This document shows, in pieces, positions 1-54,923 of a stretch of DNA of 54,923 nt (position 1 is its first letter; every line of letters begins with the position of its first letter). The stretch spans positions 1 through 54,923 of IMG/VR virus record IMGVR_UViG_3300046171_000008; one strand, given 5' to 3'. The translations under genes and the position numbers were made by a program. The notes below the pieces were generated by a model. It was not told the DNA's origin and did not search any database. It saw nothing but the letters and a program-made list of their open reading frames with translations. This stretch comes from a virus.

Positions 1-249
1 CACCGCCGTTATGTTATAACATTACATTCTTACAGTCTGGCATTCATGTTGCGGGTGGATATCGTCAAAGCATAGGTGATGCCTTGCCGGTATTGCCGCG
101 CATGGGGTGAAAATTGGCGGTTTTGCTAGGGTTTTGAGGCATTTTATTTGCTGGCAACGCCAGACATGCCTTTGATTTTTGCCAATTCTGGCAAATCTAT
201 CACGACATGCGACCCCGGCAGGGGCCACACCCCCGTAGGTAGTACGTAT
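1..249. repeat. Terminal direct repeat, left copy (249 bp)
   Basis: Bases 1-249 are identical to 54675-54923. The exact match at both contig ends means either a true direct terminal repeat of the packaged DNA or the overlap of a circular or circularly permuted assembly. The repeat holds no convincing gene. It contains several inverted repeats, including CTGGC-aac-GCCAG at 151-163 and an 18-bp one at 178-195. Confidence 0.95.
151..195. repeat. Pair of inverted repeats in the terminal repeat
   Basis: Two perfect dyads lie close together: CTGGC-aac-GCCAG (151-163) and TTTGCCA-ATTC-TGGCAAA (178-195). The core CCAATTCTGG of the second recurs at 422-431, inside the spacer of the main rightward promoter, and CAATTCTGGC recurs near 54282, just upstream of the 54266 gene. 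A protein-binding site is plausible; this is inferred from symmetry and recurrence only. Confidence 0.5.
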
Positions 250-409
250 ATACACATAAATACACAGATCAGGTAAATCAAGTGTTAACCACAAGGGCAA
301 TGCATAACTATACATGCACAAGTATAGTGCAATATGCCTAAAAAATAGGCAACTTTAGATAACTGGACCCATAAACTAGAAAACTGTAGTACCAGATGCA
401 GAAAGGGTG
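250..409. other. Non-coding leader region with two hairpins
   Basis: No convincing gene lies here. Two short perfect inverted repeats are visible: CTATAC (308-313) pairs with GTATAG (322-327), and GCCTA (336-340) pairs with TAGGC (346-350) across a run of five A. Neither is followed by a strong T-run, so they are not obvious terminators. The stretch separates the terminal repeat from the first rightward promoter. Confidence 0.5.
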
Positions 410-438
410 TTGACAGGTAGGGCCAATTCTGGTATAAT
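410..438 (+). promoter_or_regulatory. Consensus sigma-70 promoter for the rightward arm
   Basis: TTGACA at 410-415, a 17-base spacer, and TATAAT at 433-438: both hexamers and the spacing match the bacterial consensus perfectly. The spacer contains CCAATTCTGG, the same core as the inverted repeat at 178-195, so repressor control is possible. This is the only strong promoter seen upstream of the first rightward genes. Confidence 0.9.
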
Positions 439-459
439 TATGTATAACTAGGAATCATA

Positions 460-567
460 TAAGTGTTACACTTAACTGTACTTAGTTAAATCTATAAAAA
501 CACTTAGCTACAACACTTAAATGATTTAAAGTTTCTTTGTTAATACACTTAACTGAACACATAAGTG
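460..567. promoter_or_regulatory. Cluster of CACTTA/TAAGTG sites
   Basis: Six copies of one hexamer occur in both orientations between the promoter and the first gene: TAAGTG 460-465, CACTTA 469-474, 501-506, 514-519 and 546-551, and TAAGTG 562-567. The first two form the dyad TAAGTG-tta-CACTTA. Two copies extend to CACTTAACTG (469-478, 546-555), and a third copy of that 10-mer sits on the minus strand at 46560-46569, just downstream of another promoter-like sequence. They are likely operators or iterons. Confidence 0.6.
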
Positions 568-599
568 ATATCACCCGTGATAAAAGAAAGTACTTGACA

Positions 600-812
600 A
601 TGGCGAAGAAATCTGTAAAACTATACACAGACAATGTACTTGATGCATTCTACAATGCCATCCGTACAAACACATTAGACAAACTCCACATACCTCATAG
701 CGATGTTTTCTACGTGCGTACTGCCGTGGAGGCATACTATGGGCGTTCCTTTACTCTGAAACACGTAGAAGATGCTATGAGAGCAGAAGGGTGGACAGAG
801 AGGAACGAATGA
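600..812 (+). CDS. Small conserved phage protein, 70 aa, function unknown
   Basis: First gene of the rightward arm. The open frame extends back to 537, but the start is placed at the ATG at 600 because the product then begins MAKKSVKLYTDN, and the upstream codons run into the CACTTA site cluster. The ribosome site is weak. The protein is soluble, with no membrane segment, and mixed helical in appearance (FYNAIRTNTLD, TLKHVEDAMRAEGW). It resembles small proteins common in uncultured marine phages. No function is recognised. Confidence 0.75.
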   Translation: MAKKSVKLYTDNVLDAFYNAIRTNTLDKLHIPHSDVFYVRTAVEAYYGRSFTLKHVEDAMRAEGWTERNE

Positions 813-813
813 T

Positions 814-1011
814 ATGTTTGAAGCATGGATAATGGTCTGTGTTATGTACCAGACAGGTGCGTGTTTTCCTGCACAAGACACTCGTGGTCCGTATAAGACG
901 CATGACGAGTGCTATGAGCGTACCGTAGAAATGAGTGCAGATATTATTGAGAACATTCCGCTACACGTACCTGTAAGCTGGAAGTGTACATCACCGGGAA
1001 CTCCAACATAA
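814..1011 (+). CDS. Small cysteine-containing protein, 65 aa, unknown
   Basis: The start ATG lies two bases after the preceding stop. The N-terminus is hydrophobic (MFEAWIMVCVMYQTGACF), followed by RGPYKTHDECYERTVEM and a C-terminal Cys. Four cysteines and a short hydrophobic lead suggest an exported or membrane-anchored, disulfide-bonded peptide; this is inference. Similar small proteins recur in marine phages with unknown function. The stop TAA overlaps the next start (TAATG), suggesting coupled translation. Confidence 0.75.
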   Translation: MFEAWIMVCVMYQTGACFPAQDTRGPYKTHDECYERTVEMSADIIENIPLHVPVSWKCTSPGTPT

Positions 1012-1304
1012 TGGCTATACCAGAGAGAGTACGTAATAAAATGAAAGAGGAAGGTCTCAAGGGCGTGAACAAGCCTAAGAGAACTCCTAACCACCCAACT
1101 AAGTCGCACTGTGTGATGGCATCAGAAGGTGGTAAGTATAAGTTCATACGCTTTGGTCAGCAGGGCGTATCAGGTGCTGGTAAGAATCCTAAGTCAGCGA
1201 AGGATAAGGCACGTAAGAAGTCCTATTATGCACGTCACGATGCACAGGGCAAGCCAACTACTAAGCTGTCTGCGAAGTATTGGTCACATAAGGTTAAATG
1301 GTAA
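1011..1304 (+). CDS. Small basic protein, DUF6321-like, 97 aa
   Basis: The start is placed at the ATG at 1011, which overlaps the preceding TAA, rather than an upstream ATG inside the previous gene. The protein is Lys/Arg rich with the block YKFIRFGQQGVSGAGKNP, then KSAKDKARKKSYYARH and a C-terminal YWSHKVKW. I recall this arrangement from a conserved family of marine and cyanophage proteins (DUF6321, from memory). Its role is unknown; the strong basic character would suit nucleic-acid or capsid-interior binding. Confidence 0.8.
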   Translation: MAIPERVRNKMKEEGLKGVNKPKRTPNHPTKSHCVMASEGGKYKFIRFGQQGVSGAGKNPKSAKDKARKKSYYARHDAQGKPTTKLSAKYWSHKVKW

Positions 1305-1316
1305 TAGGAGATACCC

Positions 1317-1946
1317 ATGTCATTCGCAGAAATGTTTAAACCTAAAGGTAGATATAAAGCAGAGTTAGAAGAACTACGTAAAAAAGGACGTAGTTTTAAT
1401 TTAGGGTCTGTAATTGACTTTCTTGTAAATAAACCTACATTTAAACCTGACCTAACGGGTAAACGTAAACGGAATGCAGCACGTATTGCAGCAGAAAGCA
1501 TGGTCAATCGTGCTACATCGCAAGGTGGTCGATCTCGTGAGCAGGTAATTGAGCAGCGTCAAAAGCGGCTGGCAGCTAAGTCTGCAGCGCAAGGTGGTGG
1601 TTCTGTATTGTCTAAGAGAAAGAAAAGTACTAGTAAAAAAGCTGCTAGTGAGGAATCAGCACAGCGCGGTGCAGTAAGAAGTGCAGCTAAAGCAAAGACA
1701 GCTAAAGAAGCGCGTAAGGGTCCACCACAGCGTAAAGCCACGACAGTGACAAAGAAAGTGACACCACCAAAGGCAAAGCCTAAGATGTACACGACTATTG
1801 ATCCAAAAACAGGTAAGCTGGTGGATAAAAAGGTAACAGCGGCACAGCATCTTGCAAATCTTGATAAGTTTAAGGCACGTAAAAAGGCACAGGATTTGAT
1901 TAAGTCAGCCGCAAAAGCATCTATGAAGAAAAAAGGAAAGAAATAA
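1317..1946 (+). CDS. Lys/Ala-rich basic protein, 209 aa, unknown
   Basis: Good ribosome site (AGGAG, 7 bases before ATG). After a globular-looking N-terminus (MSFAEMFKPKGRYKAELEEL) most of the protein is a Lys/Ala/Arg-rich, low-complexity, histone-like tail ending in MKKKGKK. No enzymatic motif is visible. By composition it could bind DNA or condense within the virion, but this is inference. It overlaps the next gene by TAATG. Confidence 0.7.
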   Translation: MSFAEMFKPKGRYKAELEELRKKGRSFNLGSVIDFLVNKPTFKPDLTGKRKRNAARIAAESMVNRATSQGGRSREQVIEQRQKRLAAKSAAQGGGSVLSKRKKSTSKKAASEESAQRGAVRSAAKAKTAKEARKGPPQRKATTVTKKVTPPKAKPKMYTTIDPKTGKLVDKKVTAAQHLANLDKFKARKKAQDLIKSAAKASMKKKGKK

Positions 1947-2293
1947 TGGACCTTAAATCAAAATCAGATTCACAGCTACGTAACATGCTGAACAAAGATA
2001 GTGGATACAGTGCTAATGAAGTGCGGTCTGTACTCGCTGAAATGAAGTCACGTGGTTTGCCTACACCGCCCGCAAAGATGGTGACAGGTGGTCGTAAGGC
2101 TAAAGACGTGGACATTACACTGCCTACACCAAAGCCTAAAAAGAAGACTGCCATGATGCGTGGCGGTATGGCTAATGGCAAGGTACACATGTATGCTGCA
2201 GGTGGTTCTGTCACAGAGAACCCCGGACTGAAGGCACTTAAAGCTAGTGGGCCAAAGGGCATGGAAGCCTACAATAAAATTACAGGTAAGTAA
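1946..2293 (+). CDS. Small protein with MRGGM motif, 115 aa, unknown
   Basis: It starts on the TAATG junction. The N-terminal third looks helical (SQLRNMLNKDSGYSANEVRSVLAEMKSRG), followed by a Pro/Lys linker and then TAMMRGGMANGKVHMYAAGG. The RGGM element recurs in other proteins of this arm. The C-terminus (LKALKASGPKGMEAYNKITGK) recalls short marine-phage structural-region proteins. Function unknown. Confidence 0.7.
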   Translation: MDLKSKSDSQLRNMLNKDSGYSANEVRSVLAEMKSRGLPTPPAKMVTGGRKAKDVDITLPTPKPKKKTAMMRGGMANGKVHMYAAGGSVTENPGLKALKASGPKGMEAYNKITGK

Positions 2294-2874
2294 TGGCTCC
2301 CAGAGTACCAAGAAAAAAAGGTCAACCTGCAAAGTCTAAGAAGCATAGTGATCTGTACACAGACGAAGACCCTAAAGGAACTATAAAGGGTTTAAAGTTT
2401 GCTACAGTGAAAGATGCTGAAGCTAGTGTGCGTAAAATTAAAGCGTCAGACAGAACTGATGCACACAAGACACAGGCTGCTATAGCTATGGAACAACGAG
2501 CAAAGGTTGCTGGCAAGATTGCAGCAGCATCTGTGTTTCGTAAGTTTATAGAAAGTCAAAAGAAAAAAACTATGACTAAAAAGAAAACTACCAAGAAGAA
2601 AATGGCAGTTGGCGGTGTTGCAAATAAACGTAACTACCGTAAAGAGTACGACAACTACCACGGTAAGCCAGAACAAATTAAGAGGCGTGACAGCCGTAAT
2701 GCTGCACGTAACTCTCTTAAAAAAGCTGGTGTAAATGTAGCGGGTAAGGATGTAGCGCACAAGAATGGCAATCCTCGTGACAATAGCCGTGGTAATCTTA
2801 CTTTGCAAAGGGCTTCTCAGAACAGGTCTTTTGCAAGAACTAAGACAGCAGGTAAGCGGAACAGACGTGCATAA
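2293..2874 (+). CDS. Two-part basic protein with HNH-like C-terminus, 193 aa
   Basis: It starts on TAATG. The N-terminal part (about residues 18-90, KHSDLYTDEDPKGTIKGLKF and a Lys-rich helix ending VFRKFIESQ) is a known marine-phage small domain. A Lys-rich linker (KKTMTKKKTTKKKMAVGG) joins it to a C-terminal block containing DVAHKNGNPRDNSRGNL and ASQNRS, which resembles the His-Asn core of HNH-type proteins. Two separate genes in relatives may be fused here. Nuclease activity is not established, because a full HNH triad is not clear. Confidence 0.65.
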   Translation: MAPRVPRKKGQPAKSKKHSDLYTDEDPKGTIKGLKFATVKDAEASVRKIKASDRTDAHKTQAAIAMEQRAKVAGKIAAASVFRKFIESQKKKTMTKKKTTKKKMAVGGVANKRNYRKEYDNYHGKPEQIKRRDSRNAARNSLKKAGVNVAGKDVAHKNGNPRDNSRGNLTLQRASQNRSFARTKTAGKRNRRA

Positions 2875-3412
2875 GATTGAAGCTGACATACGTAAATGGT
2901 CAAATGATTTTCTTGAAGTACCCAATGCGAAGCTGAATGGCCTACCCCCATGCCCGTATGCAAAACAGGCGTGGCTAGATGGTAAAGTTACTTTTAGCAT
3001 CAATACAGGTATAGATGGACTAATACAATCTGTACGTGAGTTTGATACACACAACTACGACATTGTAGTGTGGGCTAATGAAGAACTGCCAAACATGGAA
3101 TACCTAGATGGTCTATGTGACGGCATGAATGAATTAATGTCTATAGCTGGCATTGATATGCACCTAATGGTGTTTCATCCAGACTACGATGCTGAAAAAG
3201 CTGGGCTGGACTTTTTAGTAGAAGATGGTATCGTAGATGATTCCCTAGAATACTGCATGGTATTTGTGCAGCGACTATCTGTGCTGGACGATGCAGCATT
3301 GAGTTTAGAAAAGAGTGGATACTATTTACATTTTCCTGTAGAAGTATTTCACTCATTAGTTATAGACAGACGGAGATTAAGAAATGAAAGGCAAGACAAA
3401 AGTAGCATCTAA
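2867..3412 (+). CDS. Conserved hypothetical protein, 181 aa
   Basis: The frame is open from 2765, but a GTG at 2867 preceded by an AGCGGA ribosome site gives a product beginning VHKIEADIRKWSNDFLEVPN, the more natural N-terminus, with only an 8-base overlap. The protein is acidic and soluble, with an N-terminal block LNGLPPCPYAKQAWLDGKV and a C-terminal SGYYLHFPVEVFHSLVIDRR. It resembles conserved uncharacterised proteins of marine phages. No catalytic motif is recognised. Confidence 0.7.
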   Translation: MHKIEADIRKWSNDFLEVPNAKLNGLPPCPYAKQAWLDGKVTFSINTGIDGLIQSVREFDTHNYDIVVWANEELPNMEYLDGLCDGMNELMSIAGIDMHLMVFHPDYDAEKAGLDFLVEDGIVDDSLEYCMVFVQRLSVLDDAALSLEKSGYYLHFPVEVFHSLVIDRRRLRNERQDKSSI

Positions 3413-3524
3413 AAAAATGATGCGTGGCGGTGTAGCTGCAAAGAAAATGCGTGGTGGCGGTATGGCTAAAATGGCATCAAAGAAAAAAATGATGCGCGGT
3501 GGAATGGCTAAGAAGAAGAAGTAA
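3384..3524 (+). CDS. Tiny basic MRGG-repeat protein, 46 aa
   Basis: A short gene beginning with an ATG inside the end of the preceding gene and ending exactly on the next start (TAATG). The sequence is almost entirely a repeat of Lys-rich and MRGG(M/V)A units: ASKKMMRGGVAAKK, MRGGGMAKMASKK, MMRGGMAKKKK. Such micro-proteins occur in marine phages. The same RGG tag appears at the ends of larger virion-arm proteins, so it may be a free form of that element. Function unknown. Confidence 0.65.
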   Translation: MKGKTKVASKKMMRGGVAAKKMRGGGMAKMASKKKMMRGGMAKKKK

Positions 3525-3883
3525 TGCCAGTACTACAATCAGGCTCAAAGTTTCGTACCGAAGTCGTGTCGTTGTCCACAACGAACAAGACGAATGTGTA
3601 TACTGTACCTGCAAACTTTTCTTCACACTTGGAAAATTTGTTTGTAAGTAATAACCACACAGGTAACGTAACTTTGAGCCTACACCTTTTTCATGCAGAT
3701 GATAATACAGAGTATGACTTACTGACTACACATGCTATTTCAGGTGGTTCTTATGAGTCTATCTTTACTGTAGACAGACCACTGTATTTACACGCAGGTG
3801 ACATCATTAAATGCACAGCGGATACAGCAAGCAAGCTAGTTGTTACCACTGCATGTGAAGAATTTTTTGACCCAGCGAGATAG
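3524..3883 (+). CDS. Small beta-rich protein, probably virion-associated, 119 aa
   Basis: It begins on TAATG. The sequence is dominated by beta-strand-like stretches (VYTVPANFSSHLENLFVSNN, NVTLSLHLFHADDN, SIFTVDRPLYLHAGDIIKC) and resembles the 109-aa protein at 19863 in layout (short strands, a turn, then a charged C-terminus). Such small beta-sandwich proteins in phages are commonly decoration or fibre-accessory proteins. Role inferred from composition and position only. Confidence 0.7.
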   Translation: MPVLQSGSKFRTEVVSLSTTNKTNVYTVPANFSSHLENLFVSNNHTGNVTLSLHLFHADDNTEYDLLTTHAISGGSYESIFTVDRPLYLHAGDIIKCTADTASKLVVTTACEEFFDPAR

Positions 3884-3893
3884 GAGACAGGAG

Positions 3894-4172
3894 ATGAACC
3901 GTGTCACTAAAAAACCAGCCGCTAAAAAGAAAACCACACAAGCTAGAACGAAAACGAAACAGACTAGAACGGTTAAACTTGCGGCGGGTGGTGCGCCAAA
4001 GAGCAAAAGCAGAGTTAATGAAGCTGGCAACTATACTAAGCCCGGAATGAGGAAGCAACAGTTTAACCGCATTAAGGCTGGTGGCAAAGGCGGCGCACCC
4101 GGACAGTGGTCGGCGAGAAAAGCCCAGATGCTTGCCAAGGCTTACAAGTCAGCAGGTGGTGGCTACAAATGA
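3894..4172 (+). CDS. Small basic protein with GQWSARKAQ motif, 92 aa
   Basis: The start is chosen at the ATG at 3894 behind a strong AGGAGACAGGAG leader; the open frame back to 3840 lies inside the previous gene. The N-terminus is Lys/Thr-rich; the C-terminal half carries NYTKPGMRKQQFNRIKAGGK and GAPGQWSARKAQMLAKAYKS, ending in GGGYK. That C-terminal signature recurs in small uncharacterised proteins of phages and bacteria. Probably nucleic-acid or capsid associated by charge; function unknown. Confidence 0.75.
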   Translation: MNRVTKKPAAKKKTTQARTKTKQTRTVKLAAGGAPKSKSRVNEAGNYTKPGMRKQQFNRIKAGGKGGAPGQWSARKAQMLAKAYKSAGGGYK

Positions 4173-4173
4173 T

Positions 4174-4365
4174 ATGGAACATGTATTCCTACTATTAGTA
4201 TTTGTAGGCATTGGAGAAGAAAAGAAACTAGAGAGCAAAGACTTATTCTTTAGGGATTTGCAAGAATGTGTCTGGTACGCACAGACATTACATAAACAAG
4301 GGAATTTAGTTACTGCATACTGCCTTCCTAAATACGTTAACCCCGGCAACGTAAGGATATATTAA
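4174..4365 (+). CDS. Small protein with hydrophobic N-terminus, 63 aa
   Basis: The start is taken at the ATG at 4174, giving MEHVFLLLVFVGIGEEKKL, rather than upstream codons within the preceding gene. A hydrophobic lead of about 13 residues is followed by a soluble part with DLQECVWYAQTLHKQGN and YCLPKYVNPGNVRIY. It is seen in similar form in other marine phages and may be membrane-associated. It overlaps the next gene (TTAATGG). Confidence 0.75.
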   Translation: MEHVFLLLVFVGIGEEKKLESKDLFFRDLQECVWYAQTLHKQGNLVTAYCLPKYVNPGNVRIY

Positions 4366-5057
4366 TGGACCCGATTAGTGCAATGGCAACAGCATCAGCA
4401 GCGTTTGGTGCTATCAAAAAAGGCTTTCAAGTAGGTCGTGATATTGAATCAATGGCTTCTGACTTGTCACGCTGGATGGGCGCAATGTCCGACTTGGACA
4501 TGTTGGAGAAGGAAGCCAAGAACCCGCCTATCTTCAAGAAGTTATTTGCTGGTAAGTCTGTAGAACAAGAAGCTATAGAAACATTTGCTGCAAAGCAAAA
4601 GGCTCAAACACAACGCTACGAGTTACAGCAGTGGATTGGCATGACTATGGGTAGGTCCAAGTGGGATGAACTCGTGCGTATGGAAGGGTCCATCCGTAAG
4701 CAACGCCAAGAAACACTATATAAACAAAGGCAACGTAGACGTAAGTTTGTTGAAATTGTGGCATGGATATTAATGATACTGCTTGCTTCAGGTCTACTGT
4801 ATGGATTCATATTATTTCTTAAAGGTCTTGCAGCTAATGCAAGCCCAGAGTATGTAGTATGTAGACTACAAGGATGCCAGACCATAGATGGGGAGAGGCT
4901 GTGCATATATCACGGTGCTAACAATACAGTGGATAATGTTTGGTTAGATACTAGCGAATACTTTCCAAAAGAAATACAATGTAAATATGACCCAAAGAAT
5001 GAAAAGCCACCTAGTTTACGTGATACATTTAAAGCTATAGAAAAATCGAGGAAGTAA
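4365..5057 (+). CDS. Membrane-anchored conserved protein, 230 aa
   Basis: A ribosome site (AAGGA) precedes the ATG. The protein has a helical, charged N-terminal half (residues 1-125, ending in the basic stretch YKQRQRRRKFVE), one clear membrane segment (IVAWILMILLASGLLYGFIL, about 127-148), and a C-terminal domain with four or five cysteines (CRLQGCQ, ERLCIYHG, IQCKYD) that would lie across the membrane. The basic-inside rule puts the N-terminus in the cytoplasm. It sits just before the lysis cassette, so a role at the envelope is plausible. Family known only as a conserved marine-phage protein. Confidence 0.75.
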   Translation: MDPISAMATASAAFGAIKKGFQVGRDIESMASDLSRWMGAMSDLDMLEKEAKNPPIFKKLFAGKSVEQEAIETFAAKQKAQTQRYELQQWIGMTMGRSKWDELVRMEGSIRKQRQETLYKQRQRRRKFVEIVAWILMILLASGLLYGFILFLKGLAANASPEYVVCRLQGCQTIDGERLCIYHGANNTVDNVWLDTSEYFPKEIQCKYDPKNEKPPSLRDTFKAIEKSRK

Positions 5058-5296
5058 TGAAGAAGCCACAGCAAAGCCTTAAAAACTGGACAGCGCAGAA
5101 GTGGCGCACTAAATCAGGAAAGCCATCTGCAAAGACAGGTGAAAGGTATTTACCTGATGCTGCAATAAAATCCTTGACAAGTGCGGAGTATGCTGCTACA
5201 ACTAAGGCAAAGAGAAAAGGTAAAGCAGCAGGTAAACAATTTGTTAAACAGCCAAAAACTATTGCTAAGAAGACCGCTAAGTTTCGGAGAGGCTAA
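5057..5296 (+). CDS. Small basic protein, DUF5872-like, 79 aa
   Basis: It overlaps its neighbours by TAATG on both sides. It is Lys-rich with the conserved pattern WTAQKWRTKSGKPS, then TGERYLPDAAIKSL, SAEYAATTKAKRKG and a C-terminal KQFVKQPKTIAKK. This layout matches a small family found in alphaproteobacteria and their phages (I believe DUF5872, from memory). Function unknown; its presence fits an alphaproteobacterial host. Confidence 0.75.
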   Translation: MKKPQQSLKNWTAQKWRTKSGKPSAKTGERYLPDAAIKSLTSAEYAATTKAKRKGKAAGKQFVKQPKTIAKKTAKFRRG

Positions 5297-5679
5297 TGTT
5301 AAACTTACTCATAGGACCAATCTCTCAACTCGCGGGTACGTGGCTTGAAGGAAAGGTTGAAACTAAGAAAGCAGAGACTGCATCTAAAGTCGCAACGGCG
5401 AAGGCTGAAGCGGTTATTATGGAAAAAAAGGCGACCGGGGAAATAGACTGGGATTTGGAGATGGCTAAAGGTAGTCAGTCTTCATGGAAAGACGAATGGC
5501 TTACTATTTTGTTTTCAATCCCGCTTATCCTAGCCTTCATTCCCGGCATGGAAGAAGTAGTAGCAAATGGATTTGCACAACTCAATGCGATGCCTGAATG
5601 GTATCAATATAGCCTTGGTGTTATTGTTGCTGCCAGCTTTGGTGTACGCAGTGCTACAAAATTCTTTGGTAAAAGGTAG
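5296..5679 (+). CDS. Holin, 3TM/GTA family
   Basis: Likely holin that lets the endolysin reach the cell wall. After an N-terminal amphipathic segment (MLNLLIGPISQLAGTWLEGK) and an Ala/Lys helix, two hydrophobic segments follow: WLTILFSIPLILAFIPG (about 72-88) and YSLGVIVAASFGV (about 107-119), with a basic C-terminus FFGKR. The layout matches the 3TM holin family typified by gene transfer agents of Rhodobacterales (PF11351). Gene order holin, small membrane protein, lysozyme supports the call. Confidence 0.8.
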   Translation: MLNLLIGPISQLAGTWLEGKVETKKAETASKVATAKAEAVIMEKKATGEIDWDLEMAKGSQSSWKDEWLTILFSIPLILAFIPGMEEVVANGFAQLNAMPEWYQYSLGVIVAASFGVRSATKFFGKR

Positions 5680-5739
5680 TCCTAGTGGCGAAGTGGAGTT
5701 TGCACGAGAGAACTACAGAAGAGCAAGCGAGGATAAATC

Positions 5740-5943
5740 GTGGCAGAAGTAACAATGGAAAGATTTCTACGGTGGAAGATACTTCCCCGTCTGATGATGA
5801 TTGGGATGTCGCTATCGGCTTGGCGGGTAGTGGAGTGGTTTATGTCACTACCGGAACCAACAAGTCAGCAAGCAGCACTAGTAAGTGTAGTCACGGGGGC
5901 CATGACAGGTGCATTTGCGGTCTGGATGGGGCATGAAAAATGA
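5740..5943 (+). CDS. Small two-segment membrane protein of the lysis cassette, 67 aa
   Basis: The start is a GTG at 5740, supported by a GCGAGGA ribosome site seven bases upstream; an ATG at 5755 is the alternative. The product has a basic N-terminus (MERFLRWKILPR) and two hydrophobic stretches (LMMIGMSLSAWRVVEWFM and ALVSVVTGAMTGAFAVWMG). Its place between holin and lysozyme and its ATGA overlap with the lysozyme start point to a second holin or holin regulator. A frame open on the same strand (5685-5936) is less likely. Confidence 0.75.
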   Translation: MAEVTMERFLRWKILPRLMMIGMSLSAWRVVEWFMSLPEPTSQQAALVSVVTGAMTGAFAVWMGHEK

Positions 5944-6431
5944 AATATCGTAAAGAAGACTTTATTGAAAAACTAATTAAACACGAAGGTCTACGCCTTG
6001 AAGTGTACAAAGATTCACTAGGAATTGATACCATTGGTATTGGACGTAACCTAGAAGACCGTGGCATTACGCCAGCAGAACTGGAGTGGATGGATATTCC
6101 TAATATGGCAGTTGTTCATACTATGGGTATCTCCGAAGCTGATGCCATGTATCTAGCAGGGAATGACGTGCAGATAGTCGAAGAGGAACTTGTGAGAGCG
6201 CACCCTTGCGTTGACAAGCTAGACGCTGTACGTCAACTTGTAGTCATGGACATGGCATTTAATATGGGTGTACCAAGACTTTGTAAATTTAAAAAAATGT
6301 GGGCGGCTATCCACGAAGAAAATTATCCTACTGCAGCAAAAGAAATGCTTGACAGTAGGTGGGCAGTTCAGGTAAAATCGCGTAGTACAAAGTTAGCCCA
6401 TGCTATGCATCATGGAGAGTTTAGTGGCTAG
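5940..6431 (+). CDS. Endolysin, T4-type lysozyme (GH24)
   Basis: Peptidoglycan muramidase that releases progeny. The N-terminus carries the GH24 active-site block IKHEGLRLEVYKDSLG followed by DTIGIGRNLEDRG; Glu16, Asp25 and Thr31 correspond to the T4 lysozyme Glu-Asp-Thr triad. At 163 aa it has the length of T4 lysozyme. The C-terminal half (VVMDMAFNMGVPRLCKFKKM, then SRWAVQV and TKLAHAMHHGEF) fits the fold. No signal peptide is seen, so it should depend on the holin encoded just upstream. It overlaps its upstream neighbour by ATGA. Confidence 0.92.
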   Translation: MKYRKEDFIEKLIKHEGLRLEVYKDSLGIDTIGIGRNLEDRGITPAELEWMDIPNMAVVHTMGISEADAMYLAGNDVQIVEEELVRAHPCVDKLDAVRQLVVMDMAFNMGVPRLCKFKKMWAAIHEENYPTAAKEMLDSRWAVQVKSRSTKLAHAMHHGEFSG

Positions 6432-6798
6432 ACAGCTAACAGCAAAACAACAAGTATTTTTGAATGCGCTTTTCGATGAAGCAGGAGGTAGTGTAATCTT
6501 AGCTAAGAAGATTGCAGGTTACGCTGACACAAGTTCTACATCTGAAATTGTTAAAGGATTGAAAGAAGAAATACTAGAAGCCACACAGCTATATATGGCA
6601 CGTAATGCACCACAGGCTGCAGTTGCTATGGCAGGTGCGTTGATGGACCCGACTGAACTTGGCATTCGTGATAAGATGTCTGCCGCTAAAGAACTGCTTG
6701 ACCGTACTGGTCTGGTAAAGACTGAGAAGATGCAAGTAGAAGCATCGGGCGGTGTAATGCTTATGCCACCTAAAGCTGTCGTAGAGGATGATGACTAA
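6424..6798 (+). CDS. Putative terminase small subunit, 124 aa
   Basis: The start is chosen at a GTG at 6424 with GGAGAG upstream, overlapping the lysozyme stop; ATGs at 6400 and 6412 lie inside the lysozyme gene. The product starts ARQLTAKQQVFLNALF, then AKKIAGYADTSSTSEIVKGL, a helix-turn-helix-like segment, an Ala-rich helical middle (NAPQAAVAMAGALMDP) and LLDRTGLVKTEKM. This matches the pattern of marine-phage terminase small subunits that recognise the packaging site. Its position a little upstream of the large subunit supports this. Confidence 0.75.
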   Translation: MARQLTAKQQVFLNALFDEAGGSVILAKKIAGYADTSSTSEIVKGLKEEILEATQLYMARNAPQAAVAMAGALMDPTELGIRDKMSAAKELLDRTGLVKTEKMQVEASGGVMLMPPKAVVEDDD

Positions 6799-7295
6799 TG
6801 ACAAACCCATTTAAAGCCCGTACAGAAGGAACTAAAGACAAACCACTGTCTCCTTATGAAAAAAAGTTAAAAAAACTAAAACAAAAAAATAAACAAAAAA
6901 CTGAAGACGCTAATTTCAGTGTATCAGCAGGAAAGTTTGGCGATAAAAGTAGTACTTTAAGTGATATTGCTAATAAACTTGGTATTACATTAAAGTCTTT
7001 AAAAAAAGAAAATCCACAAATAAAAGACTTAAATAAAATATCAAAAAATCAAAAAATTAATGTTCCCCTACGTAGGCAAACTTTTTTTGAGAAATACATA
7101 GCTGGCCCTAAAACAAAACCATCCACTCGTGAAGTAGTAACAGGCAAAGATAAAAAAGAACAACTGGCTGTAAAAAAAGGTGCAGAAGGTAAAGTCTATA
7201 AAGGTATGTCTAAAAAAGATATGGCTGCAATAACACTTGACTATCGTGTAGGTGGTATGGTAAAATCTACAGTAGACAATAGAAAAAAGAAATGA
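6798..7295 (+). CDS. LysM-domain protein, 165 aa
   Basis: Lys-rich protein with one LysM-type module in the middle (about residues 50-92: STLSDIANKLGITLKSLKKE, then NPQIKDLNKISKNQKINVP). LysM modules bind N-acetylglucosamine polymers such as peptidoglycan. There is no attached hydrolase domain and no signal peptide. The C-terminus ends LDYRVGGMVKS followed by a Lys run, one of several GG(M/L) basic tails in this arm. It may be a virion protein that contacts the cell wall during entry; inference. Confidence 0.7.
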   Translation: MTNPFKARTEGTKDKPLSPYEKKLKKLKQKNKQKTEDANFSVSAGKFGDKSSTLSDIANKLGITLKSLKKENPQIKDLNKISKNQKINVPLRRQTFFEKYIAGPKTKPSTREVVTGKDKKEQLAVKKGAEGKVYKGMSKKDMAAITLDYRVGGMVKSTVDNRKKK

Positions 7296-7693
7296 CTAGA
7301 AGCATAGGTAAGTGGAAGCTACCACAGCCAACCGATATTAAAGAAGAAAATGAATGGGTGCAAATACCTCGCATTGCTAGGACTGTACCTTTCGGCTACA
7401 AGCAAAACGAACAAGACCCCGACATTCTTGACCCAATACCAACAGAACTTGACCTGCTAGAAAAAGCTAGGTCACATGTAAATCAGTATAGTTATCGTGA
7501 AGTAGCCAACTGGCTTAGTACACAGACAGGGCGATACATATCTCACGTAGGTCTAAGGAAACGGCTAAGTAATGAGCGGAAACGTAAGAACCAAGCTGCA
7601 AGCCTCCGCAAGTGGGCAGAATATGCGGAAACGGCAATCGCCAAAGCGAAAGCCATCCAAGAAGAAAGAACAGGCGCAAAAGCCAACAGTTGA
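7292..7693 (+). CDS. HTH protein before the terminase, 133 aa
   Basis: Its start overlaps the preceding stop (AAATGA). The N-terminal half is a conserved block (EWVQIPRIARTVPFGYK, then PDILDPIPTELDLLEKA); the C-terminal half holds a resolvase-like helix-turn-helix (SYREVANWLSTQTGRYIS, HVGLRKRL) and a basic helix. DNA binding is likely. The position directly before the large terminase suggests a packaging-site recognition role, possibly sharing that task with the 6424 gene. Its end overlaps the start of the terminase frame. Confidence 0.7.
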   Translation: MTRSIGKWKLPQPTDIKEENEWVQIPRIARTVPFGYKQNEQDPDILDPIPTELDLLEKARSHVNQYSYREVANWLSTQTGRYISHVGLRKRLSNERKRKNQAASLRKWAEYAETAIAKAKAIQEERTGAKANS

Positions 7694-9131
7694 AATAAAG
7701 TCTGTAGAGTACGAGACACAGGCAATTGAAGAGACAGCTAACGTACTGTTTAAGCCTAACCCCGGACCACAGACTGACTTTCTAGCCGCAGCAGAACGAG
7801 AAGTACTATACGGTGGAAGTGCTGGTGGAGGTAAATCCTACGCCATGCTGTCAGACCCACTACGTTATATGGGGCATCCCGCATTTAGTGGATTGCTCTT
7901 GCGACACACCACAGAAGAACTAAGAGAACTGGTATTCAAGTCGCAGGAGTTGTACCCAAAAATCTGGCCCGGTATTAAGTGGTCAGAGCGAAAGATGCAG
8001 TGGACTGCACCATCTGGCGCAAGGTTGTGGATGTCATACCTCGACAGAGATGATGATGTCTTGCGTTATCAGGGTCTGGCATTTAGCTGGATAGGGTTTG
8101 ACGAATTGACCCAGTGGGCCACACCATATGCATGGAATTACATGCGGTCACGTCTACGGTCCACTGCACCCGACTTGCCTATCTTTATGAGAGCCACAAC
8201 TAACCCCGGAGGAAGAGGTCATCACTGGGTAAAGAAAATGTTCATTGACCCATCACCATACAATAGAGCATTCGATGCAACAGACAGTGAAACCGGAGAA
8301 GTACTACGATACCCAGCAGGACATGCAAAGGCTGGAAAGTCACTATTTAAAAGGCGGTTTATCCCAGCAAGACTATCAGACAATCCTTATCTGGCAGAGT
8401 CGGGTGACTATGAAGCAATGCTACTCTCTATGCCAGAGCAGCAAAGACGACAGCTTCTTGAAGGTGATTGGGATATCAAAGAAGGTGCGGCCTTTACTGA
8501 GTTTGACCGCAACATTCATGTTGTTGAGCCTTTCGATGTACCTCATAATTGGGTTAAGTTTAGGGCTTGCGATTATGGTTACGGCAGTAAGTCTGGCGTT
8601 GTTTGGTTTGCTGTCGCACCTAATGAGCAGCTTGTGGTATATAGAGAACTATACGTCTCTAAAGTCCTTGCCGCAGATTTGGCAGATATGATACTTGAAT
8701 TAGAGGCAGGTGATGGAACTATTAAATATGGTGTGCTGGATAGCAGTCTTTGGCATAAGCGTGGGGATACTGGACCGTCTCTTGCGGAAACTATGATAGC
8801 ACGAGGATGCCGTTGGCGTCCATCAGATAGAAGCCGTGGCAGTCGTGTAGCAGGTAAGAACGAAATACACAGACGCTTACAGGTAGATGAGTTTACAGAG
8901 GAGCCTAGACTTGTATTCTTTAATAGCTGCACAAATGTCATATCACAGTTACCAGCCATCCCGCTTGATAAAAAGAATCCAGAAGACATTGATACAAATA
9001 GTGAAGACCACTTGTATGATGCGTTAAGGTATGGTATAATGTCCAGACCAAGGTTTAGTATATTTGACTACGACCCAATGGGAAGACCTAGCACTGGTAT
9101 GCGTGTAGCAGACAGCACATTCGGATATTAA
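7572..9131 (+). CDS. terL: Terminase large subunit
   Basis: ATPase-nuclease motor that packages DNA into the prohead. Walker A is LYGGSAGGGKSYAML (about 79-93 of the frame), Walker B is WIGFDELTQW, and the C-terminal RNase H-like nuclease shows three acidic positions: FRACDYGYGS, YGVLDSSLW and DHLYDALRYG. The length of 519 aa is normal. The start is uncertain: ATG at 7572 gives a basic extension overlapping the previous gene by 122 bases; the ATG at 7623 (MRKRQSPKRK) is an equally good choice. Neither has a strong ribosome site. Confidence 0.95.
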   Translation: MSGNVRTKLQASASGQNMRKRQSPKRKPSKKKEQAQKPTVEIKSVEYETQAIEETANVLFKPNPGPQTDFLAAAEREVLYGGSAGGGKSYAMLSDPLRYMGHPAFSGLLLRHTTEELRELVFKSQELYPKIWPGIKWSERKMQWTAPSGARLWMSYLDRDDDVLRYQGLAFSWIGFDELTQWATPYAWNYMRSRLRSTAPDLPIFMRATTNPGGRGHHWVKKMFIDPSPYNRAFDATDSETGEVLRYPAGHAKAGKSLFKRRFIPARLSDNPYLAESGDYEAMLLSMPEQQRRQLLEGDWDIKEGAAFTEFDRNIHVVEPFDVPHNWVKFRACDYGYGSKSGVVWFAVAPNEQLVVYRELYVSKVLAADLADMILELEAGDGTIKYGVLDSSLWHKRGDTGPSLAETMIARGCRWRPSDRSRGSRVAGKNEIHRRLQVDEFTEEPRLVFFNSCTNVISQLPAIPLDKKNPEDIDTNSEDHLYDALRYGIMSRPRFSIFDYDPMGRPSTGMRVADSTFGY

Positions 9132-9141
9132 GGAAAACATC

Positions 9142-11289
9142 ATGGATGAAGATGATATTATGATTGAAGACGATGCAATTGCATTGGAAGACACAGATGA
9201 CTCTGTTGTTGAAGATGCAGAAATTGCTTCAATTATTCCATTTATTAACGAGAAGTATCAGCGTTCAGAAGACTACCGCGAACAAGACGAAGACCGTTGG
9301 CTACGTGCTTATCGTAACTACCGTGGCTTGTATGGTCCAGACGTGCAGTTTACTGAGGCAGAGAAGTCTCGTGTATTTATCAAGGTAACAAAGACAAAGA
9401 CGCTGGCAGCTTACGGACAGATTGTAGATGTCCTGTTTGCAAATCAGCGTTTTCCTTTATCTGTAGACCCAACTGAACTGCCAGAAGGCGTAGTTGAGGA
9501 TGTTAGCTTTGACCCACAAGAGCCAGAGCAACTGCGTGGAGAAACTGCGTTGTCTACTAGCCCGTATGGTTTTGCTGGTGATGGCAATGATTTGGCACCC
9601 GGCGCAACAGCACAGTCTCTGCAAGAGAAGCTGGGTGTAGTACAAAATAAACTAGAGCCTGTACAGGAAAAACTTAAAGAAGGTCCGGGTAAGACACCTA
9701 CAGCAATTACATTTAGTCCTGCACAAATTGCTGCAAAGAAAATGCAAAAGAAAATCCATGACCAGCTTGAGGAGTCAGGTGCTAGTAAGCACATGCGTAA
9801 TTCTGCATTTGAGATGGCGTTGTTTGGCACAGGCGTTATGAAGGGTCCATTTGCTGTAGACAAAGAGTATCCTAATTGGAATGATGATGGTGAGTATGAT
9901 CCTAGATTCAAAACCGTTCCGCAAGTACAGCATGTATCTGTTTGGAACTTTTATCCTGACCCTGATGCGAATAGCATGGATGAAGCGCAGTACGTAATTG
10001 AACGGCATAAGATGTCACGTACACAGTTGCGCGGTTTGAAAAAGCGTCCATATTTTCGTGGACAAGTTATTGATGAGGTAATTCAAATTGGTGAAAACTA
10101 TACTAAAAAATATTGGGAAGATGATTTATCCGATTATGCTCCTGAGTCCTCTATTGACCGCTTTGAGGTACTTGAATATTGGGGTACAGTGGATATTGAC
10201 ATGCTTGAAGAGCAAGATATCGAAATACCGGAAGAACTAAAAGACTTTGATGAACTACAAGCAAACGTATGGATTTGTAATGATAAACTTATTCGTATGG
10301 TTCTGAACCCATTCAAGCCTAGTAAAATTCCGTATCATGCTGCGCCATATGAACTGAACCCATACTCATTTTTTGGAGTGGGTATTGCAGAAAACATGGA
10401 CGACACGCAGACATTGATGAATGGTTTCATGCGTATGGCTGTGGACAATGCCGTACTGTCAGGCAATTTGATTATGGAACTAGATGAAACTAATCTGGTT
10501 CCGGGTCAAGACCTGTCACTATATCCGGGTAAGGTATTCCGTAGGCAGGGCGGCGCACCGGGTCAAGCTATCTTTGGCACAAAGTTTCCTAACGTGTCTA
10601 GTGAGAACATGATGCTGTTTGATAAGGCACGTCAGCTATCAGATGAAAGTACAGGCTTGCCTAGTTTTGCTCATGGGCAGACAGGTGTTACAGGTGTAGG
10701 GCGTACTGCGTCAGGCATCTCTATGCTTATGGGTGCTGCCAGTGGTAGCATTAAGACTGTCGTTAAGAACGTAGACGATTATTTGCTGCGTCCTTTGGGT
10801 GAAGGCTTCTTCCGTTTTAATATGCAGTTTGACTTTGACCCAGAAATTAAGGGTGACTTAGAAGTTAAGGCACGTGGAACAGAAAGCCTGATGGCTAATG
10901 AAGTACGTAGCCAACGCCTGATGCAGTTCTTGCAGGTAGCAAGCAGCCCAGCACTTGCACCTTTTGCTAAGTTCCAGTATGTAATCCGCGAGATTGCATC
11001 TTCATTGGACTTGGACCCCGACAAAGTAACCAACAATATGGATGAAGCTGCTCTGCAAGCAGAGATTATGAAAGGCTTCCAAGCCCCTGCACAGCCAGTA
11101 GGACCAGAAGGCGCAGCACCAGCGGGTGCAAACCCAATGGACCCAACAGGAGCAGGTGGTGGTAATATAGGTACAGGACAAGTTCCTATGCCGGGTGAAC
11201 AAGGATTTAGTGCAAATGGACAAACAGCAGATACTCAGCCGCCTCAAGCCGCTGGTGGGCAACAACCGCCAATGGGAGGCGTTCAATAG
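9142..11289 (+). CDS. Portal protein, 715 aa
   Basis: Forms the dodecameric ring at the capsid vertex. A ribosome site (AAGGA) and ATG follow the terminase by 10 bases. An acidic N-terminus leads to EDRWLRAYRNYRGLYGPD; the middle has YWGTVDIDM-like strands and NPYSFFGVGIAENMDDTQTL, then GVGRTASGISMLMGAASGSI, all features of large podovirus-type portals. The C-terminus is a Pro/Gly/Gln-rich low-complexity tail. Position between terminase and scaffold agrees. The call rests on overall pattern and gene order. Confidence 0.88.
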   Translation: MDEDDIMIEDDAIALEDTDDSVVEDAEIASIIPFINEKYQRSEDYREQDEDRWLRAYRNYRGLYGPDVQFTEAEKSRVFIKVTKTKTLAAYGQIVDVLFANQRFPLSVDPTELPEGVVEDVSFDPQEPEQLRGETALSTSPYGFAGDGNDLAPGATAQSLQEKLGVVQNKLEPVQEKLKEGPGKTPTAITFSPAQIAAKKMQKKIHDQLEESGASKHMRNSAFEMALFGTGVMKGPFAVDKEYPNWNDDGEYDPRFKTVPQVQHVSVWNFYPDPDANSMDEAQYVIERHKMSRTQLRGLKKRPYFRGQVIDEVIQIGENYTKKYWEDDLSDYAPESSIDRFEVLEYWGTVDIDMLEEQDIEIPEELKDFDELQANVWICNDKLIRMVLNPFKPSKIPYHAAPYELNPYSFFGVGIAENMDDTQTLMNGFMRMAVDNAVLSGNLIMELDETNLVPGQDLSLYPGKVFRRQGGAPGQAIFGTKFPNVSSENMMLFDKARQLSDESTGLPSFAHGQTGVTGVGRTASGISMLMGAASGSIKTVVKNVDDYLLRPLGEGFFRFNMQFDFDPEIKGDLEVKARGTESLMANEVRSQRLMQFLQVASSPALAPFAKFQYVIREIASSLDLDPDKVTNNMDEAALQAEIMKGFQAPAQPVGPEGAAPAGANPMDPTGAGGGNIGTGQVPMPGEQGFSANGQTADTQPPQAAGGQQPPMGGVQ

Positions 11290-11431
11290 TTACTTAGATG
11301 ATGCAATTATGCAACACCATAAAGTAATGGAACAATCGACAGACACTGTTATGTTACACAGGCAACAAGGTGCCATAGCAGTTTTACGTAAACTAAAGCA
11401 ACTTAGGGATGAAATTAATGGCTCTGGATAA
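11216..11431 (+). CDS. Small helical protein, 71 aa, unknown
   Basis: The start is taken at ATG 11216 with AAGGA upstream; an ATG at 11195 is less favoured. It overlaps the last 74 bases of the portal gene in another frame. The protein is a helical hairpin-like sequence (MDKQQILSRLKPLVGNNRQW, then TDTVMLHRQQGAIAVLRKLK). Small proteins of this shape follow the portal gene in other marine phages of this type. Function unknown; a packaging or assembly accessory is possible. Confidence 0.75.
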   Translation: MDKQQILSRLKPLVGNNRQWEAFNSYLDDAIMQHHKVMEQSTDTVMLHRQQGAIAVLRKLKQLRDEINGSG

Positions 11432-12983
11432 ACAAATGGAAATGTTTGATGACGGTGGTCTTATGGACGAAGGCGGCACAGTAGACCCTGTATCTGGTAA
11501 TGACGTGCCACCCGGCTCTACTCAAGAAGAAGTACGAGATGACATTCCCGCACAGCTTAGTGAAGGTGAATTTGTATTCCCTGCTGACGTAGTGCGTTAC
11601 ATTGGTCTAGGCAACTTGATGCGTATGCGTCAGGAAGCTAAGATGGGCCTAAAGTTAATGGATCAAATGGGCCAGATGGGCAATAGCGAAGAAGCTACTA
11701 TGCCAGATGACTTGCCATTTGATATTAATGATCTTGACATGGAAGACGAAATAGACGATAATAACGAATTAGAAATGCAAGTAGGTGGTTTTGTACAGCC
11801 TACACAACAACAACAACAGATGGGTATCAGTGGATATCAGCAAGCTGCAGCACCAACAACAGGAGTAGCAGCAGTGCCACAGCAAGCTGCATCACAGCAA
11901 TACGTACAACCTGTACAGCCTGTGCAAGCAGCAGTACCAACAATGCAAGCGTATAAACCAGAGGAAGTACCTACATTCCAGCAGACCATCGGTGACGATG
12001 CATTTGGAACTTATGATGAATTACGTCAATATCGCAATGAAGCAGGTAACATTCTTAATGTACCATTCCGTAATGGTCAGCCTATCAGCCCAATCCCAGA
12101 AGGCTACACATTTGTAGACCCAGAAGAGACTGCCACAGAAGAGGTAACAACTACACCTACAACGCCACAGACTACTACTGTACGTGAAGAAGGTGGAGAT
12201 GACGAAGCACGGCAACGCCGCGAGGAAGAAATGTATGGTCCGGGTGGTGGTAGACTTGGAGTAAAAGGAAAAACTTATGGTATTTCTTTTGATGGTGTAG
12301 GACTATTAGAAGGAAGGGGTATGTTAACTGGTTTAGCTTTGAGTGGAGAAATTCCTGATAAGTATGCTACTAGCGTATCTGTAAATATAAAACGTGGGGA
12401 TGACGAATTTGCAGTCAGGGGTGATGCTTATAATGAATTGAAAGAAGTAATTGAAGACTCTGGTGCAAATTCTCCTGCTGCTGAAAATAAATTGGCTGAG
12501 TTGCGTAGGCGATCTAATGCAATTAAAGAAGCAAAACGTAAAGCGCAAGAAGAGTTTGATAGGCTTGCTAAACTAAAAGAAAACGAAGAAGAACGTAAAC
12601 GCACAAAAGTACAGCCTTCATCGGATGACCCCGGAGGTAAAGGACCGTTTGGTACCGGATATACTTACGACCCTAAATCCGTAAAAGAAACCACAGACTA
12701 TGTAGAATCAGGATACCAAGAAGCCTCTGGAGGTGGAGGAGGCGGTTTTGGAGGTGGTAGCCCATCCTCTAGTTCAAGTTCTTCTAGCAGCAGTTCATCA
12801 GGTAGTAGTAAATCTTCTAGTTCGGGTTCATCCAGTGGTGGTTCATCTAAATCTAGTGGAGGCAGCTACGGCGCAAAAGACTCAACTGGGGGTTCTAGAC
12901 GATTCGATGAAGGTGGTTTAGCATCTAAACCTAAACCCAAAACTAAAAAGATGAAGCGTGGTGGATTAGCTTCTAAAAAATAA
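11418..12983 (+). CDS. Conserved virion-arm protein with Ser/Gly-rich tail, about 521 aa
   Basis: The start is chosen at ATG 11418 (AGGGATG upstream). The N-terminal block EGEFVFPADVVRYIGLGNLM and RQEAKMGLKLMDQMGQ is strongly conserved in marine phages. The middle is Gln/Pro/Thr-rich, followed by a coiled-coil-like charged region (ENKLAELRRRSNAIKEAKRK). Near the C-terminus there is a run of Gly then about 40 residues that are nearly all Ser and Gly, ending MKRGGLASKK. It sits between portal and scaffold genes, so a minor capsid or assembly role is inferred. Confidence 0.75.
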   Translation: MALDKQMEMFDDGGLMDEGGTVDPVSGNDVPPGSTQEEVRDDIPAQLSEGEFVFPADVVRYIGLGNLMRMRQEAKMGLKLMDQMGQMGNSEEATMPDDLPFDINDLDMEDEIDDNNELEMQVGGFVQPTQQQQQMGISGYQQAAAPTTGVAAVPQQAASQQYVQPVQPVQAAVPTMQAYKPEEVPTFQQTIGDDAFGTYDELRQYRNEAGNILNVPFRNGQPISPIPEGYTFVDPEETATEEVTTTPTTPQTTTVREEGGDDEARQRREEEMYGPGGGRLGVKGKTYGISFDGVGLLEGRGMLTGLALSGEIPDKYATSVSVNIKRGDDEFAVRGDAYNELKEVIEDSGANSPAAENKLAELRRRSNAIKEAKRKAQEEFDRLAKLKENEEERKRTKVQPSSDDPGGKGPFGTGYTYDPKSVKETTDYVESGYQEASGGGGGGFGGGSPSSSSSSSSSSSSGSSKSSSSGSSSGGSSKSSGGSYGAKDSTGGSRRFDEGGLASKPKPKTKKMKRGGLASKK

Positions 12984-13055
12984 TCTACAATATGTTGGCT
13001 ACTCATCCCCCATCCCCGACAGGTTGGCTACGGTGGCCCCAACAAGGAGAATGAC

Positions 13056-13922
13056 ATGAACGATACAATCATGGCAGAAGAAATGAAGACTACGCCAAAG
13101 GCGGCATTTGTTAATAAACCTTACACGCAAGAAGAACGAGTTAAGCGCGATGAGGAAGAACTAGAACAGCTAATGAAAGAACGTGATGGTGAAGAAGAAG
13201 CACCAGAGCAAGAAGCTGAACCTACTAGCGCAGAAGAGAAAACATTTAAAAAGCGTTACTCTGACCTACGCCGACATCAACAGAAACAAGCAGAAGAGTT
13301 TAAGTCTGAACTTGCAGAACTAAAGCGTCAGCTTTCGGATGCTACAAAGAAAGAAATGAAACTGCCCAAGTCTGATGAGGACATTGAAGAGTGGGCAAAA
13401 GAATACCCAGACGTAGCAGCTATCGTTGAAACAATTGCAATGAAGAAAGCTAGTGAACAAGCAACTGCACTAGAAGAACGAATCAAAGCAATTGATGAGA
13501 TGCAGAATACCGCAACTAAAGAAAAAGCAGAAGCATCTCTGATGCAGATGCATCCAGATTTCGGCGAGATTCGTGACAGCGATGACTTCCACGAGTGGGC
13601 CGAAGAACAACCTAAGTGGGTACAGGACGCACTGTACGAGAATGATAATGACGCACGGTCAGCAGCACGAGCAATTGACCTCTACAAAGCAGATAGAGGC
13701 ATTGGCAAAAAGTCTAAGAGCAAGAATGATAAGGGTGCAGCAGAGGCAGTTGCGCCGAAAGATAAAAGAAGTAAGCCGCAAACTGATGAGGCTTCCACGT
13801 ATCTGAAAGAGTCAGATGTAGAAAAAATGTCAGCACATGAATACGAGAAACATGCTGATGAGATTATGGATGCAATCCGTAGTGGTAAGTTTATCTACGA
13901 TTTATCTGGTTCTGCACGATAA
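13056..13922 (+). CDS. Putative capsid scaffolding protein, 288 aa
   Basis: The ATG at 13056 lies six bases after AAGGAG. The protein is highly charged and helical: an Asp/Glu-rich N-terminus, a coiled-coil region (residues about 65-160, RRHQQKQAEEFKSELAELKR), and a Lys-rich C-terminal linker ending ESDVEKMSAHEYEKHADEIM. Lack of globular motifs, coiled-coil character and position directly before the major capsid gene are typical of scaffolds, which guide coat assembly and leave the prohead. No protease signature is visible. Confidence 0.82.
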   Translation: MNDTIMAEEMKTTPKAAFVNKPYTQEERVKRDEEELEQLMKERDGEEEAPEQEAEPTSAEEKTFKKRYSDLRRHQQKQAEEFKSELAELKRQLSDATKKEMKLPKSDEDIEEWAKEYPDVAAIVETIAMKKASEQATALEERIKAIDEMQNTATKEKAEASLMQMHPDFGEIRDSDDFHEWAEEQPKWVQDALYENDNDARSAARAIDLYKADRGIGKKSKSKNDKGAAEAVAPKDKRSKPQTDEASTYLKESDVEKMSAHEYEKHADEIMDAIRSGKFIYDLSGSAR

Positions 13923-13929
13923 AAAAGAG

Positions 13930-13957
13930 TTGACAAGTAGTTATTAATAAGTATAAC
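13930..13957 (+). promoter_or_regulatory. Putative sigma-70 promoter for the capsid genes
   Basis: TTGACA at 13930-13935, a 16-base spacer and TATAAC at 13952-13957, in the gap between scaffold and major capsid genes. It would add transcripts for the coat protein and its neighbour, the most abundant virion components. Confidence 0.75.
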
Positions 13958-13973
13958 TATAGTCAAGTGTAGT

Positions 13974-13998
13974 GTAAGCAGGGTCGCTCCTTGCTTAC
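13974..13998 (+). promoter_or_regulatory. Hairpin in the capsid mRNA leader
   Basis: GTAAGCA (13974-13980) pairs with TGCTTAC (13992-13998), and inner GGG/TCC extend the stem. No T-run follows, so it is more likely an mRNA-stabilising 5' hairpin than a terminator. The remaining leader up to 14153 shows no gene. Confidence 0.55.
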
Positions 13999-14164
13999 CT
14001 AACAATCCGCAAACGACAAAAATCTTCAAGATTACCTGAATAACATGGCCTACTAAGTATGTCGGCGGCCACTGACTTACAAGGTACACCCTACGTTATA
14101 CAGCCTCTGCAAAGAATTGTACTGTTTGCATCTGTGAAAAATCCAAAACAATAGGAGATGGATT

Positions 14165-15220
14165 ATGGCTTTCCCAAGAGCACCGGGTTATAACAACTTG
14201 CCGAATGGCAATTTTAGCCCAGTAATTTACTCCAAACAGGTGCAGCTTGCATTCCGCAAGGCCGCTGTTTGTGACGCGATTACGAATAACGACTACTTTG
14301 GTGAAATCGCAAACTTTGGTGATTCAGTTAAAATCATCAAGGAACCCGAAATCACTGTTAAGGCTTACGAGCGTGGTACTACCATTACTCCGCAAGACCT
14401 TGACGATGAAGACTTCACACTGACCGTTGACAAAGCTAACTACTTTGCTTTTAAAGTTGACGACATTGAGGAAGCGCATTCGCACGTAAACTTTGAGTCT
14501 CTCTCAAGCAACCGTGCTGCATACCGTCTTGCTGACCAGTTTGACCAAGATGTTCTTGGCTACCTGTCAGGCTTTAAGCAGTCTGCAATCAGTGGCACAC
14601 CTGACACCGTAAATAACGTAATTAACGGTACTAAGTCAGTTACAACTGCTGGTACTGACGAACTGCTGTCAAGCATGAAGCTGAATGCATCCGACTTCAA
14701 CGCAGGTAATGCTGCTAACTGTGTCGGTCTGAAGCCTCGCGCATCAGAAGCTGTTCCAACTGCTGCTGGTACTACTAACCCACTGACTGTGATTGCACGT
14801 ATGGGTCGTCAACTCGACCTGCAAAACGTGGACTCTCAGGGCCGTTGGTTGGTCATTGACCCAGTGTTCGTTGAACTGCTGAAAGATGAAGACTCACGTT
14901 TGTTTGATTCAGACTTTGGTGGTTCTGGACTTCAGAACGGTTTGATTTTGAATAACCTGCATGGATTTAAAGTCCATGTTTCTAACAACCTGCCTAAAGT
15001 TGGTACTGGTCCTTCCACAACTGGTGGAACCAATGCTAATAACTTTGGTGTGATTGTTGCTGGTCATTCATCTTCAGTCGCTACTGCTGACCAAATCAAC
15101 AAGACTGAAACTTACCGCGACCCGGACAGCTTTGCCGATATCGTCCGTGGTATGCATCTGTATGGCCGCAAGATTCTCCGTCCAGAGGCTCTTGTTAACG
15201 CCAAATACTGTTTGGTTTAA
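14165..15220 (+). CDS. Major capsid protein
   Basis: Coat protein, 351 aa, with a strong ribosome site (AGGAG) before ATG. The N-terminus MAFPRAPGYNNLPNGNFSP, then FGEIANFGDSVKIIKEPEIT and ADQFDQDVLGYLSG are typical of HK97-fold coat proteins of marine podovirus-type phages; the C-terminal DPDSFADIVRGMHLYGRKIL is the usual conserved end. It has its own promoter upstream and a terminator-like hairpin after the next gene, consistent with high, separate expression. No signal for cleavage is seen. Confidence 0.9.
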   Translation: MAFPRAPGYNNLPNGNFSPVIYSKQVQLAFRKAAVCDAITNNDYFGEIANFGDSVKIIKEPEITVKAYERGTTITPQDLDDEDFTLTVDKANYFAFKVDDIEEAHSHVNFESLSSNRAAYRLADQFDQDVLGYLSGFKQSAISGTPDTVNNVINGTKSVTTAGTDELLSSMKLNASDFNAGNAANCVGLKPRASEAVPTAAGTTNPLTVIARMGRQLDLQNVDSQGRWLVIDPVFVELLKDEDSRLFDSDFGGSGLQNGLILNNLHGFKVHVSNNLPKVGTGPSTTGGTNANNFGVIVAGHSSSVATADQINKTETYRDPDSFADIVRGMHLYGRKILRPEALVNAKYCLV

Positions 15221-15232
15221 GGAGAATAGATT

Positions 15233-15712
15233 ATGGCACTAGGTGATAACACTCTCCAAGCCGCACGTGGCAACTCGCAGCGTGGGCGTAATCCATACAT
15301 GGTTCAGACTACTCTGAACTGGGCAACAGCTTTGTCAGACAAAGGTTCTGCACTTGCAGCATCTGATGTCGTTCCTGTCATTGCCGTTCCTAAAGGTGTA
15401 ATGGTACTGAACGCAGGTATTGAAGTTGATACTGCTTCTGACGGTTCTACATTTACTGTAGACGTTGGTATGGTAGATGCTGATGTATTTGTCGATGGTT
15501 TTGATGCTACGTCAGCCGCTGGCGTACTGTCGCAAAACCCTGCAGCTTACCAGCCAGTAATGGCTGTTGCTGCTGATAACATTGACGTGACTATCGCTAC
15601 CCTTTCAGGTGGCGCAGTGAGTTCAGGTCTGTTCCGCGTCTGGGCTGTCCTTATGGACTGCAATGACGAAGGTGACTTGACTGCTCAAGAAGTAGCACGT
15701 GACGTTATCTAA
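15233..15712 (+). CDS. Putative head decoration protein, 159 aa
   Basis: Follows the major capsid gene by 12 bases with its own AGGAG. After a basic N-terminus (LQAARGNSQRGRNPYMVQTT) the sequence is beta-rich with many Val/Ala/Asp strands (KGVMVLNAGIEVDTASDG, STFTVDVGMVDADVF). Its size, composition and cotranscription with the coat gene up to the hairpin at 15726 fit a capsid cement or decoration protein. Inferred from context. Confidence 0.7.
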   Translation: MALGDNTLQAARGNSQRGRNPYMVQTTLNWATALSDKGSALAASDVVPVIAVPKGVMVLNAGIEVDTASDGSTFTVDVGMVDADVFVDGFDATSAAGVLSQNPAAYQPVMAVAADNIDVTIATLSGGAVSSGLFRVWAVLMDCNDEGDLTAQEVARDVI

Positions 15713-15725
15713 CTGACATAGTATT

Positions 15726-15763
15726 GGGGCAGGGCAACTTGCCCCTTTACTTTCTTTCTTTAT
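15726..15763 (+). terminator. Rho-independent terminator after capsid genes
   Basis: GGGGCA (15726-15731) pairs with TGCCCC (15740-15745), with an alternative inner GGGCA-act-TGCCC stem, followed by the T-rich stretch TTTACTTTCTTTCTTT. It lies between the capsid pair and the tail genes and probably attenuates rather than fully blocks transcription. Confidence 0.75.
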
Positions 15764-15774
15764 AAGGATGCACG

Positions 15775-16491
15775 ATGGCATATACTTACCTAGACATTAC
15801 TAATGAAGTACTTGCTCGTATGAACGAGGTATCTCTTACTGCAGCCAATTTTGCTACAGCTAGGGGTTTTCAAGTACAATGTCAAAACGCTGTTAATGAT
15901 GCTATCAACTATATTAATCAACGTGAGTTTGGCTGGCCCTTTACACATGATACTGAAACGCAGACATTAGTAGCTGGTCAAACACGTTATACTATTCCAA
16001 CGGATACACAGTCAATAGACTATGACACATTTAGAATTAGTAAAGATGATACTCTGGGTGTATCAGGGATTACACTACGTATTTTAGACTACAAAGAATA
16101 TACACAAAAATATATTGACCAAGAAACTACATCTGATGTAGGTGCAGTTCCTATCTACGTATTCCGCACACCAGATAATAACTACGGCTTGTACCCATAT
16201 CCTGATAAAGCCTACGAATTAAAGTACGAATATTATAAAAAGCCTACTCCATTGTCGGCAGCAACAGATGCACCAACTGTACCTGAACAGTACCGACAGG
16301 TAATTGTAGATGGTGCAACTGCATACGCTTATCAGTATCGTGGAGAGGCACAGCAGTATGGCATCAACTTTGCACGTTTTGAGGAAGGCATCAAGCAGAT
16401 GCAGACAATCTTGCTTAATCGTGCCGACTACATCAGGTCTACGTATATTCCATACTCACAAAGGTACGGTGCTGGCGCGGGTGGATTTTAG
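15775..16491 (+). CDS. Head-tail adaptor / tail tubular protein A-like, 238 aa
   Basis: The N-terminus AYTYLDITNEVLARMNEVSL and the segment NDAINYINQREFGWPFTHDT resemble T7 gp11-type adaptor proteins that bind beneath the portal and start the short tail. The middle is beta-rich (TRYTIPTDTQSIDYDTFRIS) and the C-terminal part is helical (QYGINFARFEEGIKQMQTIL). Length (238 aa) and position between the capsid genes and the larger tail gene agree. It ends nine bases before the next gene. Confidence 0.8.
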   Translation: MAYTYLDITNEVLARMNEVSLTAANFATARGFQVQCQNAVNDAINYINQREFGWPFTHDTETQTLVAGQTRYTIPTDTQSIDYDTFRISKDDTLGVSGITLRILDYKEYTQKYIDQETTSDVGAVPIYVFRTPDNNYGLYPYPDKAYELKYEYYKKPTPLSAATDAPTVPEQYRQVIVDGATAYAYQYRGEAQQYGINFARFEEGIKQMQTILLNRADYIRSTYIPYSQRYGAGAGGF

Positions 16492-16499
16492 AGGTTTAA

Positions 16500-18014
16500 A
16501 TGGCAGATGAATCTGGCCTCAGTCCTTATGTGTTTGCTTGTGAAGGTGGGTTAGTTCTTGACCAGCCAACCTTTAAGATGCAACCCGGCATGGCACTTGA
16601 ACTAGAAAACTTTGAACCTGATGTACGTGGTGGCTACCGCCGTATCAATGGCTACATCAAGTGGAACAGCAATATTGTTCCTCAGACAGCTAGTTCATCT
16701 GAAGCAGTGCTTATGTCTGCTTTTTTTCCCGGCAACAATAAAGTAATTGCTGCACGTGGAGAAAAAGTATTTGAGGCTGGTACATCAGGTAGCTGGACAG
16801 AGATTGACACAGGACGTACTAATGCAAACAGGTATACGTTCTTTAGGTATAACCTAGCTGGCACTGACCATATTATCTGGGCTGATGGTGCAAACCACGC
16901 AACAAAATATGATGGCACAACTGTAACAGATATTAACGCAACAGGCGCACCATCCAATCCAAAGTTTGTTGTAGGTTATAAAAATGCTATGTTCTTTGCA
17001 GGGCATAGTGCCAATAAAGAAGAAATTGTATTTACGGCACCTTTTACTGACAATGACTTTAACACAGCCAATGGCGCAGGTTCCATACGAGTAGACAGCA
17101 CAATCACTGGATTGTTTCCGTTTCGTGATGAATTGTACATCTTCTGTGAAGAACGTATCTTTAGACTTGTAGGCAACACTGTTGCAGACTTTCAGATGCA
17201 ACCTGTTACTAGAGACATTGGTTGTCTAAATAACTTTACCATCCAAGAACTAGCTGGTGATATTATTTTTCTTGGGCGAGATGGACTTAGAACAGTAGCC
17301 GCGACTGAACGTATTAATGACGTTGAACTTGGCACAATTACGGCACCCATTAAGGAACTCTTTGATGGTGTAACAGACGTAGATGAGTTTGTAAGCGTAG
17401 TTGTACCCGGCAAGACACAGTATCGTCTGTTCAGGGTCAATAGGTCAGAAGATACACAGGCCACAACAAAAGGTGTTATTGCTGTACGTAAACAACAAGG
17501 TTACGAGTTTGCTACAACTATAGGCATACAGCCAGCTTGTACAGATTATAATACAGTACAGGGTGACATTTTTGTACTGCACGGTGGCTACGATGGTTAT
17601 ATCTATCGCCAAGAACAGGGTAACACATTTGATGGCACTACAATTATAGGCCGTTATCGTTCACCTGATATGACTATGGGAGATGCTGGCATACGTAAAA
17701 ACTTTCAGCGAGTAATTATTAACTACGCACCTACAGGCGCACTTAACTCTGACTTGTTTCTACGATATGACTATGAATCTCCAGATGCAGCAAGACCTGA
17801 TGCATACCCGTTTGACAGTTCAACAGTAGTGGCATTGTATGGAACGTCAGTATACGGAACAGCAACATACGGTGGTCAGTCAAACCCATTGGTACGACAG
17901 CCAGTAGAAGGTAGCGGTTTTGCTGTAGCAATGCGGGTGGTTGATAATGATATATCACTACCCTACACACTAAAAGGTTTTCAGCTAGAATTTGACGCAG
18001 GAGCAAGAAGGTAA
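16500..18014 (+). CDS. Tail tubular protein B / tail nozzle-like protein, 504 aa
   Basis: The sequence is almost all beta strands, with blocks such as LDQPTFKMQPGMALELENFE, then GGYRRINGYIKW, FRDELYIFCEERIFRLVGN and GDIIFLGRDGLRTVAATERI, a propeller-like pattern seen in short-tail nozzle proteins (T7 gp12 analogues, P22-type stabilisation proteins). It follows the adaptor gene and precedes the fibre genes, the standard podovirus order. Size is somewhat smaller than T7 gp12. The stop overlaps the next start (TAATG). Confidence 0.8.
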   Translation: MADESGLSPYVFACEGGLVLDQPTFKMQPGMALELENFEPDVRGGYRRINGYIKWNSNIVPQTASSSEAVLMSAFFPGNNKVIAARGEKVFEAGTSGSWTEIDTGRTNANRYTFFRYNLAGTDHIIWADGANHATKYDGTTVTDINATGAPSNPKFVVGYKNAMFFAGHSANKEEIVFTAPFTDNDFNTANGAGSIRVDSTITGLFPFRDELYIFCEERIFRLVGNTVADFQMQPVTRDIGCLNNFTIQELAGDIIFLGRDGLRTVAATERINDVELGTITAPIKELFDGVTDVDEFVSVVVPGKTQYRLFRVNRSEDTQATTKGVIAVRKQQGYEFATTIGIQPACTDYNTVQGDIFVLHGGYDGYIYRQEQGNTFDGTTIIGRYRSPDMTMGDAGIRKNFQRVIINYAPTGALNSDLFLRYDYESPDAARPDAYPFDSSTVVALYGTSVYGTATYGGQSNPLVRQPVEGSGFAVAMRVVDNDISLPYTLKGFQLEFDAGARR

Positions 18015-19807
18015 TGGCAGGTTACACTAGACAATCCACATATACTGACGGTGACGTTATTACCGCAGCACAGAGTAACAACGAATTTAATCAGTTACTT
18101 GCTGCTTTTGTAAATACCACTGGTCACAAACATGACGGCACTGCCGCTGAAGGTCCAGTAATAGGATTGATTGGTGACCCCGGTGTTGCCACACCACTTA
18201 ACAAAGTCGTAGTTAGTGATACAAACAATCGCATTGGTGTGTTTGTAGATGTAGGTGGCAGTTCAACAGAACAGATACGCTTTCAAGACGGTGCCATTGT
18301 TCCTGTCACAGATAACGACATTGACTTGGGTGCATCTGGCACAGAGTTCAAAGACCTGTTTATTGATGGCACAGCCAACATTGACGCACTTGTAGCTGAC
18401 ACTGCTGACATAAACGGTGGTACAATTGATGGTGTCACTATCGGTGGTGCATCAGCGGGTGCGATTACGGCTACCAGCTTGGTGGCTACTACTGCCGATA
18501 TCAATGGTGGTACAGTAGACGGTGCAGTAATTGGTGGGGCATCTGCTGCTGCCATTACAGGTACAACAATCGTAGCTAATACCAGTATTAATATTGCAGG
18601 TGATGGGGCGACTGTCACAGGCATTAAAGATGAAGACGACATGTCTTCCAATAGTGCGACTAAACTCGCCACGCAACAATCCATTAAGGCTTATGTAGAT
18701 GCCCAAGTCACAGCGCAAGACCTTGACTTCCAAGCAGATAGCGGTGGTGTTCTCTCTATCGACCTTGACAGCGAGACTTTTACGCTTACAGGTGGTACAG
18801 GGATTGATACTTCTGGTTCAGGTAATGCTGTTACTTTTGCTATTGACTCAACTGTAGCCACACTTACAGGTACACAGACACTTACCAATAAGACGCTTAC
18901 AACGCCCGTCATCTCCTCTATCAGTAACTCAGGTACTATTACCCTACCCACAGGCACAGACACGCTTGTAGGCCGTGCTACGACTGATACACTTACCAAT
19001 AAAACTCTTACAAGCCCGACTATTACTACTGGCGTACTTAATGGTGCAGTCAGCGGTACGTCTATTAAAGATGAAGACGATATGTCATCTGACAGCGCAA
19101 GCCATCTGGCTACGCAGCAGTCTATTAAAGCATACGTAGATAGCCAAGTAACTGCACAGGACTTTGACTTCTCTGGTGACAGTGGCGGCGCACAGAGTGT
19201 AGACCTTGATAGTCAGTCAATGACATTCACAGGTGGCACAGGTATTGATACAACAGGGTCATCACAGACAATGACCTTTGCTATTGATAGCACTGTAGCG
19301 ACACTGACAGGCTCACAAACTCTTACAAATAAAACCTTGACAAGTGCTGTACTCAATAGTACAATAAGTGGAACTTCCATTAAAGATGAAGACGATATGT
19401 CTTCTAACAGTGCCGACCATCTTGCTACACAACAGTCAATCAAAGCCTATGTAGATACACAAGTAGCCACTGTACCTGTCGGTGACATTACATCTGTAGT
19501 TGCTGGTTCTGGTATGACAGGTGGTGGTACATCTGGTGATGTTACACTGAATGTGATTGGTGGTACAGGTATTACTGCTAATGCTGATGAGATTACCATT
19601 GACAGCACAGTAACAACACTTACAGGTACACAGACACTTACAAATAAAACCCTGACTAGCCCTACTATTAATGGTGGCTCACTGTCAAGCACAGTCACGG
19701 GTACTACGCAATCTGCTGGCACAAGCAATACAACAATTGCTACAACAGCCTTTGCTGTCACAGAAGCTAACAATGCCGCTGTAGCAATGGCGATTGCACT
19801 AGGATAA
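18014..19807 (+). CDS. Tail fibre-like protein with internal repeats, 597 aa
   Basis: Starts MAGYTRQSTYTDGDVITAAQ. Three long internal repeats each contain (G/S)IKDEDDMSS, ATQQSIKAYVD and LTNKTLTS-like blocks, starting near 18620, 19061 and 19378; between them runs TGTQTLTNKTL. Such Thr/Ser/Gly/Asp beta-repeat proteins form trimeric fibre shafts. The C-terminus is ITANADEITIDSTVTTLTGT then an Ala-rich end. Position directly after the nozzle gene suggests the fibre that attaches to the tail. No enzyme domain is seen. Confidence 0.8.
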   Translation: MAGYTRQSTYTDGDVITAAQSNNEFNQLLAAFVNTTGHKHDGTAAEGPVIGLIGDPGVATPLNKVVVSDTNNRIGVFVDVGGSSTEQIRFQDGAIVPVTDNDIDLGASGTEFKDLFIDGTANIDALVADTADINGGTIDGVTIGGASAGAITATSLVATTADINGGTVDGAVIGGASAAAITGTTIVANTSINIAGDGATVTGIKDEDDMSSNSATKLATQQSIKAYVDAQVTAQDLDFQADSGGVLSIDLDSETFTLTGGTGIDTSGSGNAVTFAIDSTVATLTGTQTLTNKTLTTPVISSISNSGTITLPTGTDTLVGRATTDTLTNKTLTSPTITTGVLNGAVSGTSIKDEDDMSSDSASHLATQQSIKAYVDSQVTAQDFDFSGDSGGAQSVDLDSQSMTFTGGTGIDTTGSSQTMTFAIDSTVATLTGSQTLTNKTLTSAVLNSTISGTSIKDEDDMSSNSADHLATQQSIKAYVDTQVATVPVGDITSVVAGSGMTGGGTSGDVTLNVIGGTGITANADEITIDSTVTTLTGTQTLTNKTLTSPTINGGSLSSTVTGTTQSAGTSNTTIATTAFAVTEANNAAVAMAIALG

Positions 19808-19812
19808 TACGC

Positions 19813-19841
19813 TTGACAAATCAGTATGATTGTGGTATAAT
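19813..19841 (+). promoter_or_regulatory. Consensus sigma-70 promoter for the fibre cassette
   Basis: TTGACA at 19813-19818, a 17-base spacer and TATAAT at 19836-19841: a second perfect consensus promoter, placed inside the late arm just before the 19863 gene. It gives the following fibre genes an independent, probably strong, transcript. Confidence 0.88.
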
Positions 19842-19862
19842 TATACATAATTGGAGAAATAA

Positions 19863-20192
19863 ATGGCAAACTCATTTAAACTGGTGACAGACACTGGAGT
19901 AGGCACTTCTGCTGCCACAGTTCATACTGGTGCTGGTTCTACCGAAACAACAATCATTGGCATGTCGATTGCAAACATTCACACTTCACAGATTGAGGTA
20001 GATGTACAGCTTGAGAACAATGACGGTGACAATATCTATATTGTAAAGGATGCACCTATTCCTGTGGGTAGCAGCCTTGTTGTTGTGGGCGGTGAACAGA
20101 AAGTAGTTATGAACGCAAGTGATGTCTTGAAAGTTACGTCAAATGTCGCATCTAGCGCAGACGTTGCTTTGTCTATTCTTGAAATTACGTAA
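19863..20192 (+). CDS. Small beta-rich fibre-accessory protein, 109 aa
   Basis: A strong ribosome site (TTGGAGAAATAA) and the consensus promoter just upstream predict high expression. The sequence is a series of strands (FKLVTDTGVGTSAATVHTG, TTIIGMSIANIHTSQIEVDV, PVGSSLVVVGGEQKVVM) and resembles the 119-aa protein at 3524. A small decoration or fibre-base protein is likely; inference from composition and position. Confidence 0.7.
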   Translation: MANSFKLVTDTGVGTSAATVHTGAGSTETTIIGMSIANIHTSQIEVDVQLENNDGDNIYIVKDAPIPVGSSLVVVGGEQKVVMNASDVLKVTSNVASSADVALSILEIT

Positions 20193-20201
20193 GGAATAAT
20201 C

Positions 20202-21854
20202 ATGGGTTATATCGGCGCAGGTATATCAAGATTTAACACAGCAGATGAACTGACTGTTAGCGGTGATGCTGAGTTCAACGGCAACGCTAACTTTGGCGAC
20301 AGTGACAAGGTTTCTTTTTCTTCTGGAAAACTTGAAATGTACCACGATGGTACAAACGCCTATATTGATGAGACCTATGCTAACGGCACGTTTCTAATCA
20401 GGGGCAATAACATTTCGCTTCAGAAGTACACTGGCGAGACGATGATACAGTGTGTGTCGGACGGTAAAGTTGAGTTGAACTTCAACAACGTGCCGAAGTT
20501 AGAAACCACCTCATCCGGCGTGGATATTACATCCACAGCAACAGCTACAACATTTCAAAGTAATGCAGGAGGTACGTTCACCACTGCATCCGGCAATGAT
20601 TTAAACATTGTGTACCCTGACAGTCGTTCACTGTTTATCAAAGAAGGCTCAACTACTCACGTTACTGTGGATAATGTTGGTAACGTGGGCATCGGCACTG
20701 CGTCTGTAGACAATAAACTGCATTTAGAAAACGCTGGAACCCTGTATCTTCAAATTGAAAACACAAGCACAGCTAATAAATTTTATGTAGGAAACTCTGG
20801 CGGTAGTGCAATTTTGGAATCTACTGGTGCCTACAGTATGAATTTCAAAACTAATGGTAGCGAAGCGTTCCGCGTGGATAGTTCGCAAAACTTGTTAGTT
20901 GGCAAGACGGCATCTGGGATTGCAAACAACGGCATCGAACTCAGAGCAAATAACGATGTTCTGATAACCAAAGACGGTGCTACGGCTTTATATTTGAACC
21001 GCAAATCTAGTGACGGTGAGATAATAGAGTTCAGGAAGGACGGGGCTAATGCTGGTGAAATCGGCGTGGTCAATGGAAACAATTTAATAATTTCCAATAA
21101 TGCCGACAATTCAGGCCTTCAGCTTGGCTCTGGTTCAATAACACCAGCCTATGATGGAGCGGGTCAAGACAATTCTGTTGATTTGGGAAGCAGCAGCACT
21201 CGTTTCAAACACGGTTATTTTGCCAACACTGTCTACACAGCGTCTGTTGCTGGAATTACTGACAACGATACTTACATCAACTTTGCTAACAATAACATAA
21301 TGCAGTTCATCACTGGCGGCAGTGAAAAGGCTAGGTTTGCGGCTGATGGGAACCTATACATCGCCAAGACCAGTGACACTGCAACAGACGTTGGGCTTAC
21401 ATTAAGTGGTGGTGGGTTTATTCGTGCTGTTAGAAATGAAATTTGTGGCGTTTTTAACAGACAGGGTTCTGACGGCACTTTGTTGTCATTCAGTCGTAGT
21501 AATTCTGGAGTAGGGGCAATCAGCGTCACAACATCCGGCACTACCTACAACACAACCTCAGACATAAGACTCAAGCAAGACATTGAACCCCTAGAAGCTA
21601 CTGACAAGCTGATGCAGATGAACCCTGTCAGCTACGCTTGGAAGGCTGACCCAGACGGCCCACGCTCTATGGGCTTTATCGCTCAAGAGATGGCCGATGT
21701 CATGCCCGAAGCTGTAAGCACTGGCGATGACGATGATGCAATGATGAGTATGGATTACGGACGCATCACACCAATACTGGTGTCGGCACTTCAAGATGCT
21801 CACCGCAAGATTGAAGAACTAGCAGCAGAGATTGCTGAATTAAAAGCCAATTAA
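20202..21854 (+). CDS. Tail fibre with S74 intramolecular chaperone, 550 aa
   Basis: The N-terminus MGYIGAGISRFNTADELTVS is followed by a beta-rich shaft with KLEMYHDGTNAYIDETY and repeated DLGSSSTRFKHGYFAN-like elements. The C-terminus is a peptidase S74 chaperone: SDIRLKQDIEPLEATDKLM, then RSMGFIAQEMADVMPEAV and a final coiled coil (EELAAEIAELKAN). In this family the chaperone trimerises the fibre and cuts itself off before the Ser-Asp of SDIRLKQD; the expected residues are present. Receptor-binding fibre. Confidence 0.88.
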   Translation: MGYIGAGISRFNTADELTVSGDAEFNGNANFGDSDKVSFSSGKLEMYHDGTNAYIDETYANGTFLIRGNNISLQKYTGETMIQCVSDGKVELNFNNVPKLETTSSGVDITSTATATTFQSNAGGTFTTASGNDLNIVYPDSRSLFIKEGSTTHVTVDNVGNVGIGTASVDNKLHLENAGTLYLQIENTSTANKFYVGNSGGSAILESTGAYSMNFKTNGSEAFRVDSSQNLLVGKTASGIANNGIELRANNDVLITKDGATALYLNRKSSDGEIIEFRKDGANAGEIGVVNGNNLIISNNADNSGLQLGSGSITPAYDGAGQDNSVDLGSSSTRFKHGYFANTVYTASVAGITDNDTYINFANNNIMQFITGGSEKARFAADGNLYIAKTSDTATDVGLTLSGGGFIRAVRNEICGVFNRQGSDGTLLSFSRSNSGVGAISVTTSGTTYNTTSDIRLKQDIEPLEATDKLMQMNPVSYAWKADPDGPRSMGFIAQEMADVMPEAVSTGDDDDAMMSMDYGRITPILVSALQDAHRKIEELAAEIAELKAN

Positions 21855-21866
21855 CAGGAGTAAACA

Positions 21867-22214
21867 ATGGCAAACACATATACGTGGTCATATCCACAAC
21901 TGGACACAGCACCCACGGAAGGTGACTTGTCAGACGTAATCAAGACAATCCACTGGCGCATTACTGCTGTCAGTGACAGTGAGCAAGACGCTGATGACAA
22001 TTACCTGTCAGCAACTATGTACGGCACCACTGGTGTTGAGGTAGATGACGGCGTAGACTTCATTGAATTTAACAGTGTGACACAAGACTGGTGCAAGGCA
22101 AAGGTCTTGGCTGACATAGCACAGACTGAAGAAGAAGTACAGGCATCACTAGATGCACAGATTGCTGAAATGGCAAGCCCATCTATTGTAGGCAAAGTAC
22201 CATCAAGCTGGTAA
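21867..22214 (+). CDS. Small fibre-cassette protein, DUF7936-like, 115 aa
   Basis: AGGAG lies seven bases before the ATG. The N-terminus TYTWSYPQLDTAPTEGDLSD and ITAVSDSEQDADDNYLSATM, followed by a beta core and a C-terminal helix (EVQASLDAQIAEMASPSIVG), match a family of small phage proteins found near tail fibre genes (DUF7936, from memory). Probably a virion or fibre-associated protein. Function not known. Confidence 0.7.
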   Translation: MANTYTWSYPQLDTAPTEGDLSDVIKTIHWRITAVSDSEQDADDNYLSATMYGTTGVEVDDGVDFIEFNSVTQDWCKAKVLADIAQTEEEVQASLDAQIAEMASPSIVGKVPSSW

Positions 22215-22232
22215 TTTTAGGAGAACGTAGCC

Positions 22233-24767
22233 GTGACTAGAGCAAGAGACTTAGCAGATGCAGCCGATAAGGACTTCAGTGGCACCGTTACTGTAGACAA
22301 TATAACTATTGGCGGTAACATCTCGCAGGATAGCGGGACTGTTAAGCTGGACGGTAATTATCCTACTGGTACAGGCAACGTGGCGTTGGGTGATTCTGCG
22401 CTTGATGATGGCAGTTTGTCTGGTGATTATAATACGGCGGTTGGCTCTAATTCTCTGACGGCAAACACTACAGGCTCACAAGCTACTGCTGTTGGTGTTC
22501 ATGCGTTACAATTAAATACAACGGCAAGTTACAATACAGCAGTAGGCGTTAATTCAGCGCAGAACAATACAACAGGACAAAAAAACACTGCGCTTGGACA
22601 TAGTGCTGGGCGACTAACTACAACTGGTTCGTATAATGTTTCTGTTGGATTGGAGGCGTTATACTCAAACACCACCGCCAGCTTCAACACTGCCATTGGA
22701 GCATCTGCACTTCTGTCAAACACCACTGGAGGTGGTTTAGCCGCTGTGGGCTACAATGCGCTTGGTGCTAATACTACAGGCTCTGCTAACACTGCGATGG
22801 GCAGTGAGGCACTTGATGCTAACACAACGGCAGATAACAACACTGCCTTTGGGTATCAAGCACTGACTGCAAACACCACTGGCGTATCCAATGTCGCTGT
22901 AGGTGCTGAGTCTTTAAACGCAAACACCACTGGTGAGCAACACGCCGCTTTGGGCAAAAATGCTTTGAAAGTAAACACCACAGGAAGCAACAGTGTTGCC
23001 ATAGGTGCAGGAGCGTTACGGAACAATACTACCGCAAGTAGCAACACTGCTGTTGGGGCGATTGCTTTGAACGCAAACACCACTGGCGCAGAAAACGTAG
23101 CAGTGGGTTCAACAGCCTTAGATGCGAATACTACTGGAAATTATAACAATGCTTTTGGAAAAGACGCTCTAGGGGCGAACACTACAGGCGCGTATAACAC
23201 CGCAGTAGGAAGAATGGCTTTATTGACCAACACAACAGGAAGTAGCAATGTTGCTTTAGGGTCAAATTCGCTTAGATTTTCAACCACTGCAAGTAATAAC
23301 ACTGCGGTTGGTTACGACAGTTTAAGAGCAAACACCACTGGTCATTCAAATGCGGCTGTGGGTTACAACGCACTTCTCTTAAACACCACTGGTACATCCA
23401 ATGTCGCGTTTGGTTATCTTGCCGCAGATGCGAATACCACAGGGGGTGCCATAACTGCTATTGGTGAAAACGCATTGGGTGCAAACACCACCGCAAGTAA
23501 TAACACCGCTTGTGGTAGAGAGGCTTTAAAAAATAATACTACAGCAAGCGACAATACTGCTGTCGGAAATGCCGCGTTAAAACTAAACACCACTGGCGGG
23601 TCCAACGTAGCTGTCGGAAGTACAGCACTTGCCGCAAACACTACTGGTGCAAGCGGCACGGCAGTAGGTCGTTTTGCACTTGAAGCAAACACTACGGGCA
23701 ATCACAACACAGGTGTCGGTCAAAGTGCGCTTGAAGCTAACACTACAGGCTCAAACAACACGGCTGTTGGTCTTGCGGCTTTAGACTCTCAAACAACGGG
23801 TGCCAACAATGTAGCATTGGGCTATCAAGCTGGTCAGGCAATAACCACAAACGGTGACAGCACATTTGTAGGCACACAAGCTGGTTACAATACAACAGGA
23901 AATCGCAATCAATTTTTTGGATACGCATCTGGTGGTGAAGTAACGACAGGCTCTAACAATGTAATCTTAGGCCGTTACTCTGGCAATCAGGGTGGCATAG
24001 ACATTCGCACAGTCAGCAACAAAATTGTATTGTCTGATGGTGATGGCAATCCCAGAATGTGGAACGACTCTGAACGCTGGAGAATTTCAAATAGTGGAGT
24101 AGATACTTTTTTCCCAAATACAAGTTCTGCAAGTGGAACAAATGGCATTGTACTTGACGGAAATACTGGCAGTGGTGCTGGATATATTGGCATTACAGGT
24201 GGTGCAAATTTATTATATTTAGATAGAAACGCCTCTGACGGTGATTTAATAGTTTTTTATCAGGCTGGCACTGTTGAAGGTAGCATTTCAGTATCTGGCA
24301 CTACCGTGTCATACAACGGTGGACACCTATCTCGCTGGTCACAAGCTACAGACGGCAATCGTATTGACGGCCTACTCAAAGGCACCGTGATGACTAACCT
24401 CGACCAGATGGCTGAGTGGACTAAGGATGGCGTGACAGAAGATAACGAACAGCTTAACTGTATGGCTGTATCTTCAGTAGAAGGTGACCCAAATGTTGCT
24501 GGCGTGTTCGTTAACTGGGATGATGATGACGAGGACTACACCGCCGACATGAATATCGCAATGACAGGCGACATGATTATCCGCATTGCACAAAGCACAA
24601 CTGTCGCACGGGGTGACTTGCTAATGAGTGCTGGTGATGGCACGGCAAAGCCACAAGATGACGACATTGTTCGTAGCAAAACAATCGCAAAAGTAACATC
24701 AACCAATGTATCGCACACATATGACGATGGGTCATACTGTGTTCCTTGTGTCCTAATGGCTTGTTAA
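22233..24767 (+). CDS. Giant repeat tail fibre (YadA-head-like repeats), 844 aa
   Basis: The start is a GTG at 22233 with AGGAG upstream; it gives TRARDLADAADKDFSGTVTV, a common fibre N-terminus. Residues about 75-580 are some 28 copies of a 17-residue unit of the form NTTGSxNTAVGxxALxA, close to the left-handed beta-roll repeat of YadA-type adhesin heads (xxNTAxGxxA). The C-terminal quarter (HLSRWSQATDGNRIDGLLKG, then NVAGVFVNWDDDDEDYTADM) is a non-repeat domain seen in other marine-phage fibres. Probably a trimeric adhesin-like fibre; copy number may vary by recombination. Confidence 0.85.
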   Translation: MTRARDLADAADKDFSGTVTVDNITIGGNISQDSGTVKLDGNYPTGTGNVALGDSALDDGSLSGDYNTAVGSNSLTANTTGSQATAVGVHALQLNTTASYNTAVGVNSAQNNTTGQKNTALGHSAGRLTTTGSYNVSVGLEALYSNTTASFNTAIGASALLSNTTGGGLAAVGYNALGANTTGSANTAMGSEALDANTTADNNTAFGYQALTANTTGVSNVAVGAESLNANTTGEQHAALGKNALKVNTTGSNSVAIGAGALRNNTTASSNTAVGAIALNANTTGAENVAVGSTALDANTTGNYNNAFGKDALGANTTGAYNTAVGRMALLTNTTGSSNVALGSNSLRFSTTASNNTAVGYDSLRANTTGHSNAAVGYNALLLNTTGTSNVAFGYLAADANTTGGAITAIGENALGANTTASNNTACGREALKNNTTASDNTAVGNAALKLNTTGGSNVAVGSTALAANTTGASGTAVGRFALEANTTGNHNTGVGQSALEANTTGSNNTAVGLAALDSQTTGANNVALGYQAGQAITTNGDSTFVGTQAGYNTTGNRNQFFGYASGGEVTTGSNNVILGRYSGNQGGIDIRTVSNKIVLSDGDGNPRMWNDSERWRISNSGVDTFFPNTSSASGTNGIVLDGNTGSGAGYIGITGGANLLYLDRNASDGDLIVFYQAGTVEGSISVSGTTVSYNGGHLSRWSQATDGNRIDGLLKGTVMTNLDQMAEWTKDGVTEDNEQLNCMAVSSVEGDPNVAGVFVNWDDDDEDYTADMNIAMTGDMIIRIAQSTTVARGDLLMSAGDGTAKPQDDDIVRSKTIAKVTSTNVSHTYDDGSYCVPCVLMAC
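22450..23960 (+). repeat. 51-bp tandem coding repeat in the fibre gene
   Basis: About 28 imperfect 51-bp units encode the 17-residue NTTGxxNTAVGxxALxA repeat. DNA blocks such as AACACCACTGGC recur almost unchanged, while the positions before AL vary. This offers substrate for slippage or recombination that would lengthen or shorten the fibre. Confidence 0.8.
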
Positions 24768-24778
24768 AGGAGAATAAA

Positions 24779-25024
24779 ATGGACGAACTTACAACAGAAC
24801 AAATCGCACAGAACTACACCGCTATGGGTCATTCCGTGCAACTCATCACAGACGTGATTGCAGGTGATGCAATGGCAGACGATGAAGCAGAAGAGCGTCA
24901 GGGTTGTGTAGACCGCAATGTTGAACATCTGCAACTGATGGTAGCTAAAGACTACTGGACTTCAGAAGACATGACAGCAGTCAACGCTGCAATCACAGCA
25001 GGTCAAGGCTACACTGCCGAATAA
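24779..25024 (+). CDS. Small helical acidic protein, 81 aa
   Basis: The start is placed at ATG 24779 behind AAAGGAG, 12 bases after the fibre stop; the open frame to 24746 lies inside the fibre gene. The product is acidic and helical (ELTTEQIAQNYTAMGHSVQL, then DDEAEERQGCVDRNVEHLQL). It sits between two fibre genes and may be an assembly chaperone or a fibre-associated protein; inference only. Confidence 0.7.
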   Translation: MDELTTEQIAQNYTAMGHSVQLITDVIAGDAMADDEAEERQGCVDRNVEHLQLMVAKDYWTSEDMTAVNAAITAGQGYTAE

Positions 25025-25042
25025 TAAACCGGAGAACCGTTA

Positions 25043-26350
25043 ATGGCTTACTTAGGCAAATCACCATCACAGGGTGTACGTAATCGTTACTACTTCACTG
25101 CATCAGGCGGTGAGACATCAATCAGCGGTGCGCTGACAGGTGGCACCCTGACATTCACTGACGGCAACTATGTTGACGTGAACTTGAATGGTGTGACCCT
25201 AGTAGCTGGTACGGACTACAACACAAGCACAGCGAACACCATTGCTGGTTTGTCGGCATTGACTGCAAGCGATGTAGTCGAGATTGTAGTATATGACGTG
25301 TTTAGTGTGTTCAGTGGTAATGTGAACAGCGACTTCAGTGTGGGTGGTAATCTAAGCGTTACTGGTACAACTGCATTTACAGGCGCAACAACTATTACTG
25401 GACTGACCACAACTGGTGACATCAACTTTGGCGACAACGACAAGGCCATCTTTGGTGCTGGCAGTGACTTGCAGATTTATCACGATGGGTCAGCTAGTAG
25501 AATTGTTGATTCAGGAACAGGCGGGTTAACATTACAAGCAGATGCAAATGTCGTAATTCAAAACTCTGCTGGAACAGAAACAAAGGCAGAATTTACAACT
25601 GATGCTGGTGTTAATCTCTATTACGACAACGCTGCTAAACTCGCCACCACCTCATCTGGCGTGGATGTCACTGGCACGGCGGTAGTTGATGCCCTTACAT
25701 GCAGTGGCTCAGCCACTATCGAAGGTACCTCTACATTTGGAACATCCAGCGCCGACACGAGATTTAACTTTGATGGTCCAAATCAGTACAGAGCCGTGTT
25801 CAAACACTCAGGAAATATTGCAGGACAAATCGGTGGTGGTGGGGCAGACGAATTGCGGTTTAGCAATGCGGCTGGGGCAATCGTTGCTTCTATTACGGGT
25901 GGCGGCATTACCTTCAACGGCGATACCGCAGCGGCCAATGCGCTAGATGACTATGAAGAAGGCACTTGGACTCCAGTTTTAACAGCATCAAGTGGTGCGC
26001 CTAGTAGTGTTGGTTATAGCACTCAATCAGGTTCATATGTAAAAATTGGCAAAATGGTAACTGTATGGTGTCGCATTACTCTTTCTTCTCTATCAGGCGG
26101 TTCAGGAAACGGACAAATTTCAGGTTTGCCTTACACTTCAGAAAATCATAATTCTCTTAGAGGAAATGTGGGCGTTATGTTAGACCAGTTAGATTCAGAT
26201 AATCGTCAATGTTTTATTCAAGTAGATTTAAGTGCTACGACCATGACATTAGTAAAAGATGCTGGTCAGGGTAGCAGTCACGCTGGTCTTGAAATTGGTG
26301 AATTAACAGGCAACACCGACATTAGATTTCAATATTCATACACAGTATAA
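25043..26350 (+). CDS. Tail fibre protein, 435 aa
   Basis: The N-terminus MAYLGKSPSQGVRNRYYFTA and VNLNGVTLVAGTDYNTST form a widespread fibre N-terminal domain of marine phages. The shaft contains NFGDNDKAIFGAGSDLQIYH and KLATTSSGVDVTGTAV, similar to the shaft of the 20202 fibre. The C-terminus (DDYEEGTWTPVLTASSG, YVKIGKMVTVWCRITLSSLS, TDIRFQYSYTV) is a beta tip domain common in fibres that end after a DYEEGTWTP element. Likely an alternative receptor-binding protein. No S74 chaperone is present here. Confidence 0.83.
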   Translation: MAYLGKSPSQGVRNRYYFTASGGETSISGALTGGTLTFTDGNYVDVNLNGVTLVAGTDYNTSTANTIAGLSALTASDVVEIVVYDVFSVFSGNVNSDFSVGGNLSVTGTTAFTGATTITGLTTTGDINFGDNDKAIFGAGSDLQIYHDGSASRIVDSGTGGLTLQADANVVIQNSAGTETKAEFTTDAGVNLYYDNAAKLATTSSGVDVTGTAVVDALTCSGSATIEGTSTFGTSSADTRFNFDGPNQYRAVFKHSGNIAGQIGGGGADELRFSNAAGAIVASITGGGITFNGDTAAANALDDYEEGTWTPVLTASSGAPSSVGYSTQSGSYVKIGKMVTVWCRITLSSLSGGSGNGQISGLPYTSENHNSLRGNVGVMLDQLDSDNRQCFIQVDLSATTMTLVKDAGQGSSHAGLEIGELTGNTDIRFQYSYTV

Positions 26351-26398
26351 CCCCACCAGAGGTGCGGGTCGGACAGTCCAAGCCAGAAGGAGATAAAA

Positions 26399-26677
26399 AT
26401 GGCACTTACAGAAGAAACAGCACAAGACAAGATTGAAGTAGTCGGCGAACACAAAGCTGTGCAGGTTCGCACTGCCACAGTTATCAAGCGTGATGGCGAA
26501 GAGATTAGCCGCAGCTTTCACAGGCACGTTCTGCATCCTAGCACTAAGACAGACGATACTTGGGCAGATACTGACATCAGCGGCGAAAGCGCAGAGGTGC
26601 AGGGCATCTGCAACGCTGTGTGGACAGACGCAGTAAAGACTGCTTATCAGGCCGCAATGGACGCACAGAGCGTATAG
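26399..26677 (+). CDS. Small fibre-region protein ending at an in-frame amber codon, 92 aa
   Basis: Starts with GAAGGAG and ATG. The product has a soluble N-terminal domain (QVRTATVIKRDGEEISRSFH, ISGESAEVQGICNAVWTDAV) ending MDAQSV. It stops at TAG (26675-26677), but the same frame continues ATIQELEARIATLETE and ends at a TAA that overlaps the next gene's ATG (TAATG), the junction used throughout this arm. The original gene therefore probably ran to 26728, and the TAG is a nonsense mutation, a readthrough codon or a base-call error. Function unknown. Confidence 0.7.
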   Translation: MALTEETAQDKIEVVGEHKAVQVRTATVIKRDGEEISRSFHRHVLHPSTKTDDTWADTDISGESAEVQGICNAVWTDAVKTAYQAAMDAQSV

Positions 26678-26728
26678 GCAACCATACAGGAACTTGAGGC
26701 TCGTATAGCCACACTAGAAACTGAATAA
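26678..26728 (+). other. In-frame extension after an amber codon
   Basis: Sixteen codons follow the TAG at 26675 without another stop and encode a heptad-like coiled coil (ATIQELEARIATLETE), then TAA at 26726-26728 that shares its last base with the next ATG. It looks like the original C-terminus of the 26399 gene. Confidence 0.65.
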
Positions 26729-26934
26729 TGAAAATGACCCAGCAAGTAGAGCCAGCACTCAAGGTACAGATGGAACTAGACGCACACGAAAAAGAGTGCG
26801 CCATGTTTCGTGAGTTGGTAAACGGCAAGCTGGACAACTTGGATAAGCGCATGTGGCGTTTAGAAGCAATGATAATGGGTAGCACCGTAATGGTGGTGGC
26901 TATGGTAGTTACAGTATTTATGGGAATGAATTAG
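26728..26934 (+). CDS. Small coiled-coil plus one membrane segment protein, 68 aa
   Basis: Begins on TAATG. A charged helical N-terminal part (MELDAHEKECAMFRELVNGK, LDNLDKRMWRLEAM) is followed by one C-terminal membrane segment (IMGSTVMVVAMVVTVFMG). This coiled coil plus terminal helix layout resembles hemolysin XhlA-type phage proteins, which act at the membrane during lysis. It lies far from the main lysis cassette, so a role in lysis timing or membrane attachment is possible but unproven. Confidence 0.75.
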   Translation: MKMTQQVEPALKVQMELDAHEKECAMFRELVNGKLDNLDKRMWRLEAMIMGSTVMVVAMVVTVFMGMN

Positions 26935-26935
26935 T

Positions 26936-29005
26936 ATGGCGATGTTCAAAGCATTTAAACCTGAAGCAATGAATAAGATTGCACAGGCTATGGGCTATTC
27001 TGGTGACATGGGCCAGTTCCAACAATACATTGAAGATGACCCAGCACGTAAGGCACGAATGAATGGCTTTGTCCAAGCTGCACAGCAGATGGCAAAGGGT
27101 GGTGTAGTGAAGATGCAACAAGGTGGTATATTGTCTCAAGGTCCATCTTTTTATACTCCTACATCTGGAGAAACGCTTGTTCAAAATGACCCTACGCCTA
27201 CAGCCATTAGGTCAACAGTAATGCCTCAAACTGGAGGTATGTTTGCATTTAAATCTGACGGTACACGTGTAACTGTTCCACAAGGATATTTTGACCCACG
27301 CACAGCACAACAAGACACACCACCTGCTGCACCTACACCCCAAAGTGATGTAAAGAACGTAGCTATTGGTGATGTAACTACACAGCGTATGTATGCACCC
27401 GGTCTACCGCAGGGCGGTGTAACTACCGCTGCTATGACACCAACAGGTCCGGGTCAAGAAGTGCAGCAAGGTACTGGCGCACTTACAGGTGCAGTTGCAG
27501 TGCCTACAGCTATGGCACAGACAGCTATAGCTGCCCCACAACAAGAGTCACAAGCAAATGTAATGGAAGCCGCTACAGCCGCACCAGCAGTCGATGCAGC
27601 TATGAATGCTACACAGGCAGCACAGGCTACCGTAGACCCCCGCGCACAGGTCACAGCGGCCCAGCAAACAGCATCTAGCGTAGGTAATCTACAGGCTGCA
27701 CAGGGCAATGCCACACTTATCAACAATCCTGTACAACGTCAGATTCAAGCAGGTGAACTTATCTCTGGTGCTGCTGATGCCCAGACTGCTGCTACCTTTA
27801 CTGAACAAGTACAAGCTGCAGAAGCTACACCATCTACGCAAGCTACTGTACAGGGCCAGCTTGCTTCTCTAACAGCCAACTTTGATGCTGCCAATCCACC
27901 TGCATGGGCCGCTGGTGCTATGCGTAATGCTACACAAGCAATGGCTGCACGTGGACTAGGCGCAAGTAGCCTCGCTGGTCAGGCAATTGTACAGGCCACG
28001 CTTGAGGCTGCTCTCCCCATTGCACAGGCTGATGCAGCAGTAACTGCACAGTTTGAGGCACAGAACCTATCTAACAGACAACAACGTGCTATGCTTTCTG
28101 CACAGCAACGTGCCACATTCATGGGTCAAGAGTTTGACCAAGCCTTTCAATCACGTGTTCAGAACTCTGCACGTATTGCCGATATAGCTAACATGAACTT
28201 TACTGCTGAACAACAGGTACAGCTAGAGAACTCTCGTGCTGCTAATACAATGAACCTTAACAACTTGTCTAACTCACAGGCAATGACAATGGCAGAAGCA
28301 TCTGCACTAGCACAGATGGATGCATCTAATCTTAACAATCGTCAACAGGCTGCAGTAAATAATGCACAGGCATTCCTGCAGACCGATATGGCTAACTTGT
28401 CTAATCAACAACAGACAGAGTTGTTTAAGGCACAACAGCGTACACAGTCTATGTTTACGGACCAAGCAGCTACCAATGCAGCACGTCAATTCAATGCATC
28501 TAGTCAGAACCAAGTTGACCAGTTCTTTGCCAATCTGGCACAGCAGACATCACAGTTTAATGCCACACAGCAAAATGCACAGGCACAGTTTAATGCAGGT
28601 CAGGCTAATACAGTAGAACGCTTCAATGCTGAGATGAATAATCAGCGTGACCAGTTCAATGCACAGAACCAGATTGTAATTGCACAGTCAAATGCACAGT
28701 GGCGTAGGCAAATTGCTACAGCAGATACCGCTGCAGTTAATCGTGCTAATGAAATTAATGCTGCTGCTGTTCTTGATATTAGTAAGACCGCTTACGATAA
28801 TCTGTGGCAGTACTATGCAGACAGCATGGAGTATGCATGGGATGCTGCAGACAGTGAACTTGACCGTTTGAATAACTTGGCTGTAGCACAGCTTAGTGCA
28901 GATGCACAAGCAGCAGCAACAAAAGCAGCAAGCAGTTCTGCTGCTGGTAGCGCATTAGGCGGTTTGATTGGCACACTTGGTAGTGCATTTATTGAGTTTG
29001 GATAA
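26936..29005 (+). CDS. Large Ala/Gln-rich internal virion protein, 689 aa
   Basis: Starts MAMFKAFKPEAMNKIAQAMG, then contains FVQAAQQMAKGGVVKMQQGG. Most of the remaining sequence is Ala/Gln/Asn-rich and helical, with many repeats of the type NLSNxQQxxMxxA and QFNAxxQNxxxQFNA (about residues 350-620). The C-terminus is Ala/Gly-rich and hydrophobic (SALGGLIGTLGSAFIEFG). Composition and order before two further large genes match podovirus internal or ejection proteins that leave with the DNA and cross the envelope. No lysozyme motif is seen. Confidence 0.72.
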   Translation: MAMFKAFKPEAMNKIAQAMGYSGDMGQFQQYIEDDPARKARMNGFVQAAQQMAKGGVVKMQQGGILSQGPSFYTPTSGETLVQNDPTPTAIRSTVMPQTGGMFAFKSDGTRVTVPQGYFDPRTAQQDTPPAAPTPQSDVKNVAIGDVTTQRMYAPGLPQGGVTTAAMTPTGPGQEVQQGTGALTGAVAVPTAMAQTAIAAPQQESQANVMEAATAAPAVDAAMNATQAAQATVDPRAQVTAAQQTASSVGNLQAAQGNATLINNPVQRQIQAGELISGAADAQTAATFTEQVQAAEATPSTQATVQGQLASLTANFDAANPPAWAAGAMRNATQAMAARGLGASSLAGQAIVQATLEAALPIAQADAAVTAQFEAQNLSNRQQRAMLSAQQRATFMGQEFDQAFQSRVQNSARIADIANMNFTAEQQVQLENSRAANTMNLNNLSNSQAMTMAEASALAQMDASNLNNRQQAAVNNAQAFLQTDMANLSNQQQTELFKAQQRTQSMFTDQAATNAARQFNASSQNQVDQFFANLAQQTSQFNATQQNAQAQFNAGQANTVERFNAEMNNQRDQFNAQNQIVIAQSNAQWRRQIATADTAAVNRANEINAAAVLDISKTAYDNLWQYYADSMEYAWDAADSELDRLNNLAVAQLSADAQAAATKAASSSAAGSALGGLIGTLGSAFIEFG

Positions 29006-29009
29006 AAAT

Positions 29010-29225
29010 ATGCTAACTAATCCTACACCTATATTACATCAGAACTTGTCACTGGCTATGAAGAATATGCCAGAAGAAACTCCTATGACTAAAAATACTT
29101 TGATGGGGCCACCTAAAAAACAGGTGACAAAGGCAAAAGAAGATGATATACTACAACCTTCAAGACGTGTAGCTTCTTACATTGAAACAATTCAAAAGAA
29201 ACGTGAGGAAATTAAGAATGGCTGA
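29010..29225 (+). CDS. Small hypothetical protein, 71 aa
   Basis: The start at ATG 29010 follows the previous stop by four bases; the open frame to 28968 lies inside that gene. The protein is Pro/Lys-rich (MLTNPTPILHQNLSLAMKNM, TLMGPPKKQVTKAKEDD), with a helical end (SRRVASYIETIQKKREEIKN). Small linker genes of this sort sit between internal virion genes in related phages. Function unknown. Confidence 0.6.
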   Translation: MLTNPTPILHQNLSLAMKNMPEETPMTKNTLMGPPKKQVTKAKEDDILQPSRRVASYIETIQKKREEIKNG

Positions 29226-29742
29226 CATGATGATGCAACCTAAACTTGATGCACCTATTCCGGGTCATTCCTTAACTAAGGAACTTGGCTCACGTCCTTG
29301 GCAGCAACCTGCACAGTACACAACTGTAGAGGATGCGCTGGACTATTATATTCCACGACTTGAATCTGATGAAGTTACAAGTCAACTTCTTGATGTACTT
29401 GAAATGGGTATTCCTGTAACTACAGTAGCTAATACAATGCAGCTTGGTAGTGTCATGGAAGGCAAGCACAGTGTTGATGTAGGTATGCTTATATTGCCTG
29501 TACTGGTTGAGTTGATTATGTTAATTGCTGATAGCGCAGGTGTTGAATATACTACTGGTCTTGAAAAAGATAAAGAAATTCGTGGTTCTCTAGTAGATTT
29601 AGCAGTTAGTAAATTTAAAGAAGAAAAAGATAAAACAAAAAATAATGATGCTAGTGAAGGTGATGGTGGTAAATTTGTTGCCGACAGCATGAAGCAAGCT
29701 GCCGAAGATCGTGTCGGTGGATTAATGTCTAGGGGTACATAA
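29218..29742 (+). CDS. Conserved virion-arm protein with GGLMSRG tail, 174 aa
   Basis: The start is taken at ATG 29218, eight bases before the upstream stop. The N-terminus PKLDAPIPGHSLTKELGSRP is followed by VEDALDYYIPRLESDEVTSQ, LLDVLEMGIPVTTVANTMQL and GKHSVDVGMLILPVLVELIM, the last being a strong hydrophobic helix. The protein is well conserved among marine phages but uncharacterised. It ends RVGGLMSRGT, one of the repeated GG tails. Probably a minor structural or ejection-complex protein. Confidence 0.8.
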   Translation: MADMMMQPKLDAPIPGHSLTKELGSRPWQQPAQYTTVEDALDYYIPRLESDEVTSQLLDVLEMGIPVTTVANTMQLGSVMEGKHSVDVGMLILPVLVELIMLIADSAGVEYTTGLEKDKEIRGSLVDLAVSKFKEEKDKTKNNDASEGDGGKFVADSMKQAAEDRVGGLMSRGT

Positions 29743-31850
29743 TGTCTCTTTTTGGTTTAGGTTCATTTGGTGAAGGTTTTGTTACAGGCTTTGCTACGGA
29801 GGCAAACGAAGCACTAAAAAAGAGTGTTAATCGTATTAATACTCGTGTAGACAAACTTAAACAATTTCAAGTAGAACGTGCTATTAAAGAGCAAGACAAA
29901 CGTGCTTCAGAAATAGAGGAACACAAAGAGGCACTAGCAGAAGCATACGCATTATTTGGGGGTGACGAAAATGCAGAGCAAGCTATTGCTTATGCTGGCG
30001 GTCTTCTTAAAGAACGTGGTGGTCTTGCTGCATTTAAAAGTAGGATTGCTGAACTGCGTGAAGCAAAAGATAACGATGTAGATATAAATTCATACTTTGG
30101 ACGTGCGGAAACAGATGCACCTTATAATGCTACATTAGATGATATAGCAGAAGCTGCAGTAGGTGGACGTTCTACCTTGGCAAGTGATTATCGTTTACCT
30201 AAAGGCATGGGTGATGATAGCAGTTTAATAGGTACAGTACTTGGTAAAAAGATAGATGTAGTCGGTATGGCTATGGAGCAAGCAGGTGAAGAAATTCGTG
30301 CGTTATACGGTGCGGATGTAGACACACTTGTTAAACTGCCTACAATCACATTCAAAGCTGAAGAGTTTTCTTTACGTGATAAAAGTCCTGCTGAAAGACT
30401 AGATTACGCAAATAAAAAACTAGCGTTACCACGTGTGCAAGCAGATGAAGCCCTTAAATCAAAATATACAAGTATGCGAGATGAACAAGAGTTAGCGGTT
30501 ATCAATACTAAAGATGAAGCAGCTACTATTGAAATTCTTGATGCCCAAATTAATCGTGCTGAACCGGGTTCTGATGAAGAAGCTACGCTTCTCTCTCAAC
30601 GTAAAAACGTAAATAGAAATATGCAATTAAAAGCTGTTGCAGATCAGCCTGTAAAAGAACTTAATTTAAGAATTGAGTATGCAATGGCAGATGCTCTTGA
30701 AGAGTCTGAACGTACAGGTAATCCAATTGATCGTAGTCAAGTTGAAATACTAGAACAAGAACTGGCTTCTCTTACAGGAGATGTACCAAGTGTTCAGAGT
30801 GAAATTGATGAAGAAAGAGAAGAACTCCGGCGTAGGTCTGACCCATCATACACAGGAACAGATAAACTTACAATAGGTTCCGATGAGTACAATAACGAAC
30901 TTGCTCGTATTGAAGCTAGACAAAATGCACACGATTCAGTAAAGCCTATAAAACCTTTAAACCCTAGATCAGTAGATGTGTTTCAAGATACTTTTCTTAA
31001 CGCTATTGCAAGAGCAGAAATAGATGCAATAAAGCAGTTTTCGGATACAGAACAAACTGTTTATCAAGGTATAAAGGATTTAGCTAAAACCCCTGCAGAA
31101 CTAGAACGCCTACGACAAAAAGGGCAAGATGATGCAAAAGCAGGTAATAACGCTTTAAATGAAAGACTTGCTATTTATGACAAAGTTGCTGCTGCATCTC
31201 GTTCTGTAACGAATACCGTTATAGCCCGTAGTTTAAATAACTATAATAAAAAAGATCACGCTGAAGCATGGATTGCTGCAGCAAATCTTGGATACATTGA
31301 TCCTGCTGACGCAACAAGTACTCCGACTGCCACTGATACCTCTGCACAGACTGCTGCTGCATTGGGTGTTGAAATAACTGCAGGTGCTGCCACAGCAGCA
31401 GACGTTAAAAGGCAGTTTCCCGATACTGTGGAAGGTGCTAATGCCATGATTAATCAGTTGTATAAAAATAAATTGAAGGTAGAAGATGCGATTAAAATGG
31501 CTAAAGAGGACGGGTATAGTCCTGAGTTTTTGGCTGTTCTTGAGCAAGAGAAAGGCCAAGATCCTGCAGGGGTCGCACAATTGGTTATTCAAGACACGGA
31601 TATAGACGTTAATGATGAAGAGGTTCGTCAAATAGCTGAAGCAAAACGTATTATAGGGGATGTTGCAGGATTTGATTCAAAAGAAATTCGTGCTATTGCA
31701 AAAGAACTAGGCGTAACTCCAGAAAAAGCTGCGGAACTTCATGCAGCAGCAACAGAGGAAATAAAAGAGGCGCGTAAAGAAAACCGTGTGTCTAGGAGAA
31801 GTGGAAGAACTAACAATCGCTATACTGGTGGATTAATGTCGAGGAAGTAG
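29742..31850 (+). CDS. Large coiled-coil virion protein, 702 aa
   Basis: Begins on TAATG. The first 30 residues (SLFGLGSFGEGFVTGFATEA) form a Gly/Phe-rich amphipathic lead, followed by long charged helices (EQDKRASEIEEHKEALAEAY and throughout). There are no membrane helices or enzyme motifs. The C-terminus is NRVSRRSGRTNNRY followed by TGGLMSRK, the same tail element as the previous gene. Placement between the 29218 and 31853 genes supports an internal virion or ejection role. Confidence 0.72.
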   Translation: MSLFGLGSFGEGFVTGFATEANEALKKSVNRINTRVDKLKQFQVERAIKEQDKRASEIEEHKEALAEAYALFGGDENAEQAIAYAGGLLKERGGLAAFKSRIAELREAKDNDVDINSYFGRAETDAPYNATLDDIAEAAVGGRSTLASDYRLPKGMGDDSSLIGTVLGKKIDVVGMAMEQAGEEIRALYGADVDTLVKLPTITFKAEEFSLRDKSPAERLDYANKKLALPRVQADEALKSKYTSMRDEQELAVINTKDEAATIEILDAQINRAEPGSDEEATLLSQRKNVNRNMQLKAVADQPVKELNLRIEYAMADALEESERTGNPIDRSQVEILEQELASLTGDVPSVQSEIDEEREELRRRSDPSYTGTDKLTIGSDEYNNELARIEARQNAHDSVKPIKPLNPRSVDVFQDTFLNAIARAEIDAIKQFSDTEQTVYQGIKDLAKTPAELERLRQKGQDDAKAGNNALNERLAIYDKVAAASRSVTNTVIARSLNNYNKKDHAEAWIAAANLGYIDPADATSTPTATDTSAQTAAALGVEITAGAATAADVKRQFPDTVEGANAMINQLYKNKLKVEDAIKMAKEDGYSPEFLAVLEQEKGQDPAGVAQLVIQDTDIDVNDEEVRQIAEAKRIIGDVAGFDSKEIRAIAKELGVTPEKAAELHAAATEEIKEARKENRVSRRSGRTNNRYTGGLMSRK

Positions 31851-31852
31851 AT

Positions 31853-34800
31853 ATGGGTTTTCGTGATTTACTCCTTTCTAATGACGAGGAAGAAGAAACA
31901 GTTACTTCTCCTCTATTAGAAAAGGAAGAACCAAAAGCGCAGCAATCTTTTCGTGACTTACTTTTGGCCCAGCCAGAGGAAAAAGAACCGGAAGATATTG
32001 ACGTAGCTACTGCTGCAACGGCACAAAAAAATATAGAGAACAATTCTGCTATTCGTGAAGCTGCTATTCGTTTTGTGCAAGACCGTTTGGGTATGACAAA
32101 TGTTACCGATCCTGATGAAGCTATGGAAGAGTATATAGAACACTTCCGTTCTTTTAACGTAAATGAAATTACTGCAGGTGGTGACTATAGGTATGTATCT
32201 GCTGCTGCTGCTGACGCAACTAAAACACCTGATTTAACACAAGAAACTAGAGATAAAGCTGCACAGAGATTAAGTGACTACCGTTTACTATATCAGTCTT
32301 TTAATGAGATGCCAGCATTTTCAGATAACTTTTTTACCGCAACTGGCGATTATGCGGAAGGCATTTTAACAGCCCCATCTACATATATAGGAATGCTATT
32401 GCCCGGTGCAGGTAAAGCGGCGGGAATAGCTGCCCAGACAGGTGCTAAAGTCGCAGTTAATCGCACACTTGCACAAGCATTTAAAACCCCCATTTCAACC
32501 CTAGCCGCTAAAGCCGCTGCAAATCCTATTAAAACCACTGTTTTAGTAGAAGGTGCGGGTGGTTCTTTGCAGAATGTAGCCGCCCAAAAAACTGAGATGG
32601 CTGCAGATTTACGTACAGATTATGATCCATCTGAAACCGCAGTGGCATTTGGCCTTAGTGCGGCTTTACCTGCTGCGGGTGTAGTATACGCAGGTAAAAT
32701 GGGGGCTAAAAAGTATATTGAAAAAGATACACCTGATTTAGTTGAACAAGTTCTTAAACAAGAAGAAGATGCTACAGTAGAAGCTGCAAAAACACTTACA
32801 AAAAATAAAAAGAATAAAAAACTTGCAAAAGACATAGCTGATGGCGCACCTAGCGTACGTTCTTTGGATGCGGATGAAGTTGCTAAAGGTAAAGATGTTC
32901 GTGAGATTATGGAAGCGGGTAAAGAACTAGACCCAGACTTCAATATGACCTTAACCCCAGAAAAAACAATGCGTATCTATGCTGGTGTAGTTGAGATAGC
33001 GGAAAGAGCAGGTATAGAAAAAGCACCTGACGAACGTATAACAGAGTTTGTTGCTCGTGCTATGGACGAGATAGTTAGAAAAGACCCTAAAAAGGGTGGA
33101 GAAAAAGCAGAAAAACTTTATGGTGAAATACTAGAAAAGTATAAACTTACCAACGATGATTTTGGTGCGTTTGTTATGGCTGATGCTTCAGATTGGGGGC
33201 GTAAAGGTGCTGCTATGTCTCAAGCAAAAAGATTACAGGTACGCTTGAACAATGCTGCTGCTAATAAAATATTTGGTTTAGATGAAGAAGCACTGAGTAA
33301 AATAAAAGAACTTGAAGAGGCTGTAAATGATGGTGATGTTCGTCTAGCACTAACCAAATCAGATGAGATAGCCGATAAAGCAGAGACAGATGGTCTGTTT
33401 AGAAAATTAGATACCGTGCGTCTAGCTGCAATGACTTCACAGACAGCAACAACTGTTCGTAACGGTGTTGGTGGATTTGGTCGTGCAGGTATTGATGGTG
33501 TAACTAAATTATTGGATAGGGGTATTGCATCTGGTTTAAAAACAGTCGGATTTGCTGAAGGTAAAAAAGGACTTAATTTACTTGAAAAAGACCCTAATCT
33601 AGATTCTTTTTCTATTTTATATGGCATGATGAATACTAAAGAATCTGCTGCTATTAAAGACATTTTTAGGATGGGTTTTGACCAGAAAGCAGAGGCACTA
33701 TACCGACAACTGCGAGACATTGATAATAAAACAGGCAAAAAGAAAGGTATGAACAGTGCCAGAGCAATTGCTATGGAACTAAATGCTCTTAACCAACTTA
33801 CTGATAATTATTTTAAACAGGCAGCATTTGCCGGATCATTGAAAAGACAACTAAATGAACAGTTTCAAAAAGCATTGGCTGATCCTAAAATGGCAGATAC
33901 TGTAAAAGCAGAGGATTTTAACCTGTTAAACATTATAGCTGATGGAGATTTTAAAAAGGTATTTGGAGATAAAAGAGGCAAAAATATGTTAGACAAGGCA
34001 GTTAAAGACTCTTTGTACTTTACATATCAACAAACACCAAATTCAAAAGTAGGACAAGCTATTGTTAATGGTATACACTCTGCACCATTTTTGACAACAT
34101 CATTGGTTCCTTTCCCCCGATTTATTATGAATGCACTGCGCTTCACCTACGAATATTCCCCTGCATATATAGTTCAGGGTGCTGCACGATCCTTTTCCAA
34201 AGATTCTAACAACTACGAAGAACTTGCCAAATCTTTAATTGGTACGGGCATACTAGCAGGTGCCGTAGCTTTTAGAGGAAGTGAAAATGCAGGTGAAAAT
34301 TGGTATGAGTACAAAATGGATGATGGCCGTACATTTGATATGCGTCCTTTCTTTCCTGCCGCACCTTATTTATTTTTTGCTGATTTGTATGTAAAATATA
34401 GAGATAATGATCCTGTAATTGGAGATAGGAGATTTGTTGCAGATGGTATTCAAGCACTGACAGGCACACAAATGAGAGCAGGATTTGGTGCTTATGCTAT
34501 TGACGGTGCTATTAAGGACTTGTTGAGAGATGATACAGACGCATATCAAAAGGCAGGTAAAATTGGTGCTAATTACATTTCTAACTTATTTAGTACATAT
34601 ACTATACCGCTTACTGCAAGTCAGGACGTGTATAATACATTCTTATCCCCAGATGATGAAGTTATTGCTAGGCAGACTGACTCATCCAATTTATTTGATT
34701 TGATTGTAAATAAATCAACCGCACGTCTACCTATGAATTATGCTTTGCAAAAGAATATACAAGAGATGACGGGTGGAAGTTCGTGGCTTCCTAAATACAC

Positions 34801-35347
34801 GGCACCAGAAGCCTACCAATCGGGTACACGTGATGAACCACTGCGTAGACAAATACCTATTACACGTCAGGTTGCAGGTATTTTATTACGGGATAGGCGT
34901 AATTTTCTTGAAAATGAAATGGCACGTCTTAAAATATCAAAGAAAAAGTTGTTACAAAAAACAGGTGTTCCTGAAGCAGATACACTAATAGGTGATTTAA
35001 TGGGAGAGTATTCAGTAGAATACATTGTTCCTATTTTACAGAATAGTGAAGAATATAAAAGTCTGGATGGAGCAGATCAAGCTGTATTTTTAAAGTCTGT
35101 AATTGATGACTACAAAGCAGATATTATGAAGTTAGTTCGTTATCGTTCTCGTTATGAAGGTAAAGAAAAGTACGGTATAGATGTTATGGCTAAAGCAGAC
35201 TTTAATAAGTTACAGTCAATGTATCAAAATAAAGCTATAGAAGAATATAATAGAAGATATGGAACGCCAAAAGAAGGTGAGCAATATGATTATTCTATTC
35301 TAACTGAAATGGGTAAATCGTGGCAACGAATAGCGGAAAATAGATAA
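31853..35347 (+). CDS. Largest internal virion / DNA-ejection protein, 1164 aa
   Basis: The last and largest gene of the late arm. The acidic N-terminus carries the element FRDLLL twice (MGFRDLLLSNDEEEE and SFRDLLLAQPEEKE). Hydrophobic Ala/Gly-rich stretches near 165-200 (YIGMLLPGAGKAAGIAA) and 260-280, a long helical middle, a membrane-like region near 745-800 (SLIGTGILAGAVAF) and a basic C-terminal part follow. Size, position and membrane-seeking segments are typical of T7 gp16-like ejection proteins. No transglycosylase motif was recognised. Confidence 0.75.
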   Translation: MGFRDLLLSNDEEEETVTSPLLEKEEPKAQQSFRDLLLAQPEEKEPEDIDVATAATAQKNIENNSAIREAAIRFVQDRLGMTNVTDPDEAMEEYIEHFRSFNVNEITAGGDYRYVSAAAADATKTPDLTQETRDKAAQRLSDYRLLYQSFNEMPAFSDNFFTATGDYAEGILTAPSTYIGMLLPGAGKAAGIAAQTGAKVAVNRTLAQAFKTPISTLAAKAAANPIKTTVLVEGAGGSLQNVAAQKTEMAADLRTDYDPSETAVAFGLSAALPAAGVVYAGKMGAKKYIEKDTPDLVEQVLKQEEDATVEAAKTLTKNKKNKKLAKDIADGAPSVRSLDADEVAKGKDVREIMEAGKELDPDFNMTLTPEKTMRIYAGVVEIAERAGIEKAPDERITEFVARAMDEIVRKDPKKGGEKAEKLYGEILEKYKLTNDDFGAFVMADASDWGRKGAAMSQAKRLQVRLNNAAANKIFGLDEEALSKIKELEEAVNDGDVRLALTKSDEIADKAETDGLFRKLDTVRLAAMTSQTATTVRNGVGGFGRAGIDGVTKLLDRGIASGLKTVGFAEGKKGLNLLEKDPNLDSFSILYGMMNTKESAAIKDIFRMGFDQKAEALYRQLRDIDNKTGKKKGMNSARAIAMELNALNQLTDNYFKQAAFAGSLKRQLNEQFQKALADPKMADTVKAEDFNLLNIIADGDFKKVFGDKRGKNMLDKAVKDSLYFTYQQTPNSKVGQAIVNGIHSAPFLTTSLVPFPRFIMNALRFTYEYSPAYIVQGAARSFSKDSNNYEELAKSLIGTGILAGAVAFRGSENAGENWYEYKMDDGRTFDMRPFFPAAPYLFFADLYVKYRDNDPVIGDRRFVADGIQALTGTQMRAGFGAYAIDGAIKDLLRDDTDAYQKAGKIGANYISNLFSTYTIPLTASQDVYNTFLSPDDEVIARQTDSSNLFDLIVNKSTARLPMNYALQKNIQEMTGGSSWLPKYTAPEAYQSGTRDEPLRRQIPITRQVAGILLRDRRNFLENEMARLKISKKKLLQKTGVPEADTLIGDLMGEYSVEYIVPILQNSEEYKSLDGADQAVFLKSVIDDYKADIMKLVRYRSRYEGKEKYGIDVMAKADFNKLQSMYQNKAIEEYNRRYGTPKEGEQYDYSILTEMGKSWQRIAENR

Positions 35348-35350
35348 AGT

Positions 35351-35383
35351 AAAAAAAGGGGCAATTAAGCCCCTTCTTTTTTT
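35351..35383. terminator. Bidirectional terminator between the two arms
   Basis: Seven A, then GGGGC-aattaa-GCCCC, then TTCTTTTTTT: a symmetric stem with T-runs on either strand, so it can stop rightward and leftward transcription. It sits exactly where the arms converge; the loop contains the TAA stop of the leftward 35365 gene. Confidence 0.92.
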
Positions 35384-35517
35384 GTCCAGTATTCTAACTC
35401 CCACCAACCATTAAAGTCTCTGACACAATCACATATAGTATTAGTCAGTGCCATGCCTATGATATATACTAACCACAGACATATAGCACCACCTATAACA
35501 TATTTAACGATGGTCAC
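35365..35517 (-). CDS. Small membrane protein, 50 aa
   Basis: Last gene of the leftward arm. The start is placed at a GTG that overlaps the MazG stop (TVTIVKYVIGG... form), giving one membrane segment (YVIGGAICLWLVYIIGMAL) and a soluble C-terminus (CDCVRDFNGWWELEYWTKKE). The open frame continues upstream to 35583 inside the MazG gene, which is less likely. Its stop lies in the terminator loop. Function unknown. Confidence 0.6.
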   Translation of the reverse strand: MTIVKYVIGGAICLWLVYIIGMALTNTICDCVRDFNGWWELEYWTKKEGA

Positions 35518-35842
35518 CAGAGCCAGACAGAGTACCCCTAGCTTTGCGGTCAGCCAATTTACGTAGGTTGTTTTCCATAACATGTCCTAAGTCCATCCCC
35601 ATCTCTGCTGCAAGCACAGCGCAGTACCACATGACATCACCAATCTCGTAGGCAATCTCAATCTTCTTGGCTTCATACTCATCCTGTGCAGCACCATCTC
35701 TAATAAATTTCTTCACCTTATTAGCAATCTCTCCCGCCTCCCCAGTAAGGCCCAGAGTCAAATACTCTGTGGCCTTTTCTTTTGGGAAGATGGCAGTGCT
35801 ACACGCCTGTTCTTGATATGCTGTTCCTGTAATATCACTCAT
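35504..35842 (-). CDS. MazG-like NTP pyrophosphohydrolase, 112 aa
   Basis: The start is chosen at ATG 35842 behind AAAGGAG; the frame extends back to 35890. The motif order TGEAGEIANKVKKFI, then EIAYEIGDVMWYCAVLA with EIGD as the metal site, and NNLRKLADRKARGTLSGSGD matches the all-alpha MazG/DUF550-type house-cleaning pyrophosphatases. Phage MazG proteins may hydrolyse non-canonical nucleotides or alter host nucleotide signalling; the substrate cannot be read here. Common in marine phages and placed in the nucleotide-metabolism part of this arm. Confidence 0.85.
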   Translation of the reverse strand: MSDITGTAYQEQACSTAIFPKEKATEYLTLGLTGEAGEIANKVKKFIRDGAAQDEYEAKKIEIAYEIGDVMWYCAVLAAEMGMDLGHVMENNLRKLADRKARGTLSGSGDHR

Positions 35843-35864
35843 CCTATTCTCCTTTATCCACTGT

Positions 35865-36104
35865 CTAGCTTCTTGCTCTAGCTTGTTCATCCCGTTGCAC
35901 TCTCTTCAAGTTGGCGTAGTAGGCATCGTTGTACCCACGTAGCCACTCACGATGCTGCATTGTGTTATGGTCAATGCCGCTATCCCCAAGGAAGAACTTG
36001 CCTTTGTTCCCCTTGGTCATCTTGCCATTCATAAAGGCATCGAAACCCCACTGATATTGAATCTTTAGTGGAGCATCGTACTTGCTTAGTCCATTACGCC
36101 TCAT
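35865..36104 (-). CDS. Small hypothetical protein, 79 aa
   Basis: AAAGGAG precedes the ATG at 36104, which overlaps the GIY-YIG gene end. The protein is basic and aromatic-rich: PLKIQYQWGFDAFMNGKMTK, FFLGDSGIDHNTMQHREWLR, GYNDAYYANLKRVQRDEQAR. The pattern W(R/L)RGYNDAYYAN recalls short phage proteins of unknown function. No motif is assigned. Confidence 0.7.
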   Translation of the reverse strand: MRRNGLSKYDAPLKIQYQWGFDAFMNGKMTKGNKGKFFLGDSGIDHNTMQHREWLRGYNDAYYANLKRVQRDEQARARS

Positions 36105-36636
36105 CTAGATTCTCCTTTACATCGTAATTGAAAAGTTTAATTGCTGTAACAGGGTCAATCTTGAACCACTCTCCACGGCGTTCCTCTGCGAAGTGTTCAA
36201 ACACCTTATGCATGTGGCTTTCTTTCAAGTGCCTGTCTTCCGTATCAAGTCGTGCAATGATCTTGTAATCACGAAACGGTGAAGATGTCTGGTAGCCGTT
36301 GCACCTATCGTCTGCGTTTACTGCCTTGCCTACCTTGACCCACTCAGGGAAAGCAGGATTAACAATTGCGTAGACCTCACCAAGCGTAGTCTTTTCAATC
36401 TGGTTATGTGACCACACATCATCCAGTGATTTATACCTACCCGGCTTGTGAAGCGGGTGTGACGTGGGAATGTACTTGCCGTTCACAAACATGCGAACAT
36501 CATTGTTCTTGTGGTACTGGTCAATCCTCTCACGCTTACCTGCTGTCTTTGTGCCTTTAGGGCGAATGTACCACCACTCACCGTCCTCAAACACAGCCTC
36601 TGTCTTCCTAGTTGCTCTCTCTTTCAGCTTTATCAT
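36094..36636 (-). CDS. GIY-YIG nuclease-fold protein (T5orf172 type), 180 aa
   Basis: GGAG precedes the ATG at 36636. The N-terminal part (residues 1-75) is basic (ERATRKTEAVFEDGEWWYIR); the C-terminal part matches the T5orf172/MUG113 branch of GIY-YIG nucleases: GEVYAIVNPAFPEWVKVGKA, then DDRCNGYQTSSPFRDYKI, LKESHMHKVFEHF and RGEWFKIDP. The Glu and His positions expected in the family are present. It may nick host or phage DNA; a homing or restriction-like role cannot be decided from sequence. Confidence 0.8.
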   Translation of the reverse strand: MIKLKERATRKTEAVFEDGEWWYIRPKGTKTAGKRERIDQYHKNNDVRMFVNGKYIPTSHPLHKPGRYKSLDDVWSHNQIEKTTLGEVYAIVNPAFPEWVKVGKAVNADDRCNGYQTSSPFRDYKIIARLDTEDRHLKESHMHKVFEHFAEERRGEWFKIDPVTAIKLFNYDVKENLDEA

Positions 36637-36647
36637 GCTAATCTCCT

Positions 36648-36869
36648 CTACTGTTCAGTTGGGGTTTCTTCTTCTACTTGCTCTACTGATGCAATCAGTG
36701 CCTTACTGAAAGCGTCCTCTGCTGCAACGAGCTGGTCAATGTTGAACCGTGCCTCTGCAATGCGACCTTTTAGATTACGCACCTGATTCACAAAGTACTG
36801 CGACTGCTCATCAAGGTCAGCGAAGTCGTACTCCGTTTCGTTAATCGTGATTTTGTTTTGTTCTGTCAT
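36648..36869 (-). CDS. DUF6447-like small protein, 73 aa
   Basis: AAAAGGAG precedes the ATG. Composition NKITINETEYDFADLDEQSQ, then YFVNQVRNLKGRIAEARFNI and a helical C-terminus: a short strand pair followed by a long helix, as in the DUF6447 family found in many phages (assignment from memory). Function unknown. The upstream small gene ends inside its first codons. Confidence 0.75.
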   Translation of the reverse strand: MTEQNKITINETEYDFADLDEQSQYFVNQVRNLKGRIAEARFNIDQLVAAEDAFSKALIASVEQVEEETPTEQ

Positions 36870-36975
36870 CGTGCTTCTCCTTTTCTTTTATCCACTCTTT
36901 GTATTGTTCAGACTTGCGGGGTGGATTAGCTATCAACCAATCCTTGCCCCGTTTCCAAATCAGTTTACTACTCAT
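36841..36975 (-). CDS. Small basic protein, 44 aa
   Basis: Its ATG (36975-36973) overlaps the TAG stop of the 36968 gene, and its TAA lies within the start of the 36869 gene. The product MSSKLIWKRGKDWLIANPPR then KSEQYKEWIKEKEKHDDRTK is compact and basic, typical of phage micro-proteins. The conserved-looking WKRGKDWL and NPP elements argue against a chance frame. Confidence 0.6.
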   Translation of the reverse strand: MSSKLIWKRGKDWLIANPPRKSEQYKEWIKEKEKHDDRTKQNHD

Positions 36976-37171
36976 TGAAATAGTCTGTCAAGATATCCAT
37001 CCTATCAGAGTGCATTGCAATCTTGTCCAACTCACCCTGTATAGCTTCCATAATATCAGAGTGTTCTCCGATACCTGCTGGATTCTTGAGGTATGTCTCA
37101 ATGTTCATTACATGCAGATTGATATTTGCCTCTGCATGACTTCTAAGTACTTCTAACATTCTTTCTCTCAT
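36968..37171 (-). CDS. Small helical protein, 67 aa
   Basis: GGAG lies eight bases before the ATG at 37171, overlapping the previous gene. The protein is helical and acidic: MRERMLEVLRSHAEANINLH, VMNIETYLKNPAGIGEHSDI, MEAIQGELDKIAMHSDRMDI. The NPAGIGEH segment is distinctive and recurs in small proteins of other marine phages. Function unknown. Confidence 0.72.
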   Translation of the reverse strand: MRERMLEVLRSHAEANINLHVMNIETYLKNPAGIGEHSDIMEAIQGELDKIAMHSDRMDILTDYFNE

Positions 37172-37358
37172 CTGTCAACTCCTTTCCTTCCGTATGCCAA
37201 TCATACTCTTCATTGTGTTTGTCTACTGCTTTTGTGATTAATGATAATAAGCCTTCATTAATTAGTGCCTTTCTCGATTCATCATCACAATCAAACACAA
37301 CAGTAGCTGAACCATTTTCATGTTCTACTACTTTTTGTACTTCAATTTTTCCTACCAT
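37143..37358 (-). CDS. Small acidic protein, 71 aa
   Basis: The start is placed at ATG 37358 behind AAAAAGGAG; the frame runs back to 37397 inside the previous small gene. MVGKIEVQKVVEHENGSATV then VFDCDDESRKALINEGLLSL looks like a beta hairpin followed by a helix. Similar small proteins occur in phage replication regions; function unknown. Confidence 0.72.
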   Translation of the reverse strand: MVGKIEVQKVVEHENGSATVVFDCDDESRKALINEGLLSLITKAVDKHNEEYDWHTEGKELTDERKNVRST

Positions 37359-37461
37359 TATCACTCCTTTTTCTAAACCTATGCTTGAAGAATACAATCA
37401 AATTGATTGTGGTGTTGACAGTGATAGCTAGTATCAGCCACCACTGCCACCATGTAGGCAT
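37342..37461 (-). CDS. Tiny membrane protein, 39 aa
   Basis: A GAAGGAG ribosome site lies before the ATG at 37461. The product MPTWWQWWLILAITVNTTIN then LIVFFKHRFRKRSDN has a Trp-rich start, one membrane segment and a basic cytoplasmic tail. It overlaps the next gene start by 17 bases. Function unknown. Confidence 0.65.
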   Translation of the reverse strand: MPTWWQWWLILAITVNTTINLIVFFKHRFRKRSDNGRKN

Positions 37462-37475
37462 GTCCACTCCTTCAA

Positions 37476-39437
37476 TCACGCTGCATTCAAGTCCACTACT
37501 TCACAGACACCAGCAGTACATGCCAACTCACGTCCACCTGAAGTATTATCTTCTTTCTCAAACTCCTGCAACTTAGACCAATTAACACTGCGAGGCATTT
37601 CTGCCATCATAGCATCATATTCATCTTCTGTGCAGTCCTGATATGGGGCTTGCTTATACACGTGATCGTCAAACGGCAGGAAGCTAATGCCTGACACTTC
37701 ATCAAAGTGTTTGTAAACCCAATCTCCTACTTCCATCCACTCATTCTCTTTTACAGAGACTGTTACAGATGGCTTATGCTCACACCAGTAACGCTGATAA
37801 GTAAGCCACAACTCAAGCTGTTCAATAGCCGACATGATTGTGCGTGTTACTGCCCCACGTGGTGCTGCCATTGGAAAGCTAAACACAGTAGTGCTGTGTG
37901 GCTTACCTACATCTGGCTCATTCGGTATACCTTCTGATATAAGGAACTGTGTAATGGGGTCTTTGTTATCACCACGTACAGTACGAATGTAGTGTGGGTT
38001 GTGCCTTGCATGGATGCCAGATGCACTGTCAACAAGCTGCGACACTGTGCCACTAGGCTTGACGCATGTGATAGCCGTTGACTGTGGAATACCAAGCTGT
38101 TCAGCCATAGCAGCGTTAGTCTCTACTGCTGTGTCACGCAATGTCTCCAGTGTCTGCCCAATGTTCTTGCCAAGATGGGCTGACGTACCACTGAGCAAGT
38201 CGTTGTCCATGATACCTGTCAGTGACACGCCCAGCAAACGCTCTTCCTCTGTGTTCTTCTGCCATACCTTACGCAGATATTTGAAGTCAGTCAGTGTTGA
38301 CTGGAATGTACCCAAGATTGTAGCCAAGCGTACCTTCTCACGCAATGTCTGTTGTGTGTCACTGGCACGTGCAACTACCTCTGACAAATTGCAGAACTGA
38401 TATGGGCGCAAGATAATTTCACTGCAAGGATTGCATCCGAAATCTTGTTCCGCATCACGCCTACCATTCTTAGCTGCTTGTACCTTTGCTGCTTGACGAT
38501 TGAAGATACCACGTTCACCAGAGTGTGATTCATATAGTGACAACCATTCCCGCATAAATGTACCCATCTCTGGTTTTACTTTATACGCTACAGAGTTATT
38601 AGCTAGTCCTCTTTGGCCTTCACGTTTAATACCCTTCTCAGGTTCATCCCACCATACACCTGACTTGGCATGTGCCATCTGGTCATCGTTCAAGTTGGAC
38701 AGGCTGATTAGTGCGCTACGGCGTACACCACCGACAACTACAACCTCACCAATCTTACACATGATATCGTGACACTCAATAGGATAAAGTCTGCGACCTG
38801 CTGCACCCTTAAACTTCTTAATGATAAAGTCAAAGAGTTCTTCCAAAGGTGCTGGGCCACTGGCACGACCACCAAATGTCTTTAGTCTTTCACCTGCAGG
38901 ACGCACCTCTGATACATCCCACTTTGGAATCTGACCTGCGTAAAGCAATGAGATAAGTTCACGCAGGGACTTTGCCCATCCGGGGCGGCTGTCACCTACT
39001 TTAATTACTGTATCTGTCTCATGCATATCTTCATTTACAATAGGCAACTTATCCACTACTTCACGCTCTACAGAGAAGCCTACACCCGTTCCACACATTA
39101 GAATGTACATAGTCTCATCAAATGCTCTAGGGCTGTCTACAGGCACGTAGGAACAGTTGTATGCACCCACGTGGCAGCGGTCTAGTGCTGGGCCAGATGT
39201 CATCAAGGCTCTCATGCTAGGCATGATATCTTGGTTCAGTACAGCATCCTCTAGTTCGCCACGCAGTTCATCTGACAGCACGTAATTGCATGTACTGTAC
39301 AAGTGGTTCTTCATATAGTCAAAGTAGCGTTCTACTGTTTCAACCCATGTCTCACGGCGTTGTTCATCTTCTTTCCATCGGGCATACCGTGATAGCGCGA
39401 TGAAGTTTTGGTAGTCTGTTGGTAGATAATTGTTCAT
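37476..39437 (-). CDS. Ribonucleotide reductase, class II (adenosylcobalamin-dependent)
   Basis: Reduces ribonucleoside triphosphates to deoxy forms using vitamin B12 coenzyme, supplying DNA precursors without a small subunit. The start is set at ATG 39437, eight bases after GGAG; a GTG at 39446 is too close to that site. Markers: CHVGAYNCSYVPVD near residue 90, the catalytic NPCSEIILRPYQFCNLSE, the substrate-loop block SASGIHARHNPHYIRT, and the C-terminal redox pair CTAGVC (C-x4-C). At 653 aa it fits the monomeric RTPR type. No class I small subunit gene is present. Confidence 0.92.
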   Translation of the reverse strand: MNNYLPTDYQNFIALSRYARWKEDEQRRETWVETVERYFDYMKNHLYSTCNYVLSDELRGELEDAVLNQDIMPSMRALMTSGPALDRCHVGAYNCSYVPVDSPRAFDETMYILMCGTGVGFSVEREVVDKLPIVNEDMHETDTVIKVGDSRPGWAKSLRELISLLYAGQIPKWDVSEVRPAGERLKTFGGRASGPAPLEELFDFIIKKFKGAAGRRLYPIECHDIMCKIGEVVVVGGVRRSALISLSNLNDDQMAHAKSGVWWDEPEKGIKREGQRGLANNSVAYKVKPEMGTFMREWLSLYESHSGERGIFNRQAAKVQAAKNGRRDAEQDFGCNPCSEIILRPYQFCNLSEVVARASDTQQTLREKVRLATILGTFQSTLTDFKYLRKVWQKNTEEERLLGVSLTGIMDNDLLSGTSAHLGKNIGQTLETLRDTAVETNAAMAEQLGIPQSTAITCVKPSGTVSQLVDSASGIHARHNPHYIRTVRGDNKDPITQFLISEGIPNEPDVGKPHSTTVFSFPMAAPRGAVTRTIMSAIEQLELWLTYQRYWCEHKPSVTVSVKENEWMEVGDWVYKHFDEVSGISFLPFDDHVYKQAPYQDCTEDEYDAMMAEMPRSVNWSKLQEFEKEDNTSGGRELACTAGVCEVVDLNAA

Positions 39438-39442
39438 ATCTG

Positions 39443-39604
39443 TCACTCCGTTATTGTTCTCATTGTTCTAATGTCGGCACCGTTTACATCATAAAAGTAT
39501 TCACGTATGCCATCCTCTATCTCCTCCCCAACCTGCCCATCAGCGGGTACGGGGTATTCCTCCTCGTCAATATCCAATGTGATGAACATTTTAACTCTCA
39601 CCAT
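39443..39604 (-). CDS. Small acidic protein, 53 aa
   Basis: Starts at ATG 39604 with GAGGT eight bases upstream, inside the end of the DUF3310 gene, and stops within the ribonucleotide reductase leader. Product MVRVKMFITLDIDEEEYPVP, ADGQVGEEIEDGIREYFYDV, NGADIRTMRTITE has the look of a single small domain (strand, acidic loop, helix, strand). Similar proteins occur in marine phages; function unknown. Confidence 0.7.
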   Translation of the reverse strand: MVRVKMFITLDIDEEEYPVPADGQVGEEIEDGIREYFYDVNGADIRTMRTITE

Positions 39605-39887
39605 TTGCCATTACCTCTTCAATCAACTTATCCAGATACCACTGGGCCTTCTTCAAATCCTCAAGCGGTTTATCTTTGTAGTCAAAACGCCACAGGTACT
39701 TGAGGATGTTTCCCTGTAGGTAGTACTTGAAGCCATCGTTAGTGGCTGCAGAGATAGCATGAATACACTCAATACCTGTTTGATTGTAGTGTGGTGGGCT
39801 GTTCACCATGTCCACATTGCCATAGGCTTCCTTGCCAGCTTTCTCCGCTTCTTCCATCATCTGTTTCATGTACGCCTCGTGTCTCAT
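39591..39887 (-). CDS. DUF3310 protein, 98 aa
   Basis: The ATG overlaps the previous stop (GCATGA), with AGGAGG upstream. The conserved core is VNSPPHYNQTGIECIHAISA, then FKYYLQGNILKYLWRFDYKD and LEDLKKAQWYLDKLIEE: the DUF3310 signature (a short helical nucleotide-kinase-like fragment of many phages). It usually lies among replication and nucleotide genes, as here. Exact activity is unknown. Confidence 0.9.
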   Translation of the reverse strand: MRHEAYMKQMMEEAEKAGKEAYGNVDMVNSPPHYNQTGIECIHAISAATNDGFKYYLQGNILKYLWRFDYKDKPLEDLKKAQWYLDKLIEEVMANGES

Positions 39888-40252
39888 GCATTACCTCCTG
39901 TCTTAGTGTTGAAGTTGAGATGAACTACGTTACCGTCATACTCTTTCTCTACGCCCATCTCTTCCTCTAGTTCTACATCAACTTCCATCTCGTTGTCAAT
40001 AACACTTGTGACATATTCATGCACGACATTACGAATAGCTTCCTCTTGTTCCATGATAGGCACAGTAGCACACATCATCTTACAAAAGTGCATAACCTGA
40101 CTGTAGTCTTCATCATCCATTGGGTTCTTGGGAAATGCCATGATTGAGATATCAATCTCACCACTCCAATGCCCATCATCATCAGCAAAGGGTCTGACCC
40201 GAATAATAAAGTCCTCGTCATTTACATTGTTTATAAGTTCGTCTTTGGTCAT
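39884..40252 (-). CDS. Acidic hypothetical protein, 122 aa
   Basis: AAAGGAG precedes the ATG. It starts with TKDELINNVNDEDFIIRVRP, followed by strands (HWSGEIDISIMAFPKN), a helix (YSQVMHFCKMMCATVPIMEQ) and a strongly acidic region (EVDVELEEEMGVEKEYDGN). It overlaps DUF3310 by ATGA and the endonuclease by four bases, so it is cotranslated with replication genes. No function is recognised. Confidence 0.75.
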   Translation of the reverse strand: MTKDELINNVNDEDFIIRVRPFADDDGHWSGEIDISIMAFPKNPMDDEDYSQVMHFCKMMCATVPIMEQEEAIRNVVHEYVTSVIDNEMEVDVELEEEMGVEKEYDGNVVHLNFNTKTGGNA

Positions 40253-40710
40253 TTTCTAATTCTCCTTTTAACTGTTGAGTTTGGGTGGCTGATAAAGTTT
40301 GGGTGTTTGTCCTTACCTTTCTCTTTTAGCCAATCTTCTGGAATGATGCGGTCATAGTATCTAAAACCATTCTTGATGCACCAATCCCCATATGTTGTCT
40401 TTGCTCCTTTACGTATCTTGCTCTTGCTATTCTCAAACACAAACCGAATGTCAAGTTCTGGATGCTGCTTCTTAATCTGTAAGTGTTTACGCCTATCAGC
40501 AGCCATGAATCTACCTTTTACCTCAACTATGATACCGTTGTCAAGTATGTAGTCAGGAGTATAAGTGCGGTAGGCTAGGTCTTCCCATTCAATTTTGATG
40601 GCTTCATATCTAAACGATATTTTATCTGCCTTCAACTTCTCTGCGATGGTTAGTTCTAGCCCACTGCGATAACCATACTTACGTGCGGCTCTCCATGCTT
40701 TATGGTACAA
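40249..40710 (-). CDS. Endonuclease I, T7 gp3-like Holliday-junction resolvase
   Basis: Cuts branched DNA during replication and packaging. The start is an unusual TTG at 40710 with GGAG six bases upstream, overlapping the exonuclease stop; no nearby in-frame ATG exists. The core is YRSGLELTIAEKLKADKISF, then YTPDYILDNGIIVEVKGRF (the PD-(E)VK metal site) and a helical end (DRRKHLQIKKQHPELDIRFV). At 153 aa it matches T7 endonuclease I (149 aa). It follows the exonuclease in the same operon. Confidence 0.9.
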   Translation of the reverse strand: MYHKAWRAARKYGYRSGLELTIAEKLKADKISFRYEAIKIEWEDLAYRTYTPDYILDNGIIVEVKGRFMAADRRKHLQIKKQHPELDIRFVFENSKSKIRKGAKTTYGDWCIKNGFRYYDRIIPEDWLKEKGKDKHPNFISHPNSTVKRRIRK

Positions 40711-41554
40711 CTACATCTCCAATATAGGCCACCATTGGTGGAACCTTGGCTTTCGACATAACTGATGGCTGTTCCTTTAAGTTATCCCAACAGTCAAATC
40801 TGTATGAGCAAAACTTGCAGCCACTGTTTAGTATCGTGTTGCCTGTCTCCTTACCTCTGAACTTTTCGGCTACAGGCTGAAAACACCGTTCAAACTTATT
40901 CTCCTTTACTGTGTCTACGGTTTTTTGTATCTTAGCTATTTCTTTATCCAAGTCAAGTCCTGCCGCTGGCACATACTTGAATTGACCGTTGGCTTTATTG
41001 ACTACCCACCAGCCACCTACATACTTACCAGATGCCTTAGCATAACCAGCTAGTTGCCCTACATAACCAAAGCCATCTCCATCAGCCAGCGTTTCATATG
41101 ATTCAAACTTGTTAGTATAGGACCAATTAGATGCTGACTTAACATCATCGACTGCACCATCAACAACAATATCATATGTTCCATTAACGGATGCACCATC
41201 CAGTTCAAGTGTGACATGTTCAGGTTCTTCATATTGTACTCCTGCTTCTCTCAACAGACCCTTGAATACTGCCTCAACAATATCGCCAAGCATCATGTTC
41301 ATTATGAATGTAGTCGGCATCGGCAATGCCGCCTCTGGCTTATTCTTTTCATACCAAAGTTGGCAAGTGGGGCGACCTACGTTTGACATCCGTAGTTTAA
41401 AGTCGCCCCGCTTTTTACCGCTGCCGAACTGCTTGTGCAGTGCTTCAGCAATGTCGGAAGAGACTTGTTCAATTGTCTCCTCAGACATCTCTGTTTTGCC
41501 TTTGACTGCATCCTCCATATATTGATGGAGTGCAAGTTCAGCACGGTGATGCAT
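40700..41554 (-). CDS. PD-(D/E)XK exonuclease, RecB/Cas4-like, 284 aa
   Basis: Predicted nuclease that processes DNA ends. N-terminal SNVGRPTCQLWYEKNKPEAA, then SVNGTYDIVVDGAVDDVKSA (acidic plus D-x-K metal site) and GYVGQLAGYAKASGKYVGG follow the RecB nuclease order. The C-terminus FERCF plus SGCKFCSYRFDCW provides four cysteines for a Cas4/AddB-style iron-sulfur cluster. In related phages it lies beside the DNA polymerase and may act in recombination or host DNA breakdown. Its stop overlaps the gp3-like gene. Confidence 0.85.
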   Translation of the reverse strand: MHHRAELALHQYMEDAVKGKTEMSEETIEQVSSDIAEALHKQFGSGKKRGDFKLRMSNVGRPTCQLWYEKNKPEAALPMPTTFIMNMMLGDIVEAVFKGLLREAGVQYEEPEHVTLELDGASVNGTYDIVVDGAVDDVKSASNWSYTNKFESYETLADGDGFGYVGQLAGYAKASGKYVGGWWVVNKANGQFKYVPAAGLDLDKEIAKIQKTVDTVKENKFERCFQPVAEKFRGKETGNTILNSGCKFCSYRFDCWDNLKEQPSVMSKAKVPPMVAYIGDVVVP

Positions 41555-42447
41555 TACGCTACCTCTTCATCAATTTCAATGTCAACCATGTCATCGACAA
41601 CATCAACATCGTCATCTTCCATTTTGGAGTTAGCCTTCTCTGCCCATGCATTGATAATGTAGTTGTTGTAGTTATCAATCCATGACATGAAGTCACCGAA
41701 CAATGCCTGATCCTGTTCAGTCAACTCAATGGTATTTGAGACATCCAGCGATGCCACAGGCACAAAGTAGGAGGCACCTGTTGGAATCTTACGCTCACTG
41801 GTGTTAGCAGTGATTATGTGCTGAATGGGCAAGCGTTGCATCTTTGCCAAAGTAGTGAAGCTGGAACCGATTTCCTTAAAGGCATCACGGTTATCAATCT
41901 CCCAGATGAACGGGGTAGGTGCTACTTCAACAGGCTCACCGTTCTCATTCGTTGGGTTAATCAACTCCACCTCACCAAAGACAACACGTACACGCTTGAT
42001 CTGCTTGAGCAGGTCTTGCTGTGACTGCGGGAGTGCTTTGAAGTCTTTGATGTATCCTGCGGGTTTACCACAGTTGAACCCACCGTCATTGTCCTTGAGG
42101 TCAATGTCCAGTGTGTCAGCCATCACGCTCTTCACGTAACGATTAGGGTTCTTTACATCACCCTGCACGAAACGCTTGTGCATGAAGCGTTGCATGAAAG
42201 GACGCATCTTGATAGCGGTAGCGTAATGTGTAGGTCCGTCAGGAATCTCTAGCTTATATGCGCCGCCTTCTACCACTTCTACGTTCACCTTCTTGCCGTT
42301 AACTTCAGCCGTACCCATGATGGGTGAATGGCTAATGCGTAGACGTGCAAGTGAACTAGAAGAAGATGAAGTCTTCTCATGTGCTATGCCCATAGCTTTC
42401 GCCATAGCGGCATAGTTGTTCGTATCTACTGTTGTCAATTGTGTCAT
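41554..42447 (-). CDS. Putative single-stranded DNA-binding protein, 297 aa
   Basis: The promoter at 42481-42509 and AAAGGAG lie just upstream, so it is probably expressed strongly on its own transcript. The core is beta-rich (KKVNVEVVEGGAYKLEIPDG, RVRVVFGEVELINPTNEN, PTGASYFVPVASLDVSNTIE) and the C-terminus is extremely acidic (MEDDDVDVVDDMVDIEIDEE), a trait of phage and bacterial SSB proteins that recruits partners. Position between polymerase and exonuclease supports this. The family itself was not recognised, so the SSB call is inference. Confidence 0.65.
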   Translation of the reverse strand: MTQLTTVDTNNYAAMAKAMGIAHEKTSSSSSSLARLRISHSPIMGTAEVNGKKVNVEVVEGGAYKLEIPDGPTHYATAIKMRPFMQRFMHKRFVQGDVKNPNRYVKSVMADTLDIDLKDNDGGFNCGKPAGYIKDFKALPQSQQDLLKQIKRVRVVFGEVELINPTNENGEPVEVAPTPFIWEIDNRDAFKEIGSSFTTLAKMQRLPIQHIITANTSERKIPTGASYFVPVASLDVSNTIELTEQDQALFGDFMSWIDNYNNYIINAWAEKANSKMEDDDVDVVDDMVDIEIDEEVA

Positions 42448-42480
42448 ACATTTCTCCTTTCTTCAGAGTTTAGAACCGTA

Positions 42481-42509
42481 GTTATATCACGCTACGTCTT
42501 TAGTGTCAA
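42481..42509 (-). promoter_or_regulatory. Promoter for the putative SSB operon
   Basis: On the minus strand TTGACA (42509-42504), a 17-base spacer and TATAAC (42486-42481), within the end of the polymerase gene. It shares the GTGATATAAC ending with the promoter at 48309-48337, suggesting coordinated middle-gene promoters. Confidence 0.82.
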
Positions 42510-44526
42510 GCCAATTTGATCCTATTTTTGACTCAAGTAAGAGAGGAACATTGAAGTCAATGCCCCATCTCAATGTAATCAAATTAGGCAGTTCTTTGTT
42601 AGTCAAGTCAATTATATCTAGCACCTTCCTTTCTTCATCTGGGTGTACATCTATGACAATAGAATCATGTACTGTGTTTACTACACACGACTGCATGTTG
42701 TCAAGCAGGTTATCAATATGTAATAGGGCAATTGGTACAATATCAGCCGTAGCAAAAGACTGTACCGGGTAGTTTTTTATCTGTGTAAAGTATGAAACAC
42801 GGCCATTTGCTTTACGTACAACATCGGGGAATGAAAACTCACGTCCAGATGGGGTTACTATTTTCTGTGTTGTGATAGCTTCCGTAGCCAACTTGGAATG
42901 CCAAGTGGCAACCCCCGTGTACTTGTCGTTGAAGTGTTCGTAGTAGGCTGCTTCTGCTGCCGTCCTTCCGAACCCAGTGGCCCCGTAGAGTGGCGCAAAT
43001 GTATGCGCTTTTGCATCCTGTCTACTCGTAGGCTGACCAGCATTGGTAATAACTTCAGCGGTGTATGCATGTACATCAAATCCAGTAGAAACTTCTTCAA
43101 TTGCAACTCCATCCTGTGATAAGTATGCGGCAGCACGAAACTCTAGCTGTGCAAAGTCAGCCTCAAGTATCTTACCACCATCCCATCGTGACACAAATAC
43201 CTTCTTTACAGGAAACGTGCCGCCACGTGGCATGTTCTGCATATTTGGATTAGCACCAGACAGACGACCTGTCGCAGTGCGATGTTGTAGTAGGCTGACA
43301 TGCAGCATACCATCTTGCTTGGTGTAGTTCTTGATGCCATCAACAAACGATGACAGGTAAGTGTCAACAGCACTAAGCCGCTTAACCTTTGCCAAGAACT
43401 CAACTGCATCTTCCATACCTTTTGACTTAGCACCTGCCTCAAGCAATTGCAAGTTGTTCTTGCTGGTTGAGAAGCCATTAGCTGACGCCCACTTAGCAGA
43501 AGGTGGCTTGAACTTAAAGCCAGCCAGTTTGTCTGTTGGTACAAATAGGTAGCCTTCTGTATGGCACTCAGGGCATTTGCTAGGCTTAGAGAATGGCTCA
43601 CCGTTCTTCTTTATCTTGCGTATGTAACCACTACCATTACAGTGACTACACTGTACTGCGTTTGTTCTGTACAGGCGTTGGGTGCGGGTAGCTACCAGTT
43701 GTCTGAACTCTGTGTCGTCCATGTATGGATCAATCAATGTAGCCCAATCATTCTTGTCAATGACCTTGCGACCATATATAACCCAAGACAGTTGCTCTGG
43801 GCTGTTAAGATTAATTGGGGTATCACCCATAACCTTACGAACATGAACTTGTAAGTCGTCAATTAATTGACACTTCTCTTGTTCAAATTCTTGACGCACT
43901 TCCTCAAGCACACTCAAGTCAACCTTGAACCCACGTTGGTATATACGTGCCAGTGTGACACATACCTGATTGGTAAGCACCACAGTATCATTTAGGCTAG
44001 AACTGCCTGACTGTAGCTGGCGCATTAGCTTATCTGATAGCTGTTGCGTAGCATGTAGGTCAGCAGACAAGTATTCAGACAACTCAGCATGTGGTATGTC
44101 TCGTGTGCTGTAGCCCTTTTTGAAATACTCTTTCAGTGTGTCCTGCTTCTTGGTATCTAACTCGTACCGTTCTGCACAAGCCTCAAGTGACAGTGGTTGC
44201 TTCTGACCACGCTGTAGCACATACTCGCCCAGCATAGTATCAAAGACAGCACCATCATACTTGAAGCCAGACTCCCACAGCCACATCAAATCGTATGCGG
44301 CATTGTGTGCGATGATGATAGTAGCAGCATCTAAAAACTCTTGTACCAATACATGCCCACCTTCATCTGCATCCACCTCACTGTGGTCAAAGGTAACGAT
44401 ACGTTCAACGCCTTGATCTGTAAGCATACCAACCATAGTCAGTGAGTTATCTGGCTCAAATGGGTCTAGGTGTAACTTACCATTACGTTCTGTTGTTGTA
44501 TTCTCTACATCTAATGTTAGCTTCAT
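42487..44526 (-). CDS. polA: DNA polymerase I (family A) with DnaJ-like zinc insertion, 679 aa
   Basis: Replicative polymerase. The 3'-5' exonuclease has LTLDVEN (D6, E8), AHNAAYDLMWLW (D79) and SADLHAT (D156). A CxxCxGxG-type zinc knuckle follows, CSHCNGSG (C293, C296) and CPECH (C318, C321), as in the DnaJ central domain, described for SAR116 phage HMO-2011. Polymerase motifs: EADFAQLEFR (D457), RQDAKAHTFAPLYG (R502, K506, Y514) and VNTVHDS (H620, D621). Phe510 occupies the position of E. coli Phe762. It overlaps the helicase by ATGA. Confidence 0.95.
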   Translation of the reverse strand: MKLTLDVENTTTERNGKLHLDPFEPDNSLTMVGMLTDQGVERIVTFDHSEVDADEGGHVLVQEFLDAATIIIAHNAAYDLMWLWESGFKYDGAVFDTMLGEYVLQRGQKQPLSLEACAERYELDTKKQDTLKEYFKKGYSTRDIPHAELSEYLSADLHATQQLSDKLMRQLQSGSSSLNDTVVLTNQVCVTLARIYQRGFKVDLSVLEEVRQEFEQEKCQLIDDLQVHVRKVMGDTPINLNSPEQLSWVIYGRKVIDKNDWATLIDPYMDDTEFRQLVATRTQRLYRTNAVQCSHCNGSGYIRKIKKNGEPFSKPSKCPECHTEGYLFVPTDKLAGFKFKPPSAKWASANGFSTSKNNLQLLEAGAKSKGMEDAVEFLAKVKRLSAVDTYLSSFVDGIKNYTKQDGMLHVSLLQHRTATGRLSGANPNMQNMPRGGTFPVKKVFVSRWDGGKILEADFAQLEFRAAAYLSQDGVAIEEVSTGFDVHAYTAEVITNAGQPTSRQDAKAHTFAPLYGATGFGRTAAEAAYYEHFNDKYTGVATWHSKLATEAITTQKIVTPSGREFSFPDVVRKANGRVSYFTQIKNYPVQSFATADIVPIALLHIDNLLDNMQSCVVNTVHDSIVIDVHPDEERKVLDIIDLTNKELPNLITLRWGIDFNVPLLLESKIGSNWLDTKDVA

Positions 44527-45746
44527 GCTGTATACCTCGCTGTTTGATATTCCAACTGACAGTGTACACTACCATGCCACCCTGTCAACTTGTTTTTTAC
44601 AATGTTGAGATGGCGTTCAATATCTTCTTCATCCTGCCCCTGCACTGGTGGATTCTTTGCAATCAGCACCATAAGGTCAGCCTCTGCCGCCTTACCTGTG
44701 CGACTACCTTCCATCATACTCTGGTTCAGGACAATCTTACCTTCTGCCTCTGCCGACAACTGTGACATATAGAAGACAGCACACTCATGTTGCTTGGCAA
44801 TCATACGTGCGTGGATTGCATTGGCCTTTAACGCCTCGTCAGGACGTGCATAGCCGCCTGTCCTAGCAAACTTATCACCCATGTCCAGCAGAACTAAGTC
44901 AGGCTTGTACGCCTTGCAAATAGACTCTACCCACGCCATATCACGGCCTGTGGCATCCTTGATCTTGATGCGTTCCTTGACAGGTGCATACAAGTCACGT
45001 GCCTTGCTTGGGTTCTTCTTGATTTCCTGCATAGTCATACCAGTAGCGGCAGTCAGGTATCTAGCACCGACACGGTGATAGCCTTCCTCGTTACACAAGA
45101 TAATGCAGTTAGCACCCTGATGTGCAAAGCCGCCGGGCGATGCAATCAGTGAGGCATGAAATGATGTCTTACCTGTGTTGGGTCTAGCACCCACCTCAAT
45201 CAAGTGACCAGCGTTCACACCTTCCACCTTACGTGTCAGGCTGGGGATATTGAATGTCCATCGTGCCTCAAGGTCATTACGTGCAAGCAATGTCTCAAGT
45301 TCGATGTCATCCCACTCAACCTTGGCACTAGGTGTAAAGTCATCACCATACTGCTCAAGTATCTGACGCAGTGGGTCAAGGCTAGTCTGCATACCATCCA
45401 CGTAGTCACATCCTAGTGTGGCAATCTCTTCGCCAATGACCTTCTGGAACAGCTTGGATAGCACCTCTTGTGCTACGTCACTGCCCATCGGCTGTTCACG
45501 TTTGATGTTGTTGAACAGGGATGAATAGGCTTGCTTCTGTGCAGTAGTCAGCGTTGGATTGTTTGCCATGAACAACGCCTCAATTTCATCGGGTGTCACA
45601 GTACGTTCATATCGTTCCATAGCACTGTCGATAGACTGCTTTATTTTACGTACATCTTTACTGAACAAGCGGTCAGGACAACGTGCGCCACGATGCTCCT
45701 CGTAAAACTCCCTGTTCATTAGGCTTCTGATTAGTGATAATTCCAT
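44523..45746 (-). CDS. DnaB-family replicative helicase, 407 aa
   Basis: Unwinds DNA at the fork. Walker A is EVGARPNTGKTSFHASLIA (about 185-203) and Walker B is PDLVLLDMGDKFARTGG, followed by AVFYMSQLSAEAEGK and EGSRTGKAAEADLMVLI, the RecA-fold order of T7 gp4/DnaB helicases. The N-terminal 150 residues are helical, as in DnaB, without a zinc finger or primase part; priming is supplied by the separate gene upstream. The start has GGAG. It is coupled to the polymerase gene. Confidence 0.9.
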   Translation of the reverse strand: MELSLIRSLMNREFYEEHRGARCPDRLFSKDVRKIKQSIDSAMERYERTVTPDEIEALFMANNPTLTTAQKQAYSSLFNNIKREQPMGSDVAQEVLSKLFQKVIGEEIATLGCDYVDGMQTSLDPLRQILEQYGDDFTPSAKVEWDDIELETLLARNDLEARWTFNIPSLTRKVEGVNAGHLIEVGARPNTGKTSFHASLIASPGGFAHQGANCIILCNEEGYHRVGARYLTAATGMTMQEIKKNPSKARDLYAPVKERIKIKDATGRDMAWVESICKAYKPDLVLLDMGDKFARTGGYARPDEALKANAIHARMIAKQHECAVFYMSQLSAEAEGKIVLNQSMMEGSRTGKAAEADLMVLIAKNPPVQGQDEEDIERHLNIVKNKLTGWHGSVHCQLEYQTARYTA

Positions 45747-45750
45747 GTGG

Positions 45751-46431
45751 TTATTCTCCTATCTGTTTGTGGATAGCATCTAGCTTATCCATGTCTGTCG
45801 GGTTTCTGTATTTTATATCATCTTGCAACTTTAGCAACCGTACATTTTCTACGTAGCCTCTCAGTTCTTTTACCATCTGTATTGATTTTACTAGCGCATC
45901 GGGGTCTAGTGCAATCACTGCCGTTGAGAACTGTGCAAGATACCTTTTATGCGAATCTTGGAGAGATGTACCAAGAAGCGCAACCCCGACAAAGGAACCA
46001 TAACCAACAATGGCCGCACTCACACAGTCCTCAACAACTACGGCGACTTTACCACAACCTGACGTGTATGGCAAGCCACTTTTTCCATATCTTTTCCATT
46101 TAGGAATACGTTTACTCAATGTCCTGCCTGTTGCATCAACCAGCTTGCCATCATGTACGACAGGGAATACCACGCGGTCTTCCTTTACATCATACATCAG
46201 GGCATGTTCATCCTCATTGATACCCCACTCAGCGCACCACTTAACAACGGCACGTTTATTACGATGTGGGACTACGTATGCAGGTAACTCAAATGTATCC
46301 TCTGTTGTATCAGTAACAGGGTTAAGGCGTTTCTGTACGTCACTGATAGACAATGGCACACGAGTACCACCACTGACAGTACAACTCACCTTGTAGCAGT
46401 TCCATACAAGATTACCCATGTTGTTGGTCAC
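45751..46431 (-). CDS. DNA primase (TOPRIM part); N-terminal zinc finger out of frame
   Basis: Makes RNA primers. From the GTG at 46431 the frame carries NLVWNCYKVSCTVSGGTR, then VAVVVEDCVSAAIVGYGSF (TOPRIM Glu) and AVIALDPDALVKSI (Asp-x-Asp). Upstream, a different frame reads DYTCNGETKRMNCPVCKG, the expected first half of the primase zinc finger (CPVC pairing with CYKVSC); joining needs a shift near 46432-46445. A further small shift would restore an ATG behind AAAGGTGAT near 46510. Either the gene is damaged or the sequence is faulty here; GTG 46431 alone would give a zinc-less protein. Confidence 0.8.
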   Translation of the reverse strand: MTNNMGNLVWNCYKVSCTVSGGTRVPLSISDVQKRLNPVTDTTEDTFELPAYVVPHRNKRAVVKWCAEWGINEDEHALMYDVKEDRVVFPVVHDGKLVDATGRTLSKRIPKWKRYGKSGLPYTSGCGKVAVVVEDCVSAAIVGYGSFVGVALLGTSLQDSHKRYLAQFSTAVIALDPDALVKSIQMVKELRGYVENVRLLKLQDDIKYRNPTDMDKLDAIHKQIGE

Positions 46432-46512
46432 GTAAATGTTTGTATCCCTTACAGACAGGACAGTTCATACGTTTAGTCTCACCATTGCACGTATAGTCAC
46501 TTACATATCACC
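46432..46512 (-). pseudogene. Out-of-frame 5' end of the primase gene
   Basis: This short stretch encodes the front half of the primase zinc finger (CNGETKRMNCPVCKGYK) in a frame that cannot continue into the main primase frame because of a stop. The likely original start lies near 46510 after AAAGGTGAT, with two stray bases before AGTGAC. It belongs to the 45751 gene. Confidence 0.6.
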
Positions 46513-46559
46513 TTTCATATGTTATATATATTATTCATATAATATCACTTTCCCTGCGG

Positions 46560-46599
46560 CAGTTAAGTGCTTATATCATCGTCTTTTACGTGCTGTCAA
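46560..46599 (-). promoter_or_regulatory. Promoter-like sequence with CACTTAACTG site before primase
   Basis: On the minus strand TTGACA (46599-46594), an 18-base spacer and TATAAG (46575-46570), directly followed by CACTTAACTG (46569-46560), the same 10-mer found twice downstream of the rightward promoter at 410. The region has suspected indels, so the true spacer may be 17. It would drive primase and helicase. Confidence 0.55.
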
Positions 46600-47440
46600 G
46601 GCATTATTTGCACTGGCATATGTATTTTTCATGTAAGGCTTTACTGACTGTGGGTTAGCATGTCCTGTAACCGACATGATTTGTCCATATACCACACTCT
46701 GCATCGACCATCTCTGTCACCTGTGCGCCTAAGATCAGATCAGTCGTAGTTCATTAGGCAATCCAGCTTCATCCATCAGCTTACGGCATGTAAGGTAGTT
46801 TATACATCTGTATAGGGTCGTACTCACCCTGTATGGCTTGTGCGCGGTGCAACGTAGCTTTGAAAGCCAAAGTCTTGCTCTTGCTGTACTAGCATGTCGT
46901 ACAAGTCATCTTCAATAGGTAATTCTACCTGTGCATCTACGCTTAGATTGCTACATAGTACACGCTTCTTTTCAAAGTCAATAGCATCCCATGTCAACAG
47001 CGCATGTCACCTACTCGCTGGCACCATTCGTATGCCATGTGTAGCAATCAGACCAATGTTACGGTGCTAAAATCACTGTAGGCAGCGTCTAGGAGCTTCT
47101 TGACATCTCCCTCGCCACACAACCTTACGTGGCTGGTGGCGTCTTACGCACCGCTGCGAAGGGATTACATAAGCAGTGTTCCATGCGTAGCGCATAGTTA
47201 TATAGATATTCTAGCTAGCCAGACATGGATTGGCAGTGAATACCACGATCACACCACTGTCATACGCAGCTTAGCTTGCTTGGTGGACAGCTTCGTGCAA
47301 TCCACCTCCCAATGCTACACCATCAACAGTGTGTAGCCAGTAGCACCAAGGCAGTATTGATAATCGTTCTTAGTTTCTTCGCGTAACATCTTGTAATCAT
47401 GGGACAAATAATATTCATCCGCTACTTGATACAGCTTCAT
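46576..47440 (-). pseudogene. Tyrosine recombinase (integrase), frame broken many times
   Basis: No long frame exists here, but reading across frames reconstructs one integrase. It starts at ATG 47440 on the DUF932 stop (TAATG) with MKLYQVADEYYLSHDYKMLR. Then come DCTKLSTKQAKLRM, CQRVGDMR (box I Arg), TWDAIDFEKKRVLCSNLSVD and AQVELPIEDDLYDMLVQQEQ (one frame, about 46996-46824), LMDEAGLPNELRL, SDLRRTG, TEMVDAECG, and SVTGHANPQSVKPYMKNTY with ASANNALTARKRR before TGA at 46576. Around ten 1-2-base indels separate the blocks while motif residues stay intact, which suggests either very recent decay or poor consensus sequence. Confidence 0.82.
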
Positions 47441-48273
47441 TATGCCGCTACCGCCAGTGACTTGAACACAGGGCTTTCAACCCAGCCAGCTACTTCAACT
47501 TCACGCATGAACAATGACTTAGCTTGTGTGTCATTGCCAGTGTTACGCTGAGTAAAACCATTGCGTTCATCTGCATAGGTAGCGTAATTGGTGAAGGCAG
47601 AGTACAGTGACCACAGGTTGCGTCCACGTGTGGCTACCTCTTGGTTATATAAGATGTTCATCTTCTCTGCCTTGCGATCAGACTTGAGCAGTGTTTCAAG
47701 CATAGCCTTAACATCCACATTGACTAGGCTAGTGTTTGCCCAGCGTTGCATCTGTTCTGCCTGTGCAGTGAAGTCCTGCTGAGACTTGTGCAGTTCAGTG
47801 ATGAACTTTTCTATGTTGAAACCACTGGTGTTCTTACGCATCACCTTGTCATGCTTGCCACGTATCTGCCCATTGAGACAGAAAAAGTCGATAGCACCAA
47901 AGATAGTGACGTTAGAACACGTGCCATTTACCCCATGCAGGGCAATGATACGTTGTGCCACAGTAGTCTCGTGTTTGTCAGTGATGATCTTGGCATTCAC
48001 GTTGGGCAGTGTCATGTCCATCATGGCCCAGCCATTCTTGTGGGCATCACGCCACTTTATCTCAGCACCAGCCATGTCGTACTCCGACAGGCTTTCTGTA
48101 GCGGTGGTCATTACGTCACGAAAGAAGTCACCATGTGAGGCACAGGTAAAGCCGTTACCAACAATTCCAATGTACTCATCTGTGGTGGCATTGATGACGT
48201 ATTTCTTGTCGTCAACTTTGGTTGGCTCAAACCGAACATCAAAGTCGAGATTCTCAGGGATATATTCAAGCAT
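47440..48273 (-). CDS. DUF932 protein (phage/plasmid-like), 277 aa
   Basis: AAAGGAG precedes the ATG, with a promoter at 48309-48337. The pattern TTDEYIGIVGNGFTCASHGD, then GWAMMDMTLPNVNAKIITDK, IIALHGVNGTCSNVTIFGAI and FFCLNGQIRGKH matches DUF932, found in phages and plasmids and always of unknown function, often near replication genes. The C-terminus (SLYSAFTNYATYADERNGFT) is also family-typical. The stop overlaps the integrase start. It may be expressed to high level given its promoter. Confidence 0.88.
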   Translation of the reverse strand: MLEYIPENLDFDVRFEPTKVDDKKYVINATTDEYIGIVGNGFTCASHGDFFRDVMTTATESLSEYDMAGAEIKWRDAHKNGWAMMDMTLPNVNAKIITDKHETTVAQRIIALHGVNGTCSNVTIFGAIDFFCLNGQIRGKHDKVMRKNTSGFNIEKFITELHKSQQDFTAQAEQMQRWANTSLVNVDVKAMLETLLKSDRKAEKMNILYNQEVATRGRNLWSLYSAFTNYATYADERNGFTQRNTGNDTQAKSLFMREVEVAGWVESPVFKSLAVAA

Positions 48274-48308
48274 AGGTATTCTCCTTTCCTATCGTTAAGG
48301 TATGTCGT

Positions 48309-48337
48309 GTTATATCACTAGCTAGACGTAATGTCAA
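48309..48337 (-). promoter_or_regulatory. Promoter for the DUF932 gene
   Basis: On the minus strand TTGACA (48337-48332), a 17-base spacer and TATAAC (48314-48309), 36 bases before the DUF932 start. Both hexamers and the GTGATATAAC ending match the promoter before the putative SSB gene. Confidence 0.82.
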
Positions 48338-48383
48338 CAGCCAATAGTATAACAAAAATAAATAGTCCTAGTAGTATGTCCAT
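48318..48383 (-). CDS. Possible 21-aa hydrophobic peptide
   Basis: GGGAG lies seven bases before ATG 48383; the site overlaps the end of the hydrolase gene. The product MDILLGLFIFVILLAVDITS is almost one membrane helix. It overlaps the DUF932 promoter. Too short to prove by sequence, but the ribosome site and the placement behind a cell-wall hydrolase make it worth noting. Confidence 0.4.
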   Translation of the reverse strand: MDILLGLFIFVILLAVDITSS

Positions 48384-48386
48384 GTA

Positions 48387-48806
48387 TTACTCCCATCTGT
48401 AAAATATGTGTTGTCCTATTTGTACAACTGGTGTTTTAGTTTCTGCCCACTCAGGCAGAACGTATGTGGCGTGATAATGTGTCGCACCTTCCACAAAGTC
48501 ATCTAGGTTGCCATAGTATACACCATGAGCAATCATCAAAGCCTTTTCATAGGCTTCTGTATCTGGTGTATTGTCTGACTTGCCATCACAGTACCAACTA
48601 AACTGGCAACGATGACGCACAGGGAAGTCAGGACGCCATGAGTATGTCGGGCCTTGCATGACCACACCACACACGTCATCAGGATACCTGTCATCAGCCA
48701 CACGGTTCATCACCACTTGGGCTACCGCAACCTGCCCAATAAAGGGCTGGTCACGGGCCTCATGGTACACGTTGAGTGCTAGGCAAACAAGTGCTTCTGC
48801 AACCAT
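48387..48806 (-). CDS. Cell-wall hydrolase, SleB-like, 139 aa
   Basis: Predicted peptidoglycan-cutting enzyme of the SleB/Hydrolase_2 family (PF07486). Markers: VCLALNVYHEARDQPFIGQV (with the catalytic Glu of YHEAR), AVAQVVMNRVADDRYPDDVC, CQFSWYCDGKSD and GATHYHATYV. No signal peptide or membrane anchor is seen, so it may act with a holin or as a second endolysin beside the GH24 lysozyme at 5940. Its location in the early arm is unusual for lysis. The ATG overlaps the previous stop. Confidence 0.88.
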   Translation of the reverse strand: MVAEALVCLALNVYHEARDQPFIGQVAVAQVVMNRVADDRYPDDVCGVVMQGPTYSWRPDFPVRHRCQFSWYCDGKSDNTPDTEAYEKALMIAHGVYYGNLDDFVEGATHYHATYVLPEWAETKTPVVQIGQHIFYRWE

Positions 48807-49057
48807 CAGTCTGCGTCCTCATCCCACTGATAATCTACGTACCAGTTTCTTGAAAAATCTTCATTACTTGGTTGGACTAGACCGAAACGCCTAGCAAGAA
48901 AATCATCAGCACCATCTAGTTCACGAATGGTATCGTAGTCAATAGGTGCTTTGTCAGATGTATGAGTGTTAAAGTCTTTGATAGCATTGACGATGCTACG
49001 TAGACGTTCAATCTCATGGCCTTCTAGTTTTATCTTACACTTTTTACTTTTTAGCAT
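48806..49057 (-). CDS. Small hypothetical protein, 83 aa
   Basis: The ATG overlaps the 49044 gene end, and the stop overlaps the hydrolase start. Basic N-terminus (MLKSKKCKIKLEGHEIERLR), helix (SIVNAIKDFNTHTSDKAPID), acidic C-terminus (WYVDYQWDEDAD). Function unknown; coupled with the hydrolase gene. Confidence 0.72.
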   Translation of the reverse strand: MLKSKKCKIKLEGHEIERLRSIVNAIKDFNTHTSDKAPIDYDTIRELDGADDFLARRFGLVQPSNEDFSRNWYVDYQWDEDAD

Positions 49058-49223
49058 TGTCTAACTCCTCTACCAGTTTAGTTGCGTTGTCATATAGCAC
49101 ATTACGTGCCGTGATTAGATGCCCACAGTCTTGTGGCTCTATGATGCTATCAAGATAAGCTATCTCATCCATCAAAGCAATAACGTGTTTAGCACTACTG
49201 CGTCTTTGTTTTAGTGTGTTCAT
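49044..49223 (-). CDS. Small helical protein, 59 aa
   Basis: GGAG lies eight bases before ATG 49223. The product MNTLKQRRSSAKHVIALMDE, IAYLDSIIEPQDCGHLITAR, NVLYDNATKLVEELDNAKK is a helical hairpin. It overlaps both neighbours by a few bases. Function unknown. Confidence 0.68.
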   Translation of the reverse strand: MNTLKQRRSSAKHVIALMDEIAYLDSIIEPQDCGHLITARNVLYDNATKLVEELDNAKK

Positions 49224-49392
49224 GGTTGAACTCCTCTTTCAAAATGTACATCCTGATATCGTGTGCCTTATCTTCTAGTAGATAGGCAAGTTCACTAGCA
49301 TAGTCCTCATCACTACATCTGAACCAGTCGGCCCAATGTTCTAATGAACCAACATATGCTCTAAGGTTCTTCTTTATCTCATCATCATACAT
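49195..49392 (-). CDS. Small acidic protein, 65 aa
   Basis: The start is set at ATG 49392, which gives seven bases to GAGGAG; the ATG at 49398 is too close to that site. The protein is helical and acidic (YDDEIKKNLRAYVGSLEHWA, DWFRCSDEDYASELAYLLED) with a basic tail. Function unknown. Confidence 0.68.
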   Translation of the reverse strand: MYDDEIKKNLRAYVGSLEHWADWFRCSDEDYASELAYLLEDKAHDIRMYILKEEFNHEHTKTKTQ

Positions 49393-49570
49393 TAGCATAC
49401 TCCTCTAACTCATGTGCCTCTATACATTCAGCAGTGCCAATGTGTCCACCTGTCAGGTTTGTCCACTCCGAATAGGCATTAGCCTCTGCCTCTGCCAGTG
49501 ACCCACCTGATACAATTACCCTGCGTTCCACTGAACCTATTACTAGCACTGAATATGTTTTCTTACTCAT
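49385..49570 (-). CDS. Small protein, 61 aa
   Basis: AGGAG precedes ATG 49570. Strand-strand-helix layout: TYSVLVIGSVERRVIVSGGS, then LAEAEANAYSEWTNLTGGH. The pattern resembles small phage proteins with one beta hairpin and a helix. Function unknown. Confidence 0.68.
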   Translation of the reverse strand: MSKKTYSVLVIGSVERRVIVSGGSLAEAEANAYSEWTNLTGGHIGTAECIEAHELEEYANV

Positions 49571-49730
49571 CTTTCATCTCCTGTATTACTACATCTTCTG
49601 CGGTTGAAATTGCACCAGCTATACGAAACCAGCTATCATCAGGTTCGTAACTGCTGTTCATACAAATGTCGTATAACTTTGTTAGTTCTTCTAAAACCTC
49701 TGCCTTTGTCAGTTCCTCGTTATCAGTCAT
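49563..49730 (-). CDS. Small acidic helical protein, 55 aa
   Basis: The start is taken at ATG 49730 with GGAGG upstream; the frame to 49748 lies in the previous small gene. MTDNEELTKAEVLEELTKLY, DICMNSSYEPDDSWFRIAGA is helical and acidic. Function unknown. Confidence 0.65.
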   Translation of the reverse strand: MTDNEELTKAEVLEELTKLYDICMNSSYEPDDSWFRIAGAISTAEDVVIQEMKDE

Positions 49731-49731
49731 T

Positions 49732-49872
49732 TCACATAAACCTCCCAATCAATCCGATTATAAAGTGATACAACATCCAGCCTATGCTGGCCCATATACA
49801 CGCAAACAAAAACATCTCAATTCCGTCATGCGTGAGGTAGTAGTGCCTTGCTTTGTGCCAGTATCTATTCAT
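49732..49872 (-). CDS. Small membrane protein, 46 aa
   Basis: GGAGG precedes ATG 49872. A basic N-terminus (MNRYWHKARHYYLTHDG) and one membrane segment (MFLFACIWASIGWMLYHFII) are clear. Its last codons hold the ribosome site of the next gene. It could alter the host envelope; inference. Confidence 0.68.
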   Translation of the reverse strand: MNRYWHKARHYYLTHDGIEMFLFACIWASIGWMLYHFIIGLIGRFM

Positions 49873-50146
49873 GCTCACCTCCATTGCCTCTACCTAAACC
49901 ACCAAAGTATTGGGGCTTACGCTTGGCTGTCTCAAACACACCTGCCGTGATGAACACGCCAGCTATCAACAGGGCATGGGCTATGGCACTGATGCCAAAC
50001 ACTACGATGCTACCCATCCACATACTAAAGATGATACACCACATCCACGCCAGCATCTGCATTACCAGATGCCGTGTGTTGTTGTCAGGTATGTGGCGCA
50101 GTGGATTGTACCGACTGTCCATGATTAGGTTGTATGCATTAATCAT
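49865..50146 (-). CDS. Membrane protein with two segments, 93 aa
   Basis: The start is placed at ATG 50146 (GGGAG upstream, overlapping the previous stop). N-terminal MINAYNLIMDSRYNPLRHIP, then two hydrophobic segments (LAWMWCIIFSMWMGSIVVFG and AHALLIAGVFITAGVF) and a basic Gly-rich tail (KRKPQYFGGLGRGNGG). Function unknown; probably in the inner membrane. Confidence 0.72.
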   Translation of the reverse strand: MINAYNLIMDSRYNPLRHIPDNNTRHLVMQMLAWMWCIIFSMWMGSIVVFGISAIAHALLIAGVFITAGVFETAKRKPQYFGGLGRGNGGEHE

Positions 50147-50369
50147 CGTCATCTCCCATGATGTCATCTAGTGTGTGTGTGGCTGTACTCATGCACTTCT
50201 CATGTTCATCCTGTTCAAGACGAAACTTAATTGCTTCCCACTGGTCAACAATGGTGTGCCACAGTTCTGGGTTTTCATCACGCAGTTCAGTCTTGGTGTG
50301 GAAAATCTCTATGTAATCCTCACGCATCTGGTGCATCTGCATTCTCTCTTCTTTTGTGAGCCATGTCAT
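50139..50369 (-). CDS. Small charged protein, 76 aa
   Basis: The ATG follows the previous TAA directly. Helical and charged: TWLTKEERMQMHQMREDYIE, IFHTKTELRDENPELWHTIV, ending in four Asp. Function unknown. Confidence 0.68.
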   Translation of the reverse strand: MTWLTKEERMQMHQMREDYIEIFHTKTELRDENPELWHTIVDQWEAIKFRLEQDEHEKCMSTATHTLDDIMGDDDD

Positions 50370-50795
50370 TTAGTATGCCCACCCATCCAAATCGTATTCA
50401 TCATCACCTCCTGATTCATACCCATCAACAGCATTACCTTCTTCATCAAAGTAAATATGACCAAAACCTGAATAGGCTTCCATCATTACTGACCTATTTT
50501 CTTTTTTGTTTATGTAATTTGCGTGTTCTTCTGCCTCTTCTTCTGTATCAAAGTAATCTTTGTCAAGACCATCATTTACAAAGTAGTAAGTCTCCGCACA
50601 GACATGGGCATCACTCCAATCTTCAGCATCTATCTCCTGCTTAGAGCATGATTGTTCCAGCCATTTATCCATAGAGTTATCATCATTATTGTTTACTTCA
50701 TCCCAAAAGTTTTTAACAGCTTGTTCTTTGTTGTCAGCCTCACAATCCATTGTGTAGGTGCGAGTGATGTTAAATTCTACTGTGTACTGTGTCAT
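50370..50795 (-). CDS. Acidic protein, 141 aa
   Basis: AGGAG precedes ATG 50795. MTQYTVEFNITRTYTMDCEA is a beta start; repeated acidic segments follow (WDEVNNNDDNSMDKWLEQSC, DYFDTEEEAEEHANYINKKE), ending YESGGDDEYDLDGWAY. The strong negative charge would suit a DNA mimic that blocks a host DNA-binding protein, as in some early phage proteins; this is a guess. Confidence 0.7.
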   Translation of the reverse strand: MTQYTVEFNITRTYTMDCEADNKEQAVKNFWDEVNNNDDNSMDKWLEQSCSKQEIDAEDWSDAHVCAETYYFVNDGLDKDYFDTEEEAEEHANYINKKENRSVMMEAYSGFGHIYFDEEGNAVDGYESGGDDEYDLDGWAY

Positions 50796-50819
50796 GGGTA
50801 TCTCCTGTCTCTGTGTAAT

Positions 50820-50842
50820 GGGGTGGCCTGTGTGACCACCCC
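50820..50842 (-). promoter_or_regulatory. Intergenic hairpin in the early operon
   Basis: GGGGTGG (50820-50826) pairs with CCACCCC (50836-50842) across nine bases. No T-run follows on the minus strand, so it is an mRNA-processing or attenuating hairpin rather than a classic terminator. It separates the 50850 and 50795 genes. Confidence 0.55.
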
Positions 50843-50849
50843 TATAGTG

Positions 50850-51266
50850 CTAGGCGGCTTTGCGTCCACCAGCTTTTTTAGCCAAGTTCCAAGACTTGAT
50901 ATCAATACCACCGACTTCGATGATGACACCATTGCGCTTGTTCTTGTCTTTCTTGATAAGGCGGTTGCGGCGCACCTCTTTGCCAAGTTCGCGGTGCATC
51001 TGGGCAAGCATGATACCCCCTACATCACACACCATGTACTGCAGGTAGCCACCTACGTCTGACTTACCTTCAACGGCAACCTCATGGCACTTCTTGAAAA
51101 AGGCAGTGCGGTTGAGATTGCGACCATGCAATTCCTTGAACAGAGGCTCTACACGGGCCAGCTTGGCCTCAATCTGTGGATTGGCAAAGAACTGCCCCCA
51201 AAGACCAGACTGACGCTTGTGAAGTGTACCTGCTGGGATTGCATTCTCGTTGTAGAAAGTTGTCAT
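50850..51266 (-). CDS. Hypothetical basic protein, 138 aa
   Basis: AAAGGAG precedes ATG 51266. TFYNENAIPAGTLHKRQSGL, WGQFFANPQIEAKLARVEPL, then a helical middle and a Lys-rich C-terminus (KDKNKRNGVIIEVGGIDIKS, LAKKAGGRKAA). No known motif. Larger than its neighbours and followed by a hairpin, so it may be highly expressed early. Confidence 0.7.
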   Translation of the reverse strand: MTTFYNENAIPAGTLHKRQSGLWGQFFANPQIEAKLARVEPLFKELHGRNLNRTAFFKKCHEVAVEGKSDVGGYLQYMVCDVGGIMLAQMHRELGKEVRRNRLIKKDKNKRNGVIIEVGGIDIKSWNLAKKAGGRKAA

Positions 51267-51301
51267 AATAATATCTCCTTTATGTTGGTTGGTTGGTATA
51301 T

Positions 51302-51448
51302 TTATGCGGCATCCCGCACAAATTGTTTAGCCTTGCGGCCCGTCTTACGGTTAAGTGTCTTTGTCTTACCCGCACTACGAAAGTGGTCACGTGAACTAGG
51401 CTTACGCTCAGTCTTTACGTTCTTCATTGGTTCGATCTTTACTTGCAT
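51302..51448 (-). CDS. Small basic protein, 48 aa
   Basis: AAGGAT lies seven bases before ATG 51448. MQVKIEPMKNVKTERKPSSR, DHFRSAGKTKTLNRKTGRKA, KQFVRDAA is extremely basic. It could bind nucleic acid. It overlaps the end of the 51408 gene. Confidence 0.6.
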   Translation of the reverse strand: MQVKIEPMKNVKTERKPSSRDHFRSAGKTKTLNRKTGRKAKQFVRDAA

Positions 51449-51554
51449 TGTCTTTATCCTTTTTTCTGTTGTACTTGGTTTTGTCAGGCACTACCATAGA
51501 CCGTCTACGATTGGTCTGCAATAGCGACTTGGCTACAGGGTTTATCTTACGCAT
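51408..51554 (-). CDS. Small basic protein, 48 aa
   Basis: ATG 51554 lies within the end of the 51542 gene. MRKINPVAKSLLQTNRRRSM, VVPDKTKYNRKKDKDNASKD is like small basic peptides (RKINPxAKxLLQ) seen in other marine phages. Function unknown. Confidence 0.65.
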   Translation of the reverse strand: MRKINPVAKSLLQTNRRRSMVVPDKTKYNRKKDKDNASKDRTNEERKD

Positions 51555-51715
51555 TTTAACAGCTTTGTCAAGGCGTACAGGAAGCCCACGATAAACATTG
51601 TGAACAGCCCTGTCTCAAGTGGCACGTAGTATATCAACTCAGGCACTACGATAGCCAGACCCACTGTTGATGCAATTAAACACATAAGATAGCCCATAAG
51701 ATTTGATCTAGTCAT
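51542..51715 (-). CDS. Small membrane protein with two segments, 57 aa
   Basis: GGGAG precedes ATG 51715. MTRSNLMGYLMCLIASTVGL then AIVVPELIYYVPLETG, and a second hydrophobic stretch (LFTMFIVGFLYALTKLL) ending KCVR. Two short membrane helices joined by a Pro/Glu loop. Function unknown. Confidence 0.68.
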   Translation of the reverse strand: MTRSNLMGYLMCLIASTVGLAIVVPELIYYVPLETGLFTMFIVGFLYALTKLLKCVR

Positions 51716-51717
51716 TT

Positions 51718-52101
51718 TCATTCTCCCTGTACTTTATGCCCAATTGCATGGGCAGCTTGGTGGTAATATCGGGGTGCCTCTGCCCCATCAAAAAAGGCCT
51801 TCACGTCTATGCGATTGACAGTCTCCCAGATGAACTCCCTATAGTCCTCACTTAAATCAGCCAACTTGGCTTCCCACTCTGCCTGTGTCTCCACGTCTGT
51901 AGGTATTTCCTTGAGGCCAATACTGTTGACAGCAAAGGTAGCCATGACAAACGCCATTGCATCTGCTGGTCTGTCAACACCTGATACAAGGTATGTGTCA
52001 CCACCCTTGAACTTCCAATAGGCATTGCCACTGGCAAACCTGCCGTCCTCACTATGTGCGCCATAGTTTTCTAAAGTCTGCATGTGTACTGCGTAAGTCA
52101 T
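51718..52101 (-). CDS. Hypothetical protein, 127 aa
   Basis: AGGAG precedes ATG 52101, and repeat element A lies 16 bases further upstream, so this gene starts a regulated segment. TYAVHMQTLENYGAHSEDGR, WKFKGGDTYLVSGVDRPADA and a helical C-terminus (RYYHQAAHAIGHKVQGE). No known motif; a single soluble alpha/beta domain. Confidence 0.7.
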   Translation of the reverse strand: MTYAVHMQTLENYGAHSEDGRFASGNAYWKFKGGDTYLVSGVDRPADAMAFVMATFAVNSIGLKEIPTDVETQAEWEAKLADLSEDYREFIWETVNRIDVKAFFDGAEAPRYYHQAAHAIGHKVQGE

Positions 52102-52116
52102 TAGTCTCTCCTGTCA

Positions 52117-52138
52117 AAATATTTACCAGTAAATTTTT
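52117..52138. promoter_or_regulatory. Palindromic element A
   Basis: One of five 22-bp copies with core ATTTAC-CA-GTAAAT, flanked by AAAT on the left and TTTT on the right. It lies 16 bases upstream of the 52101 start codon. Confidence 0.85.
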
Positions 52139-52865
52139 ATGCCGTAGCATAATGCTTAGAGCCAGTGCCATGCACCACAATGGCGATAGACTTGGCATTG
52201 ATGGTATTACCACTGCACAGCTTACACTTGTCGCACGTGGTACGCTTGCCAGCTTCCTCTGATGCAGGACAGGCAATCTCTTTGCCCTGCACAATATCAT
52301 TGACATTGGTGGTAACACGGAACGTGCGTTCACCCCTAGCCCATGCCTCTTGCGCTTCCTCTAGCGTGTCAGCACTACGCATTGTCAAGTCAGGCCGATA
52401 GTCTGCACCTTCAAGTGTAGCTTGGTGACTGTAGCCTGTACGACCTTCAGACTTAGATATGAGACTGTCCCATATGTAGCCATGCACAGCCGCAGGGTCA
52501 CCATAGCTGCCTAGTCGTATGACTAGCCCAGCACCTACGTCAGCAATAGCGTCATGCCCTTCTATGCGTCTGTAATTGCCCTTTTTGTATGACTTGAATA
52601 CAGACAGCACCATAAGCAACATGACATAGCATGATCGTTTCTTGGCACCACCACTGTCACCATCATGCGGCACACCACGATGAACACAGTTACCACACAC
52701 ACTGAAATCTTCACCCTGTCTGCTGGCAGTGATAGGGTCAATGTCAGACCGCATGATGATGGTTTGAAACATACCACCAGTTTTGCTGTTGCTAGACTTG
52801 GGGATACCAATAACCACAATGGGCTTGTTATCCAATAGTGATGGTCCTTCGTAAATGATATACAT
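52137..52865 (-). CDS. Cysteine-rich protein, DUF7227-like, 242 aa
   Basis: The start is set at ATG 52865 behind GGAG; the open frame to 52919 translates through palindromic element B and is not used. The protein has two Cys clusters, VCGNCVHRG with RSCYV (about 74-100) and CPASEEAGKRTTCDKCKLC near the end, which suggest zinc or iron-sulfur binding, and a central RLGSYGDPAAVHGYIWDSLI block. I recall similar early proteins in phages and plasmids (DUF7227, from memory). It might be a replication or host-takeover factor; unproven. Confidence 0.75.
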   Translation of the reverse strand: MYIIYEGPSLLDNKPIVVIGIPKSSNSKTGGMFQTIIMRSDIDPITASRQGEDFSVCGNCVHRGVPHDGDSGGAKKRSCYVMLLMVLSVFKSYKKGNYRRIEGHDAIADVGAGLVIRLGSYGDPAAVHGYIWDSLISKSEGRTGYSHQATLEGADYRPDLTMRSADTLEEAQEAWARGERTFRVTTNVNDIVQGKEIACPASEEAGKRTTCDKCKLCSGNTINAKSIAIVVHGTGSKHYATA

Positions 52866-52890
52866 TGTCTTGTCTCCGTGTTGGGGTGAT

Positions 52891-52912
52891 AAATATTTAC
52901 CAGTAAATTTTT
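52891..52912. promoter_or_regulatory. Palindromic element B
   Basis: Copy with core ATTTAC-CA-GTAAAT, 26 bases upstream of the 52865 start and about 45 bases downstream of the promoter at 52957-52985. It would lie in the mRNA leader. Confidence 0.85.
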
Positions 52913-52926
52913 CGCCCATGTTTTGC

Positions 52927-52966
52927 TGAAAATTTGAAGATTCTCAACCTTTATTTATACTAGCAA
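52927..52966. repeat. 40-bp leader repeat, copy 1
   Basis: Identical to 53273-53312 over 40 bases. It spans the -10 region and transcribed leader of the minus-strand promoter, upstream of element B. Confidence 0.9.
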
Positions 52967-52985
52967 AAACAATTGTTTGTGTCAA
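52957..52985 (-). promoter_or_regulatory. Early promoter, copy 1
   Basis: On the minus strand TTGACA (52985-52980), 17 bases, TAGTAT (52962-52957). It drives the 52865 gene and those beyond; the 40-bp leader repeat and palindromic element B follow. Confidence 0.82.
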
Positions 52986-52992
52986 TAGCCAC

Positions 52993-53217
52993 TCAAAGAG
53001 TTTCCAGCCACGCCTCAAAATCTGAAACAGAACGCTTCACACGTTCCTGCTCACACCACGCACGAATATCATCAGGTGCCTTGAATACACCCACGTTGTA
53101 GATATGTGTGTGACGCAACTCGCGCTCCCTGTTTTCATCAGGCGCATCAGGCCACGCACTGCGTAATCTTTTAGGTGCTTGTACGGTGGCACTGCCGTTA
53201 TCCCAAACCAGTTTCAT
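52993..53217 (-). CDS. Small hypothetical protein, 74 aa
   Basis: GGAG lies eight bases before ATG 53217; palindromic element C is just upstream. KLVWDNGSATVQAPKRLRSA, then HIYNVGVFKAPDDIRAWCEQ and a helical tail (SVSDFEAWLETL). One of the first genes expressed from the right end. Function unknown. Confidence 0.7.
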   Translation of the reverse strand: MKLVWDNGSATVQAPKRLRSAWPDAPDENRERELRHTHIYNVGVFKAPDDIRAWCEQERVKRSVSDFEAWLETL

Positions 53218-53240
53218 TTTGTAACTCCAATCCGTTGTCT

Positions 53241-53262
53241 AAATATTTACCAGTAAATTTTT
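53241..53262. promoter_or_regulatory. Palindromic element C
   Basis: Copy with core ATTTAC-CA-GTAAAT, 24 bases upstream of the 53217 start and downstream of the promoter at 53303-53331; same geometry as element B. Confidence 0.85.
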
Positions 53263-53272
53263 GTACCCACGT

Positions 53273-53312
53273 TGAAAATTTGAAGATTCTCAACCTTTAT
53301 TTATACTAGCAA
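53273..53312. repeat. 40-bp leader repeat, copy 2
   Basis: Identical to 52927-52966. With elements B/C and the promoters it shows that a whole promoter-leader-operator module was duplicated. Confidence 0.9.
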
Positions 53313-53331
53313 TTCCCCACATATATGTCAA
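53303..53331 (-). promoter_or_regulatory. Early promoter, copy 2
   Basis: On the minus strand TTGACA (53331-53326), 17 bases, TAGTAT (53308-53303). It drives the 53217 gene. The spacer bases differ from copy 1 while hexamers and leader are the same. The stretch 53263-53474 holds no convincing gene. Confidence 0.82.
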
Positions 53332-53384
53332 CCCTACCCCAAAAAAACCACCACCCCACCTCCGATAGTAATGACAGGCGGTCA

Positions 53385-53406
53385 AAATATTTACCAGTAA
53401 ATTTTT
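53385..53406. promoter_or_regulatory. Palindromic element D
   Basis: Copy with core ATTTAC-CA-GTAAAT, between the terminator of the 54266 gene and the promoter at 53303-53331, so it is upstream of a promoter rather than in a leader. Confidence 0.85.
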
Positions 53407-53474
53407 AGCCCACGCCCACAGCACCGCACCACCACCCCACCACCATAGGATAGTACCCGCCAAAATGCAGACAC

Positions 53475-53503
53475 AAAAAAACCCCCGCCATTTCTGGCAG
53501 GGG
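53475..53503 (-). terminator. Rho-independent terminator of the 54266 gene
   Basis: On the minus strand CCCCtGCCA (53503-53495) pairs with TGGCgGGGG (53490-53482) around the loop GAAA, followed by seven T. A strong intrinsic terminator 20 bases after the stop of the 53523-54266 gene. Confidence 0.9.
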
Positions 53504-53522
53504 CTTGTGGGTTGCGGTGGTG

Positions 53523-54266
53523 TTAGGCTGTTTTCTTGATTTTGCTTTCTTGCGCGGCTTGCCATGCTTTGGCGGTAATTCCTGCGGTTTTCAGAAATTC
53601 TTTTTCCATGGCATTTTGCAATGCTGCAAGAATGGTTTTTGCGGTAAATGCGTCAATATCGCCAGACTGAGCTTTTGCGATTGCAGCCGCATATTGGCCG
53701 ACAAATTCAGACGCTGGCGGGGTTGCGTTTTCTGGCGTGGCATCATTGCCGCCATTGTCGCTGTCGCTGTCGCCATTGTCGCTGTCGCTGTCGTTTTTAG
53801 GCGTATTCTTTTTGATAGCATTCGCAAGGGACCGGACGTTAAACAATTTCGCAATTTTCTTGGCGTTTTTTTCATCCGCATAATATGCCGCGCAACCATC
53901 TTTTGATACTTCCGCACCATCCTTAAATTGTTTGATAGCATTCAAAATGACAGCAACCCGCAAGTCATATAACGCGGTCATTCCTTCCTTATCCATCAAA
54001 CGCTTATACAGCGCGTTGTCTTTGGTGCCAGCTTTTCCTTTCGTATAGCTATGGCCAGAAATAGGGCATTTATAACCGCTCTTGCCTACGTCTACAGGAC
54101 GCAAGCTATCAGCATGGCATAGGGCTTCAGCATTCGCGATTGCGTTAAATTCGGCATATGGGTTAACCAAAAGGCCAGCATTTTGCGCGGCGCGGTTTTC
54201 AATTTCTGGTGCCACAAAATTTGTTTCAACAAAAGCAATGGCATTTTCAAGAGTGATAACAGACAT
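53523..54266 (-). CDS. Isolated right-end gene with DSDSDNG linker, 247 aa
   Basis: The start is set at ATG 54266 with AAGGAT upstream; the ATG at 54284 is less favoured. The N-terminal domain (1-165) has SVITLENAIAFVETNFVAPE, CPISGHSYTKGKAGTKDNAL and IAKLFNVRSLANAIKK. A low-complexity linker with DSDSDNG twice and TPENATPPAS follows, then a helical C-terminal domain (QYAAAIAKAQSGDIDAFTAK). It forms its own unit between a regulatory region and the terminator. Base composition looks more GC-rich than neighbours. No family recognised; likely an early host-interaction protein or acquired gene. Confidence 0.8.
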   Translation of the reverse strand: MSVITLENAIAFVETNFVAPEIENRAAQNAGLLVNPYAEFNAIANAEALCHADSLRPVDVGKSGYKCPISGHSYTKGKAGTKDNALYKRLMDKEGMTALYDLRVAVILNAIKQFKDGAEVSKDGCAAYYADEKNAKKIAKLFNVRSLANAIKKNTPKNDSDSDNGDSDSDNGGNDATPENATPPASEFVGQYAAAIAKAQSGDIDAFTAKTILAALQNAMEKEFLKTAGITAKAWQAAQESKIKKTA

Positions 54267-54312
54267 GGTATATATCCTTTTCAATTCTGGCGAATGGCCG
54301 CCAGTAGGCCTC

Positions 54313-54327
54313 CGATCATTTTGATCG
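54313..54327. promoter_or_regulatory. Dyad at the 54266 gene promoter
   Basis: CGATCA-ttt-TGATCG is a perfect inverted repeat placed just after a -10-like hexamer on the minus strand, where it would overlap the start of transcription. A repressor site is likely; no regulator gene was identified. Confidence 0.55.
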
Positions 54328-54334
54328 TTCTTTT

Positions 54335-54362
54335 AGTATACTGATTATTTCGCATGAATAAA
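54335..54362 (-). promoter_or_regulatory. Possible promoter of the 54266 gene
   Basis: Minus strand TTTATT (54362-54357), 16 bases, TATACT (54340-54335). The -10 is good and the -35 is poor, so an activator may be needed. The dyad at 54313-54327 overlaps the expected start site. Confidence 0.45.
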
Positions 54363-54383
54363 GCCCTAAAATGAATGGGGGCG

Positions 54384-54405
54384 AAATATTTACCAGTAAA
54401 TTTTT
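54384..54405. promoter_or_regulatory. Palindromic element E
   Basis: Fifth copy with core ATTTAC-CA-GTAAAT, 118 bases upstream of the 54266 start and just upstream of its possible promoter. Confidence 0.85.
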
Positions 54406-54567
54406 AGACCAGTTTTAGGGCTGTTTTTGGCTCTATATATGGGGCTGTTTTGCTATATCGTCTGCAACGTAGGGTGGAAGCCAAAAATGCGTCTAGCATG
54501 GTTTGTGATAGGTTATAGCTGATATAAGTAAAAGCCCGCCAGTGGGGCTTAAAACGCGATTAAGGGC

Positions 54568-54660
54568 ATGTTGCCTATATGCCACAACACATATGCCACA
54601 CTGTTGCATATATGTCACACCGGATAGTAGTTGCGAATCATTCGCAAGTAGGGGGTATGG
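54568..54660. other. Candidate replication origin or control region
   Basis: Three near-identical direct repeats ATATGCCACA (54577-54586, 54591-54600) and ATATGTCACA (54610-54619) are followed by a perfect 17-bp dyad TTGCGAAT-c-ATTCGCAA (54631-54647), immediately before the terminal repeat. The whole stretch 54406-54674 has no convincing gene. Iteron-like repeats plus a dyad between the divergent arms suggest an origin; unproven. Confidence 0.5.
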
Positions 54661-54674
54661 TGTGTGAAAACGTA

Positions 54675-54923
54675 CACCGCCGTTATGTTATAACATTACA
54701 TTCTTACAGTCTGGCATTCATGTTGCGGGTGGATATCGTCAAAGCATAGGTGATGCCTTGCCGGTATTGCCGCGCATGGGGTGAAAATTGGCGGTTTTGC
54801 TAGGGTTTTGAGGCATTTTATTTGCTGGCAACGCCAGACATGCCTTTGATTTTTGCCAATTCTGGCAAATCTATCACGACATGCGACCCCGGCAGGGGCC
54901 ACACCCCCGTAGGTAGTACGTAT
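54675..54923. repeat. Terminal direct repeat, right copy (249 bp)
   Basis: Exact copy of bases 1-249. See the left copy. It follows the iteron-like region directly. Confidence 0.95.

Follow-up and report, generated by a model that had tools for sequence, protein, structure and literature searches.

In phage lambda, the HTH_3 proteins CI and Cro are associated with dyads clustered at two divergent promoters, and their specificity varies by immunity type. Mycobacteriophages of cluster A (L5/Bxb1 clade) contain stoperators, which occur in many copies, lie mostly away from promoters and vary in motif with the repressor (PMC6550527). These sites are asymmetric, are bound by a monomer (PMC9283540) and number up to ~30 per genome. 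In the Bacillus prophage SPbeta, the master repressor MrpR binds a repeated short intergenic element, SPBRE (PMC10516654).

HMO-2011-type phages have been described in two papers (PMC9038755, PMC6918029) and count among the dominant and widespread phage groups of the ocean (PMC9038755). Many of them have integrases, and integration has been shown experimentally for one, CRP-3 (PMC6918029); the words 'repressor' and 'promoter' are absent from the texts of both papers. The sequence analysed here, referred to as the window, is the entire 54,923-nt stretch of IMG/VR record IMGVR_UViG_3300046171_000008. It represents an HMO-2011-type marine phage, with a DNA polymerase that shares 78% identity with its counterpart in SAR116 phage HMO-2011 and 68% with those in the Roseobacter phages CRP-345 and CRP-1. 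The window has an exact 249-bp direct terminal repeat (1-249 and 54675-54923). Because these ends are identical and the related contigs G002 and G003 read through the window's end junction, the record is a complete genome, in which the early arm is preceded by the window's start. A DNA similarity search of the early region against annotated phages yielded no match. Five palindromes in this early region are probably operators, dispersed along it, for a regulator that the phage itself encodes; this regulator, most likely a repressor, would be made by the first early gene.

The five-copy palindrome in the early arm

The 22-mer AAATATTTACCAGTAAATTTTT is present without mismatches at 52117, 52891, 53241, 53385 and 54384 (elements A to E), all within 52117-54405. 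It is absent elsewhere in the window at up to 3 mismatches (0.00 expected) and absent from shuffled sequences, which confirms the count and the confinement given in the preliminary description. The core ATTTACNNGTAAAT has five exact matches in the window, compared with ~3 expected even at 2 mismatches, and no further match in the genome record. The dyad arms of the window elements are perfect and do not form an asymmetric 13-bp site of the stoperator type.

The five elements are regarded as candidate operators and carry no strand, whereas the genes, promoters, leader repeats and terminator around them are all on the minus strand. Element E (54384..54405) lies ~118 nt before the gene for a 247-aa protein (53523..54266), the candidate cognate regulator, which we call the first-gene product (FGP). 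This gene is followed by an intrinsic terminator with a 12-bp stem and a T-run (53479..53506) and is bracketed by elements E and D, the latter (53385..53406) being located 3' of the regulator gene and 5' of promoter P_C. P_C (53303..53331) is a TTGACA-17-TAGTAT promoter with an extended -10 (TG) that scores 10/12. Element C (53241..53262) is positioned ~45 nt past its -10 box, in the transcribed leader, and precedes a 74-aa gene of no assigned function (52993..53217). A second promoter of the same sequence, extended TG and score, P_B (52957..52985), is followed ~49 nt past its -10 box by element B (52891..52912) and then by gene B (52137..52865), a conserved early gene that encodes 242 aa and matches phrog_2554 (E 8e-64) but has no assigned function. 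The intergenic gap that follows gene B is 35 nt wide and holds element A (52117..52138), which is situated at the gene's stop codon; the gene behind this element (51718..52101; 127 aa) likewise has no assigned function. Thus, the two promoters proposed earlier are present, at 53331-53303 and 52985-52957, and elements A, B and C do lie shortly before start codons, with 15, 25 and 23 nt to the ATGs at 52101, 52865 and 53217, respectively.

The leader that had been described as an identical 40-bp sequence before B and C is indeed a 100% identical 40-nt repeat (copy B, 52927..52966; copy C, 53273..53312). However, the repeat includes the -10 hexamer, and the identical leader proper is therefore ~30 nt long; it contains a small hairpin in the predicted RNA fold. 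The identity had also been taken to indicate selection. In the close relative G004, the leader at C has drifted away from that at B, so the identity in the window is a sign of recent duplication more than of proven selection. Between the window and its relatives, the palindrome itself is conserved at 22/22 positions in A-D and at 20/22 in E, where the variation among four phages is confined to the central CA/TG (element D is 22/22 in the window, G003 and G004). Element E of G004 differs from the window's element in the central two bases alone, with the centre flipped and the flanks nearly the same. By contrast, the flanks 3' of elements A and C are unrelated between the window and G004 (28/60 and 23/60 matches), and the genes directly behind both elements differ from those of the window, including the 74-aa gene behind C, so that the element forms the boundary.

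Dyad types and first-gene products in related phages

Relatives were gathered via the conserved gene-B protein or via a conserved 73-aa anchor protein encoded beyond the early promoter region; the search with the latter gave 549 confirmed relatives, of which a set of 80 was used. Across IMG/VR, only four other contigs contain the exact 22-mer, namely the close relatives G002, G003 and G004 and a distant ~59-kb phage, G001. The ATTTAC dyad is absent from all gene-B-protein relatives except G004 (L081) and from all anchor-protein relatives except G002 and G003. The proposed check, a search for the identical dyad in HMO-2011-type genomes, therefore fails literally, as most close relatives are without it. 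Many of these relatives have another multi-copy dyad in the equivalent places, which is the more informative result; a dyad of their own is present in more than half of the early regions examined. We distinguished about 20 types, including ATTTAC-2-GTAAAT, TTTTAC-2-GTAAAA, GTAATC-3-GATTAC, TGTCAC-3-GTGACA, GTCACT-1-AGTGAC, GTAACG-1-CGTTAC, TGTCAA-3-TTGACA, TGTCTG-5-CAGACA, TGTAGC-4-GCTACA, CCCGA-2-TCGGG, GTCCAA-2-TTGGAC, GTCCGA-2-TCGGAC, AGTCCG-4-CGGACT and others. In each phage with a module of this kind, a single multi-copy dyad is present; the dyads are 12-17 bp long and occur in 3-11 copies concentrated in the early arm. The copies are near-identical inside one phage and switch together between phages, even next to 80%-identical neighbours. 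No dyad at three or more copies appeared in 40 block-shuffled sequences.

Near the anchor gene, a perfect TTGACA-17-TATAAT promoter directed toward the right arm was found at 410-438, and four to five ACACTTAANTG-like copies lie past it at 456-567, before the 73-aa anchor gene. Similar repeats occupy the same place in nine inspected related loci, with or without an FGP, and constitute a second conserved repeat system. A second exact TTGACA-17-TATAAT sequence is located in the structural arm (19813-19841, plus strand), at the end of a 597-aa ORF.

In the relatives, a gene for a protein of ~175-260 aa, the FGP, comes after the first dyad, and the next dyad often lies directly past the stop codon of this gene. 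In two groups of phages, the GTCC and CCCGA tribes, a dyad lies within the FGP gene and encodes S-N/D-V-G or P-D-V-G-E in the linker of the protein. The FGPs have a common architecture, in which an N-terminal part is joined to a short C-terminal part by a linker of low complexity that is often acidic; in the FGP of the window, the N-domain is followed by a D/S-rich linker (~154-183) and a helical C-terminal part. Counterparts in annotated phages are HMO-2011 gp74, CRP-345 gp01 and CRP-1 gp01, which are mutually homologous and annotated as hypothetical proteins. In these three phages, each phage's own dyad (GTCCG-4-CGGAC and GTCCAA-2-TTGGAC) flanks or invades the first early gene.

Sequence searches of Pfam, PHROG, NCBIfam and the PDB returned nothing meaningful for the FGP, and no HTH repressor was found among about 25 window proteins tested. 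The only IMG/VR relatives of the window FGP are in G002, G003 and G004, the same three close relatives that carry the 22-mer. A looser iterative profile search seemed to join nearly all FGPs into a single superfamily. With proper decoys, however, the link between the window FGP and the large tribe became borderline (E 0.006-0.008; best decoy 0.03), and we therefore claim no such superfamily. A profile-profile comparison of two FGP alignments was colinear but not significant. The AlphaFold model of the window FGP (pLDDT 46) is too poor for a fold test. As the profile link is borderline and the model poor, the putative DNA-binding role of the window FGP rests on synteny, architecture and co-occurrence. 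The AF2 model of the FGP of locus L145 is all-helical; its best PDB fold match has an E-value of 2.2, with none below 2, and in BFVD it has one strong match, S4S2E1, and one weaker match, an uncharacterised phage protein.

The distance between operator consensus sequences was correlated with the distance between FGPs (Mantel r 0.75, p 5e-4), whereas the correlation with the distance between the neighbouring anchor proteins was not significant (r 0.07). The partial correlation was 0.56 for the FGP given gene B and 0.19 for gene B given the FGP. Two examples illustrate this point: G005 and L175 have the common dyad GTAATC-3-GATTAC and FGPs that are 53% identical, and G005 and the window have gene B products that are 86% identical, yet neither operator nor FGP in common. 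Among 52 early regions, 31 contain both operator and FGP and 21 contain neither; no region has an FGP alone, and none has an operator alone, a zero that is partly circular because position behind the operator was what defined the FGP. The absence of FGPs without operators and the 21 double absences are less circular. In five further phages, the isolates CRP-2, CRP-3, CRP-207, CRP-212 and HTVC033P, neither operator nor FGP was found in the first 9 kb.

A finer correspondence was detected within the GTCC tribe, where the fifth base of the operator is A or G and two columns of the N-terminal domain split the two classes perfectly. Column 110 is T versus S/K and column 117 is K/R versus D/A/Q/N; T110 with K/R117 accompanies GTCCA in 10/10 cases, and S or K110 with a non-basic residue at 117 accompanies GTCCG in 14/14. 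Both columns change with the operator base in three independent contrasts, one of them between G016 and G019, which have 87% identical FGPs, and another between G018 and G015/G017. Three columns (38, 110 and 117) are shared by the contrasts, compared with 0.6 expected (P 0.018), with T110->S in all three left aside. In the predicted helix 109-124, residues 110 and 117 would be two helical turns apart, as expected of a recognition helix.

The same ATTTAC-2-GTAAAT core also occurs in four copies, some of them as ATTTACTAGTAAAT, in the distant phage G001 and likewise in G035, and no FGP was detected there despite the common core. This may represent convergence or the site of an unrelated regulator. 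Dispersed ATTTACTRGTAAAT dyads were observed between own genes in G001 (2092, 56698, 57811 and 59337; L018, L020) and in L033.

The integrase gene is nearly universal in these phages, those without FGP included, and on contigs of sufficient length it adjoins most FGP modules. The query was an approximate 34-residue N-terminal stretch, so identities and absences are indicative only, and absences may stem from truncated contigs. We had considered the module as a marker of integrase-bearing phages and dropped this idea in view of the near-universality of the integrase. In the window, the integrase gene (46585-47425, minus strand) is split across three reading frames, reflecting either a pseudogene or local sequencing errors; it is open in G004, G005, G008, HMO-2011 and the CRP phages. 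Several FGP-less loci (L137, L138, L144, L176, L184 and others) retain the integrase and are without dispersed dyads, and the anchor protein of L137 is identical to that of the window.

Possible functions of the dyads

From the positions of the sites, the exchange of the dyads for others in relatives and the way they covary with the FGP, we infer DNA binding, repression, roadblock action and, as the likeliest reason for the diversification, immunity. The FGP would probably bind the dyad as a dimer. Bound at E and D, on either side of its gene, it would limit its own transcription; bound at A, in the gap that follows a stop codon, or at B and C, ~40 nt past the -10 box, it would act as a roadblock to RNA polymerase. 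The likeliest purpose of such a system would be the silencing of early lytic genes and type-specific superinfection immunity, with operator and regulator diversifying together as the phages split into immunity types. The placement of sites across these phages is compatible with this model. Among 247 sites, 53% are intergenic compared with 19% of the same spans, as judged by crude gene calling, and some lie directly at stop codons, like element A of the window. A good promoter (at least 10/12) is near 23 sites, and 16 of these, with differing dyads, start 38-49 nt past the -10 box. A roadblock is favoured because sites ~40 nt past the -10 box lie in the leader and not in the promoter. The earlier suggestion that a phage regulator acts on the earliest genes through this operator is thus supported, the covarying FGP being the candidate. 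A wider proposal, that FGPs are a new repressor family acting as roadblocks on dispersed palindromes, with some 20 or more types exchanged as fixed-position cassettes and conferring heteroimmunity in a marine phage group reported without repressors, is advanced tentatively, with the balance tilting slightly against it.

The main rival explanation is that the FGP is a Cro-like autorepressor, which shuts off early genes in the lytic cycle and plays no part in lysogeny or immunity. The FGP gene opens the early lytic arm and is transcribed in the same direction, and some relatives that bear an integrase or are proven to be lysogenic have no FGP (PMC6918029). Because CRP-3 integrates yet shows neither FGP nor dyads in the part examined, lysogeny in the wider group does not depend on an FGP. 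Moreover, a GTCC-tribe profile search of bacterial and archaeal genomes found no prophage copy. However, many specificities in one phage group are typical of immunity and are not required of a lytic shut-off, and integrase genes stand alongside most FGP modules on sufficiently long contigs. We regard a purely lytic role as unlikely, though it is a serious competitor of the immunity repressor that we favour.

Far less probable is an RNA element, in which a leader hairpin would control translation, decay or antitermination in a boxB-like manner. The location of B and C in transcribed leaders and of A in the 35-nt gap before the ribosome-binding sequence would suit such an element, as would the predominance of one orientation of the asymmetric centre (194 to 31 sites, or 86% one way), an orientation read from the centre only, since the arms are symmetric. 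When the folding of the leaders with B, C and A is predicted, however, the element does not form a hairpin, and an apparent excess of G-U pairs in the arms was traced to the fixed flank of the CCCGA tribe, apart from which arm mismatches are not G-U-like. Both centre orientations occur, as in element E of G004, where the centre is flipped with little change of the flanks, and odd-length dyads with a 1-nt centre suit a DNA-bound dimer better. RNA-level control, raised in the preliminary description, is therefore disfavoured.

In several proteins of the partition, replication or packaging type, a linker connects an N-terminal binding domain to a C-terminal part, an organization that the FGP resembles. 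Nevertheless, it is just as improbable that the FGP binds the dyads as non-transcriptional sites (partition, replication origin or packaging signals), as the dyads are spread across 2-10 kb, lie where genes start or end and recur at similar distances from promoters, unlike clustered iterons or centromeres. The least probable explanation is that the phage exploits a host transcription factor, for which the dyads would be operators. This idea, also raised earlier, is compatible with the common core in the unrelated phages G001 and G035, but the dyad follows a phage protein and is entirely different even between closely related phages whose gene B is 80-86% identical.

Comparison with known systems

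Operator types paired with a candidate regulator would allow immunity groups to be proposed from metagenomic sequence. HMO-2011 gp74, CRP-345 gp01 and CRP-1 gp01, together with their dyads, are ready pairs for binding and immunity tests in culturable hosts. Furthermore, the covariation of two residues with one base provides an entry to the recognition code of a protein without known relatives.

Judging from sequences and structural models, the dyad/FGP system may work like the stoperators of the L5 clade and resembles SPBRE/MrpR, although the defining features that were tested differ from those of both. It is similar to lambda in having dyad sites with type-differing specificity and dissimilar in the dispersal of the sites and in the lack of an HTH repressor among the window proteins tested. 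MrpR has a tyrosine-recombinase fold, whereas the L145 FGP is all-helical in its model and finds its best PDB match only at the E-value given above. The sites differ from stoperators in being palindromes restricted to the early arm, in fewer copies, and in their association with a protein for which the searches of Pfam, PHROG, NCBIfam and PDB sequences gave no recognised family. Stoperators have a predominant orientation relative to transcription; for the dyads, an orientation (194 to 31) can be read from the asymmetric centre only, as the arms are symmetric. The resemblance to stoperators lies in the multiple copies (five in the window), in the frequent intergenic location of the 247 sites and in the covariation of the motif with the FGP, and the placement of sites ~40 nt past the -10 box would fit the stopping of elongation.
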